Origin: a virus
Virus record (IMG/VR): IMGVR_UViG_3300032092_000060
Coordinates: 1 to 45,666 of that record
Length of the DNA: 45,666 nucleotides
Direction: 5' to 3' (one strand)
Shown here: positions 1 through 45,666 of the stretch, in pieces
How positions within the stretch are numbered: position 1 is the stretch's first letter
Layout: each line of letters starts with the position of its first letter
The notes under the pieces: model-generated
Seen by the model: only the letters and a program-made list of their open reading frames with translations
What the model was told of the DNA's origin: nothing
Database searches by the model: none
Position numbers and translations under genes: made by a program

Positions 1-155
1 CTGAGACCTGACAGGGCATCAGCGATACTCATGAGGTTCTTCCCGGCCCCTTCACGATTGACGGGTGCGACAGGGACTACATTAACTACAGGAGCGGGAT
101 TAAGTTGCCCTTCCCGTTCAAACTCGCGCACCTGTACGCGACCAGGACTTGCCAT
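1..155 (-). CDS. Internal virion protein C-like (gp15-like), N-terminal fragment cut by the window edge
   Basis: This is the first 51 codons of the large ejection protein that is complete at 41157-44177, cut only because the contig starts here. Its ATG overlaps the TAA of the gp14-like gene at 155-157 (TAATG), the same translational coupling seen in the other copy. It is not a separate or broken gene. Confidence 0.9.
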   Translation of the reverse strand, partial: MASPGRVQVREFEREGQLNPAPVVNVVPVAPVNREGAGKNLMSIADALSGL

Positions 156-700
156 TAAGCGTATCCTCTCATCTGGTTGTAGGTTTGAGCAGCCTCAAGT
201 CCCTGTCCAGCGATGCGGATAGCAGCATCCAAGAAGGACGGTTTGGTAGGCTTAGGCATGGAATTTATCTGCGACTGCGCTTGGTTCTTGGTCTGATCCA
301 TAGAGGCCCAGAGGTAGTCACGGTTCATTTGATAGTTCTGATCGACAGCGTCATTGAACCGTCCCTGCTTCGTGTAGTAAGAGGCAAGGAACTGGTTGAC
401 TGATAGACCCTGTACGCCGCTCTCGCCAGCAGCGACAGCAGCCGTAGCGCGGCCTTCCATCGCATCGACGTTGGCGTTCTGCTTCTCCATTGAAGCCGCT
501 GCGCTTTCCTGACGCCAGCGGTTCTGAGTGTGCGCGTACTGTTCACGCGCCATCTGTTGTGCGTTCTTGGCGTTCTCGTTGTACATGGCTTGCTGCGCCT
601 TGTACTGCTGTTGCTGTCCGATGAAACCAGCCACAGTGGAGGCTGCACCGATTGCAAGCTGCAAGCCCGCCATAGCACCAGCACCTAGCATGATGCACAT
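155..700 (-). CDS. Internal virion protein B-like (T7 gp14-like ejection protein)
   Basis: The 181-residue product matches the size and position of T7 gp14 (196 aa), which is ejected into the host envelope and helps form the DNA channel. Residues about 8-28 are a small-residue, hydrophobic Ala/Gly segment. A long polar, Gln/Ala-rich helical stretch with coiled-coil character follows to about 130. It lies between the gp13-like gene upstream and the gp15-like gene downstream, with start and stop codons touching on both sides. An identical copy is at 44177-44722 because of the contig overlap. The assignment rests on synteny and composition more than on a diagnostic motif. Confidence 0.85.
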   Translation of the reverse strand: MCIMLGAGAMAGLQLAIGAASTVAGFIGQQQQYKAQQAMYNENAKNAQQMAREQYAHTQNRWRQESAAASMEKQNANVDAMEGRATAAVAAGESGVQGLSVNQFLASYYTKQGRFNDAVDQNYQMNRDYLWASMDQTKNQAQSQINSMPKPTKPSFLDAAIRIAGQGLEAAQTYNQMRGYA

Positions 701-1147
701 TTAGTTGCTCCTGTAAAACCTATAGAACGGGACATTACGATCAGTCCCAATGAAGTGAGGGGTGAACTCGATTGTGAACCCCATGTAGGATAGCCACATG
801 ACATGGGTAGAGTTCCTCACATCAACGTAGTTTGTTAGGTAGCCGTACCTGTCAGTCCATTCACGGACCTTCTTCCGGCCTTCCTTGACGAGAGACTTGC
901 CATACTTGCTGACAAGGGGAGTACCGAGCATCCACGGTATACCCTCCCCAACACCAGCGATGAGAATAGGATGACCATCAGGGCGGGTAGCGATGAACGC
1001 TTCGTCGCTGGTACGGATCGAATACTCGATGGCAGACTTCTCGTCCCATCCAAGCATAGCAGTGATCTCGTTCTTATCTGCTTCACGGAGAAGCGGGGCG
1101 ATGATGGCAGCGTCCATTACAGACGCCGCCCTGATGATGTAGGTCAT
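701..1147 (-). CDS. Internal virion protein A-like (T7 gp13-like, GNAT-related fold)
   Basis: The 148-residue protein corresponds to T7 gp13, a small protein needed for virion assembly. It opens with the pattern of GNAT-type acyltransferase folds (IRAASVMDAAIIAPLL), and the late segment YVDVRNSTHVMWLSYMGF resembles T7 gp13's WVGNTSHIRFLKTIGA. The gp13 family looks like a catalytically degenerate acetyltransferase, so I do not infer enzyme activity. It overlaps the end of the gp12-like gene by 4 bp and abuts the gp14-like gene. An identical copy is at 44723-45169. Confidence 0.85.
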   Translation of the reverse strand: MTYIIRAASVMDAAIIAPLLREADKNEITAMLGWDEKSAIEYSIRTSDEAFIATRPDGHPILIAGVGEGIPWMLGTPLVSKYGKSLVKEGRKKVREWTDRYGYLTNYVDVRNSTHVMWLSYMGFTIEFTPHFIGTDRNVPFYRFYRSN

Positions 1148-3585
1148 ATTCTCCTAGTCTTGGGATACCAGAGACCAACCCATTCGGCACTGATGATGCC
1201 TGATGGGACAGCCTGGTCATTGAGGATGTCGATTGCTACGCGAGTGTTCTCGCACTTCACGGGGAAGGAGTAGTCACTCTCCTCCAAGACAAGCTCCTTA
1301 GTCTTCATCATGGGATCATCAAGTGACCATGCGTTGACTGCGCTGTCGTAGGTGAACTTGGCCCTGTTCTCAGGTGTCACCTCTACAGTGAAGTAGGCGG
1401 TGTCGGAGAACGTGAGCCTCATACGGAGGATTTGAGTGCGGCCTTCAGTGATAACAAGAGGACCACTATCCCCGTTCTTCCTGACATACAGCGGGGAGAA
1501 CCTGTAGCGGAACGTATACGGGAAGCCAGCGTAGACCTTCTCGTTTCTGGTATCACCCTCCAGTCGGATGGTGGTTCCAGTGAAGCTGTCTATCAGCAAC
1601 TTGTGTCCCGGCTCGTAGGTTCCAGTACCAGAGTAACCAGTCCACGCCTCGACACTCGATGTCACGGTATAGGGCATCGTGTAGGAGGTGCGGTCATTAC
1701 CAACATCATAGGAACCACCAGACAACTCAACGCGCTGGTCGAGGTAAATCTGGAAGGTCATTCCAGTGTCCACGGCATCCACCTGACAGGGAACCTTCAC
1801 GATACGGACATCAGTCCCATCCAGAAGGACAAGCCATAGGTCAGTGTCAATGAAGTCACAGGACAGGATGGTCGCTCCGAAGTCCCAGCGGCTCCACGAA
1901 GCCTGAGGTTTCTCTCGTCCAGACCAGTAGTACTTGTACACATAGAGACTGCTCTGGCGTTCCGTGGATACCCCAACAGTCATGTTGAGTTCAGTCGAGG
2001 AGGTCATCTTGAAGATGTCCTTTGGAACGTAGTCAGGGCAGTGGGAGTTCGCTTCAAGAGGTGTCTGGATAGTTCCAGTCTCATCAAGCCACAACTCTCG
2101 CACCACAGCGCGGTCATTGTCCTTACCCACCCAGTACATGAAAGAACCGGAGGACACGGGTTTACACCCAACGTCCACTGAGAACTCACCAAGGAGCCTG
2201 ATGGCTGCACTCTTGGGGGTCAGTAGATCACCACCAGTGATGCGGAACTGAGCGTTCTCAGCGAAGCACAAGAGGTCACCATTGAAGGATGAGGCGTACC
2301 TGAGGATGGCAACCTTGGGGAACGAGGAGCCAATATCGATGGGATCAGTGTCGAGGATCGTCGTGAGCGTCCTGCGCCAGAAGTTAAAGAAGTCACCTGA
2401 GGCAGACATGATGGTGTTCTCTCCTGCAACGAAACCAAGTCTGTTGCGGTGGAGGAAGACATCGTTGACGGTCTGACCGATGAAGGAGGGTTCCGGGGAC
2501 TTCTCCTCGTCACCTACCAGTCGATCACCCCACGTAGCTCTCTTGAACGTGAAGGTGCCATTGCTCTCACGGACGAGGATGTGGGGCATGGTCGCTGCAT
2601 CAAAACCTAGCTTGACACCAGGCTTGCGCGTCTCCTTCCACACACGGCCATCACTCTCGTACTTGACCCAGTAGTTGTCGAAGTTGTTGGAACTCTCTCC
2701 AGAAATCTCGACCACCATATCGTTCTCAGTATACTCAGGGAGATTAGAGAAACGCTGTGTCTTCCCCTTCACGGACTTCATGGCGTTGTTGTTGAAGCCA
2801 TCGTTGGTCGTGATGGTGAAGTCTGTTGAGGAGTTCTTGATGTAGATAGAGTTACCGTAGCGGGTTACCGTCCACGGTGCAGAAGCAGCAATACCCGTAC
2901 CGCTTGCTGCCGTGTTATCATACTGAGAACCTCCAGCACCAAACTCTCCTTGGAACGAACCATCACCAGAGTTGGAGTAAGAGTTGGTTAGACCATACGC
3001 AAGAGTTTGAGCGATGACAGTTGTATCGATGTACTGTAGATGGAAACGGTTACTTCCATCAGGTGTGGTACACTGTGCCCTAGTGGAGCCATTGATGATG
3101 ATCTCATACTTACGGGCGTAGTTACCCGCCATGACAGCAACGAGAGCTTCAAAGGGACGAGTAGGCTCCGTATTACTCCGCATCGCAGTCACTACGGACT
3201 TGTTGGAGATGAACGTGTAGTCAGCGATGGTGGTGACAGCGAAGCCCTTCTTTGGGTCACTGTTGTTGAGGTAGGTCTTCCCGTTGGGGAAGTTGACGGT
3301 CTTCTCGTTACCAACAAGATCGAAGACCTTGAGGTCACCGTTGGTGATGAAGACTACGTAGCGTTCTACGGCGTCACGGTTGATGATGTGAGTGAATGCA
3401 GAAGAGGCACCAGTGACAGCACCTACGTTCTTGATGAGGTGTGCCGGGGGTCGCTTGAGAAGACCCTTGGTGAGGGTAGAGTACCCGTTGATCTGTTCAT
3501 CCCCCTGAGTGGCCAATCTCAGGGATGCAGCTTGGGTGCTTACCCCGTTAAGCAGATTGGGGATAGAGGAGGTGAATGCCGACAT
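1144..3585 (-). CDS. Tail tubular protein B-like nozzle protein (gp12-like)
   Basis: The 813-residue protein has the size and position of T7 gp12 (794 aa), which forms the conical nozzle of the short tail. It is beta-rich throughout, as expected of the nozzle family. The N-terminus (about residues 5-30) has the conserved 'ipnl.nGvS.Q...LR...Q...' pattern found near the start of these proteins. The ATG follows CAGGAG at good spacing and overlaps the TAA of the gp11-like gene. The 3' end overlaps the gp13-like gene by 4 bp. A partial second copy with two conservative amino-acid differences closes the window. Confidence 0.92.
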   Translation of the reverse strand: MSAFTSSIPNLLNGVSTQAASLRLATQGDEQINGYSTLTKGLLKRPPAHLIKNVGAVTGASSAFTHIINRDAVERYVVFITNGDLKVFDLVGNEKTVNFPNGKTYLNNSDPKKGFAVTTIADYTFISNKSVVTAMRSNTEPTRPFEALVAVMAGNYARKYEIIINGSTRAQCTTPDGSNRFHLQYIDTTVIAQTLAYGLTNSYSNSGDGSFQGEFGAGGSQYDNTAASGTGIAASAPWTVTRYGNSIYIKNSSTDFTITTNDGFNNNAMKSVKGKTQRFSNLPEYTENDMVVEISGESSNNFDNYWVKYESDGRVWKETRKPGVKLGFDAATMPHILVRESNGTFTFKRATWGDRLVGDEEKSPEPSFIGQTVNDVFLHRNRLGFVAGENTIMSASGDFFNFWRRTLTTILDTDPIDIGSSFPKVAILRYASSFNGDLLCFAENAQFRITGGDLLTPKSAAIRLLGEFSVDVGCKPVSSGSFMYWVGKDNDRAVVRELWLDETGTIQTPLEANSHCPDYVPKDIFKMTSSTELNMTVGVSTERQSSLYVYKYYWSGREKPQASWSRWDFGATILSCDFIDTDLWLVLLDGTDVRIVKVPCQVDAVDTGMTFQIYLDQRVELSGGSYDVGNDRTSYTMPYTVTSSVEAWTGYSGTGTYEPGHKLLIDSFTGTTIRLEGDTRNEKVYAGFPYTFRYRFSPLYVRKNGDSGPLVITEGRTQILRMRLTFSDTAYFTVEVTPENRAKFTYDSAVNAWSLDDPMMKTKELVLEESDYSFPVKCENTRVAIDILNDQAVPSGIISAEWVGLWYPKTRRI

Positions 3586-4172
3586 TAAATTCTCCTGCGG
3601 GCCATCTCTAGTCCAGCGGTACTGTCGCGGAACATGTTATAGTCAGAGGCTTCAGCGTCTTCCTTCAGAAGCTCCAGCCATGCTTCGTCCTTGCGGCGTT
3701 GAGTGAAGGTATGTCTGATCTCTGAAGCCATATCCGTGTCAGTGAACTCCAATCCTGCACATGCAGTGATGTAGTCACGGGCAGTCTGCGGGAGTTCCTC
3801 CCATGCAAGACCGAGAACGAGGTCTACCTTCACGCTTTCAGTGAAGACAAACGTGTGATCGTTGGGATCGTACAGCTTAGTACCACGCTGAACCCACGGC
3901 TTCTCCCACCTATCGTCCCCCACAGGGTCCACTCTAAGTGTGTTAGCGGGGAGGATTAGGTTACTGTTGCCGTCTGGCGTGATCTCGTATTCAGCGTCTG
4001 TGTTGAACCACCAGCCTCGCTTCTGTACCTTGCGGGAGTGGTCACGGAGAAGCCGCACACACTGTTGCACATCAGCGTTGCCAGTGTCGATCGAAGACAC
4101 CTGGCCCTCACCGATAGCATTCAGCATCTCGTTGATGGCTTCTAGTTCTGTAGTGAGAGCAATAGCGTCCAT
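3585..4172 (-). CDS. Tail tubular protein A-like adaptor (gp11-like)
   Basis: About 195 residues, matching T7 gp11 (196 aa), the ring joining portal to nozzle. Like gp11 it begins with a helical 'TTELEAINEMLNAIGE' segment, followed by RGWWFN near residue 50 and 'YNMFRDS' near the C-terminus, the family's usual landmarks. I chose the ATG at 4172 because GGA lies seven bases upstream. A TTG at 4181 is in frame but has no Shine-Dalgarno and starts inside the T-tract of the terminator. The gene is coupled by overlapping stop and start to the nozzle gene. Confidence 0.92.
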   Translation of the reverse strand: MDAIALTTELEAINEMLNAIGEGQVSSIDTGNADVQQCVRLLRDHSRKVQKRGWWFNTDAEYEITPDGNSNLILPANTLRVDPVGDDRWEKPWVQRGTKLYDPNDHTFVFTESVKVDLVLGLAWEELPQTARDYITACAGLEFTDTDMASEIRHTFTQRRKDEAWLELLKEDAEASDYNMFRDSTAGLEMARRRI

Positions 4173-4181
4173 GTTGTCCAA

Positions 4182-4220
4182 AGAAAAAAAAGCCGAGGAC
4201 CACCCGAAGGCGATCCCCGG
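4182..4220 (-). terminator. Intrinsic terminator after the capsid gene, UUCG loop
   Basis: On the minus strand a 12-bp stem (CCGGGGATCGCC against GGTGGTCCTCGG, three G-U pairs) closes on a TTCG tetraloop and is followed by C and eight Ts. It sits between the capsid stop and the gp11-like start, where T7 has its T-phi terminator. It would reduce tail-gene transcription relative to capsid. Confidence 0.92.
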
Positions 4221-4235
4221 CGGGGTTAATGTTGA

Positions 4236-5174
4236 TTAGGCGCTCTTGAACTCGAACGCGCATTCGGGCCGAAGCAGACCATGGCCACACGCATACTTAG
4301 CAAGCAGCAGCGTGGACTGACGGCGAGCATCCCAGACGCTCTCAGAGCGAACGTCCATGAGCTTCACCGTACCAACGGCCCACGGATGCCAACCGATGGC
4401 GACAGTCGTGGAGTAGTTGGCGCGATAGCCAGACGGGATAGCGGTGTTCGACGTATCGTTGGCCTGAGGGACCTTGTTCGACTTGACGATGGTGACGCCA
4501 GCCACGGTGCCCATCTGGCCCGAAGCGTAGCTACCAACGCCACCCCAGTCCTTGTTGATGAGATCAGTCTTCTGAACCATCAGGTAGTACTGGGCGGGCT
4601 TCACAGCCACATAACGTTCAGCCTCAGGGAGACCCTTCTCATCGAAGGACTGAGCCATGCTGTAGATACCAGCCGCGAGGAGGGCAGCGTCCGTAGCGAA
4701 GTTGGCCTGAGTGGCCGAGCCACCGCCGTTACCGCCAGTGATCGTCGCAGAGGCGCGGGCAGCGAGGACGAGGTTACGGGCCACGTTGCGGTCATACTGA
4801 TCCGCGAGGGCTTCACCCATCTGCTTCGCGTACTCACCACGGACATCGTAGTGCGACTTGAGTTCATCGATCTCAGCGATGTACTCGTTAGCCAGCAGAA
4901 CGTCATCGATGGTGATCACACGCTCGTTCTGGAGGATCGAGTTGCGACCAACAATTTCGTTGCCGGGAGTGTGGTAACCAGCAGTCGCCGTGCCGATGGC
5001 CGGGAACTGGTAGGACTTACCCTGCGAGATCGACTTCACACGGTGCTTATCACCGAAGACGTTGGCAAGGTTGAAGGAGGCGAGGACTTCGCCAGAGAAC
5101 ATCTTAAGGAAGAGGGCTTCAGCATCGCCAGCCCCGTTAACCTGACCGACACGGGTCAGAGTTGCGTTAGACAT
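4236..5174 (-). CDS. Major capsid protein (gp10-like)
   Basis: The 312-residue protein has the T7 gp10-type HK97-fold signature: an N-arm with 'ALFLKMFSGEVLASF', then 'RVKSISQGKSYQFPAIGTA', 'ITIDDVLLA..YIAEIDELKSHYDVR' and the C-terminal 'WDARRQ.TLLLAKYACGHG'. It forms the icosahedral shell on the scaffold encoded at 7064-7825. The ATG follows CGGAGAAACTAA, a strong ribosome-binding site. Terminators lie on both sides (5351-5395 and 4182-4220), so it is probably transcribed as its own unit from a promoter in 5175-5350. I see no slippery site for a 10B-type frameshift product. Confidence 0.95.
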   Translation of the reverse strand: MSNATLTRVGQVNGAGDAEALFLKMFSGEVLASFNLANVFGDKHRVKSISQGKSYQFPAIGTATAGYHTPGNEIVGRNSILQNERVITIDDVLLANEYIAEIDELKSHYDVRGEYAKQMGEALADQYDRNVARNLVLAARASATITGGNGGGSATQANFATDAALLAAGIYSMAQSFDEKGLPEAERYVAVKPAQYYLMVQKTDLINKDWGGVGSYASGQMGTVAGVTIVKSNKVPQANDTSNTAIPSGYRANYSTTVAIGWHPWAVGTVKLMDVRSESVWDARRQSTLLLAKYACGHGLLRPECAFEFKSA

Positions 5175-5350
5175 TTAGTTTCTCCGTGTAAGGATTGAGG
5201 GAGGTTTTCACCTTCTCGAAACTCACACGCTGCACAGCGAGATTGTCCTACGATTATTCCCCCTCAGGGGAGTTCGCGGGGTCAAGAGTATCGCGTAGTG
5301 GTTCTTAGAAGTCACCGACGAGAGGTCAGTGTGACTATGGACACGGAGTA
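5175..5350 (-). promoter_or_regulatory. Capsid leader, presumed promoter region
   Basis: This 176-bp gap holds no gene. A terminator ends the upstream operon at 5351-5395, so capsid transcription should start here. A perfect palindrome (CCCCTGAGGGG on the sense strand, near 5262-5272) is the main visible structure. The CTTSTCCCCCATATWA motif found elsewhere is not recognisable here, so the promoter itself is not identified. Confidence 0.4.
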
Positions 5351-5395
5351 GAAAACTGAGACGGGCTGGATGCCGAAGCAGAGCCAGTTCCCGTC
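5351..5395 (-). terminator. Intrinsic terminator before the capsid gene, nested UUCG hairpin
   Basis: On the minus strand GACGGG pairs with CCCGTC, then CTGG with CCAG, then TGC with GCA around a TTCG loop, followed by TCAGTTTTC. It begins six bases after the stop of the HslV-like gene and closes the scaffold-lysis operon. The interior bulges make it weaker than the post-capsid terminator. Confidence 0.75.
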
Positions 5396-5400
5396 TGTAC

Positions 5401-5826
5401 TTATTTGACCTTGAGTGTCTTCACAGGAAGACCAGTCGAGGTATCGATCTTGGCTGCGATCTTCACAGCCTCAGTTGCAGAGGCTCCAGCGTACATAGCC
5501 GCAAGCGCATAAGGCGCACCGCTGCCAATAGCCCAGAACTTAGCACCGCGAGGAACAGGCAGTACACTCCCATTCTCCATCTCACGTACCCGTCCTCGCG
5601 GGTCGATGATCAGTGCGCTGTACTCGCCCTTGGGAGGAGGGCACTCGTCATCACCGTAACGCACCCAATCAATAAAGGACTGACACGCTGCAACAGAACC
5701 AGCGGTCCCGATTAGGTGTTCACCGACACGCCTGATCTTCTGGTAACTACCGTGGACTTTGGTGGAGCCTAAGGTGACAAGACTGTCACTAGCGAGGACA
5801 CCTTCACGGTATGCGATTGTAGTCAC
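5401..5826 (-). CDS. HslV/proteasome-beta-like Ntn hydrolase
   Basis: From the GTG at 5826 the product is 141 residues beginning MTTIAYREGVLASDSLVTLG, close to mature HslV (TTI....G...GDGQVTLG). Met removal would expose the nucleophilic Thr. Other HslV-like landmarks are the Asp in ASDS, the Lys in YQKIRR and the late GSGAPYALAAMYAG helix. The GTG overlaps the TGA of the holin gene (GTGA), so the longer upstream reading in the same frame is rejected. HslV normally works as a ring peptidase with the HslU ATPase, and no HslU-like gene is present here. Position between holin and capsid suggests a late role such as processing of virion or host proteins. The substrate is unknown. Confidence 0.8.
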   Translation of the reverse strand: MTTIAYREGVLASDSLVTLGSTKVHGSYQKIRRVGEHLIGTAGSVAACQSFIDWVRYGDDECPPPKGEYSALIIDPRGRVREMENGSVLPVPRGAKFWAIGSGAPYALAAMYAGASATEAVKIAAKIDTSTGLPVKTLKVK

Positions 5827-6239
5827 TGTTTCACCATCCTTACGACCTTCTCGATTGTACGTCCCCCGATGTATCCACCAAGGCACAACAACACTGTGTC
5901 GTAAGTCCATTCTAGAATAAGATCACCAGTCCTTACTGGAGGAACTCCAAACCATGAAACCAGGATTGGCATCAATAGGGAGTAGAAGAGCAATACAAAG
6001 GAGAACGATATGGCGACAATAGGACGCCAGTTTCGTTGTAGCCAATCCTCTCCAGTGATCTCTGCTTTGAGAACACTTGCTTGGGTTTCAGCAACTTCGC
6101 TGAGCGTGGAGAGAATTTCCTTTTCGACGGCAGCGCGTACCTCTGCTTCCGTTGCCTTACGGTTCTGCATTGAGACAAAGACATTCAGCACCTTGTCAAT
6201 GAGGGGTCCTGCCAATAGCTTCGTCAGCAGCGCAAACAC
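5823..6239 (-). CDS. Holin of the 3TM (gene-transfer-agent release) type
   Basis: The 138-residue protein has an N-terminal amphipathic helix, a charged helical segment (about 27-60), then the motif EITGEDWLQRNWRPI at about 60-74, typical of 3TM holins. Hydrophobic segments follow at about 75-98 and near 110-130. Such holins permeabilise the inner membrane so that the endolysin can reach the peptidoglycan. It follows the lysozyme and a small membrane protein, forming a lysis cassette, and overlaps the Ntn hydrolase start by 4 bp. Confidence 0.8.
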   Translation of the reverse strand: MFALLTKLLAGPLIDKVLNVFVSMQNRKATEAEVRAAVEKEILSTLSEVAETQASVLKAEITGEDWLQRNWRPIVAISFSFVLLFYSLLMPILVSWFGVPPVRTGDLILEWTYDTVLLCLGGYIGGRTIEKVVRMVKQ

Positions 6240-6240
6240 G

Positions 6241-6510
6241 CTAGTGCTTCTTTCCGACAGGGGTTGTGGTCATGAAGCGGAGGATCATAAACACCACAGT
6301 GGTGGACAAGATGATCCACGGCGCTGCGTCAGGACCAAAGTACTGGTCCCACTTCAGTCCACGGAAGTAGTCGAACATCTCAGCGAAGAGAGGGAGGATG
6401 GCAGACCATGTTGCAGTGATGACTGCGAAGGAATGCGTCCTCCAGCCTTTGAGCTGAGGGATAAATAGCACGGCCACAGAGACCGCAATGAGTAGAGCGA
6501 TGATCCACAT
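6241..6510 (-). CDS. Small membrane protein of the lysis cassette
   Basis: 89 residues with three hydrophobic stretches: about 2-19, 28-46 (interrupted) and 64-80, and a basic C-terminus (GKKH). It starts at the stop of the lysozyme gene and ends one base before the holin. Size and location fit a second holin, an antiholin or another lysis accessory protein. No family motif distinguishes among these. Confidence 0.65.
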   Translation of the reverse strand: MWIIALLIAVSVAVLFIPQLKGWRTHSFAVITATWSAILPLFAEMFDYFRGLKWDQYFGPDAAPWIILSTTVVFMILRFMTTTPVGKKH

Positions 6511-7064
6511 TATTTCCTCTTGAAGATAGCCGTGATGATTTCAAGGATCAGGAGGAAGAGCGGCTTGCGTTCAGTCACATCAGCGACCACAGGTGCAGCA
6601 ATAGTTGCCCCGTTGTCGGGCTTGAGGAACAGCTTGCGTTCATCGTGACGCCTGTTCAGTAGTCCTTGGACCACCCTGCCTCCAGCCTTCTTCCATGAGA
6701 GGAAGGCATCAGCAGCACCAGATACGTCACCAGCATTGAGCTTCCTGACAAGAGAACTCTCAGAGAATGCTCCGGGTCCAATGTTGTAGCATAGAGACAC
6801 CATAGCGCCTCTCATGTTCTCGTTCACCGGAACCTTCACTACATTGTCCACAACATCCATGAACACGATGAGGTCCTTCTTGAGGATTTCACCAGCTTCA
6901 TCCTGAGTGATAACCAAGCCAGCCTTGACCGTAGGAGGACCAGCCCTTGAGGTATGTCCATAGCCGATAGTCCACACGCCTACGATATCACGGTAAGCAG
7001 TGAGCTTGCAGCCCTCCCACCGTTTGATGAGTGAGAGGGCATCATTGTTAATGGGTTTTGTCAT
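6510..7064 (-). CDS. Endolysin, T4-type lysozyme (GH24)
   Basis: 184 residues. The catalytic triad of T4-type lysozymes is visible as Glu17 (KRWEGC), Asp26 (AYRD) and Thr32 (GVWTIGYGH), with the T4 lysozyme spacing (E11, D20, T26). The substrate-binding lobe includes CYNIGPGAF and the late GLLNRRHDERKLF. After about residue 150 there is an Ala/Val linker and a hydrophobic tail (PLFLLILEIITAIF) ending in KRK, which may hold the enzyme at the membrane. It cleaves N-acetylmuramic acid-GlcNAc bonds at lysis. It lies between the scaffold and capsid genes rather than in the T7 lysozyme position. That class (amidase gp3.5) is absent here. Confidence 0.93.
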   Translation of the reverse strand: MTKPINNDALSLIKRWEGCKLTAYRDIVGVWTIGYGHTSRAGPPTVKAGLVITQDEAGEILKKDLIVFMDVVDNVVKVPVNENMRGAMVSLCYNIGPGAFSESSLVRKLNAGDVSGAADAFLSWKKAGGRVVQGLLNRRHDERKLFLKPDNGATIAAPVVADVTERKPLFLLILEIITAIFKRK

Positions 7065-7825
7065 TACCTAAACAGGTTAGTGGACCGAGCCACCTTCTCC
7101 TGTACCTTCCGTTTGAATGCGGGATCGTTACGATACTCAGGCTTCTGCATGTCAGCGACCATCTCAAGGTCGTTGGCATAGAAGTCACCACCAACACCAG
7201 CACCACCACCCATAGCGAGGGAGGGGTCCTGACCATTAGCAGCGACATAGGCAGACTTGAGTGCAGTCATAGCCATACGCATCTGAGAGGGGTCACCAGA
7301 CGAGATCATCTGGTTGTACATTGCAGCATCAGCGTAGTTCGTAGCCGCCCACTGGATCATCTGCTGGAAGCCTTCCTGACCACCAGCGATCTGGACTACC
7401 TCGTTACGGACGCTGTCAGCTTCTCCCTGCTTGAGGCGGATGAAGTCATCCACGACAGCCTTGGGGATACCAGCTTTCTCTAGAGCGGTGTAACTCTCGT
7501 CCTTGAGCTTACCTTCAGCGAAGAACTCTTCAGACAGCTTGTCCACATCGAGGCCAGCATTGGTGACAGCCTGAGCTGCTTGCTGGTCGATAGTGAGATC
7601 ACTGTTGGGAGCCTTAGGCTGTTCCTGAGAGGCGGGCTTGTCCTCAGTAGCTGCAGGAGCGGTGCCCTGCTTGAGGCGCGTCAGTTCAGCCTGTGCTTCC
7701 TTGTAGGACTTGGCGAGGTCCTCAGGGGACTTGAAGTTCTCAGGGAGCCATGCGGGGCGGTCATTCGTCGGAGACTGGGCGGGAGCCTCAGGTCCGGTCT
7801 GCGGGACGTTGATCCCTACTTCCAT
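7064..7825 (-). CDS. Capsid assembly scaffolding protein (gp9-like)
   Basis: 253 residues, acidic and Ala/Gln-rich, with 'RPAWLPENFKSPEDLAKSYKEAQAEL' at about 23-48, the N-terminal signature of T7-type scaffolds. The C-terminal helix ends in basic residues (FKRKVQEKVARSTNLFR), where scaffolds contact the capsid protein. It is expected to be lost from the head during maturation. It lies after the portal gene as in T7, but is separated from the capsid gene by about 1.9 kb of lysis and peptidase genes. Confidence 0.9.
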   Translation of the reverse strand: MEVGINVPQTGPEAPAQSPTNDRPAWLPENFKSPEDLAKSYKEAQAELTRLKQGTAPAATEDKPASQEQPKAPNSDLTIDQQAAQAVTNAGLDVDKLSEEFFAEGKLKDESYTALEKAGIPKAVVDDFIRLKQGEADSVRNEVVQIAGGQEGFQQMIQWAATNYADAAMYNQMISSGDPSQMRMAMTALKSAYVAANGQDPSLAMGGGAGVGGDFYANDLEMVADMQKPEYRNDPAFKRKVQEKVARSTNLFR

Positions 7826-7826
7826 G

Positions 7827-8009
7827 TTAGAGGTTCTCGATCACAATCTTCTGATTGCCCGGACCAACAATCTCCTTCTTACCGACTACGCGGCGCTCAG
7901 AGATGTTCGGGGCAGCGGCTTCAACAGCAGCTTCCTTGGAGGGCTTGGCTGCTTCTTCCTTGGCGACAGCATCAGTGATGCCGATCTTGGTAATGTTGGC
8001 GTTAGCCAC
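7827..8009 (-). CDS. Small protein between portal and scaffold genes
   Basis: 60 residues from a GTG at 8009, chosen because AAGGA lies seven bases upstream. The GTG overlaps the portal stop. An ATG at 8042 in the same frame would add 11 residues but has no Shine-Dalgarno. The sequence is Ala/Lys/Glu-rich in the middle and ends VVGKKEIVGPGNQKIVIENL. It is probably a virion or assembly accessory protein by location. I do not recognise a family. Confidence 0.7.
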   Translation of the reverse strand: MANANITKIGITDAVAKEEAAKPSKEAAVEAAAPNISERRVVGKKEIVGPGNQKIVIENL

Positions 8010-9597
8010 TAGGGTTTCCTTCTTGTGCTTGGTTAGCGACATCTTGTTTCATCATACCACCAGCTTGGTTGATGACCTGAGGCCCAAGCCTGTTCATCAT
8101 CTCAAGCTGCATCTGCTGTTGACGTTCAGCGGCAATCTCTTCCTCCGACCTGATGAGGTTGGAGATGTCGAGATCCAGAGCAACAGCACGGCGGCTCATG
8201 TACTCACCAATGTTGAGGTACTGAAGCGCCTGAGGGCCGAGCATCTGAGCAAGACCACCAAGGAACACATCGAGCTTCTGTAGATCGTGTCCACGACCAA
8301 GAGCCTCGATACCAGTCACGATGACAGGGTTGATGCCGTTAGGGAGAGCCGGGAGCTTGAACTCAGCGGCCTTTGGTTTCTGTAGTTCTGACAGTACAGC
8401 CTTGGCAAAGGGAAGCTGGAGGTGCTGCGCGAACATGGCATAGGTGCCACCAAGCGCATCGTCCAGTTCACCAGCCATGTACCTGATCTCCTCTGCGGTG
8501 ACACGATCACCATTCCGCTGGATGGCAGAGTTGAGGAGGAAGGCGAAGGCCAGGCGCTGCTCGAGGGACTTGATCATCTCCATCGAAGCGCGGAGGTCAG
8601 CCCACTTATCGAACTGGAGCATACCCACATCGTCAAGGGAACCAGCGACAACATCACCAGTCTCAGCCTTGGCAAGAGTACGGGCATTCGTGACACCACC
8701 GGGACGCACAAGAACCACGGCCTTACCAGTGACCTTAGAGGCCAGCGTGACAGACTTGGTCAGCGTCTCCAGTGACATCAGGTCACCGTAGTACTGCTCG
8801 ATGTAGGAACGTCCGTAGTCCTCGCCATCCACGAAGGACCAGCGGAGGAACAGGAAGGGCATCTTGTTCTCAGGGTAGGAACCCTCAGAGCCAGCAACCT
8901 TCTTGTTGTTGAACTCTTGTTGTACCTTGTACTGCTTTGCCTTAGCGTCCCACTTGATGTGGGTGTAGAGGAAGAGGTTGGACTTGGATGCACCCTTGGC
9001 ATCAGAGCGGTCACTGGTGAGGTTCTCTCCAGCGAGGGCAATGATTTCCGGGGGAGCGTTGTCTAGGTCTACACCTTCCTTGATCACAGCTTCCGTGACA
9101 AAGCCAGTGGCATCACGGCGCACAACATACTTGTCTAGGGAGAACATCCTGCCGCCGTACACAGCATCGACCAAGAGGCATACGTTGCCGCCTACGATCA
9201 GATGCTTGAAGACGGGGTCCATGATGGGACGGATTGTCTTAGCTTCCATCCACCGCTTCATGCGGTTCTCGACCTTCATTAGACCTTCAGCGACTACTGT
9301 CCTGAGAGCATCTCCTGACGCACCCTGCGCCTGTGCCAGTTCATCTAGCTCCGCATCCCCTAGCTGCATACGAGCAAAGGGAGCATTGACAGGGAAAAGC
9401 GAGAGGAGAAGCTTAGATGCAAGATTGTTCACGCCACGCGCACCAAGAGACTGGTATGGTGTGTCGTATGTTGAACTCTCGTTTGCACCCTCAAGGGGGA
9501 AGAGGTGAGGGATCGTGAGCTTTGCACAGCTTCGCGCCCTCTCCAGATATGTATTCCTCTTCCCTGACAGAGCCTCATACCGACTTGAGGCAGTCAT
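8002..9597 (-). CDS. Portal (head-tail connector) protein, gp8-like
   Basis: 531 residues, the length of T7 gp8 (536). It starts like the family with 'RYEALSGKRNTYLERARSCAKLTIPHLFP' (residues about 6-34). It has 'GARGVNNLASKLLLSLFP' near 52-70, 'FLRWSFVDGEDYGRSYIEQYYGDL' in the middle and 'RDRVTAEEIRYMAGEL'-type helical residues (GDRVTAEEIRYMAGELDDALGG) near 360. It forms the dodecameric DNA gate and packaging motor base. The C-terminus is Gln/Met-rich. It follows the small Pro-rich gene and is the first large gene after the candidate phage promoter at 10008-10023. Confidence 0.95.
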   Translation of the reverse strand: MTASSRYEALSGKRNTYLERARSCAKLTIPHLFPLEGANESSTYDTPYQSLGARGVNNLASKLLLSLFPVNAPFARMQLGDAELDELAQAQGASGDALRTVVAEGLMKVENRMKRWMEAKTIRPIMDPVFKHLIVGGNVCLLVDAVYGGRMFSLDKYVVRRDATGFVTEAVIKEGVDLDNAPPEIIALAGENLTSDRSDAKGASKSNLFLYTHIKWDAKAKQYKVQQEFNNKKVAGSEGSYPENKMPFLFLRWSFVDGEDYGRSYIEQYYGDLMSLETLTKSVTLASKVTGKAVVLVRPGGVTNARTLAKAETGDVVAGSLDDVGMLQFDKWADLRASMEMIKSLEQRLAFAFLLNSAIQRNGDRVTAEEIRYMAGELDDALGGTYAMFAQHLQLPFAKAVLSELQKPKAAEFKLPALPNGINPVIVTGIEALGRGHDLQKLDVFLGGLAQMLGPQALQYLNIGEYMSRRAVALDLDISNLIRSEEEIAAERQQQMQLEMMNRLGPQVINQAGGMMKQDVANQAQEGNPSG

Positions 9598-9613
9598 CAG
9601 TTATTCCTTATTG

Positions 9614-9796
9614 TTATCGCGGGATATTCAGACCACCGACAGGGATGGTCAGCGAACTACGCCCACGCCGCTTGGCAGAAAGCTGATCACCCTCACCATA
9701 GCCCTCGTCAATCACCGGGGTCTGGGGCTTCTCATCAGCGGGGGGTGGCGGGGGTGGCGGGGGGGCCTTGGGTGTCTTAGGGGTTTTCATGCACAT
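9614..9796 (-). CDS. Small proline-rich protein upstream of the portal
   Basis: 60 residues starting MCMKTPKTPKA, followed by a run of eight prolines and, after a charged middle, a basic 'AKRRGRSSLTIPVGGLNIPR' end. Small proteins with a poly-Pro stretch and a C-terminal GLNIP are a recurring feature just ahead of the portal in T7-like phages. Function is unknown, but a virion-associated role is likely. The ATG at 9796 follows GAGGA and lies inside the end of the preceding gene. Confidence 0.75.
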   Translation of the reverse strand: MCMKTPKTPKAPPPPPPPPADEKPQTPVIDEGYGEGDQLSAKRRGRSSLTIPVGGLNIPR

Positions 9797-9992
9797 TGAG
9801 GGGGTCCTCGTTCTGTTGTTCTTCGTAAAGCGCCCTCAGGTGCGAGATGACCTCCATCGCTCCCCTAGCACGGTGTACTTGTGCAGCAATGTGGAAGGGA
9901 TGGGTTTCATCTGTGGTGTGGGGAGGACGGGGGGAGTAGACCTGATCGAGGTAATCGAGGAGGTCCTTGGGAATAGGTGGAGCCTTAAACAT
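9777..9992 (-). CDS. Small hypothetical protein, first gene of the virion operon
   Basis: 71 residues beginning MFKAPPIPKDLLDYLDQVY. It is followed by a His-rich stretch and a helical end. AGGA lies upstream of the ATG. It is the first gene after the 71-bp gap carrying the candidate phage promoter. No function can be assigned. Confidence 0.7.
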   Translation of the reverse strand: MFKAPPIPKDLLDYLDQVYSPRPPHTTDETHPFHIAAQVHRARGAMEVISHLRALYEEQQNEDPLNVHENP

Positions 9993-10007
9993 AACTGTTG
10001 GTTCCTG

Positions 10008-10023
10008 TTATATGGGGGAGAAG
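10008..10023 (-). promoter_or_regulatory. Candidate phage RNA polymerase promoter ahead of the virion operon
   Basis: The sense strand reads CTTCTCCCCCATATAA, then CAGGAACC. The same 16-mer with one or two changes is at 21222-21237 and 30325-30340. A TTAGGG/CCCTAA inverted repeat at 10025-10042 lies just upstream. Its placement at the start of the structural genes fits a T7 class III promoter. No start site has been mapped, so the role is inferred. Confidence 0.6.
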
Positions 10024-10063
10024 ATTAGGGTTTTACCCCTAACCTTCTGACACCATTGGATAA

Positions 10064-10393
10064 TCACTTCTCTAGAGACCGCACCAGACGGTCCAGATAC
10101 CAGCGGGCCTTCTTCAGGTCCTCTAGCTTCTTCCCTTTGAGTGGCGCACGGGACACATACTTGAGTACATTGCCTACCAGTGGGGCTTCCTTGCCGGGAT
10201 AGAACTCGCACACCTGTTCAATGTATTCGATTGTCTCCACCTTCCCTGAGTTGTAGTGGGATGGATTGTTGACTGCATCCATAGCTTCCTTCGTAGGAAT
10301 GCCGAGAGGATTAGGGTCGTAGTAGTCCCCCATGTAATGATCTCCTACTGGCGTGTTCTTCACGTGGCCGAAGCCATATCTGTCGGTAACCAA
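10064..10393 (-). CDS. DUF3310-family protein (T7 gp1.7 nucleotide-kinase-like)
   Basis: 109 residues. The C-terminal half has the DUF3310 pattern: NNPSHYNSGKVETIEYIE (about 42-59), then GNVLKYVSRAPLKGKKLEDLKKA and WYLDRLV. In T7 this domain occurs in the nucleotide kinase gp1.7, so a role in dNTP supply is plausible but unproven. The start is a TTG at 10393 with an excellent AAGGAGGTG upstream, inside the end of the exonuclease gene. It is the last gene of the DNA-metabolism operon. Confidence 0.8.
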   Translation of the reverse strand: MVTDRYGFGHVKNTPVGDHYMGDYYDPNPLGIPTKEAMDAVNNPSHYNSGKVETIEYIEQVCEFYPGKEAPLVGNVLKYVSRAPLKGKKLEDLKKARWYLDRLVRSLEK

Positions 10394-11115
10394 AGCTTCA
10401 CCTCCTTCTTCCTGTAGTCATAGTCAGTCGCCCTGAGGATGCGGGCGCACCTAGCTTGAACAAGAGCGTCATCCTCAGTCAGCCCCTTCTTCTCATAGGC
10501 AGCAACAACAGCTTTCCATGAGGGGTCTTCCAGTACCTTCTCAGCACCCTTGGGGCCACATCCGGGGAGACCGGGGTAGCCGTCAGTGGTGTCACCAGTG
10601 AGTGTCTGGTAGAGGTGCCAGTAGTCAGCTTCCTCAGTTGAGTAGAAGACTGGCTCATCGTCCTTGTCAGGGTTCCATACGTAGCCGGGGATGGTCTTCA
10701 TGTCCTTGTCGATGGAGACGATGATCTTCTGCCCACGGATAGCGGAGGGGTGGGTGGCAAGGATGCCGAGAATGTCATCGCCCTCAAGACCAGGACGCTG
10801 GTAGCTTTCCCACACGCCCTCCATCCACTGCTTGAGTGGCTTGTAGGCTAGAGGCTTCCGCTTGGACTTACGGTTCCCCTTGTAGTCAGGGTAGACGGTC
10901 TTGCGGAAGTTGGTGCTGTCGGAGAAAGCAATGACGGCATCAGCAGAGAACCTCTCCTGCCACCCCATTACCTTAGTCTCGACCAGAGCCTTGGCCTCAT
11001 CGAGGTTGGAGTGAAGGGTCCACAGGTCTTCACCCCAGTCGATTTCTTGTTCAATTGCGGATGTAGCTTCGTAGCAGACGATGTCACCATCGATCAGCAG
11101 CGTCAGGTGTTCCAA
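10360..11115 (-). CDS. 5'-3' exonuclease (gp6-like, FEN family)
   Basis: 251 residues. Metal-binding acidic clusters of the FEN/5'-nuclease family are visible: LLIDGDIV at the start, GLEGDDILG near 110, VSIDKDMKTIPG near 133, and GDTTDGYPGLPGCGPKGAEK, the H3TH helix-hairpin-helix, near 173-192. T7 gp6 degrades host DNA and removes RNA primers. A TTG at 11115 is the likely start because AGGAGG lies seven bases upstream, inside the 55-residue gene before it. No in-frame ATG near there fits better. Confidence 0.9.
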   Translation of the reverse strand: MEHLTLLIDGDIVCYEATSAIEQEIDWGEDLWTLHSNLDEAKALVETKVMGWQERFSADAVIAFSDSTNFRKTVYPDYKGNRKSKRKPLAYKPLKQWMEGVWESYQRPGLEGDDILGILATHPSAIRGQKIIVSIDKDMKTIPGYVWNPDKDDEPVFYSTEEADYWHLYQTLTGDTTDGYPGLPGCGPKGAEKVLEDPSWKAVVAAYEKKGLTEDDALVQARCARILRATDYDYRKKEVKLWLPTDMASAT

Positions 11116-11270
11116 TGCTTATCCTCCTCTTCCTCATCAATGAACGCTTGCGGGATGCCGTACTTCTCACGCACGTATGGCGCATACTCATCGAGCCAGA
11201 GACGCTCGACAGCGGCAGGGGCATCGTCACGCCACACGCGCTTGAGCCAGTTGATTATCGTTCGCAACAT
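11103..11270 (-). CDS. 55-residue hypothetical protein between nuclease and exonuclease genes
   Basis: An ATG at 11270 follows AGGAGGTTCTA, one of the best ribosome-binding sites in the window. The product, MLRTIINWLKRVWRDD..., has a basic amphipathic N-terminus and a very acidic end (DEEEEDKHWNT). It overlaps the end of the GIY-YIG gene and the start of the exonuclease, which suggests translational coupling to the latter. Function is unknown. Confidence 0.75.
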   Translation of the reverse strand: MLRTIINWLKRVWRDDAPAAVERLWLDEYAPYVREKYGIPQAFIDEEEEDKHWNT

Positions 11271-11775
11271 TAGAACCTCCTATATGTGGGACGAGTTGGT
11301 TAAAGAGATGGCGGGCTTCGTTTGCGTTCATCTCGTACCACTCACCACTGACCTCTTTGTAGTGTCGGTGGAAAGCAGCCTCGATAGCGTGAACGTCATC
11401 AACGTGGACGGACCACTCCAGAACAAAATCACGGAATGGGCTGTAGGTCTGATAAGAGGCGAACCGCTTATTGACATCGACGGCCTTACCTACCTTCGCC
11501 ATTCCCGGCCATGCAGGGTTAGTGATGCAGTAGATGTAGCCAGCCTTGGACTTGTCATCCTCGACCAGAGCTTCACCGAAGAACCCATCGATGATGTAAC
11601 GTCCTGCTTTCCAGAGAGGATGTTTACGGGAGACATATTGCCCATTAACGAACATACGGTTAGAGTTATGCTTCTTGTTGAAGCAATCCATACAGCTATA
11701 ATGACGGTTATCTTGGAAGTGCTTGGTCCAGTTATTGCCAACCACAAGATCGACGCCACAATCAAAGCACTGCAT
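11227..11775 (-). CDS. GIY-YIG (T5orf172/MUG113-type) nuclease, probable free-standing homing endonuclease
   Basis: 182 residues. The N-terminus has two zinc-binding CxxC pairs (CFDC at 3-6 and CMDC at 28-31). The GIY-YIG-type domain runs from GYIYCITN (about 79) through MAKVGKAVDVNKRFASY, with the later Glu in AIEAAFHRHY. It sits directly after DNA polymerase, with its start codon touching that gene's stop. Insertion beside conserved replication genes is the usual habit of phage homing endonucleases. A host-nuclease or repair role is possible but less likely. Confidence 0.82.
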   Translation of the reverse strand: MQCFDCGVDLVVGNNWTKHFQDNRHYSCMDCFNKKHNSNRMFVNGQYVSRKHPLWKAGRYIIDGFFGEALVEDDKSKAGYIYCITNPAWPGMAKVGKAVDVNKRFASYQTYSPFRDFVLEWSVHVDDVHAIEAAFHRHYKEVSGEWYEMNANEARHLFNQLVPHIGGSNVANDNQLAQARVA

Positions 11776-13604
11776 TAATGAGTTTCCTTCCAGTTCATTC
11801 CAACCTCATAGTTACCAGCCAGCGGACACTTGAACCCAAGCTTCTCGCCAGCCTTCTTGATTGCATCAGCAGCGGTCTTACCGACCACCTCAGCGATGTC
11901 AGGTCTGCACTCAATCTGAACTTCGTCATGTACTGTAGCGACGAACTCATAGTCCCAGCCCGGAACGTATCCAGCAGCCTGAAGGTCTTCATCCATCGTC
12001 ACCTGTGCCACCTTCATCGCAACAGCCCCGGCGCTCTGTAGAAGAGTGTTCAGTGCTGAGTGTGTAGAGCGGCAGGACAAGCGACGACCATCGATCCCCT
12101 TAAGTCCACCTGTAGCCTTCACCTTCGCAGCCACCTTCTCAGTGAGGGTGCCGAGCGCAGGAAGATTACGGAGGAACTTGCGGCGTGACTTCTGACCAGC
12201 CTTGCGGATGTCTTCGTCACTACCCTTGGCTCCAAGGATCAGGCCAAGCTTGTGGTCACCAGCGCCGTAGATGAAGGCGTAGAACCAGGTCTTAGCCATG
12301 TCGCGGTGTGTCGTAGGATCGGAGCCTATAGCCCTACAGTTGACCGAGTGCATGTCCGTACCCTTGGACTTGTCACCCGACAGTACGACTTCAGTGTATT
12401 CACCGTTGTCATAAGCGGCCATGTAGTGAGCAAGGCAGCGAAGCTCCAAGGCGTCAGCGTCACAGCCCACAAGCTTCCATCCCTTACGTGGGACGAACAA
12501 CTCACGGAAGCGTTCCCCGTAAGGAGAACGGTTGGCAGGGACCTGGGCCATGTTGGGCTTGCGATGCGTCATGCGTCCGGTAACAGCACCGTTGGTGATC
12601 ACCTCACCATGGATGCGTCCGTTACGCTCACGCTTCATCAGCCCTTCACCGCCTTCAGCCAACTGACCGAGACGCTTCTGGATCAGGAAGTACTCAGCCA
12701 GTAGCTTGGCCTCAGGGTAGTCGAGGGACGCAAGAACGTCATCGTCTACCTTAGCCTCACCACTGTCAGTGAACTCCTTTGGTTCCCAGCCATGCTTCTC
12801 CTTGAGGACCTTGGCGATGTGGTGTCTAGAGGATGGATTGAACTCCACCGTCTGGGCCTTGTAGGTAAGCTGGCCCTTCACATAACCGCGTGTCTTGTTG
12901 TTCGTCTTGGGGACGAAGGGGGTCTTCACTTCCCACGGCGGGAACATAGTCATCAACTGCTTCTCAAGCTCGATGCGTTTGACGAGAAGCTCCTGATGCA
13001 ACTGCCCTGCCTTCTGCATGTCGAAACCAAAGCCGTTCTGTTCCTGACGGAAGATGACCTCAGCGACACGATGCTCAAGCTCGATGCAGTAGTCAGAGTA
13101 TCCGTGTTGCTCCTTCCGCTCCATCAGCTTGTGGTACAGCTTGGCGGTAACCTCGATGTCCTGTTCGCAGTAGTCCTGCATCTCCTGCGACCACTCAGCC
13201 CATCCACCCTTGTAGTCACCCTTGTACTCACCGATGCGGTAGCCGAAGGCTTCCAGTGAGTAGCGACCAATGAGCTTCTTGGGGAGCTGTCCCTTCTCAG
13301 CGAGACCGTAGTCCATCTTCGCAATCTCAGGGAAGATGAGACGGGCAAGGATCAGGGTATCCATCAGCTTGGCCTTGGGCTTGAACCAAGGGTACACCTT
13401 CTGGATAGCGGGGATGTCGAACTTGAGGATGTTGTGGCCGATGAGGACATCAGCCTTCATCAACAGCTTTACACCAGGATCGATGCTGTGGGGGTTACAT
13501 GAGAGTACCTCTCCAGTGTCGAGGTCCTTAATCACCAGACAGTGGATGCGGTCCAGTTCATCGAGGAGACCATTGGTCTCAATGTCGAATACGAGTGTTG
13601 TCAT
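11775..13604 (-). CDS. Family A DNA polymerase (gp5-like)
   Basis: 609 residues. The 3'-5' exonuclease begins at Asp7/Glu9 (VFDIETNG), with IGHNILKFD near 54. Polymerase motif A is VGCDADALELRCLAHY, motif B RDMAKTWFYAFIYGAG and motif C VHDEVQIE. The O-helix has Tyr where T7 has Tyr526, as in T7-type enzymes. The protein is shorter than T7 gp5 (704 aa), and I see no obvious insertion matching the thioredoxin-binding loop. It may therefore work without thioredoxin. The ATG follows AAGGGAG. A terminator-like hairpin lies only 18 bp upstream, so expression may depend on read-through. Confidence 0.96.
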   Translation of the reverse strand: MTTLVFDIETNGLLDELDRIHCLVIKDLDTGEVLSCNPHSIDPGVKLLMKADVLIGHNILKFDIPAIQKVYPWFKPKAKLMDTLILARLIFPEIAKMDYGLAEKGQLPKKLIGRYSLEAFGYRIGEYKGDYKGGWAEWSQEMQDYCEQDIEVTAKLYHKLMERKEQHGYSDYCIELEHRVAEVIFRQEQNGFGFDMQKAGQLHQELLVKRIELEKQLMTMFPPWEVKTPFVPKTNNKTRGYVKGQLTYKAQTVEFNPSSRHHIAKVLKEKHGWEPKEFTDSGEAKVDDDVLASLDYPEAKLLAEYFLIQKRLGQLAEGGEGLMKRERNGRIHGEVITNGAVTGRMTHRKPNMAQVPANRSPYGERFRELFVPRKGWKLVGCDADALELRCLAHYMAAYDNGEYTEVVLSGDKSKGTDMHSVNCRAIGSDPTTHRDMAKTWFYAFIYGAGDHKLGLILGAKGSDEDIRKAGQKSRRKFLRNLPALGTLTEKVAAKVKATGGLKGIDGRRLSCRSTHSALNTLLQSAGAVAMKVAQVTMDEDLQAAGYVPGWDYEFVATVHDEVQIECRPDIAEVVGKTAADAIKKAGEKLGFKCPLAGNYEVGMNWKETH

Positions 13605-13621
13605 TACGATCTCCCTTAGAG

Positions 13622-13646
13622 AAAGAAAAAGGGACCCGAAGGCCCC
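13622..13646 (-). terminator. Intrinsic terminator or attenuator just ahead of DNA polymerase, UUCG loop
   Basis: On the minus strand GGGGCC pairs with GGTCCC around TTCG, followed by TTTTTCTTTC. It is only 18 bp upstream of the polymerase ATG, too close for a promoter to fit between. It could lower polymerase expression relative to the RNR genes, act as an attenuator, or be an mRNA processing site. Confidence 0.8.
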
Positions 13647-13732
13647 AGTTGTTGATTTAATGTGGCGACCCGCGATCAGATAGTAGCCTTCGCGTACCTC
13701 CTGATCTTCCCCTGTTGCCTGTTACGGCTGGC

Positions 13733-13858
13733 CTATCCCTCACTGCCACTATTGTCACCGATACAATACCCATCCCACTTACTATCGCAGGACAGGTCCA
13801 TACATGGGTGAAGCAACAGCAAGCAGCTAGTCACCACAGCGACTAGTGTTACTAGGAT
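13733..13858 (-). CDS. Possible 41-residue membrane peptide with a non-standard ATC start
   Basis: An AAGGAG sits six bases upstream of ATC at 13858 and opens a 41-codon frame: a hydrophobic stretch (LVTLVAVVTSCLLLL), then a Cys/Asp-containing tail. The layout suggests a signal-anchor or lipoprotein-like peptide. There is no ATG, GTG or TTG next to the Shine-Dalgarno; the first GTG is seven codons in. Either ATC is used, or a base change has hit the start codon, or the frame is chance. Confidence 0.3.
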   Translation of the reverse strand: MLVTLVAVVTSCLLLLHPCMDLSCDSKWDGYCIGDNSGSEG

Positions 13859-13914
13859 GTGCGTCTCCTTCTAGTTGTTCATCAGTGCGGGCCAACTAAC
13901 AGGGAACGGTGATC

Positions 13915-14085
13915 TTACTCATCGTCCTCCTTATCGTGTTCAGCGATTGCCTGTTCAGCAGCGGTGCGGAGTACTGACATCAAACCAATCCGCATGAACT
14001 GGTACATGGTGTCATCGTCCATCTCGAAAAGGATACGACAGCCACCATCAGCAGTGTCGTGGATAGAGACTACTTCTATTCGCAT
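13915..14085 (-). CDS. 56-residue acidic hypothetical protein after RNR
   Basis: ATG at 14085 follows GGGAAG and overlaps the RNR stop. The product, MRIEVVSIHDTADGGCRILFEMDDD..., ends in a strongly acidic tail (HDKEDDE). The 'FEMDDDTMYQFMRIGLMSVLRTA' part is a predicted strand-helix. Short proteins of this type follow replication or RNR genes in related podophages. Function is unknown. Confidence 0.75.
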   Translation of the reverse strand: MRIEVVSIHDTADGGCRILFEMDDDTMYQFMRIGLMSVLRTAAEQAIAEHDKEDDE

Positions 14086-16423
14086 GTCTTCTTCCCTGTC
14101 TCCTTGTCAATGTAACAAGCTGCACCCTCACCTTCCTGAGGTGCAGCGTTGAGGATACCCATACGCTTACCAGCAGCACGGAACGTGGTTGCTCCTTTGC
14201 AGCCACCCTTCCATGCCCTCATGTAAACGTCCTTGAACTCGTCGAAGGTTACGTTGTCACCGACATTACAAGTCTTGCTGACTGCGCTGTCGATCCACTC
14301 AGACACAGCAATGAGTGTGTCCACGTGTTCGGTTACGCTGCACTGGTCGGCGGTTCGACCACGAACACCGAATACGCGCACCCCATAGTCATCAACTCGT
14401 TCAACGCGGGGTCCTTCGTATGTCTGGATTGTTCGGTCGAACCCGTAGCTGAACACTGGTTCGATACCGGACGAGACATTGTCGGCAGCGAGGGAAATAG
14501 TTCCAGTTGGAGCGATGGAGGTGAGGTGGGAGTTTCGGATACCGTGTTCTTCGATTGCATCTTTCACATCCTGATCAAGCTTCTCGATGAAGGAGCCAGC
14601 GAGGTACAGGCTCTTGTCGAACAGCGGGAATGGTCCCTTCTCCTTCGACAACATAGTGGAAGCCCTGTAGACCTCATTGGTGAAGTAGCGGGTCAACGTA
14701 GACAGGTACTTGATGAACTCCGGGGAGCCGTACTGGTAGCCGAGAGCTTCCAGAGCGTTGGCAACTCCGGTGAACCCAAGGCCCATCCTTCGCTTCGCCT
14801 TAGCTTCCTCATACTGTTCAGTAAGAGGATACAGCGCACGATCCACGATGTTGTCCATAGCGCGGACCACAACAGGGATGTCCTTGTCGAACTGTTCAAA
14901 GTCGAAGTAGTACACTGGTTCACTGAGCGAGGTGTGTTCAGCAACCTTGATGTATTTCACCAGATTGAAACTCCCAAGCAGACACGCACCGTTGGGAGGT
15001 AGTGGTTGTTCTGCACCAATCTAGATCACCGATTTGCAGTGTATGATCTAGATGTGGACTGTCGCATCTACGGGCAGTAGACGGCTTTAGTTTGTTAGTT
15101 GGTTTGTGTGGTTGAGATAGTCTTTTTCGAGGTAAGTCTTGAGCGCGTGACAGTTCTTACAGAGAACCTGACACTTCCGCATCTCCTCTTTGATCCTTGC
15201 TAGGCTCCAAGAAGGTTCAATCGCTCGACTGTTCGATTTGATCTGTCTGTTCCGTTTGTCCTGCGGGTTGACATGATCTAAGTCGTACTGGACTGGATGT
15301 AGGTGTTTAACCCCACACGACACACACCCCTTCATTGTCTTATATCGGGACATGAAAGCTCTGGTGTATCGTCTGTGCTTGCGTAAGCGATCCAACGTAC
15401 AAGTTTTACAAGTGTGTTGTGGACCGATACGATTACCGCCTCTGAAGGCGAACTGATCCTGTGTAAGATGCTTCTTACAACAGGGGCATTCTTTTGTTTC
15501 TATTGTACATACTCCAGATAGGAGCCGTACTGCCCGTAGCCTCTCCGCTCAGTCTCTCACGCTGGCATTACCCTTGCGCCCTGTCGTTCCTGCAAGAACT
15601 TCCAAGTCAATCAGGAGAGGTTTTAAATCCGCATGTGTGGTGAAGTGTTCTCTTACGGATTGGTGGCTGCGATGTCTTCGCAGTACCACAGGTTATTCAT
15701 CTCGTTGATGCGGTCGATGAACAGAACTCCCGGCTCAGCCCAGTCCCAAGTGGAGCGCATGATCTCGTTCCACAGGTTCAGAGCGTTGATGGTCCGGTAC
15801 TTCTTTCCGTTCCACACCAGGTCGAAGCCCTCGTTCTTCTCAACAGCTTCCATGAAGGCATCAGTGATACCGATGCTCACGTTGAAGTTGGTGAGATGAT
15901 TTGTATTCTGCTTAGCTCTGATGAACTCCTCAATGTCAGGATGGTCCACCCGCAGCACACCCATCTGTGCCCCTCGCCTGTGTCCAGCGGATGCCACTGT
16001 CCCACACACTGCGTCAAATATCCGCATGAACGACACCGGACCCGAAGCGGGGGAGCCAGTCTTTGCGATAATGTCTCCACGCGGGCGGATGGTTGAGAAG
16101 TCATAGCCAATACCACCTCCAAGTCTCATCGTCTCAGCAGCAAACTTAGCTACGTCCATGATACCAGACATACTGTCAGGGATCGTCGGAGACACGAAGC
16201 AGTTAAACGGAGTTACTTGTCGAGCGGCACCGACAGCAGCTTGGATACGACCAGCCGGAAGAAATCGCTGATCAAGTAGGATGTCACGAATAGCATGGAA
16301 GTGCTCGTCACTATCCTTCATACCGTCAGCGATACGAGTACACTTGTCACGGTGGACCTCGCCTTCCTGACGATACTTCATCGTGTCGATTTCGATAGAG
16401 ATTGGGAGGGTGGGACCCTGCAT
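14076..16423 (-). CDS. nrdJ: Class II (B12-dependent type) ribonucleotide reductase, split by a group I intron
   Basis: Spliced coding sequence is 15655-16423 plus 14076-15016, giving 569 residues. It reduces ribonucleotides for phage DNA synthesis. Exon 1 has FNCFVS with a redox Cys, RLGGGIGYDFS, and ends ATNP. Exon 2 resumes with AEQPLPPNGACLLGS, so splicing restores the NPCAE motif, with Cys257 as the thiyl-radical residue. Later landmarks are LTSIAPTGTISL, the partner Cys in SKTCNVGD, and a CYIDKETGKKTC tail. The length, the lack of an ATP-cone and the absence of a NrdB gene favour class II. ATG 16423 follows AAGGA. Without splicing exon 1 stops right after ATNP. Confidence 0.92.
15017..15654 (-). 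ncRNA. Group I self-splicing intron in the RNR gene
   Basis: The 638-bp intron ends in G and follows a U in exon 1. P1 is exon AATCCGT with guide GCGGATT (15626-15632), closing on the expected U-G pair. P3 pairs CCTCTCC (15614-15620) with GGAGAGG (15540-15546). P7 pairs GACTG (15550-15554) with CAGTC (15057-15061). P8 is a 16-bp arm (15524-15539 with 15068-15085, 2-nt bulge). The HNH gene is the P8 loop. The order P3-P7-P3'-P8-P8'-P7' is that of the group I core. P4-P6 were not resolved. Confidence 0.92.
15087..15395 (-). CDS. HNH homing endonuclease inside the RNR intron
   Basis: From the TTG at 15395 the product is 102 residues with an HNH zinc core: GCVSCG (about 23-28), YDLDHVNP near 37-44 and VLCKNCHALKT near 77-87. 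It would promote homing of the intron into intron-less RNR alleles. The same frame continues upstream to about 15503 and encodes a second CPCC...CKTC zinc ribbon of the kind often found ahead of phage HNH domains, but with no standard start codon there. The real protein may be longer, or the 5' end may be frameshifted at an A-run (15492-15495). Confidence 0.82.
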   Translation of the reverse strand: MDRLRKHRRYTRAFMSRYKTMKGCVSCGVKHLHPVQYDLDHVNPQDKRNRQIKSNSRAIEPSWSLARIKEEMRKCQVLCKNCHALKTYLEKDYLNHTNQLTN

Positions 16424-16433
16424 TCTTATATCC

Positions 16434-16664
16434 TTATGGAAGAGTGGTGTTCTTTTGTTCCTGCACCAGCCTCGCCAGCCATCCATTGATGCCAGCGAGA
16501 ACGGGGCCTGTGATGAGAAGAGGACGTCCAAGATCAGCGTGTTCAAGCATGATCGAAGGATGCCCATTGTAGTCGCAGCGGGTGAACTTGCACCCGCCGC
16601 TGCCATCTATGAGGACAGGAGTGTCTCTCTTAGAATGGACTATCGGTATCTCCTTGTCCCGCAT
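16434..16664 (-). CDS. 76-residue hypothetical protein between helicase and RNR
   Basis: ATG at 16664 is chosen because AAAGGAGG lies six bases upstream. The frame overlaps the end of the primase-helicase gene. The product has DTPVLIDGSGG, a Cys pair (CKFTRC), and ends in GINGWLARLVQEQKNTTLP. It ends just before the RNR start. I do not recognise the family. Confidence 0.7.
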   Translation of the reverse strand: MRDKEIPIVHSKRDTPVLIDGSGGCKFTRCDYNGHPSIMLEHADLGRPLLITGPVLAGINGWLARLVQEQKNTTLP

Positions 16665-18267
16665 GTGGGACCTCCTTTGTAAACGGATCATCGAGCGCCT
16701 CAGTCAAGCGGCCACTCTCCTGATCGTAGATCAACCATCCGGCGAGACCAGTCTCACCAGTGTATCTGTTCTTCAAGACACGAAGGACGTTCACGTTCTT
16801 AAACCGCTCGTCCTGTTGGTTACGCTCCACACCAACGACAAGGTCAGCAAGTTGAGCGATGGCATGAGAACCACGAAGTTGAGCGAGGGAAGTCTGCGCC
16901 CCTTCCTCATGTCCCTTGTCGCCACTAGGGCGCTTGAGGTGGGACACAATGTGGAGGACGATCCTTGTCTCCATCGCCACAGTCTTAAGCTTGGTCATCA
17001 GGTTGTCGAGCATTCGACGCTCGTCACCGTCTTCCTCACCGGAGATCACAATAGAGATATGATCAAGGACAACCATAGTACAGCCGCAACTGACAGCAAG
17101 ATACCGTATACGGGAGATGATGTTATCGATATCAGTACTACCAAAGTGATCATAAAGATAAACGCGGCCAGTTCCCAACGTGAGATCATACGCAAGCTTC
17201 TTCTCCTCTGCGGTTGTCTGCTTCCAATACTTCCTCAGACGCTTGCTGATGGACAGCCCCATCAGATCACGCGCTGCCATCTTCACGCTTTCCTCAAGCC
17301 TGATGATGCCGACTGTGTCACCGTTCTGGATCATGCTCCATTCGATCTCACGCACCATAGCTGACTTGCCGATGCCTGATCCCGCAGTCCACACGATTAC
17401 CTCGCCGGGGCGGAAACCGAGTGTCATCTCCTGTAGCTTCTGCCAAGGGTAGTGATGAGCGAACTCCTCATCATCCTCGAACACCAAGTCCTCGATGTCC
17501 TTGCCATTGAGGATACCGTCAGGACGATAGGTCTTCGCATCATAGATGGCGTTGATAAGTTCCTTGTCTCTGTCAGCAACGTACATGTCGCTGGCGTCCT
17601 TCAAGGGAAGGCTGACAATCTTGGCCTTACCGGGAGGGAGCATAGACGCTACTTCAGCAGCGGCCTTGCGTCCTGGTTCGTCCATGTCGAAGCAGACTAC
17701 CACCTCCTCGTAAGAGGTGAGCCACTCATATGCCTTCTTGATATCGTTCCTTGCACCCTGTGCGCCACTGATCAGGGACACTACAGGGTAGCGATTACCA
17801 AACGCCTGACTGACAGTGAGACAGTCGATCTCACCCTCAGTGATAATCACCTTCTTGCCGCCATCACGGAAGAGGTGTTGCCCAAAGAGTAGAGCGTTGG
17901 ACTTGTCACCAAACCAAGGGAAGCTCTTGTCCTTGGTACGGACATGTTGAGCTACGATGGTTCCTTCAGCGTCACGGTAGTGGGCAATCTGTACAGGCTG
18001 ACCTGACAGTTCACCGATGGTGTAGTTGTACTTCTCACATGTAGCTTGGGTGATCTTCCTCTTGGCGAGAGGCTTGTGATCTCCAGCGTCGATAAGGTTC
18101 TTCACTCGTCTCTCCTTGGGTTGATCGACTTCACCATCTCCCCGCTCCCGGTAGCCACAGCCGAAACACCAGCCGTGACCATCCGAGTAGCGGGCGAGGT
18201 TGTCGCGTGAACCACAAGAGGGACAAGCTTCCTTCCTGATGAAGGTGCTGTCGCTCTCGTTGGTCAT
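16630..18267 (-). CDS. Primase-helicase (gp4-like)
   Basis: 545 residues. The zinc-binding domain has Cys15, 18, 34 and 37. The TOPRIM primase domain starts at KKVIITEGEID (138-148) with the metal site FDMDEPG near 195. The RecA-type DnaB helicase follows: Walker A TAGSGIGKS near 275, Walker B VVLDHISI, and the late LRGSHAIAQLADLVVGVERN segment with the DNA-loop and arginine-finger region. It unwinds DNA and lays primers for the polymerase at 11775-13604. The length matches T7 gp4A (566). It ends 34 bp inside the next small gene. Confidence 0.96.
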   Translation of the reverse strand: MTNESDSTFIRKEACPSCGSRDNLARYSDGHGWCFGCGYRERGDGEVDQPKERRVKNLIDAGDHKPLAKRKITQATCEKYNYTIGELSGQPVQIAHYRDAEGTIVAQHVRTKDKSFPWFGDKSNALLFGQHLFRDGGKKVIITEGEIDCLTVSQAFGNRYPVVSLISGAQGARNDIKKAYEWLTSYEEVVVCFDMDEPGRKAAAEVASMLPPGKAKIVSLPLKDASDMYVADRDKELINAIYDAKTYRPDGILNGKDIEDLVFEDDEEFAHHYPWQKLQEMTLGFRPGEVIVWTAGSGIGKSAMVREIEWSMIQNGDTVGIIRLEESVKMAARDLMGLSISKRLRKYWKQTTAEEKKLAYDLTLGTGRVYLYDHFGSTDIDNIISRIRYLAVSCGCTMVVLDHISIVISGEEDGDERRMLDNLMTKLKTVAMETRIVLHIVSHLKRPSGDKGHEEGAQTSLAQLRGSHAIAQLADLVVGVERNQQDERFKNVNVLRVLKNRYTGETGLAGWLIYDQESGRLTEALDDPFTKEVPHAGQGDTDSPF

Positions 18268-18488
18268 TAGTTCACCGCGTCGAGGGCGTAGACATCTTCC
18301 ACGGTGTCATTGAAGATGCTGATCAGCGTATCCTTTGGAACACCGATACCACGTGCAATCACAGCAGAGGCAGTGATGGTGGCAGTAAGTGCCTCAGCGG
18401 GATCAGCATCAAGGCCCTTGAAGATGTCAAAGAGGAGGTTGGTATAAGAGAGGGACTGTTCAGCCTTGTCTTCGAGATTGTTATCCAT
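18267..18488 (-). CDS. Small helical protein, paralogue of the next-upstream gene
   Basis: 73 residues. The second half, 'ALTATITASAVIAR.GIGVPKDTLISIFNDTVEDVY', resembles the protein at 18501-18719 ('VLSATAMANAILNRSSGIPLEVFSAATDRIAEIVY'), and both end in Val-Asn. The pair looks like an old tandem duplication. The stop touches the primase-helicase start. Function is unknown. Confidence 0.7.
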   Translation of the reverse strand: MDNNLEDKAEQSLSYTNLLFDIFKGLDADPAEALTATITASAVIARGIGVPKDTLISIFNDTVEDVYALDAVN

Positions 18489-18500
18489 TGTGTGTCCTTA

Positions 18501-18719
18501 TCAGTTAACTACGGGGGTGTCGGAGTTGTATACAATCTCAGCGATGCGGTCTGTCGCAGCACTGAAGACCTCCAGCGGGATACCAGAGGACCTGTTGAGG
18601 ATGGCGTTAGCCATTGCAGTCGCTGAGAGTACCTCCTCCAAAGTCAGGCCAGCACCTACTGCTGTACTAAGGATTTCCTCTGCGCGTTCACGAACCCTCT
18701 CCACACGATCTTTCTTCAA
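18501..18719 (-). CDS. Small helical protein, paralogue of the next-downstream gene
   Basis: 72 residues, charged N-terminal helix (MKKDRVERVRERAEEIL) followed by the shared 'GIPLEVFSAATDRIAEIVY' block. It overlaps the end of the MazG-like gene by 4 bp. Its position in the dNTP and replication operon suggests a regulatory or scaffold role, which remains a guess. Confidence 0.7.
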   Translation of the reverse strand: MKKDRVERVRERAEEILSTAVGAGLTLEEVLSATAMANAILNRSSGIPLEVFSAATDRIAEIVYNSDTPVVN

Positions 18720-19057
18720 CGGTTATCTCCTGATCCAGTGATGACCTTCCGCTTCGCACGGTCAGCCAGTTTGTCGATGTTCATCTGAGCGATGTCGGCC
18801 AGCGGCATCTCAAGCTCATCAGCGATCATGGCGATGTACCAAAGGACATCACCAATCTCAGCGGCAAGCTTCTCCTTGGCAGGGTGAGACAGGCGTCCGT
18901 GATTGTAAGGGTTGCGGTACTTCTCGTCGCCCCTGTGGAACCGCTTCATGACCCCGGCCACCTCGCCAGCTTCCTCAGTGAGGCCGTGAACGAAGTGGTC
19001 GAGGCTGTTACCCATCGCAGTCTTGCGGGCCGCAGTCTGGTAGTCGTTCATGTGCAT
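18716..19057 (-). CDS. MazG-like nucleotide pyrophosphohydrolase
   Basis: 113 residues. The MazG metal-binding pattern is visible as LTEEAGEVAGV (26-36) and EIGDVLWYIAMIADEL (about 67-82). The family hydrolyses (d)NTPs to monophosphates. In phages it has been linked to nucleotide salvage and control of host alarmone levels. ATG 19057 overlaps the stop of the upstream gene (ATGA). A second ATG two codons later is possible. It lies between endonuclease I and primase-helicase. Confidence 0.85.
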   Translation of the reverse strand: MHMNDYQTAARKTAMGNSLDHFVHGLTEEAGEVAGVMKRFHRGDEKYRNPYNHGRLSHPAKEKLAAEIGDVLWYIAMIADELEMPLADIAQMNIDKLADRAKRKVITGSGDNR

Positions 19058-19254
19058 CAGATTGCGTGTCCCTTATCACCGACAGTCAGGCACAATGCGT
19101 TCCAGTCCTTGATCTCACCGGACCCCTTCGCTTCCTCCATCATCTGGACGAAGGCTTGCTTATTGGTCTCGCAGTTGGGAACAGGCATGGCTTCCATCTG
19201 GAGTTCACCAGTGGAGGTGACGATGGAGATGACGAGGAAATAGAGCGGTCCCAT
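19057..19254 (-). CDS. 65-residue hypothetical protein
   Basis: Starts MGPLYFLVISIVTSTGELQ, a predicted beta-hairpin, then a helical AFVQMMEEAKGSGEIKDW segment. Start and stop codons overlap the genes on both sides, which supports translation. No function can be assigned. Confidence 0.65.
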   Translation of the reverse strand: MGPLYFLVISIVTSTGELQMEAMPVPNCETNKQAFVQMMEEAKGSGEIKDWNALCLTVGDKGHAI

Positions 19255-19478
19255 TAGAGTTCCTCCGTGTTCAGTTCGTAGCGGGCGTAACGCTGACCAG
19301 TCGCATCCTTCTTGAGGACAGAGCTGATCGGCACACCAAGTTCCTTGAGATCAGCGATGCGGCGCGGTAGGGCGCGGCAACGATAGAGGGCCTGGGCCTC
19401 GACGTTGGTGATCGATCCCTTGTTCAGAAGGTGATCGAAGATCAGGTCGAGCATGGGCTTCTTGTTGAGGGTCTTCAT
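19254..19478 (-). CDS. Small winged-helix-like DNA-binding protein
   Basis: 74 residues. The sequence 'MLDLIFDHLLNKGSITNVEAQALYRCRALPRRIADLKELGVPI' followed by a basic strand and 'RYARYELN' fits the helix-turn-helix and wing of small phage DNA-binding proteins. It overlaps the end of endonuclease I and the start of the next gene by one to three bases. Target is unknown. Confidence 0.7.
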   Translation of the reverse strand: MKTLNKKPMLDLIFDHLLNKGSITNVEAQALYRCRALPRRIADLKELGVPISSVLKKDATGQRYARYELNTEEL

Positions 19479-19957
19479 TAGGCATGTCCTCTCATAAGGT
19501 CCGCAAACGCGGTGCCAGTTGCTTTCTCGATTGCTTGGATTGCGCGAGGATCAGAGGGTTCAGCTATCCAGTCCTTAGGGACCAGCCTAGCTGCGAAAAG
19601 AAACCCGTAGTCCTCACACCACTTGGCGTAAGTGGTCTTGCTTGTCTTGCTGATACGTTGGTTAGGGTTTGAGAAGACGAAGCGAACGTCGAGGTCTGGA
19701 TACTCAGCCGCGATGTGCTTGTGCTTCTGCCTATCAGCAGTCACGAACCTCCCCTTGGTCTCGATGATGATACCGTTGGGAAGGATGAAGTCAGCACAGT
19801 AGCTCCTCGTCTTGAGCGGAGGAGTGTATCTGATCTTCGCACCCTCGTAGATGATAGGGACGGATAGGCTGCGGAGTTGATCCGCAACCTTATCCTCTAG
19901 TCCACTACGGTAGCCTTCGATCAGACCTCGCTGATCAGAAGTCTTCTTCGCCATCAT
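19478..19957 (-). CDS. Endonuclease I, Holliday-junction resolvase (gp3-like)
   Basis: About 159 residues. The catalytic residues of T7 endonuclease I are all present: Glu in RSGLEDK, Asp in YCADF, and Glu and Lys in IIIETKG. If translation begins at the second ATG (19954), they fall at E20, D55, E65 and K67, exactly the T7 numbering. The enzyme resolves branched replication intermediates and helps break down host DNA. The gene starts inside the acidic tail of the SSB gene. Longer upstream readings of this frame are antisense to nothing useful and overlap SSB too far. Confidence 0.94.
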   Translation of the reverse strand: MMAKKTSDQRGLIEGYRSGLEDKVADQLRSLSVPIIYEGAKIRYTPPLKTRSYCADFILPNGIIIETKGRFVTADRQKHKHIAAEYPDLDVRFVFSNPNQRISKTSKTTYAKWCEDYGFLFAARLVPKDWIAEPSDPRAIQAIEKATGTAFADLMRGHA

Positions 19958-20630
19958 CTTCAGATGTGGTGTCAAAGCCTTCCTTGGCAGCAGGAGCCAT
20001 GCTCTCGTCGTACTCGAAGCCTTCCTCCTTGCTGAAGCCGTAACCCTCAGCGTTACCACCATCACCGGAGCGAAGCTCGATGATCTGGACAGCGTTGAGG
20101 TAGAGGCCAACACCAGCGGTGCCAGTACCGACGATGAAGTAGGGAGCAGCTTCAAACGAAGCCTTACCTACAGTGCCACCCCAGATCGACGGCGGGTTCT
20201 TGATGACCTGTCCCTTGGCGTCAAAGATGGTGGGCTTGCGAGACCACGGCTTGCCAGTCTTCCTGTTCTTGCCTGACGCTGTCATCTTGATCTTGAAGAT
20301 GATGTTACCAGTCGGCTCCTCAGTCTCCTTGTCGAACTCCTCAGTGTACAACTGGTTCACCGACAGTTCCTTCAGCTTCTTGCGCTGCTGAACGGAGAGC
20401 TGATCGAACTTGGCCTGACCTTCCTCAACTGCCTTATCATGGACAGGCTTGAGCTTCTGGATCAGGGGCCGCGCTTCCTCAGCGGAGAGGATAAGCTGGA
20501 CAGAGTATTCACCCTGCGGCTTGGGGTAGTTGTCGTTACCGAAGTCCGGCTCATTCAGACGGGGGTAACGGAAGGTGGCCTTGGGAGAAACAACCTTGGT
20601 GGTTTCACGCTTCTGCATCTTGTCAGTCAT
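19935..20630 (-). CDS. Single-stranded DNA-binding protein (gp2.5-like)
   Basis: 231 residues, the length of T7 gp2.5 (232). An OB-fold region with ATFRYPRLNEPDFGN (18-32) and IFKIKMTASGKNRKTGKPW in the middle is followed by a flexible region. The acidic C-terminal tail ends in Phe (EDDGEEDF), the hallmark by which gp2.5 contacts polymerase and helicase. ATG at 20630 follows GTGAG. Confidence 0.92.
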   Translation of the reverse strand: MTDKMQKRETTKVVSPKATFRYPRLNEPDFGNDNYPKPQGEYSVQLILSAEEARPLIQKLKPVHDKAVEEGQAKFDQLSVQQRKKLKELSVNQLYTEEFDKETEEPTGNIIFKIKMTASGKNRKTGKPWSRKPTIFDAKGQVIKNPPSIWGGTVGKASFEAAPYFIVGTGTAGVGLYLNAVQIIELRSGDGGNAEGYGFSKEEGFEYDESMAPAAKEGFDTTSEDDGEEDF

Positions 20631-20652
20631 TCAATGTTCTCACTAGTGGGAG

Positions 20653-20781
20653 TTAATGGTCAAAGGTAGAGAGGTCGATCCCGGCCTCAGCCAGTTCGAT
20701 CATCAGGTCCAGAGGGAGAGGCTCACCATCAGCGATGTATTCCTCAGCCCTCTCGATCAGCAGTTCAAGATAGTACCGCAT
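20653..20781 (-). CDS. 42-residue hypothetical protein
   Basis: ATG at 20781 with AAGGAG ten bases upstream, overlapping the end of the previous gene. The product MRYYLELLIERAEEYIADG... has a charged helix followed by PLPLDLMIELAEAGIDLSTF. Very short acidic proteins like this recur next to SSB in related podophages. Function is unknown. Confidence 0.7.
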   Translation of the reverse strand: MRYYLELLIERAEEYIADGEPLPLDLMIELAEAGIDLSTFDH

Positions 20782-21040
20782 CGTTCACAAGCTCCTTCTC
20801 AATGTACATGCGTGCAGCGTTGAATTGGTCCTTCGCTACGATCTTCTCGCTGTTGATCATGTTAGAGATCGTGGAGAGGGCGGTGCCAGGATGGACACCG
20901 TACACACCACACAGCATGAGGAAGAAGGCAGCGGCCCCGAGTACCTGTTCCTCAGGGTGGAACCTCTGGACCGCATCAGTGACAGCCATGCAGCACCGAG
21001 AGGTTTCGAGGGAGGAAGCGTTGGTTAGTTTGTCAATCAT
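20765..21040 (-). CDS. 91-residue hypothetical helical protein
   Basis: From ATG 21040, which overlaps the stop of the upstream gene. An ATG at 21055 is also possible. The middle, PEEQVLGAAAFFLMLCGVYGVHPGTAL, is a hydrophobic helix. Its spacing of LxxA...G(V/I)xxxxxxS loosely resembles the small proteins at 18267-18719. Function is unknown. Confidence 0.65.
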   Translation of the reverse strand: MIDKLTNASSLETSRCCMAVTDAVQRFHPEEQVLGAAAFFLMLCGVYGVHPGTALSTISNMINSEKIVAKDQFNAARMYIEKELVNDAVLS

Positions 21041-21191
21041 GCTTGAAGTATCCATCCTTCTTGAGCGCACCGACGATGATGCCACGTACCTTCCTGTCCT
21101 CCCCCTTGGTGAGGGAGGATCGGTCGATCTTCGTGCCATCTACCTCGATGGAGTTGCTTGCAGCACCCATGCGGATCGTGATGTGGGCCAT
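21033..21191 (-). CDS. 52-residue hypothetical protein, first gene after RNA polymerase
   Basis: ATG at 21191 follows AGGAGATCACCA. The product is MAHITIRMGAASNSIEVDG..., basic at the end (ALKKDGYFKHD), with a predicted beta-sheet fold. It opens the DNA-metabolism operon immediately after the candidate phage promoter at 21222-21237. Confidence 0.7.
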   Translation of the reverse strand: MAHITIRMGAASNSIEVDGTKIDRSSLTKGEDRKVRGIIVGALKKDGYFKHD

Positions 21192-21221
21192 TGGTGATCT
21201 CCTGTGAATGTTGGGTAGGGC

Positions 21222-21237
21222 TAATATGGGGGAGAAG
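21222..21237 (-). promoter_or_regulatory. Candidate phage RNA polymerase promoter after the RNA polymerase gene
   Basis: The sense strand reads CTTCTCCCCCATATTA in the 64-bp gap between RNA polymerase and the next gene. A TCCCAT/ATGGGA inverted repeat (21239-21252) lies just upstream. T7 places its first class II promoters right after gene 1, so the location fits. It shares 14 to 15 of 16 bases with the copies at 10008 and 30325. Confidence 0.6.
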
Positions 21238-21255
21238 TTCCCATAAATGGGACTA

Positions 21256-23634
21256 TCATGCGAAAAAGAAAGAGCTTTCCAGCACTCCGTTGATGTCCAG
21301 CTTCCCTTTATCAGGGACAGGCGGGAGGTTCTTCGCCACGCGAGGACCAATGGCATCAGCCACCCGTTCCCTCAGTTCCTCCAGCACATCATGGTCCGTG
21401 TACATCTGGACGAAACTGGTGCGGATACAGGCACCGAGCATGTCCATGTCACAGGCCAAGGTTCCGAAGCTATCGTGGACCACAGAGAAGGAAGTGATCC
21501 CCTGATCGAGGGCGAGGTTCACCATCCCAACCAGTGCCGCAGCGTCAAGGCTGTGGACGAAGTTTGGAGGCAGCCCTTGACCAGAGCGCCTTCCATCCAC
21601 GGTGTCCAGTTTGGGTTCGTAGGAGGCATAGTGAACCCGCTTCCCCATAACCAGAACATCAGTCCTCCCCATCTTCATATCGAAGTACTGTTGCAGCACA
21701 GGCCACCCTGACGGGGTCACCCATGACACATGCTCCTTCTTCTTGGACATGACAGAGGCAAGCTTGCGGAGGTATGCCATCCCCTCCTTGGCTGCCACAA
21801 CCACATCACCAATGCTGTTCCATACCAACATGGCAATCTGATCCTCACGCTCCTTGTCGAACGAATGTCCACCCTCGCGGAGAGCGGCGCGGACATAGTC
21901 CTTGCAGGATGCGAACGTCCCACCATAGGGAAGCACCATGACAGGACGCTTGGCAACGCTGCGGGTCACGATCCCCTTGAGAGTGGGGTCTTTCGCCACG
22001 GTGACGTTAGCGACACGGCCATAGATGTCCTGCGGTGTGTCCATAGGTACAAGGTTGGTAGCCTCGCCACCGATGGGATCACGGAGCATGGCGCTGTAGT
22101 GCTGAAGTCCGTTACAGCTACCATCCACGGAGATGGGGAGGTGGGTCACGAATTCCACTCCTTCCTCCATGTACCCTGCCCACTCATAGCAAGCGGCAAG
22201 GAACAGCCAAGGCTGGTCGGCCTCGATCCACCAGCGATTGCTCAGTGGGTCTTCAGAAACCTGGCGGATGCTCTCCTGATTATCGATGGTCCAGTTGATG
22301 CGTTCCGCCAGCGAGACCTTATCCACCCCAAACGTGTTCGCCACATGGATGGCAAGCCATGCCACCCCTGCTTCACCGATGGGCCTACCTTCAGCGAACT
22401 TCAGCAGTCCCTTCTGGTAGTCCGTACCTTGAGGGTTAGGACCAGCGCCTTGGGCATACAGGCGACCACGGAAGTCACACTGATACACATAGTACACTGT
22501 CTTGTCCTTGAACTCCTCAGCAACATCGATGGTGCGCTTGAGGTTCAGCCTACGGGATACCTGCTTGACACGCTTGATGTGTACCTCTCTGGTCTGACGC
22601 TTCCACTCCTTCAGTACGTCAGGGTCAGTGTCCATGTTGGGAAGACGGGGAGGTAGCTCCACATCCTTGATCACAGGGAGGATGTCCCAGTCCAGCCCCT
22701 TATCCCAGAGATACTGCATCACCTTCAGCACAGGCTGGTTGATCTGCCACCCAGTGGACTGGACAGCATTGATGGCGCGGTAGACAGCGGGCATGTCTGC
22801 CTTCTCCAGCAGCTTCAGCCTGTCCTTCTTGTGGAAGGCAGTGAGGATGTTGTACTTCTCCCTCATCTGTTCAGTGTGGTACCCACCATTGTACGGAGTG
22901 GACCACGGCAGGGGCTTCTCAATGCAGGGAAGGACCACAGGCTTGGTCTCCTCCATGATGTCGGTGGTCTGCTCAATCCATTCCAAGGTGCGTTCTGAGA
23001 GGGTGAGGTGGTACTCCACACCGCGAGACCCATCACGCTCGATGATACCTCCACAATCCAGCAAACACTGGATCACAACATAGCCCACAGAAACCTTCAT
23101 CTGGTGGCTCCAGTGGTTCCACTTGTCATCCTTGTTTTCCATTGTGTGGACAACCACTGCACGGATGGTGGCGAGATTGTTGGTGTGCTGCTTCTTCTTC
23201 TTCATCACATGATCAAGGAGACGCTTGTGCTTAGTGGCGAAGGCTTTCACCCTGCACTCATGCTCCACCCATGAGCCAATTGAGGCGGCTGCCCTATGCT
23301 CAGGGCAACCACCCCTGCCCATGATCAGATCGAAGATCACCCGCACACCGATATAGGCTGCAAGTTCAGGCTCCACATCAGACAGAGGCTTGTACGCCTG
23401 TGGCCACCGCCCCTTACCATTCTCAGCGATGTCCTTGAGCCATGCTGTGATGTTCTCAGCGACAGGATGGTAGAGGTTATCGACAATGCGTGAGGTGGCA
23501 CCAGTGCTTGCCATCTGCCCACGGTCCCTCTCCTTCGCCAGCCTAGCCCTAAACCTCTCCTTGCCAAGGTCCAGCATCTGCGCTTCCAAGTCGAGTTGGT
23601 TCTCACATACAGGATCGAGATAAATATGGGTCAT
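21256..23634 (-). CDS. T7-type single-subunit RNA polymerase (gp1-like)
   Basis: 792 residues, somewhat shorter than T7's 883. The catalytic core is complete: DGSCNGLQHYSAMLRD (T7 Asp537 region), KRPVMVLPYGG (Lys631 and Tyr639 region) and VVHDSFGT (Asp812 region), with the family's terminal FFFA-like aromatic foot (SFFFA). It transcribes the phage middle and late genes from its own promoters. ATG 23634 is preferred over 23655 because AAGGAG lies six bases before it. A long hairpin at 23680-23731 lies in its leader. Confidence 0.96.
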   Translation of the reverse strand: MTHIYLDPVCENQLDLEAQMLDLGKERFRARLAKERDRGQMASTGATSRIVDNLYHPVAENITAWLKDIAENGKGRWPQAYKPLSDVEPELAAYIGVRVIFDLIMGRGGCPEHRAAASIGSWVEHECRVKAFATKHKRLLDHVMKKKKQHTNNLATIRAVVVHTMENKDDKWNHWSHQMKVSVGYVVIQCLLDCGGIIERDGSRGVEYHLTLSERTLEWIEQTTDIMEETKPVVLPCIEKPLPWSTPYNGGYHTEQMREKYNILTAFHKKDRLKLLEKADMPAVYRAINAVQSTGWQINQPVLKVMQYLWDKGLDWDILPVIKDVELPPRLPNMDTDPDVLKEWKRQTREVHIKRVKQVSRRLNLKRTIDVAEEFKDKTVYYVYQCDFRGRLYAQGAGPNPQGTDYQKGLLKFAEGRPIGEAGVAWLAIHVANTFGVDKVSLAERINWTIDNQESIRQVSEDPLSNRWWIEADQPWLFLAACYEWAGYMEEGVEFVTHLPISVDGSCNGLQHYSAMLRDPIGGEATNLVPMDTPQDIYGRVANVTVAKDPTLKGIVTRSVAKRPVMVLPYGGTFASCKDYVRAALREGGHSFDKEREDQIAMLVWNSIGDVVVAAKEGMAYLRKLASVMSKKKEHVSWVTPSGWPVLQQYFDMKMGRTDVLVMGKRVHYASYEPKLDTVDGRRSGQGLPPNFVHSLDAAALVGMVNLALDQGITSFSVVHDSFGTLACDMDMLGACIRTSFVQMYTDHDVLEELRERVADAIGPRVAKNLPPVPDKGKLDINGVLESSFFFA

Positions 23635-23679
23635 TCGGTTCTCCTTATTGCCCATGAAATCAATGGGTTACCAAGGGAA

Positions 23680-23731
23680 CCTCCCACCTATGGGTCGAGG
23701 GGTAGAGATACATCATCTCTAAGGTGGGAGG
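23680..23731 (-). other. Long RNA hairpin in the RNA polymerase leader
   Basis: CCTCCCACCT pairs perfectly with AGGTGGGAGG (10 bp), and inside it TAGAGAT pairs with ATCTCTA. There is no T-tract, so it is not a standard terminator. It may be an RNase III-type processing site, as found between T7 early genes, or a regulator of RNA polymerase translation. Confidence 0.7.
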
Positions 23732-23760
23732 GTATTCCCCTTTAGTAACAATGGCTTAGA

Positions 23761-24561
23761 TCAGTTTCTTCTGAGGACCTGCGCCAGGTTTTCCATGCCC
23801 TTGCGGGTGGCTTTGACGTAACGCTGTGTAGTCTGGAGGTTCTTGTGCCCTGCCCACTTCTGGATGAGCAGCACGTTGTCGGTAGCCTCAGCGAGGCGGG
23901 TGATGGCGGTGTGCCTGAGAGTGTAGACCACCACATCCTTGCCCATGCCTAGGCTGTCCCGCGCCTTGGTGAACTCGTCGGAGTACTTGGAGTAGGTGAT
24001 GCTACCACCTGCGTCGAAGTGCTTGCGTAGCCTCACGGCGGCGGCCTTGGCATCGGGCGAGAGGATGATGGTGCGATCATCCCCATTCTTTGTGTCCATC
24101 AGGGTGAGTTCATCTCCCTGCACATGCCACTCCCCTTTGACTACCTCTCCCGGCCTGATCCCTGTGTCCATGAGAAGGATGGTCAGGTCGCGCCGCTCAG
24201 GTCTGGACCACGGATAGTTGACCAGCCCCTCCCTCTCCCCATCAGTCAGAACGCGCTGACGAGGCTTACCTTCCTTCTGCAAGGGTATCTCCACACGCTG
24301 CACCTTGGGATCAAAGCGCCTTGCTACAGTGAACATCTTGGACAGGGCCGAGAGGTAGCGGTTGATGGTGCTGCCTGTCAGATCACGGGCCTTGAGATGG
24401 TCTGTGAAGTCCAACACCTTGCGGTAGTCCAGTGTCCTGATGTCAGTGTCATCCCCGAAATAGTCGAGGACTTCATCAGCCATGGCAACCAGCCTGTGCT
24501 TGGACTTGGCGTCCTGCCAATCGGTGCGCCTTGCTTCGTTGAGTATGGTCTTGAGCTTCAT
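23761..24561 (-). CDS. int: Tyrosine recombinase (integrase)
   Basis: 266 residues. An N-terminal SAM-like core-binding domain (about 1-90) is followed by the catalytic domain: first Arg in MDTGIRPGEV, Lys in DTKNGDD, then YTLRHTAITR, AGHKNLQTT and the nucleophile Tyr in TQRYVKA. The usual first His of the HxxR motif is Tyr here. It would insert the phage into the host chromosome. It follows the MarR-like gene with a 4-bp overlap and precedes the RNA polymerase, the arrangement of integrase-bearing T7-like marine phages. I could not identify attP. Confidence 0.93.
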   Translation of the reverse strand: MKLKTILNEARRTDWQDAKSKHRLVAMADEVLDYFGDDTDIRTLDYRKVLDFTDHLKARDLTGSTINRYLSALSKMFTVARRFDPKVQRVEIPLQKEGKPRQRVLTDGEREGLVNYPWSRPERRDLTILLMDTGIRPGEVVKGEWHVQGDELTLMDTKNGDDRTIILSPDAKAAAVRLRKHFDAGGSITYSKYSDEFTKARDSLGMGKDVVVYTLRHTAITRLAEATDNVLLIQKWAGHKNLQTTQRYVKATRKGMENLAQVLRRN

Positions 24562-24911
24562 GTTTCCATCACCTTGTTGATGTCCTGCTGTAGCTTCTTG
24601 CCCTTAGGTGTCAGCTTCACCCTCTTGATCCGGCTGTCATGTGCATCCTCATAGGTCTCCACTAGACCAAGACCTGGTCTGTTCCGCGCACGGTCACCTC
24701 GCTCAGTGAGGGTAAGCACATGCCGAGAGGCTGATGAACGTGTGAGTTCTGTCACCTTCTCGATCTGCTTGATGGTGCTGTCCGGGTACTGCATCACGTA
24801 CAAGAATACGAGGACTGTTGATGCCGATAGGCTGTCGCTAGGATCAAGTCTACGGATCAATTCGATGGGCAGTATGGCTTTCATATAGCTGTGAGTTCTA
24901 ACGTCTCCCAT
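24558..24911 (-). CDS. MarR-like winged-helix regulator coupled to the integrase
   Basis: 117 residues from ATG 24911, which has GAGGA seven bases upstream. A later ATG at 24884 has no such site. The fold is that of MarR proteins: STVLVFLYVMQYPDSTIKQIEKVTELTRSSASRHVLTLTERG is helix-turn-helix, then a wing with DSRIKRVKLTPKGKKL. Overlap with the integrase start (ATGA) implies co-expression. It is the best candidate for a lysogeny regulator. The actual target is unknown. Confidence 0.8.
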   Translation of the reverse strand: MGDVRTHSYMKAILPIELIRRLDPSDSLSASTVLVFLYVMQYPDSTIKQIEKVTELTRSSASRHVLTLTERGDRARNRPGLGLVETYEDAHDSRIKRVKLTPKGKKLQQDINKVMET

Positions 24912-25132
24912 AGTGGTTCCTCTGTGTTTACGCCTGTGACTTGCTTGAGCAGCCACACAGGCCATTGTTTGTTGCCGTTAGCATCGATGGTTTTGCCCCC
25001 ACAGAATGCCCGCTCAAGGTCACCCTCAAGCGCAGCGATATACGATACGGGATCATCCTGCAAGTCGAGGACATCCCTGTCGTAGGACTGCATAAAAATA
25101 GCAGCAGTCATAAGTTGCGCGTCTCTCATCAT
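24881..25132 (-). CDS. 83-residue hypothetical protein ahead of the regulator
   Basis: ATG at 25132 with GGAGTTGA upstream. The sequence is acidic with a conserved-looking end (WPVWLLKQVTGVNTEEPLWETLEL). It overlaps the MarR-like gene by 31 bp. Function is unknown. Confidence 0.65.
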   Translation of the reverse strand: MMRDAQLMTAAIFMQSYDRDVLDLQDDPVSYIAALEGDLERAFCGGKTIDANGNKQWPVWLLKQVTGVNTEEPLWETLELTAI

Positions 25133-25244
25133 TCAACTCCTAGTGTTCGGCCTGTTCTACGCTCCTATTTACAGGCTCTCTGCTTCAATCCCCGCTCGAC
25201 CATCGGTCAGTGTGAGCGCGGGGTTTCATTAGTGGCCGTCTAGA

Positions 25245-25263
25245 CCAAGAGTTAATCTCTTGG
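25245..25263. promoter_or_regulatory. Perfect inverted repeat, possible operator
   Basis: CCAAGAG and CTCTTGG flank five AT-rich bases, a 7-bp dyad just downstream of the 60-residue gene and upstream of the regulator-integrase operon. It has no T-tract. A GC-rich imperfect hairpin follows at about 25189-25223. MarR proteins bind such dyads, so an operator is plausible. Confidence 0.4.
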
Positions 25264-25268
25264 CAAGC

Positions 25269-25451
25269 TCAAGAATAATTTGCGCGTCCTGCATAAAAGT
25301 TCAGGAGCTTGCCGTGGTCCAAGAGCAGTCTAGTGAGGACCTCCTTGCTCACCTTGATCTGTCTAGTGTTGTCTCTTGCGCCGTTCACCTCGCCCCATAG
25401 GTGATCCATGTCGTCTGAGGTGGCGACAGTGTCGATGAGTTGCCTAGCCAT
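25269..25451 (-). CDS. 60-residue early hypothetical protein
   Basis: ATG at 25451 follows GGGAGG. The product, MARQLIDTVATSDDMDHLW..., has a helical, mildly basic second half. No family recognised. Confidence 0.65.
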   Translation of the reverse strand: MARQLIDTVATSDDMDHLWGEVNGARDNTRQIKVSKEVLTRLLLDHGKLLNFYAGRANYS

Positions 25452-25464
25452 TGCGGCCTCCCTG

Positions 25465-25632
25465 TTAGATTAAGCCAGCCTTGCGGAGTTGATCCTCAAG
25501 ACCTGTCGGTTCCCACGTAACCTCATCAGTCACAGGGTGACGCTTGATCAGGTGCGCTTGTTCGAGACGAGACCAATCGGGTTGGAGGATCCCAGCGTAT
25601 CGCTGTTTGATGGTTCGGAGCGATGTCTTCAC
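25465..25632 (-). CDS. 55-residue early hypothetical protein with GTG start
   Basis: GTG at 25632 with GGAG upstream, overlapping the preceding stop (GTGA). The product MKTSLRTIKQRYAGILQPDW... is basic and helical with two Trp residues. No function assigned. Confidence 0.65.
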   Translation of the reverse strand: MKTSLRTIKQRYAGILQPDWSRLEQAHLIKRHPVTDEVTWEPTGLEDQLRKAGLI

Positions 25633-25832
25633 TTGCTCTCCTCCGCAAGGTATGCAGCCCAGATGTCGCGGGCTTCAGGCGTGTAGTTGCCAAACTTGAT
25701 GCCCATCTGGGCCATCTTGATGCGGGCAGACTTGGACTTAGTCTCGCGGCGCATCTGCGCGATGAACTCTTGCGCTTCCGTGGCGGTCTGGGGCGGGCGG
25801 CACGGGCGCAGTGAGGTAATCTTCGTCTTCAT
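25629..25832 (-). CDS. 67-residue early hypothetical protein
   Basis: ATG 25832 follows AAAGGAG. The N-terminus is basic (MKTKITSLRPCRPP), followed by an Ala/Lys-rich helix and NYTPEARDIWAAYLAEESK. It overlaps the next gene by 4 bp. No family recognised. Confidence 0.65.
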   Translation of the reverse strand: MKTKITSLRPCRPPQTATEAQEFIAQMRRETKSKSARIKMAQMGIKFGNYTPEARDIWAAYLAEESK

Positions 25833-25886
25833 ACTGGTACTCCTTTGCAGATGAATGTGATTGACCAGAGGGTGAGGAGGAACAGT

Positions 25887-26051
25887 CTAATCAGCGGAGG
25901 CATAGCGGTGTCCCTCCACTATGTACTTGCCTTCCCTCCGCACCATCCGAATGGCTGTGTCATAGGCCATAGGATCATAAGTCATTAGGGTGCGGAGCTT
26001 GAACTCCACAGCCTCAAGGTAGGTGTTGAACTCCATGTAGATGTGGATCAT
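25887..26051 (-). CDS. 54-residue early hypothetical protein
   Basis: ATG 26051 follows AAAAGGT. The product MIHIYMEFNTYLEAVEFKL... ends REGKYIVEGHRYASAD. It is clearly separated from its neighbours, and its stop lies 54 bp before the next ATG. Confidence 0.6.
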   Translation of the reverse strand: MIHIYMEFNTYLEAVEFKLRTLMTYDPMAYDTAIRMVRREGKYIVEGHRYASAD

Positions 26052-26064
26052 GTTTCTTTACCTT

Positions 26065-26142
26065 TTACTTGCTAACTTGGTGGAGTGCCATCACAGCGAT
26101 GGCGATGAGGGAGATGACGGCGCAGATGATGAGCTGGTTCAT
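26065..26142 (-). CDS. 25-residue single-pass membrane peptide
   Basis: ATG 26142 opens MNQLIICAVISLIAIAVMAL followed by HQVSK. It is almost entirely one transmembrane helix with a basic end. It starts three bases after the preceding gene. Tiny early phage membrane peptides often block host functions or superinfection, but nothing in the sequence proves that here. Confidence 0.5.
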   Translation of the reverse strand: MNQLIICAVISLIAIAVMALHQVSK

Positions 26143-26144
26143 GC

Positions 26145-26564
26145 TCAGATGACCCCATAGGCAGAGACCCTGCGGTCAGGGCAGAGGTAGGCGCAGCGTG
26201 AGGCACGGACGGGCGCGCCTGTGGCTACATCAGTGAACGTGCCCCCCTTGTAGGGATTGTAGGTGACCCCCACAGAGGCACCGCCCTCTTCCATGTTGAG
26301 GTCAAACAAGGTCTTGTCCCCGCAGAGCTTGTGTGCCCTCCAATCGGTCCCTGTCCAGCTTTCGAGGATACCCACGGCCCCAGCGTGGACGTTCTTCTTC
26401 TTCTTCTTCAGGACACGCTGACGTCCAGCTTCGCTGACCTTCCACTCGACACAGGCGAGGTCGACATACTCAGCATGACCGATAACACGGCCCCTCGACG
26501 GCCCCGTCAGGGCCTTGATGGACCAGCATTTGCGATGAAGGTTCCAGTAAACGAAAACACGCAT
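26145..26564 (-). CDS. 139-residue early protein
   Basis: Begins MRVFVYWNLHRKCWSIKAL, suggesting a beta-sheet core, and carries a run of five lysines in the middle (VLKKKKKNVHAG) followed by GILESW. It ends RASRCAYLCPDRRVSAYGVI. I do not recognise a named family. Position among early genes suggests host takeover or self-protection. Confidence 0.7.
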   Translation of the reverse strand: MRVFVYWNLHRKCWSIKALTGPSRGRVIGHAEYVDLACVEWKVSEAGRQRVLKKKKKNVHAGAVGILESWTGTDWRAHKLCGDKTLFDLNMEEGGASVGVTYNPYKGGTFTDVATGAPVRASRCAYLCPDRRVSAYGVI

Positions 26565-26649
26565 GGTAAGTTTCTCCTAGTTGGTTGTGTAAGTTGACAG
26601 GGTCGGAACGGCTGATCCTAGGGGTGAGATTGTTGAAATAGTGGGATGA

Positions 26650-26946
26650 TTAGTAAACGCCTAGACGGGTAAGCTGGGCACGGTCCTTATCGGCACCTAC
26701 CTCCCACGTGCTGTGCTGGGCTGCCACCCATGCCTCACACTGAGCGTAGAATTCGCGCTGTTCCGGCGTCATGAAGATCATGTGGCCCATGCCTACCTTG
26801 TAGGGATTGCAGCGCATCATTGCAGCTTGCCAGAAGATTGCTTCGTCAGTTCCCATAGGTGGGCAAGCGGCCTTGAGATGACCCTTGCGAGGTCCCCGTG
26901 TTGAGAATGCTTTCACCTTGGCTTGTTCAATGCGTTCCGTGTTCAT
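26650..26946 (-). CDS. 98-residue early hypothetical protein
   Basis: MNTERIEQAKVKAF..., then CPPMGTDEAIFWQAAMMRCNPYKVGMGHMIFM and EFYAQCEAWVAAQHS. Rich in Met, Cys and aromatic residues. An 85-bp gap without a gene follows it. No family recognised. Confidence 0.65.
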   Translation of the reverse strand: MNTERIEQAKVKAFSTRGPRKGHLKAACPPMGTDEAIFWQAAMMRCNPYKVGMGHMIFMTPEQREFYAQCEAWVAAQHSTWEVGADKDRAQLTRLGVY

Positions 26947-26961
26947 ATGACTAATCTCCGC

Positions 26962-27117
26962 TTACGTGTCGTTGGTTTTATCGGCCTCTAGGGCCTTGAA
27001 AAACTGAGCCATTGCGTGAGGCGTGGGGAAGCGCACATGCTCCCCGTCAATCCATCCGCCATGCTGCTTGATAAGACGGGCGATAGCGTCACCCTTCCGC
27101 TTGAGGTCAGAGCGCAT
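26962..27117 (-). CDS. 51-residue early hypothetical protein
   Basis: ATG 27117 follows GAGGCCACCC. The product MRSDLKRKGDAIARLIKQHGG... has a charged N-terminal helix and a GGWIDGEHVRFPTPHAMAQFF core. No family recognised. Confidence 0.6.
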   Translation of the reverse strand: MRSDLKRKGDAIARLIKQHGGWIDGEHVRFPTPHAMAQFFKALEADKTNDT

Positions 27118-27125
27118 GGGTGGCC

Positions 27126-27239
27126 TCACAACTTGATGTCGAATGCGAGAAGGACCAGCTTTAGTGGTGTCACTTTAGCGATGAATTGAGAGCCGATCAT
27201 TGCGGCAAGACCAGCGGCCAGCATGAGCTTAGAGAGCAT
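27126..27239 (-). CDS. 37-residue membrane peptide
   Basis: ATG 27239 follows AGGG eight bases away. The product is MLSKLMLAAGLAAMIGSQF, then KVTPLKLVLLAF and DIKL: one transmembrane helix plus a second short hydrophobic stretch. It overlaps the end of the previous gene by 11 bp. Longer upstream starts in the same frame clash with that gene. Confidence 0.5.
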   Translation of the reverse strand: MLSKLMLAAGLAAMIGSQFIAKVTPLKLVLLAFDIKL

Positions 27240-27423
27240 GAGCGTATCCCTCAAATCCGGCGTTGCTATAGACCGCCACAGCGAACCCGTAGCATGTCGG
27301 ATCATGCCTCTCCTGCTTCGTCCATACACGGGCGCGATAGCCCCAACGGCGCACCACACTGGCAAGCTTTTCCGCGTTGCTACGGTTGATGTAGAGCTCA
27401 GGCTTTTCGACTACTGAAAACAT
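27229..27423 (-). CDS. 64-residue early hypothetical protein
   Basis: ATG 27423 follows AGAGGA. MFSVVEKPELYINRSNAEKL... then RRWGYRARVW suggests a small alpha-beta fold. Unknown function. Confidence 0.65.
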   Translation of the reverse strand: MFSVVEKPELYINRSNAEKLASVVRRWGYRARVWTKQERHDPTCYGFAVAVYSNAGFEGYAHAL

Positions 27424-27569
27424 TTTAGTATTCCTCTGTTGCTGTTATCATGGGCTGGCTTGCCCCAATGCCACCCGATGCTAGACCGGATGGCAGTAGA
27501 GTTTCCCGCTTGTGAGATGGTTAGGACACAGTAGCCGCGCGATTGGTGCTCATACGTCCAGTCCCTCAA
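27411..27569 (-). CDS. Possible 52-residue protein with TTG start
   Basis: The frame from TTG 27569 reads MRDWTYEHQSRGYCVLTISQ... and overlaps both neighbouring genes slightly. There is no Shine-Dalgarno. The gap between the genes would otherwise be empty for about 126 bp. Confidence 0.35.
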   Translation of the reverse strand: MRDWTYEHQSRGYCVLTISQAGNSTAIRSSIGWHWGKPAHDNSNRGILKCFQ

Positions 27570-27729
27570 TCTTATCGATTGAGAAGGTATAGGCATGACG
27601 CTGACGTTCCTCCACAATGGAACGGACCTCGTCGTACGAGGAAGCATATACCCGCTCCACATAACGCTTAGGAACGTCATTGTGGAAATACTGGATGGTA
27701 GCAGTCACATAGCAGAGCTTAGGGAGCAT
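27550..27729 (-). CDS. 59-residue early hypothetical protein
   Basis: ATG 27729 follows GAGGAACACAACC. The product begins MLPKLCYVTATIQYFHNDVP and has a basic, aromatic core (RQRHAYTF). It is preferred over the longer ORF in another frame because of the ribosome-binding site. Confidence 0.65.
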   Translation of the reverse strand: MLPKLCYVTATIQYFHNDVPKRYVERVYASSYDEVRSIVEERQRHAYTFSIDKIEGLDV

Positions 27730-27769
27730 GGTTGTGTTCCTCTGTGTGTTATTTGATGGGCCTCATCAG

Positions 27770-27817
27770 TCTCCGCATGACGGAGAGACTAGGGACATGA
27801 GCCCCTAGTTTCGGCCT
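27770..27817 (-). other. Hairpin element A downstream of the GP88 gene
   Basis: Right after the GP88 stop, CGAAAC is followed by stem ACTAGGG/CCCTAGT around the loop GCTCATGT (27788-27809). A second hairpin follows (TCTCCG/CGGAGA, 27770-27786). No T-tract. It shares layout and much sequence with element B at 28632-28653, with paired base changes in the stem. Confidence 0.7.
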
Positions 27818-27830
27818 AGTTGTGGGATGG

Positions 27831-28574
27831 TTAGTCGATAACAAAGCCCGATGTGTCCTGCTTAGCCTTACCCTTGGCGTACAGAGCGACCACATGGCCG
27901 CCCTGAGGGTCAAGGAAGCGCATGTCTGTCTTGTCTCCGTCCACCACATCGCCACCCTTGGCAAGCAAGGCATCAACGCGGGCGCGGTTCCTGAACACAA
28001 TAGCCATGTTAGCCTTGTTTTCCCGCATCCGCGCCATGACCTCACGGGCGAAATCAGGATTAGCCTCACTGTAGCTCAGTGTCAGCGAATAGTTGCTGGG
28101 CAGGGCCTTATCCACCCGCGTGTAAATCTTCGTATAGTCATAGAACTGGACCTCAGGGAACGCGGCCATGAGAGAGGCATGGCGCATCCCGTTACGCTCA
28201 ACAGGATGACCCTTCTCCCACATGATATCACTAGTGCCGTTGAGGCGAACGCAAGGCTTGATCCCCTTGCGCTTGCCGTACGCTACGAAACGTTCAAGAT
28301 CATCCACAAGCTGCGCGAGGAAGGCCGCGCGCTCTGTCATGTATTGCTTCGTCTTGCGAACACGTGCCGCCTGTACAGAGTTCATAGCGCCGCGTCCTGC
28401 CGTGTTAAGACAGCCCTGCCAGCAAGCTGCCAAAGCTGCCATGCTGCACACATTGCCCACACCCGCCTGTGTGAATGGTGCGAGATACATGATGGCAGTC
28501 TCGAATGCGTCCCCGTCACCCTTAACGGTCTTAGCGTTATTGCCGCTGATGATAAGCTTTCCCTTGTAGGCCAT
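27831..28574 (-). CDS. GP88-family early protein
   Basis: 247 residues from ATG 28574. The family pattern is clear: AIMYLAPF, then CSMAALAACWQGCLNTAGRGAMNSVQAARVRKTKQY and KPCVRLNGTSDI. A Cys-rich part may bind metal. The GP88 (phage gene product 88) family is widespread, but its function is not known to me. An upstream extension to 28877 in the same frame runs through a hairpin and a different gene and is rejected. It is flanked on both sides by related hairpins. Confidence 0.8.
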   Translation of the reverse strand: MAYKGKLIISGNNAKTVKGDGDAFETAIMYLAPFTQAGVGNVCSMAALAACWQGCLNTAGRGAMNSVQAARVRKTKQYMTERAAFLAQLVDDLERFVAYGKRKGIKPCVRLNGTSDIMWEKGHPVERNGMRHASLMAAFPEVQFYDYTKIYTRVDKALPSNYSLTLSYSEANPDFAREVMARMRENKANMAIVFRNRARVDALLAKGGDVVDGDKTDMRFLDPQGGHVVALYAKGKAKQDTSGFVID

Positions 28575-28631
28575 TGTCGGTCTCCATCGTGTTTGTTGTT
28601 TTGGTCTCGTCAGTAGAAGAAACACTCCTAG

Positions 28632-28658
28632 ACATGGGACAAGTGCCCCATGTTTCGA
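28632..28658 (-). other. Hairpin element B upstream of the GP88 gene
   Basis: CGAAAC is followed by stem ACATGGG/CCCATGT with loop GCACTTGT (28632-28653), ten bases after the stop of the preceding gene. Compared with element A the stem bases differ in pairs, so pairing is kept. No T-tract follows. Confidence 0.7.
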
Positions 28659-28662
28659 CCTG

Positions 28663-28863
28663 TTAGCGATTGGAATTCGCACCGTATGTAACGTCATTGC
28701 CATCGATATCGACCGTGCCCGGTACAATCCAGACAGACCACGAAGGACTGGAACCGGGCCTCTTGTACGGGTCTCGCACATACAGATTGTTGATGACTGG
28801 ATGCGATGCAGTCCATCCCACGTATTCCTGCACTTTTGAGGAACCATAATATTTAATGACCAT
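28663..28863 (-). CDS. 66-residue first early protein
   Basis: ATG 28863 follows GGAGAG. The product MVIKYYGSSKVQEYVGW... contains RKRPGSSPSWSVWIVPG-type residues (PYKRPGSSPSWSVWIVPGTVDIDG), a predicted beta protein. It is the first gene after the non-coding terminal region, where T7 has host-takeover genes. No family recognised. Confidence 0.65.
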   Translation of the reverse strand: MVIKYYGSSKVQEYVGWTASHPVINNLYVRDPYKRPGSSPSWSVWIVPGTVDIDGNDVTYGANSNR

Positions 28864-29175
28864 GTCATGCTCTCCACTTTTGTGATTGTTTCGACCCTGC
28901 TAGGCCATCGTCAGGCGGTCAGCATTAGACCGCGACAATCACCAGCAAGAGGTCACCCGCGTTTGTTAGACATGCGCCGTTGTGACTTGCGCCGGGATAG
29001 TTCCGGCTTAGGTGATACAGAGGGAATTGATCGGGCCTTGCCTCAGGTCCGCCCCTTCCGCCGGAATGCCGCACTGGATCAAGTAAGCTTGCGCTGCCAG
29101 TGACGGGCCTTGCGTCTTGGGCCTCTGTAGTGGTGCGTTGTTTTCGTCTCGCAATGACGTTTCGTCTATGCCCTA

Positions 29176-29204
29176 AGAATAGGATCATCCCACATCTAAT
29201 GCAA
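29176..29204 (-). promoter_or_regulatory. Candidate host sigma70-type early promoter
   Basis: TTGCAT, a 17-bp spacer and TATTCT on the minus strand, with a T-rich tract upstream (29205-29216). It lies about 300 bp before the first early gene, which the host RNA polymerase must transcribe before the phage polymerase is made. Confidence 0.55.
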
Positions 29205-29210
29205 ACAAAA

Positions 29211-29238
29211 AAAATAACAGGTAGCAACTATTTTACAA
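29211..29238 (-). promoter_or_regulatory. Second candidate host promoter
   Basis: TTGTAA, a 16-bp spacer and TATTTT on the minus strand, immediately upstream of the first candidate. Several strong early promoters in series are normal in T7. This one is the weaker match. Confidence 0.35.
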
Positions 29239-29280
29239 GCCACTGAAATCATTGGGGCGATAGGTAAAGAATGTTATTGC

Positions 29281-29640
29281 GAGCGATGTGGTCTAGCGTG
29301 TCACTGGTGTGGAGCGATGTGGTCTAGCGTGTCACTGGCGTGTCACTGGTGTGCAGTGATGTGGGCCTGGTGTGTACCTGGTGTGGAGCGATGTGGTCTA
29401 GCGTGTCACTGGCGTGGAGCGATGTGGTCTAGCGTGTCACTGGTGTGGAGTGATGTGGAGCAGCGATGGTGGAGCGATGGTGCAGCGATGTGGAGCGATG
29501 TGGAGCGATGGCGCAGGGATGTGGTCTAGCGTGTCACTGGTGTGGAGCGATGGTGCAGTGATGTGGTCTAGCGTGTCACTGGTGTGGAGCGATGGCGCAG
29601 GGATGTGGTCTAGCGTGTCACTGGTGTGGAGCGATGTGAC
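29281..29640. repeat. Tandem-repeat array of 31- and 42-bp units
   Basis: Units begin GAGCGATGTGGTCTAGCG and end TGTCACTGGTGTG. Four 31-bp-type units come first, then shorter GAGCGATG pieces, then three 42-bp units with an inserted GCGCAGGGAT-type segment. Units of 31 bp break any reading frame. Resembles the short repeats that flank T7's terminal repeat in position, not in sequence. Confidence 0.85.
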
Positions 29641-29690
29641 GGTAGACCGAAAACGACAGGTTGCCACAAAGGCAAGCAGGACATCCCAGC

Positions 29691-29722
29691 GGAACACAGC
29701 GGGACACAGCGGAACACAGCGG
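29691..29722. repeat. Short 10-bp tandem repeat
   Basis: Three copies of GGAACACAGC, the middle one GGGACACAGC, plus a final GG, just beside the larger array. Confidence 0.8.
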
Positions 29723-30058
29723 TCCACCATCACGTGGTAAGAGAGCACCAATCTCTTTGCCCCCAGCAATTTCAATGGGTTGGCGCAGGGAAACATGCCG
29801 TGCATTACGGGTGTTTGCGTGTCCTGCGAGGGTGGCACGGGGGGGCGGCCAGCGCGGCGCTTCAATCGATACCACTTCAGATATCTACAGTAAACATTGG
29901 ACCCCCCATCAGTGACACTGTAGTCCCCCATCAGTCCACCTAGCTCGCCTCGCGGCTTGCCTGTACTATCAAGGTCTGTCTATGCTTGACCTTCCTAGTG
30001 TACACTTTAGTAGACTTAACTACTCTTAAGTGGTATTTAGTGGTTCCTAAGTCTTTAG

Positions 30059-30287
30059 CTATAGGGTCCCTCTTTACTATCACTCTCTTACCCATCTCTG
30101 GTCTCCCACAAGACTATGGTCTATAGTCCACTATAGTCACACTCCAGCCTGGTTCCTTGTTAGCTATAGTCCTCTATAGTGTATCTAGAGTGTTTTCCTT
30201 AGAGGGGGAGAGGGAGGGTGCATCTCTGGTCTCCCTCTTCCTAGTCATCTAGGGATGCCACTCCAGTGCCACTATAGTTATCTATAG
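30059..30287. repeat. Cluster of paired CTATAG hexamers
   Basis: CTATAG occurs seven times (starts 30059, 30121, 30131, 30164, 30174, 30272, 30282). Six form three pairs with starts exactly 10 bp apart and the form CTATAGTNNWCTATAG. The hexamer is its own reverse complement. About one copy per 4 kb is expected by chance. Confidence 0.85.
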
Positions 30288-30324
30288 AGTGGGCTGGTCA
30301 GTGGAACTCTATTCCCCGTTCCCG

Positions 30325-30340
30325 TTATATGGGGGACAAG
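30325..30340 (-). promoter_or_regulatory. Candidate phage promoter after the large terminase gene (phiOR-like position)
   Basis: The sense strand reads CTTGTCCCCCATATAA then CGGGAAC, three bases after the terminase stop. It points into the terminal region, as T7's phiOR does at the right end, where it is linked to packaging and replication. Confidence 0.6.
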
Positions 30341-30343
30341 TTG

Positions 30344-32050
30344 CTAAATTCCCCAGTTTCCCTTGTGATTATCAGGACTTACCAGTCCCATCATGACCTT
30401 TGTCTGATGACTGTCAAACCAGCCCTCAAGCATGTCGTCTAGCTGTGAAGTTCTGTGGTCTTTAGCCGCCTGAGTTGCATCCTGTTCAAGGACGTTGTTC
30501 CAGTAGTGAACAGCCAGAGCGACAGCATCGATCCTGTCATCCTTGGCAAGGGAACCCTTGTCCTTGGTCAGTCTGGTCATCTGGTAGAGTAGGCGGAACC
30601 TGTTGACCTCCTCAGGTCTACGTTCAGTGGTACTGTCGTAGTCCCTCTTGATGAGGCTCTTGTTCACGATCAGTCGATGCTGGTTCATCACAGGTTCCAG
30701 CGTATCGATGATCCTTCGTTCCTTCTGGGTGTTGGACCGCTCAGTGTCTTCGATGGCACAGCGGTGGTACTTCTGTAACACTGGAGCCAGCAGTCGGTTG
30801 AACATACCGTCACCGAAGTTAGGCTCAACGATCACCATGTTGACAGCGTACCTCTGAGCGATCTTGCTCAGTCCTTCCAGAGTGGCATTGTCGTAACCAC
30901 CGGGAAGACCGCCAGCATCGAGGAGGTATAGGCGGGAGTGAAGATGGGCCACCACTGCATAGGCAGTTTCATCACCACCTCGACCTGAAGGGTCAACAGC
31001 CATGATGATACCTTGGTACTCAGCCCAGTCTTGGGAGATGAAGAATGGTCTATGGTATCTGTCACCTGACATTCCTACGTTGGGGATGTCTCCTACCACT
31101 AGCTCAGGGGATGAACCCCAAGCGAGATCGACAGGAGCCTTCTTGTGGTCAGTATCCATGACGATGAGGTCACGGAGCTTGAGGGGGTAGCGATCCTCGT
31201 CACTGAGGCTGGTATCCAGCATGAACTGGAGGTTAAAGCCTGACCGACCATAGGAAGCTTCACGCTCCAACAGGTCCTCGTCGGTGAACCTTGACTTGTC
31301 AGTAGGGCCACCTTCGATGTCAGGATACTTGTCCAGCATCTCTACGATGAGGGGTGAGAGGAAGGAACCGTACTTCTCCCTCTGTTTCCCATTGGGGAAC
31401 CTGGCGGGCCAGATGCGGACATCGTAGCCACGGTTGGGAAGCTCGTTGTAGATCGATTGTTCGGTCTGAGGGGTACCAAGGTAGGTGATGGTAGTGTCAT
31501 CACCGGGGGACAGAATGGCGTCGAACTCCTTGATCTGTTCCTTCAGCTTGTCTCTCTTGGCTTGGGTGTCGGAATTGGTGGGGACCTCACAATCGTCAAC
31601 AATCACGTCATGGGCGCGTGATCCAGCAAGCTGCGAGGTGATGCCCAATGACTTGACTGACGGTGCGTGAGAGGCTTTGGATGGTCCAACGTCGAAGGAC
31701 ACCTTGGAGAAGCGTTGGTCATCCTTGGGCCTCAGATGCTCTAGGATGGGCATCTCGTTGATCAAGCGTAGGGTGAAGGTTGAGAAGTCATCAGCACGTT
31801 GCTTGGATGCTGAGACCACCAGAAGCTTTCGATCTGGGTCACACAGCAGCTTCCATGTGACGAACGCGGAGGTCACCCATGACTTGCCGACACCACGGAA
31901 CGCCTGAATGACACGGCGACGAGGACCGTGTTGGAGGTAATGTGCGATGTCGAACTGGACAGGGGTAGGGTCGGGGAGGTTCAAGTGACGCCATACGAGA
32001 AAGAGGTAGTTGCGGAAGTCTGAGCGGATGGGGTCGTATTCTTCAGTCAT
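30344..32050 (-). CDS. terL: Large terminase subunit (gp19-like)
   Basis: 568 residues, close to T7 gp19 (586). ATPase: Walker A FRGVGKSW near 55, Walker B DVIVDDCEVPTNS near 155. Nuclease: VDPSGRGGDETAYAVV near 335, VEPNFGDGMF near 385 and RIDAVALAVHYW near 510. It cuts concatemers and drives DNA into the head through the portal. ATG 32050 follows GAGG and overlaps the end of the HNH gene by 8 bp. Confidence 0.96.
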   Translation of the reverse strand: MTEEYDPIRSDFRNYLFLVWRHLNLPDPTPVQFDIAHYLQHGPRRRVIQAFRGVGKSWVTSAFVTWKLLCDPDRKLLVVSASKQRADDFSTFTLRLINEMPILEHLRPKDDQRFSKVSFDVGPSKASHAPSVKSLGITSQLAGSRAHDVIVDDCEVPTNSDTQAKRDKLKEQIKEFDAILSPGDDTTITYLGTPQTEQSIYNELPNRGYDVRIWPARFPNGKQREKYGSFLSPLIVEMLDKYPDIEGGPTDKSRFTDEDLLEREASYGRSGFNLQFMLDTSLSDEDRYPLKLRDLIVMDTDHKKAPVDLAWGSSPELVVGDIPNVGMSGDRYHRPFFISQDWAEYQGIIMAVDPSGRGGDETAYAVVAHLHSRLYLLDAGGLPGGYDNATLEGLSKIAQRYAVNMVIVEPNFGDGMFNRLLAPVLQKYHRCAIEDTERSNTQKERRIIDTLEPVMNQHRLIVNKSLIKRDYDSTTERRPEEVNRFRLLYQMTRLTKDKGSLAKDDRIDAVALAVHYWNNVLEQDATQAAKDHRTSQLDDMLEGWFDSHQTKVMMGLVSPDNHKGNWGI

Positions 32051-32441
32051 CTACAATGACCTCGATGTGTTCTTCAGCGACAAGCTGGAGGTGTTCAAGC
32101 TGACGCCTGACCTCGTTCTTGTCCTTCATGGATTGGATGACGGAGGTCCTCATCGAGGGACCTAACTCTTCGATCTCCTCTTCAGACCAGTCTGGTTGCT
32201 TGAGGAGCTTCTTGTATCGGCGCTCATAGGTGCCGAGAAGGTAGGCGGCGCGGGAGGGGATGGAGAAGTACAGACGGTCACCAAGCAGCACGTTGCACTC
32301 CTTGCAGCACGGAACAGTGTTCTTGTAGGAGACGTTCTTACGTCCACCCTTTTTCCTGTATACGTTCTGGTTGTACGACACCGGGACTACATGGTCACGG
32401 TTGTCTCCATCCCAAGCACCGCAGTAGGTGCAGTTGGGCAT
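32043..32441 (-). CDS. HNH endonuclease next to the large terminase
   Basis: 132 residues from ATG 32441, with GTGAG upstream. A GTG at 32450 has none. The HNH core is CTYCGAWDGDNRDHVVPVS, then NTVPCCKECNVLLGDR: two Cys pairs around the DH motif. It may be a packaging partner, as HNH proteins next to terminases are required in some phages, or a homing nuclease. The long helical C-terminal part (about 75-132) is unusual for a simple homing enzyme. Confidence 0.85.
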   Translation of the reverse strand: MPNCTYCGAWDGDNRDHVVPVSYNQNVYRKKGGRKNVSYKNTVPCCKECNVLLGDRLYFSIPSRAAYLLGTYERRYKKLLKQPDWSEEEIEELGPSMRTSVIQSMKDKNEVRRQLEHLQLVAEEHIEVIVDD

Positions 32442-32641
32442 TAATCTCACTTGTGGGTTGTATTCCCCAAAGCTTCATATCCCCCGCTGCAAGTGCAACG
32501 GAGGGAAGTGGGCTAGGATGCCTCTCCACGGGCCAGAGATGGCTCAGGAGCGGGGTCTAGGATTTTTTCAAAGTGGCGGAGGGGTCAGGGGAGACGGGCC
32601 TGTACGGCCTTCTAATCGCCTCCCCCTTCCCTAGGGTAACC

Positions 32642-32926
32642 TTACTTCGAGATACGGACCTTACAGGCGTTGGTGTTCCCTGTGCCTGAGAGGGAGCAGC
32701 GTATCCGTCCGCTGGCAGGTACGGTGATGGTGGTGCCGCCGATGATGCCCCCTTCAGAGGCATTGATGGCAGCATCCAGAACAGCCCAAGCGGACCCGTC
32801 CCAGCCGTCGATGGCGACGAACTCATTGCCGCTCAGTCCTGTTACAGTGACCTTATAGTCACCAGCAGGAAGTGTTCCCTTCTCCACGTTGTTGTCTCGC
32901 GGGAGGATATAGTTGATCTGACGCAT
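32642..32926 (-). CDS. 94-residue beta-rich protein
   Basis: ATG 32926 follows AAGGAGG and overlaps the preceding stop. The sequence alternates short strands (YKVTVTGLSGNEFVAI, TTITVPASGRIRCSL), like a small jelly-roll or decoration domain. It could be a minor virion protein. No family recognised. The 190 bp after it holds no gene I can support. Confidence 0.7.
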   Translation of the reverse strand: MRQINYILPRDNNVEKGTLPAGDYKVTVTGLSGNEFVAIDGWDGSAWAVLDAAINASEGGIIGGTTITVPASGRIRCSLSGTGNTNACKVRISK

Positions 32927-33177
32927 TAGTGATGTGCCTCCTTAGCAGCATCTTTGGGAAACGGGAGCTTGTCGATCAGCCTGTTTGCAGGGTTGGTCTC
33001 GACAGGGCCACCGCCCACATTGTTGTCTTTGAGGAACTGGCGGATGACGTTGAGAGTGGCGGCGTCAGCAGACACCTTCACCACCTCATCGCCAGCCACA
33101 ACAGTCTTGCCCTCAGTGAGCATCTTCTCCATCTCGTTGACGAGAAGGTTGTAGATGTCCTTGAGCTTGTCAGCCAT
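32926..33177 (-). CDS. Probable small terminase subunit (gp18-like)
   Basis: 83 residues, the size of T7 gp18 (89). 'YNLLVNEMEKMLTEGKTVV....KVSADAATLNVIRQFLKDNNV' resembles small terminase subunits of marine T7-like phages. It lies between the tail-fibre block and large terminase, as gene 18 does. It would recognise the concatemer junction. The call rests on size, place and this motif. Confidence 0.65.
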   Translation of the reverse strand: MADKLKDIYNLLVNEMEKMLTEGKTVVAGDEVVKVSADAATLNVIRQFLKDNNVGGGPVETNPANRLIDKLPFPKDAAKEAHH

Positions 33178-33455
33178 TAGGGGGTCTTCCAGTGAATATG
33201 GGAGGCGATCCAGTTGAACACATAGGGCACAGCCATGCCCAGTGAGATCAGGATACCGCCAATGTATGCGACCTTCTTCTCCACTTCAGTCTTGAAGCTC
33301 TCTAGCTGAAGTAGCTCTGCCCTGAGTTCAGCGATATCGTGCTGACACTGAGGGGACTGGGGAAGGTCACGGATGTTAGCTCTGATGAAGTTCTGATTCT
33401 CTTCGATCCGCGCTGTGCGGTCCAAGAGATCGAGGAGGATTTGGTTCGGTTCCAT
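33177..33455 (-). CDS. Coiled-coil protein with one C-terminal membrane helix
   Basis: 92 residues: a long charged helix (about 5-60) and a hydrophobic segment (KVAYIGGILISLGMAVPYVF, about 61-80), then WIASHIHWKTP. The layout is that of XhlA-like or gp17.5-region lysis proteins. A second holin or a spanin-like role is possible. Confidence 0.6.
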   Translation of the reverse strand: MEPNQILLDLLDRTARIEENQNFIRANIRDLPQSPQCQHDIAELRAELLQLESFKTEVEKKVAYIGGILISLGMAVPYVFNWIASHIHWKTP

Positions 33456-33679
33456 TAACTCATCGCCACCAGCTTGTTCATGGTCACCTGACCAGCCTGG
33501 AGTTCCACGTTGAGGGCGTCTCGCTGTAGAGTAAGCTGGTCGATCTGGGAGTTCAGTGCGTTCAACTGCGCCTCAAGTGAGGACACAGCGAACGTCATAC
33601 GTGACGCCAGTACAGCCAACTCAGGTTCGGTGACACCAAGCTGTGTCATCACAGCCAAGAGTTCGGGTTTAAGGTTCAT
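33455..33679 (-). CDS. 74-residue coiled-coil protein
   Basis: ATG 33679 follows AGGA. The region SLEAQLNALNSQIDQLTLQRDAL has clear heptads. It may act with the tail fibre or the following membrane protein. Function is unknown. Confidence 0.65.
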   Translation of the reverse strand: MNLKPELLAVMTQLGVTEPELAVLASRMTFAVSSLEAQLNALNSQIDQLTLQRDALNVELQAGQVTMNKLVAMS

Positions 33680-33694
33680 TGTAGTTCCTGTTGA

Positions 33695-34573
33695 TTAGGC
33701 GGGTCTCAAAGCGATGGACATCGCAGCCCATGAATAGTTCGTACTGTCGCTAGCCTCGATGAGTGCCGCTTCGGGATTGAACGGGCCGGATGTCCAGAAA
33801 GCGTGACCAATACCGAGCGAGGCGTCATTGACGTCATTACCACCCGCCACCCTCCAGCCAGTCAGCGAAGCCGGGAACGGGCTGGTGTCGAATGCCTCTC
33901 CGGTGCTACTGGCCCCAGCATAGACAGCCACCACCACGGACCCCGGCGTCACCGGGGTTATGGATGGTGCATCTGCAAGAACAGAGTTCGCAGACTGCGC
34001 CGTCACCACCGCAACGTCATTCACCACCGAAGCAACGCCGCGAAACACATAGACAGCCATCGCGCCGCCATCGTCGAGGCTTCCGGTAGGACCAAAAGTC
34101 GTGGACGTATCACCGTTGACGAACTTGTAGGCCACCCGGAGATTGGTATCGAACGTATCGTCCTGATAGAGTTCACTAGCGAACAGTGTGTAAGGATTGG
34201 TGCCATCGGTGATAGCGAGCGTTCGGTTGGCAACGGACCCGGTGACGAAGACGGCAATGACAAGATCATCGTTGGATACTGATGAGGCGATGCCTCCTGT
34301 TAGACCGCTGTTGAGCGAAATCGTGCTGTTACCAGACGTTGCGCCTATTTTACTGGCTGTAGATCCACCTACAAACACAATACTTCCAAGTGCTTTTTTA
34401 GCAGCCAGCATTCCCATCGTGAGGGGCATCCCCAAGAGCATGTGCTTGGAGAACTCGATGTTCTCAGGCTTGATGATGGCAGGTTTGGGCGAGAGGATTA
34501 GTCCCGCCTTCGCCTGTACCGGAACAATCAAGCCAGCGGCGAGAGTACTCGCCAGCAGAGTTTTCTTGATCAT
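33695..34573 (-). CDS. Putative surface or receptor-binding protein with signal-like N-terminus
   Basis: 292 residues from ATG 34573, which overlaps the tail-fibre stop. The N-terminus MIKKTLLASTLAAGLIVPVQA looks like a signal peptide or anchor, and a second hydrophobic stretch lies near 55-80. The rest is a Gly/Ser/Thr-rich beta domain with repeated 'VAVYAGAS' and 'WAAMSIALRPA' endings typical of phage adhesin-type domains. It is probably part of the host-recognition apparatus next to the fibre. Confidence 0.6.
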   Translation of the reverse strand: MIKKTLLASTLAAGLIVPVQAKAGLILSPKPAIIKPENIEFSKHMLLGMPLTMGMLAAKKALGSIVFVGGSTASKIGATSGNSTISLNSGLTGGIASSVSNDDLVIAVFVTGSVANRTLAITDGTNPYTLFASELYQDDTFDTNLRVAYKFVNGDTSTTFGPTGSLDDGGAMAVYVFRGVASVVNDVAVVTAQSANSVLADAPSITPVTPGSVVVAVYAGASSTGEAFDTSPFPASLTGWRVAGGNDVNDASLGIGHAFWTSGPFNPEAALIEASDSTNYSWAAMSIALRPA

Positions 34574-37149
34574 TAGGTTGCGATGTCTCCAATGAGGACC
34601 CACTCGTCGGTACCAATCTTCAACAGAGTGGCACCAGAGTACTGTCCGGTCAGTTTAAGCTTTGATCCTGAGGACCTGATCGTCACACCAGCGCCACCAA
34701 CAGTGACCTGACCAGCACCCATCTGGATGATGTCGATGCGGGTATCCAACGGGAACGCAGTGGTAGCGTTGGTCGGGATCGTCAACGTGATGGCCGAAGC
34801 GTTGCTAAGACGCACAGCTTTACCAGCATCAGTCAGCGCCAGTGTGTAGGTCGTACCAGTCTGGGCGTTGGCAGGAACAGTACGAACAGTCTCCACCACG
34901 TAGTCCGTAGTGGCAATCTGAGTTGTCTCAGTCCATGCTGAAGCCGTAGGAGCGGCGGGCGTACCAGTGAACGTAGGAGACGCAAGAGGGGCCTTGGCGT
35001 CCAGAGAGGACTGGAGACTGGTGATGTCAGAGATGACATGTGCGTGTCCAGACAGCGACACATCCTTTGTCGTACCGTTGATACGGACGAACATGCCGCT
35101 CGTCGTAGTCCACAGGTCGCCGTCCACGGGGGCGGAGGGAGCCGTGCCATGCGGGACGCGAAGGCCAGCATTACCAGAGACAGAAGCCACGGTAGCCAGC
35201 AGCCCAGTCATCGTACCGCCAGACAGGGCCAGCTTGGCGTCAAGCGTTGTCTGGAGACTTGTCACATCAGAGATGGCGTGACTGTGCGTCGAGGGCGTGA
35301 ACGTAGAAGGCTTACCAGTGATGTCAGTCCAGTCCTGCGCCGTAGCCGTGAGGCTCAGTCCATTACCAGCATCGTTGTAGGAGTAGGTGATGCGGGTGTG
35401 GGAACCGTTGGCAAGCAGCGTATTAATCGCATCCTGTGCAGCTTCATCGAAGTCAGTGACCTGAGAAGCTGTGTGGGTGTGCGAAGACGCGGCAGCATCA
35501 GTGATCCCGTAGCCAGACAGAGTGGTAGGCTTGGAGGTGACACCAGACCACGGAACGCTGTCGGCACTGTCAGCAGAGGCGACCTTACCGTCATCGTTAG
35601 GGTCATAGACGGTCTTCGTCATGTCACCAGCACCAGAACCAGAGGCACCCTGATTACCAGTTCTGGAGAACCACATGAACAGCGTGTCGTTGTTGGACGG
35701 GAGCGTACCAGCAACATAGGAGACAGGAACCTTGCGGTATCCGGTCATGTTTACGACTGCGCCGTTAACCTGGAACAGGAGGTAGTTGGAGTAACCGGAA
35801 GGCTTCAGATGGAGAAGACCACGGTTGGAGGTGGTCGTGCTATCGTCCAAGCTATCGAGCCAGTTCACCATACTGTTCGCTTCATCATCGAGATCGTCGA
35901 TATAAAGCTCAGTTACAGAGGCTATGGTTCCATTGTTGAACCTGATCTTACCATTACCAGGGTCGGCATCAGTAGTGGTCGTGGAGAACACATAGCGGAC
36001 ACCAGCGTCTCGACCATTGGTGCCGTTTGTACCAGTAGCGCCTGTAGCACCTGTAGCGCCTGTAGCACCAGTTGCACCAGTAGGGCCAGTGACGTTGTCA
36101 CGAAGCGTCCACGTAGAGACACCAGTCTTCTCGTAGACATCTCCATTGGCGTCATCGAGGTACCAGTCACCGACAGTATAGGAACCAGTCGCAGGAGCGC
36201 CAGTGCCGCTGTACCACTTGGAGCCAGCAGCGCCAGTAGCACCCTGAGGTCCAGTCGCACCTGTAGCCCCAGTAGCACCCTGAGGGCCAGTAAGATTGTC
36301 CCTAAGCGTCCAAGTAGAAGCACCAGTCTTCTCATAGACATCACCGTTGGTCTCGTTCAGATACCAATCAGTGACAACACCGAGACCACCAGAGGGAGCA
36401 CCAGCGCCGCTGTACCAGAGAGAACCATCAGTTCCAGCAGGGCCAGTAGCACCTGTTGCGCCTTGGGGACCAGTGTCGCCCTGAGGACCTTGAATAGAAC
36501 CTACGTTGGACCAAGACCCATTGTTCCAGACCCAAAGCTGACCGCTAATGAGATAGCCGTCACCGTTGGTGTTACCGGAGGGAGGGAGAAGTCCAGAGTT
36601 AGCCACGGTGCCGAGGATACGAACGCTTTCACCAGCGACACCCTGAGGACCTTGGACGCCTTGCGGACCCTGAGGTCCGGTGGCACCCTGAGGTCCCGTA
36701 GGTCCTGTGATGTTGTCAACTACGCTCCATGATGCGTTACCCTTGCGGTACACATCGCCGTTGGAGGTATTGAGATAGAGGTCACCCTCGATCCCCAGAT
36801 AGGACGGTGGCGCACCAGTTCCGGTGTACCACTTGGAAGAATACTCTTCGCCTTCCTCTGCAATGTAGATAGCCTGACGGATTGCCTTGTTGAGGTCTGC
36901 CGTCTGCCAGCGCGCCTTGGCGGTGAAGTCTACCAATAGGGCATTCGCAGTGTCACGCTTGATCAGGATAACTGCACCATTGGTGGGCGCGGCGTCGAAC
37001 CTGATCTGGCTATCACTCAACCACACGAAGGCAGTGGTCTCTACGTTATCGAGAAACACCTTCACATGGGAGCGGTCAAGATAGAGGAAGGGAACATTGT
37101 AGGTTTGCGTAGCACCATTCCCGGTGTACGTTACGTAGCTGTTAGCCAT
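34573..37149 (-). CDS. Tail fibre with collagen-like modules (gp17-like)
   Basis: 858 residues from ATG 37149 (AGGGA upstream); the longer start is rejected. Residues 1-70 are the T7 gp17 N-terminal attachment domain (TYTGNGATQTYNVPF, SHVKVFLDN). Then come four modules of the form 'WYSGTGAP...DWYLNETNGDVYEKTGASTWTLRDN', separated by collagen-like GPQGATGPTG repeats. The C-terminal part (about 470-858) has DITSLQ and TSLDAK repeats and ends in a beta domain. The modules may vary between strains by recombination. Confidence 0.93.
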   Translation of the reverse strand: MANSYVTYTGNGATQTYNVPFLYLDRSHVKVFLDNVETTAFVWLSDSQIRFDAAPTNGAVILIKRDTANALLVDFTAKARWQTADLNKAIRQAIYIAEEGEEYSSKWYTGTGAPPSYLGIEGDLYLNTSNGDVYRKGNASWSVVDNITGPTGPQGATGPQGPQGVQGPQGVAGESVRILGTVANSGLLPPSGNTNGDGYLISGQLWVWNNGSWSNVGSIQGPQGDTGPQGATGATGPAGTDGSLWYSGAGAPSGGLGVVTDWYLNETNGDVYEKTGASTWTLRDNLTGPQGATGATGATGPQGATGAAGSKWYSGTGAPATGSYTVGDWYLDDANGDVYEKTGVSTWTLRDNVTGPTGATGATGATGATGATGTNGTNGRDAGVRYVFSTTTTDADPGNGKIRFNNGTIASVTELYIDDLDDEANSMVNWLDSLDDSTTTSNRGLLHLKPSGYSNYLLFQVNGAVVNMTGYRKVPVSYVAGTLPSNNDTLFMWFSRTGNQGASGSGAGDMTKTVYDPNDDGKVASADSADSVPWSGVTSKPTTLSGYGITDAAASSHTHTASQVTDFDEAAQDAINTLLANGSHTRITYSYNDAGNGLSLTATAQDWTDITGKPSTFTPSTHSHAISDVTSLQTTLDAKLALSGGTMTGLLATVASVSGNAGLRVPHGTAPSAPVDGDLWTTTSGMFVRINGTTKDVSLSGHAHVISDITSLQSSLDAKAPLASPTFTGTPAAPTASAWTETTQIATTDYVVETVRTVPANAQTGTTYTLALTDAGKAVRLSNASAITLTIPTNATTAFPLDTRIDIIQMGAGQVTVGGAGVTIRSSGSKLKLTGQYSGATLLKIGTDEWVLIGDIAT

Positions 37150-37183
37150 CGATTTCCCTGATTGATAGAGAGGAGAGAGGGAG

Positions 37184-37221
37184 ACCCAAGCGCGTAGCGC
37201 CTGAAGCCCCCTCACTTGGGT
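37184..37221 (-). other. Hairpin between gp16-like gene and tail fibre
   Basis: ACCCAAG pairs with CTTGGGT, with an inner GCGC/GCGC dyad. A pyrimidine-rich, T-poor tract follows. It may be a weak terminator or an mRNA processing point. Confidence 0.4.
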
Positions 37222-40200
37222 TTATTTAGGGTCTTTAGGAGTGTACTTGGGGTAGTCTTGAATGACCTTATCAAGACCGATGGTGAACGGAAGCCACACC
37301 CCCAACAGTCTACCCATCTGCCGTAACTCCGGTTGTGAAGGGGTACGCCCCTCACGAACCATGTCACCAACTGCGGTAAGCGTTGCCGCGACATCGTTAT
37401 ACGTGGACACTACTGGAGGTCCGAAGATCAGGTCACTTGCCTGAGTAGAGCTTCTGGAGTTAGCAAAGAGGCTATCACCAGTGATCCACGGCATCGCAGT
37501 ATCGACAAGCATGGGAAGAATGGAAGACGCACCAGTGCGACCAATACCGCCAAGTACCAAGGCTTCAGCCTGAGTATCAGTAAGGTTACCCTTGAGGATG
37601 GTGTCATCCATATACTCGTCAGGGTCTTCCTTACCGAGAGAACGAGCCTTCCCTTGGAGATAGTACATCATTGTACCAGCACCAACCTGAGACATCAGGA
37701 CTGCCAGAGCGCGAGGGTCAAAGTTCGCAATATTGTGTAGCGTCTGCTTACCCCAGGCCCCCATGACGAAGGAGCGGAACTGGAAGACCATACCCGCAAG
37801 CGGAGTTGTCATCCACTTTGCGAGAGAACCCACATCGTTCCTCTGGATCGCCCTGCCAGTCCAAGAGTACAACGCACGGGCAAACCTTGCCCTTGCAACA
37901 GGGTCCCACTTCTCGAAGTTCATGTAGACCAAGCGTCCGCCTTGGGTGAACTCAGCGTTCTGATAGATGTTCTTCAGTACCTCAGCGAGGGACTTGTCAT
38001 CGAACCCCATCATCCGCATACGATCTGCATCCTTCTTACCAAACCAAGAGTTGATATCATCAACCTTGAAGTCGTAGGAGGTATCGAACACAGGCTTCCC
38101 AAGATCGTCCAAGACTGGAACTTCAGTTGTCTCTTGGACAACCTTACCATTCACTACCTTGGACTTGGTTACAGCTTTCATGCGGGGGGTCTGCTTGGCG
38201 ATCAGCTTATCCTTATGCTTCATAGCCAGCAGTCCAAACCTCTGAGCGATGGTTGTCATAGCCATCTGGTGAGACATGGAGTTAGCCATGTTGAACAAGG
38301 AAATCTTGTTGGTCACACGCTTACCCACCGCCAGCGCATTGTCGAACATGCGTCCAGCAGCGTTGCCTCTGGTTTCACCGAAGGCTTCCTCAAGGAAGTG
38401 TCCCTTGGTGAAGTTGAGGATGCTGTCATCCCCAAGTCCTTGCAGAGCCATCAACTCAGGGATCAGAGCTTTCCTCTCTGCACCCTTGGCAGTCATCACA
38501 AGACGCATCGAGGGGATGGCCTTGAACATTGCATGGAAACCAACTGCGGCAGGGATGTGTGCAATCTCTTGGAACTGATACAGACCCATGTTCTGCATGA
38601 GCCTGACAAACATTGTCCCAGAGACACGCCTCATCGTCGCTGCCCAAGCAGTGTTAGCAGCGGCTCCGAGCCTTGGCTTGCCTGTAATGTGATCGTAGAC
38701 ATACTCAAGACGGCGGATGGTTTCGTCAGCTTCCGCTGGTTTCACACCATCTCTGATCATTGCTTCGTGCGTCTCGCGGATGAGAGCGTTCCACTCAGAT
38801 CGAGTAGTGATGCCGTTGATCATGGTTTCCCCTGTGCGGGGGTCCTTGGCAACAAGACGGGCTAGGGCGATGTGACCAGAAACCTGATCAGCATACCTCT
38901 CAGCCATCTGTATCTGATTGCGAGAGAAGAGATCACGGATAGGGATTGACACCTCGTCTCCGTTGGGTTCCACCCATGAAGCAACGAAGTTGTAGTTGAT
39001 TGCTGTGCGATGTTTACCACGGGCAGGGTTGCCACTGGTTTCATCGTCCTTGTTCTTCTGCATGATCTTCCCGATCAGCGCATCAACATCATCGTCACTC
39101 TTGTCCCACTGGAGTTCTTCAGTAATGAACCGCAGGAGTTCACCCCTATCCCTTCCAGCAAGAGCATGGTTGAGTTGATCGACGTTGCCATAACCTGACT
39201 TGATGAGGTTCTCCATGTACCCTCGCGCAAACTTATTGGCGAGGCGTTCATCGAGGTTCTCAATCACATCCTGCATGGCATAGGCGATAGCTCTCTGGAG
39301 CTTGTCCCTGCCGTGCGTTTCGATCATGCGAAGGACGGCATCGTGATCCACCATCATTGGACGATAGTTGGACCTAGACCCCCACGGGAGTGGTCTATAG
39401 GTCTTCCCTAGTTCCTCTCCGGGGTTCTTGATATGGGCATCCCAACGAGAATAGAAACTGTCCAGTTCACTCACTGCCTTGCGGACGTAAGCTGGCTGAG
39501 AAGCGAGGTTTGCATACCCCGGAGTACCAGGTTCAAACCCACCAAGGTAGTCACCGAAGGCAAGCCAAGACTTGTTCGTCTTGAACATGCCCATTGCCAT
39601 CATACCATTCTCCTTGGCCCACTCAGTGTAAGGCGTAACAAGGGAGCGACGAAGGTTGTTCACCTCCCTATGGTACATCATAGCCTTCTCTACGCTTGTA
39701 ACATCAGCGGTGTTGAGGACGTTACCAGCGGCGTCACGGCCAAGAGGGTCCTCCATCAGGGTACGACCAAGGAACCTAGCGGTGGGATGGTGACGGCCTG
39801 TCCATGCAGCGTTGTCCAATCGGGCATTGACCATCGCAGCTTGGGGGACATCAGCGTCTGTCAGACTACCGATGCTTCCAAGGTTGTCGAAGGTAGCGTA
39901 GCCCACTTGAGCAGCACCAGCGGTGGACTGATTGGGAACTCTGGGGTTGATCATCCTGTTGGCAGTTTCAGTCAGTCGAGGACCAAGGGACGAACCCCTA
40001 GTGGACCAAGTCTTGAAAGAACCAAGCAGCGCAGCACCAGCGCCAAAAGCTAAGGCGTAGTCGCTGACAGACCTAGACCTGTTGTCCACAGCGTCGATGG
40101 CAGCTTCAGCAGCGATGTTACTCACACCACCCATCAGCACAGCCTCACCGATACGGGCAATACGACCAGCCTTAGCAGCGTAGATAAAAGGAGCCAGAGC

Positions 40201-41154
40201 ACCTTCAGTAAACACAGAAGCACCAATAGCGATAGGATCGAGGATAGCAGCGGTCACAGACGCTCCCAAACCAGACCATCCTGCTGACGATAGGATACGC
40301 TCACGCTCAAGCTGCTGGTCAAAGACACTAGCCATAGCTTGCATCTCAGCCCTCGACTGGGCTTCACCAAAGGAGTTCAACATCTCCTCAGGGTATACCT
40401 TGCCTTTGGTAAGCTGCTTGAGAGCGTCCTGTCTGGCAATGTTGTCAAAGTTGGGATCAGGATCAAACCCTGACGATGCCAAGTGATCAGCGATCATGTT
40501 CGGTGACCAATCATTGGCAAAGGCAGTGGGCAAGCTCCCAAGATAACCCGGAGGGTCAGGGTTCATGTAGGCGTTGCGGAAGTATTCCTGCTGAGGGCTT
40601 TCATGTTTGACGGGGACAAAGTCAGCCAGCCAGCTATGATCAACTCCCTCTACAGGACTAGAGTTCGTGACACCCTGCCTAGAGGGGGTCATCAGTGGAC
40701 TGGAGGGTGCTGGAGGGACATAAGTCCCCCCAAGCAGAGCCATAGCCTTGTCCTTGTGTCCACCCATCTGGCCGTAGACCTTGTCGGCTACAGTCCCCGG
40801 AGCGCCACCGTTGTTGGCTTCTGAGGCATTGTACTTCCCCGGTCCTCCAGCGTTAATGGTGGAGTACATGTCCAGTAGGCCCATTCCCGGCTTGTAGCCG
40901 TTGTCTACAAGATAGTCGGCAGAAGACTTGACCAGTTCACGGATGGACTTACCTTCCGAGTACCCGTACTTCTGTCGCTGAGGTTCACCCATCTGGATGA
41001 AGCCTTTGTGCTGGCCCCACTGGGTAGTAGGACCAGGTTGCCAAGGATCGAAGGTTCCTCCGGTTTCATACGAAATCACCGTAGCAAAGTCGTGAGGGTT
41101 AGCTCCGATACGCTTGGCTTCTTCGATGATAGCCAACCGGAGTTCGTCTTGCAT
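37222..41154 (-). CDS. Internal virion protein D-like with lytic transglycosylase domain (gp16-like)
   Basis: 1310 residues, close to T7 gp16 (1318). Residues 1-140 form a lytic transglycosylase/SLT-type domain with the catalytic Glu30 in ISYETGGTFDPW. The long remainder is mixed helical, with segments such as 'IYAAKAGRIARIGEAVLMGGV' and 'AMFKAIPSMRLV'. It opens the peptidoglycan and conducts DNA into the cell. It is separated by 2 bp from the gp15-like gene. Confidence 0.92.
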   Translation of the reverse strand: MQDELRLAIIEEAKRIGANPHDFATVISYETGGTFDPWQPGPTTQWGQHKGFIQMGEPQRQKYGYSEGKSIRELVKSSADYLVDNGYKPGMGLLDMYSTINAGGPGKYNASEANNGGAPGTVADKVYGQMGGHKDKAMALLGGTYVPPAPSSPLMTPSRQGVTNSSPVEGVDHSWLADFVPVKHESPQQEYFRNAYMNPDPPGYLGSLPTAFANDWSPNMIADHLASSGFDPDPNFDNIARQDALKQLTKGKVYPEEMLNSFGEAQSRAEMQAMASVFDQQLERERILSSAGWSGLGASVTAAILDPIAIGASVFTEGALAPFIYAAKAGRIARIGEAVLMGGVSNIAAEAAIDAVDNRSRSVSDYALAFGAGAALLGSFKTWSTRGSSLGPRLTETANRMINPRVPNQSTAGAAQVGYATFDNLGSIGSLTDADVPQAAMVNARLDNAAWTGRHHPTARFLGRTLMEDPLGRDAAGNVLNTADVTSVEKAMMYHREVNNLRRSLVTPYTEWAKENGMMAMGMFKTNKSWLAFGDYLGGFEPGTPGYANLASQPAYVRKAVSELDSFYSRWDAHIKNPGEELGKTYRPLPWGSRSNYRPMMVDHDAVLRMIETHGRDKLQRAIAYAMQDVIENLDERLANKFARGYMENLIKSGYGNVDQLNHALAGRDRGELLRFITEELQWDKSDDDVDALIGKIMQKNKDDETSGNPARGKHRTAINYNFVASWVEPNGDEVSIPIRDLFSRNQIQMAERYADQVSGHIALARLVAKDPRTGETMINGITTRSEWNALIRETHEAMIRDGVKPAEADETIRRLEYVYDHITGKPRLGAAANTAWAATMRRVSGTMFVRLMQNMGLYQFQEIAHIPAAVGFHAMFKAIPSMRLVMTAKGAERKALIPELMALQGLGDDSILNFTKGHFLEEAFGETRGNAAGRMFDNALAVGKRVTNKISLFNMANSMSHQMAMTTIAQRFGLLAMKHKDKLIAKQTPRMKAVTKSKVVNGKVVQETTEVPVLDDLGKPVFDTSYDFKVDDINSWFGKKDADRMRMMGFDDKSLAEVLKNIYQNAEFTQGGRLVYMNFEKWDPVARARFARALYSWTGRAIQRNDVGSLAKWMTTPLAGMVFQFRSFVMGAWGKQTLHNIANFDPRALAVLMSQVGAGTMMYYLQGKARSLGKEDPDEYMDDTILKGNLTDTQAEALVLGGIGRTGASSILPMLVDTAMPWITGDSLFANSRSSTQASDLIFGPPVVSTYNDVAATLTAVGDMVREGRTPSQPELRQMGRLLGVWLPFTIGLDKVIQDYPKYTPKDPK

Positions 41155-41156
41155 TG

Positions 41157-44100
41157 TTACTCCTGTTTGTTAGGAATAGCTCCCCTATCCTTGAGGAACT
41201 GTATTACTTCTTCGTCGCTCTTGTCCTGTAGCTCAGGGAAGAACGACCGTGCAGCATCGATGCGCTCATCCAGAGTAGCCGTGCCTTCTTGGACCTTAGT
41301 GGTCGGAGAAGCATCGATCTCCTTCTGTGTAGCCGTAGACACAGCTTCATCGGTAGACTTGGCGTTGGCCGCGTCTTCCATCTCGATGATCTCAGCAGGG
41401 GTTGCTGGACGCTTGATGACCTTCTCAGTACCCGGAGAGAAGAATGTATCGATACCGCGACCATCGATCACGATCTCCTCGATCATGACCTTCTTACCAG
41501 CAGCATTGATAAACCGTTCCTGATAGACTTCAGCAGGGATTGTAGCGCGGGCATTACGAACCTTACGGAAGGCGTCAACGTCATCCTTGCGAATGACAAA
41601 CGTCTTCGTGCGGTCCACTTCTCCGCGCGGTCCCTTGGCATAGAAGGGGTTGCCTGTGTTCATGTCGATAAGAGCGTATCCATCAGGCACCTCGATCAAC
41701 GTGACGTTCTCAAGGTCTTCCACTGGCGGGTACATCTTGCCACCAATCTTTGGAACGATGTCCTCGATGATGCCCTTGATGTCCTCTCCTGTGTTATCCC
41801 CCCACCCCATGATCCGCTTGGGGATGTACATACGACCAACCTTCACGTGGTTGGTGTTCACCCACTCAGCAGCCTGTTCGACAACACTCTCATCCTTGAC
41901 ATCAGCATCAGCAAGGGCAAGCGTCTGGAGCCTCTTACGGAGAAGCTCACCACCTTGAACGCTTCCCATTCGTTCCACAAAGGACGCATTATGGTTCCAC
42001 CCATTGCGGACTTGCTCGACATCTGCGAATGCACGGCCAGGTCTGTCAGGATCACTCATCAGCATATAGGTCTGACGAAGAGCTTCCTCGTTGGTTAGTC
42101 CTGAGGACTTCTTGAGGGCAAAGACATCCACGAACGTCCTCCCACCCTCAGGGGTGATAGAGTTGACGAACGGGATTTCACCTGTCTCCAGCAGTGCTCC
42201 AAGCAGTTCAGCGGTAGCCTTGTCCTGATCGGACAGTCCTTCCTTCAACTTCTCTGCGCTATTAGCCAGCATCAGTTGGGAAATCTGATCCTTCCACCTG
42301 TCTGTCTTCAGTTGTCCCTTCTTGAGGTAGGGCGTCATGAATAGGACCTGTGCTTGGATGTTACCGGGGAACTTCTGTTCAGCGGCTGCGAACAGAGCGT
42401 TGGTAGCTTCCTTCTTCACCTCTTCAGCGGAGAAGGTAGTGGTCTTACCGGGTTCCTTGTCGCTGGCGATTTCCACACCGTCGATCAGGGCAGACACTCC
42501 TGCACCACTGGAGGAACCAGTCTCGATATCACTCAAGACCTCCCCAATGACAGAGTGTTTCTGTTCAACATGCGCCTGTTGCGCCTGTACCTTCTGCTGG
42601 GCTTTGATCTTCTCAGCTTCAAACCGCTGCTTTAAGTTCATCAACTGATCAGGGGTGAAGTAGTCTTCAGCCTTCTTCTGGAACTCATCCATCTGTGCGG
42701 AGGTTGCCGTCAGAGGGTTAGCCATGAACGTATTGTTGAACTCAGTCTCAAGCTCAGACGTTACCTTCCAGTTCCGTACACGGAAGTTGGTGTCCATAGC
42801 ATCGAGTAGCGACTGTGCCTGAGTGGTGTATTTGGGATTGTCGTAGAGAGAAGGGATTTCACCAGTGGAGGGAGCATCAGAAACAACTCCACCAGCCATG
42901 CCTTCAATGATGCCTTCCTTGTACCACTGAGGTGCGCTTCCGTTGTTGCTCTCTGACTTGTTCCACATGACGTAGATACCATCAGCGACCTTGGCGTTTG
43001 GGCTGTTGGTATACCCTTCAGCCATATCGACATGGATGGCGTTCATTCCATCATAGCCAATGATACGCTTGAAGCCAGCAGCGGAGAGGGACGCTACAAG
43101 CTTCTTCTTCTCAGCGTCAGTCATCCCTGCCATTGAGATGTCCAAGGCGTCTCCGTGCATATGGCGGCTACCCTTGGCACCACCAACAGAAGCATTGTAC
43201 TCCTTGCTACGGTGACCTGACTGCACTACCAGTTCACGACCAAACATCGCAGAAGCCTTACGGGCGCGATCCGCCACATCAGACTTCACACCAGCCATCT
43301 GCCACTGCTTGTCGTAGCGGATAGAGCCACCAGTGGTGTTCCTCGCGGGAGCAGTATGGTCCACAGGACGAGGCATCTTCAGAAGACGTTCAGCGAGTTC
43401 TCTGTCTTCCTTGGTTGCGTTAGGGTTGTTCGTGAGGCTTTCGACATACCCAAGGATCAGCTTGTCTCTGTCCTCGCCACTCATGCTCTTCCAAGGAGCA
43501 AGGCTCTGGAGTTCGCGGAAGATGCTTGCTGACATGATGGAAGGGGAGATACCCTTGTTCTGTCCGTCAGCAACCATGTTGGTAATATGGGAGGTGATAA
43601 GATCAACCTTCTCAGCGGCAAACTGCTTCGACGTTTCCACGCCATGAGCATTAGCCATCCGAGAATTATAAGGCTCCACAGCTTTGTTGAAGTACCCAAT
43701 GAACTTCTCGTCGTTGGCATAGCCGGGGAAGTTCTCTTGAACGAACTGAGCCTGTTTACCAGACACGAAGTCTTGGAAGCTCCCCTGCTTGTCCCACTCT
43801 TCGTAGAGCGCAGGGAGGTTTTCACTCCACTTTACTGCCATCTTGTCAGCGAACATCAACTGCATCTGTTCAGCACTGTACTTCTGAGGATTAGCAGCCA
43901 TGTCTGCCATCAACTCATCAGGGGACTGGCCCATCGCATAGTTGGCGGCAGTGGTTCCTGCCTTGTCGCGCTCCTGCTTTGCGTAGGCAGCGTTGTTTGC
44001 AGCGAAGCGACCAAAGCTGGTACTGAGACCTGACAGGGCATCAGCGATACTCATGAGGTTCTTCCCGGCCCCTTCACGATTGACGGGTGCGACAGGGACT

Positions 44101-44177
44101 ACATTAACTACAGGAGCGGGATTAAGTTGCCCTTCCCGTTCAAACTCGCGCACCTGTACGCGACCAGGACTTGCCAT
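41157..44177 (-). CDS. Internal virion protein C-like with M15-type peptidase domain (gp15-like)
   Basis: 1006 residues, longer than T7 gp15 (747). Residues about 295-390 form an M15A peptidase: SGHRS at 320-324, the zinc motif SxHxxGxAxD at 337-346 (His339, Asp346), and IHVD at 381-384 (His382). The order and spacing match VanY/M15A enzymes, which cut D,D or L,D peptidoglycan peptides. The rest is helical, as in ejection proteins. A second wall-active domain beside the gp16-like transglycosylase is the main oddity. Confidence 0.9.
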   Translation of the reverse strand: MASPGRVQVREFEREGQLNPAPVVNVVPVAPVNREGAGKNLMSIADALSGLSTSFGRFAANNAAYAKQERDKAGTTAANYAMGQSPDELMADMAANPQKYSAEQMQLMFADKMAVKWSENLPALYEEWDKQGSFQDFVSGKQAQFVQENFPGYANDEKFIGYFNKAVEPYNSRMANAHGVETSKQFAAEKVDLITSHITNMVADGQNKGISPSIMSASIFRELQSLAPWKSMSGEDRDKLILGYVESLTNNPNATKEDRELAERLLKMPRPVDHTAPARNTTGGSIRYDKQWQMAGVKSDVADRARKASAMFGRELVVQSGHRSKEYNASVGGAKGSRHMHGDALDISMAGMTDAEKKKLVASLSAAGFKRIIGYDGMNAIHVDMAEGYTNSPNAKVADGIYVMWNKSESNNGSAPQWYKEGIIEGMAGGVVSDAPSTGEIPSLYDNPKYTTQAQSLLDAMDTNFRVRNWKVTSELETEFNNTFMANPLTATSAQMDEFQKKAEDYFTPDQLMNLKQRFEAEKIKAQQKVQAQQAHVEQKHSVIGEVLSDIETGSSSGAGVSALIDGVEIASDKEPGKTTTFSAEEVKKEATNALFAAAEQKFPGNIQAQVLFMTPYLKKGQLKTDRWKDQISQLMLANSAEKLKEGLSDQDKATAELLGALLETGEIPFVNSITPEGGRTFVDVFALKKSSGLTNEEALRQTYMLMSDPDRPGRAFADVEQVRNGWNHNASFVERMGSVQGGELLRKRLQTLALADADVKDESVVEQAAEWVNTNHVKVGRMYIPKRIMGWGDNTGEDIKGIIEDIVPKIGGKMYPPVEDLENVTLIEVPDGYALIDMNTGNPFYAKGPRGEVDRTKTFVIRKDDVDAFRKVRNARATIPAEVYQERFINAAGKKVMIEEIVIDGRGIDTFFSPGTEKVIKRPATPAEIIEMEDAANAKSTDEAVSTATQKEIDASPTTKVQEGTATLDERIDAARSFFPELQDKSDEEVIQFLKDRGAIPNKQE

Positions 44178-44722
44178 TAAGCGTATCCTCTCATCTGGTT
44201 GTAGGTTTGAGCAGCCTCAAGTCCCTGTCCAGCGATGCGGATAGCAGCATCCAAGAAGGACGGTTTGGTAGGCTTAGGCATGGAATTTATCTGCGACTGC
44301 GCTTGGTTCTTGGTCTGATCCATAGAGGCCCAGAGGTAGTCACGGTTCATTTGATAGTTCTGATCGACAGCGTCATTGAACCGTCCCTGCTTCGTGTAGT
44401 AAGAGGCAAGGAACTGGTTGACTGATAGACCCTGTACGCCGCTCTCGCCAGCAGCGACAGCAGCCGTAGCGCGGCCTTCCATCGCATCGACGTTGGCGTT
44501 CTGCTTCTCCATTGAAGCCGCTGCGCTTTCCTGACGCCAGCGGTTCTGAGTGTGCGCGTACTGTTCACGCGCCATCTGTTGTGCGTTCTTGGCGTTCTCG
44601 TTGTACATGGCTTGCTGCGCCTTGTACTGCTGTTGCTGTCCGATGAAACCAGCCACAGTGGAGGCTGCACCGATTGCAAGCTGCAAGCCCGCCATAGCAC
44701 CAGCACCTAGCATGATGCACAT
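44177..44722 (-). CDS. Internal virion protein B-like, second copy from contig overlap
   Basis: Same 181-residue sequence as 155-700, displaced by 44,022. It is one gene in the genome, shown twice by the contig. Confidence 0.85.
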   Translation of the reverse strand: MCIMLGAGAMAGLQLAIGAASTVAGFIGQQQQYKAQQAMYNENAKNAQQMAREQYAHTQNRWRQESAAASMEKQNANVDAMEGRATAAVAAGESGVQGLSVNQFLASYYTKQGRFNDAVDQNYQMNRDYLWASMDQTKNQAQSQINSMPKPTKPSFLDAAIRIAGQGLEAAQTYNQMRGYA

Positions 44723-45169
44723 TTAGTTGCTCCTGTAAAACCTATAGAACGGGACATTACGATCAGTCCCAATGAAGTGAGGGGTGAACTCGATTGTGAA
44801 CCCCATGTAGGATAGCCACATGACATGGGTAGAGTTCCTCACATCAACGTAGTTTGTTAGGTAGCCGTACCTGTCAGTCCATTCACGGACCTTCTTCCGG
44901 CCTTCCTTGACGAGAGACTTGCCATACTTGCTGACAAGGGGAGTACCGAGCATCCACGGTATACCCTCCCCAACACCAGCGATGAGAATAGGATGACCAT
45001 CAGGGCGGGTAGCGATGAACGCTTCGTCGCTGGTACGGATCGAATACTCGATGGCAGACTTCTCGTCCCATCCAAGCATAGCAGTGATCTCGTTCTTATC
45101 TGCTTCACGGAGAAGCGGGGCGATGATGGCAGCGTCCATTACAGACGCCGCCCTGATGATGTAGGTCAT
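44723..45169 (-). CDS. Internal virion protein A-like, second copy from contig overlap
   Basis: Same 148-residue sequence as 701-1147. It is one gene in the genome. Confidence 0.85.
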   Translation of the reverse strand: MTYIIRAASVMDAAIIAPLLREADKNEITAMLGWDEKSAIEYSIRTSDEAFIATRPDGHPILIAGVGEGIPWMLGTPLVSKYGKSLVKEGRKKVREWTDRYGYLTNYVDVRNSTHVMWLSYMGFTIEFTPHFIGTDRNVPFYRFYRSN

Positions 45170-45666
45170 ATTCTCCTAGTCTTGGGATACCAGAGACCAA
45201 CCCATTCGGCACTGATGATGCCTGATGGGACAGCCTGGTCATTGAGGATGTCGATTGCTACGCGAGTGTTCTCGCACTTCACGGGGAAGGAGTAGTCACT
45301 CTCCTCCAAGACAAGCTCCTTAGTCTTCATCATGGGATCATCAAGTGACCATGCGTTGACTGCGCTGTCGTAGGTGAACTTGGCCCTGTTCTCAGGTGTC
45401 ACCTCTACAGTGAAGTAGGCGGTGTCGGAGAACGTGAGCCTCATACGGAGGATTTGAGTGCGGCCTTCAGTGATAACAAGAGGACCACTATCCCCGTTCT
45501 TCCTGACATACAGCGGGGAGAACCTGTAGCGGAACGTATACGGGAAGCCAGCGTAGACCTTCTCGTTTCTGGTATCACCCTCCAGTCGGATGGTGGTTCC
45601 AGTGAAGCTGTCTACCAGCAACTTGTGTCCCGGCTCGTAGGCTCCAGTGCCAGAGTAACCAGTCCA
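45166..45666 (-). CDS. Nozzle protein gp12-like, C-terminal fragment at the window edge
   Basis: Corresponds to 1144-1644 of the full gene. It carries one silent and two conservative changes (Thr to Ala and Ile to Val) near the contig end. The 5' part is outside the window. Confidence 0.88.
   Translation of the reverse strand, partial: WTGYSGTGAYEPGHKLLVDSFTGTTIRLEGDTRNEKVYAGFPYTFRYRFSPLYVRKNGDSGPLVITEGRTQILRMRLTFSDTAYFTVEVTPENRAKFTYDSAVNAWSLDDPMMKTKELVLEESDYSFPVKCENTRVAIDILNDQAVPSGIISAEWVGLWYPKTRRI

Follow-up and report, generated by a model that had tools for sequence, protein, structure and literature searches.

Two similar hairpins stand on either side of the GP88 gene in a 45,666-nt viral sequence (hereafter the window), raising the question of what RNA element they form and why it is paired around one gene. 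The first-pass annotation of 27770–28658 described a shared CGAAAC, a 7-bp stem, an 8-base GCNCNTGT loop and two pairs that change on both sides (CTA/TAG versus CAT/ATG). All of these are present on the minus strand, the coding strand around the hairpins, which read CGAA-ACTAGGG-GCTCATGT-CCCTAGT (hairpin A) and CGAA-ACATGGG-GCACTTGT-CCCATGT (hairpin B). The name of the gene is also correct (PF17338, E 5.6e-46).

The window derives from a T7-like phage, as judged from its single-subunit RNA polymerase, for which there are many T7-like relatives; it also encodes a tyrosine integrase, a MarR-type regulator and endonuclease I. Sequence is repeated at the two contig ends (1–300 equals 44023–44322); positions 1–1644 and 44023–45666 are near-copies, indicating a circular or terminally redundant genome of about 44.0 kb. 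The RNA polymerase gene lies at 23655–21256, and all three elements described below are upstream of it, in the presumed early region, where the order of transcription is leader, type III element, 66-aa ORF, B, GP88, A and 59-aa ORF. Imperfect tandem repeats (GGTCTAGCGTGTCACTGGTGTGGAGCGATG and variants, spaced about 42 nt) precede the early-region leader at 29270–29640 and are present in the close relatives L002 and L003 too. Sigma-70-like promoters show no excess over chance in the leader.

28882..28942, minus strand: putative hammerhead ribozyme, type III, in the leader, GTGATTGT.C^GCGGTCTAATGCTGACCGC.CTGACGA(T).GGCCTAGCAGGGTC.GAA.ACAATCAC
28663..28863, minus strand: 66-aa ORF, the sole ORF of a predicted 303-nt fragment (28933–28631)
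28603..28660, minus strand: putative hammerhead ribozyme B, type II, GGTC.GAA.ACATGGGGCACTTGTCCCATGT.C^TAGGAGTGTTTCTTCTA.CTGACGA.GACC
27831..28574, minus strand: GP88 gene (PF17338), the sole ORF of a predicted 844-nt fragment (28630–27787)
27759..27816, minus strand: putative hammerhead ribozyme A, type II, GGCC.GAA.ACTAGGGGCTCATGTCCCTAGT.C^TCTCCGTCATGCGGAGA.CTGATGA.GGCC
27550..27729, minus strand: 59-aa ORF (MLPKLCYV...), immediately downstream of A

The hairpins are probably stem III of type II hammerheads

A second hairpin, stem I, lies directly 3′ of each noted hairpin and is followed by CTGATGA in A and CTGACGA in B, and the final 4-nt strand pairs with the 4 nt that precede GAA. Read 5′ to 3′, the parts of both elements are open stem II, GAA, stem III, GUC, the predicted cut, stem I, CUGANGA and stem II. 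Both contain the CUGANGA and GAA core strands, the A15.1–U16.1 pair and H17; stem II is open and stems I and III are closed by loops, as in the type II permutation. Judging from these features, A and B are very probably type II hammerhead ribozymes, of which the noted hairpins are stem III alone, preceded in the early-transcript leader by a type III hammerhead. The CGAAAC shared by A and B is accounted for by the catalytic GAAA strand. Cutting is predicted between 27787 and 27786 in A and between 28631 and 28630 in B. The annotated range was essentially right, except that the elements are longer (A, 27816–27759; B, 28660–28603) and that the third, at 28942–28882, lies outside it.

All three stems vary between A and B with pairing preserved, stem II being GGCC/GGCC in one and GACC/GGTC in the other. 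RNA folding lengthens stem III of both elements to 9 bp with a 4-nt loop, and the minimum-free-energy (MFE) structure is the three-helix hammerhead for A (z −3.84) and for B (z −2.77). As the first-pass annotation had observed, the elements follow stop codons: B begins 2 nt past the stop of the 66-aa ORF, and A begins 14 nt past the stop of GP88.

Pairing of loop I with the tail 3′ of stem II is common, not universal, in type II hammerheads. In A this pairing amounts to 3 bp and in B to 5 bp, the latter expected given an A-rich tail, and neither is convincing; it is clear in Rhizobium phage TRX32-1 (6 bp) and in locus L154 (5 bp). Across the hammerhead set, this pseudoknot shows no enrichment (2.95 versus 2.83 bp).

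The resemblance of ACTTGTCCC to a promoter, proposed for B, is explained by the loop and stem III of B. Only two exact copies of ACTTGTCCC occur in the window (28636–28644 and 30333–30341), and matches with at most one mismatch number 27 against 12.3 expected, most of them on the other strand; we rejected the promoter reading on these grounds. The minus-strand copy at 30333–30341 lies just past the terminase gene, is followed by CCATATAACGGGAACGGGG, and is a possible promoter or end-site motif.

A type III element in the leader

The type III copy (28942–28882) has an 8-bp stem III and a predicted cut between 28934 and 28933. Its core is complete, with one extra U between CUGACGA and stem II, and its MFE structure is a competing fold rather than the hammerhead. 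The copy is conserved in L003 with two differences, one at the free N7 position and the other turning a G-U pair into G-C. A single extra base between CUGANGA and stem II recurs in otherwise full hammerheads (window 28882–28942, L003 2328–2392, L101 1357–1409, L171 478–534 and L085 39598–39660).

Descriptor searches and covariation

A descriptor covering all three hammerhead permutations gives exactly three matches in the window, all on the minus strand, which together form a gene-flanking cluster around the 66-aa ORF and GP88. The initial type II-only descriptor matched only A and B in the window and gave no match in 60 shuffled windows, and allowing a one-base core change revealed no further hammerheads in the window. 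At gathering score, Rfam matches none of the three window elements, and up to E 10 its curated covariance models match neither A nor B. This miss seems to reflect model sensitivity rather than a core defect, since Rfam at gathering scores also detects none of the arrays in five SAR11 phages (see below).

The first-pass annotation was right in claiming a selected RNA structure, and thin in its evidence, two changed pairs between two copies. Covariation among type II elements supports the claim. Of the 17 pairs compared across 15 such elements, A and B among them, 14 show changes on both sides; none of 500 shuffles approaches this, and the covariation spans all three helices. Standard pairs fill 99.2% of cells, a figure that is partly built in because the rows besides A and B were gathered with a pairing-demanding descriptor; the variety of pair types is not built in. 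A slid-structure control gives 34–40% pairing.

The GP88 block differs among close relatives

The same elements are present in L002 (99% identical) and L082 (100%), as far as each sequence reaches. L003 has the type III copy and A, and lacks B and the 66-aa ORF between the type III copy and GP88. A comparison of GP88 in the window with that in L003 shows 98 differences over 744 positions (13% diverged), whereas the flanks are nearly identical, with 1 difference in 158 positions of the leader and 0 in 275 from the GP88 stop into the next gene. Because GP88 is divergent between near-identical flanks, and the 66-aa ORF and B are missing from L003, the GP88 block looks like an exchanged cassette with its joints at the hammerheads. 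We dropped the identity of A in L003 as a sign of constraint, as near-identical flanks and cassette-like exchange make it uninformative.

Rhizobium phage TRX32-1, obtained by lysogen induction, encodes a GP88 that is 60% identical and carries a type II hammerhead 25 nt past the GP88 stop (Rfam 32 bits, cut-off 37), as well as a type I hammerhead, found by eye, at about 40330–40392. GP88 was nevertheless rejected as the partner that defines the element: among 80 GP88 loci of other phages, we found no convincing hammerhead save in near-copies of the window phage, and one weak match (L079).

Arrays upstream of the polymerase genes of T7-like and SAR11 phages

In T7-like phages, 105 distinct sense-strand candidates lie upstream of the RNA polymerase gene, with few matches elsewhere. 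L083, whose polymerase is 42% identical, has five early-region hammerheads, three of which pass the Rfam type II cut-off (RF02276); its type III copy also matches an Rfam hammerhead model, but this copy and the type I copy score under their cut-offs. With the final descriptor, 162 loci with T7-like polymerases give 44 sense matches upstream of the polymerase and 3 elsewhere, compared with 2 in an equal amount of shuffled sequence. In this set, 13 of the 97 loci with at least 3 kb upstream have a match, and the arrays are not universal. A further 69 loci near SAR11 phage polymerases give 91 upstream sense matches and no antisense match, and at least one upstream hammerhead is present in 30 of the 41 such loci having at least 1.5 kb upstream. 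Five cultured SAR11 phages carry the following arrays:

HTVC031P: III, II, I
Eistla: I, II, I
HTVC109P: II, I, II
HTVC019P: III, I
HTVC168P: I, II

No array was found in the regions sampled from T7, LUZ100, CRP-125, ProddE, RHEph08 and Vibrio phage 526E57-1. Downstream matches in six pelagiphage loci proved to be one repeated coding sequence with 3-bp stems and were judged chance; a long-loop match in L229 is probably chance as well, and another in L250 is doubtful.

Mesorhizobium phage Lo5R7ANS (L084, KM199771) carries an annotated RtcB-type RNA ligase at 9397–10050, upstream of the polymerase gene. The substrates of RtcB-type ligases are the ends that hammerhead cutting makes. We rejected a link between RtcB and hammerheads: the ligase was found in Lo5R7ANS alone, and that genome has no convincing hammerhead.

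Permutation appears to follow position

Type III is strictly the leading element in every one of the 19 distinct arrays that combine it with another type. Grouped by polymerase identity, these arrays reduce to 3 lineages at a 50% threshold and 8 at a 90% threshold, and so do not count as 19 separate events. The order III, II, II, II is seen in a Devosia prophage, which was reached via Rfam type II matches in the genome and whose terminase is T7-like (55%). Placement relative to stop codons also separates the types. Specifically, 61 of 78 type I and II elements start between −15 and +20 nt from an upstream stop codon, as do none of 27 type III elements and 9.3% of random positions in the same regions. 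As far as sequence comparison indicates, the positional rule appears to span many related marine and soil phages.

In SAR11-phage type I hammerheads, the first stem I strand (GTAACA) often contains the stop of the upstream gene (distances −4 to −1), as in L253 3042–3105 and L247 488–551. The terminating ribosome would then sit on the ribozyme, and cutting may be coupled to translation in these phages.

Alternative explanations

The first-pass annotation had come close in suggesting a processing site, and went astray in proposing an RNase III site or a protein-binding hairpin. That A and B are plain hairpins of this sort, or mRNA-stability hairpins, is exceedingly improbable: they are real hairpins located after stop codons, but this leaves unexplained why GAAA, CUGANGA and GUC are invariant, why two more stems are present and why all three helices covary, and the presence of stems I and II plus both core strands led us to reject a simple hairpin or RNase III site. 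A very improbable reading, too, is that they are former hammerheads, retained by descent after cutting was lost. Activity is predicted here from sequence, and both the inserted core base and the competing fold of the type III copy would suit such relics; A and B, however, retain all core nucleotides and stems, with compensatory changes between copies.

Two further readings start from the arrangement around GP88, and we consider both very unlikely. With a same-strand hammerhead pair around one gene, GP88 RNA could be circularised or religated in the manner of viroid-like RNAs, if the 3′ half of B and the 5′ half of A on the excised RNA formed a joint hammerhead and ligated; the RtcB-type ligase annotated in the early region of the related Lo5R7ANS would suit such a cycle. 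However, stem II of the joint element (GACC with GGCC) is mismatched, most arrays mix types, Lo5R7ANS is without a convincing hammerhead, and circular products sought in similar clusters were not found (PMC3088659). The elements might instead be mainly DNA joints for swaps of early-gene cassettes, with ribozyme activity secondary, as the divergent GP88, the near-identical flanks and the missing 66-aa ORF and B of L003 would fit; yet the shared words are short, and recombination has no need of the compensatory changes that keep the stems paired.

A model for early RNA processing

Hammerhead cutting leaves a 2′,3′-cyclic phosphate and a 5′-OH. If A, B and the type III copy are self-cutting hammerheads, as we prefer to read them, each would fold and cut during synthesis of the early polycistronic RNA, giving an upstream piece that ends in the cyclic phosphate and a downstream piece that starts with the 5′-OH. 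Besides the leader and the remainder, the predicted pieces are an RNA of 303 nt carrying the 66-aa ORF and one of 844 nt carrying GP88. After cutting by types I and II, the stem III hairpin would stay on the 3′ end of the upstream mRNA; after cutting by types II and III, the stem I hairpin would stay on the 5′ end of the downstream mRNA. A cut in the leader need only protect the downstream end, for which type III would place a hairpin on the new 5′ end only, and cuts right after stop codons would protect the 3′ end of the preceding gene, for which types I and II would leave a hairpin on the new 3′ end. The observed order of types fits these different needs of the first and later cuts. The array would process early RNA much as host RNase III processes that of T7, with no need of the host enzyme.

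The model builds on the sequence, structure, covariation, positions and ordering of the hammerheads reported here, from which we infer that the three elements cut inside cells and that the phage gains from the protection of its mRNA ends. The opposite effect is possible by analogy: the 5′-OH made by self-cleavage of the glmS ribozyme exposes its mRNA to degradation by RNase J1 (PMC3997798), and the 5′-OH made here could likewise destabilise RNA.

Relation to known systems

Natural type II hammerheads, and hammerhead clusters flanking prophage genes, were described by Perreault et al. in 2011; the same work showed cutting in vitro for three native phage clusters and in E. coli for one, and proposed that phage transcripts are cut into gene-length mRNAs (PMC3088659). 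The window hammerheads add members to this gene-flanking phage kind. A and B resemble the type II hammerhead (RF02276; PMC3088659) in having the same core strands, an open stem II with stems I and III closed, a GUC cleavage triplet and a phage early-gene setting, but differ in going unrecognised by the Rfam model and in lacking a convincing loop I–3′ tail pseudoknot. In the Agrobacterium tumefaciens ardA triple (PMC3088659), single genes are likewise flanked by several hammerheads, and the phage region concerned also carries a MarR regulator and an integrase. Cutting of the triple was demonstrated in vitro and in E. coli, whereas the window elements are predicted to cut; the latter, in addition, flank the 66-aa ORF and GP88, sit in a T7-like early region and are ordered by type.

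T7 early RNA has five sites of cutting by host RNase III, which yields mono- and dicistronic mRNAs (PMC4858673). The arrays lie in the matching place, between early genes of a polymerase-encoding podovirus, but are predicted to cut themselves without protein, unlike the T7 sites, which need host RNase III (PMC4858673); the T7 early region contains no hammerhead. Viroid-like RNAs and retrozymes share with the window two hammerheads bracketing one RNA unit, whereas the window holds DNA phage genes and mixed types, and nothing in it points to an RNA replication or retrotransposition cycle. In the open-licence literature, we found no report of the type-ordering rule, of stop-codon placement by type, or of SAR11-phage hammerhead arrays.

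It is quite possible, and we propose tentatively, that in many T7-like phages, including those of SAR11, ordered self-cleaving ribozymes replace host RNase III, with the permutation set by position and hence a functional trait rather than an accident. From the arrays comes a simple rule that relates permutation to position along the transcript and can be tested in cultured phages, and the rule bears on the role of hammerheads in phages and on why three circular permutations exist. Rfam searches overlook most of these ribozymes, so the number of hammerheads in phage genomes is underestimated. The arrays suggest a route by which T7-like phages may process early RNA without a host enzyme.
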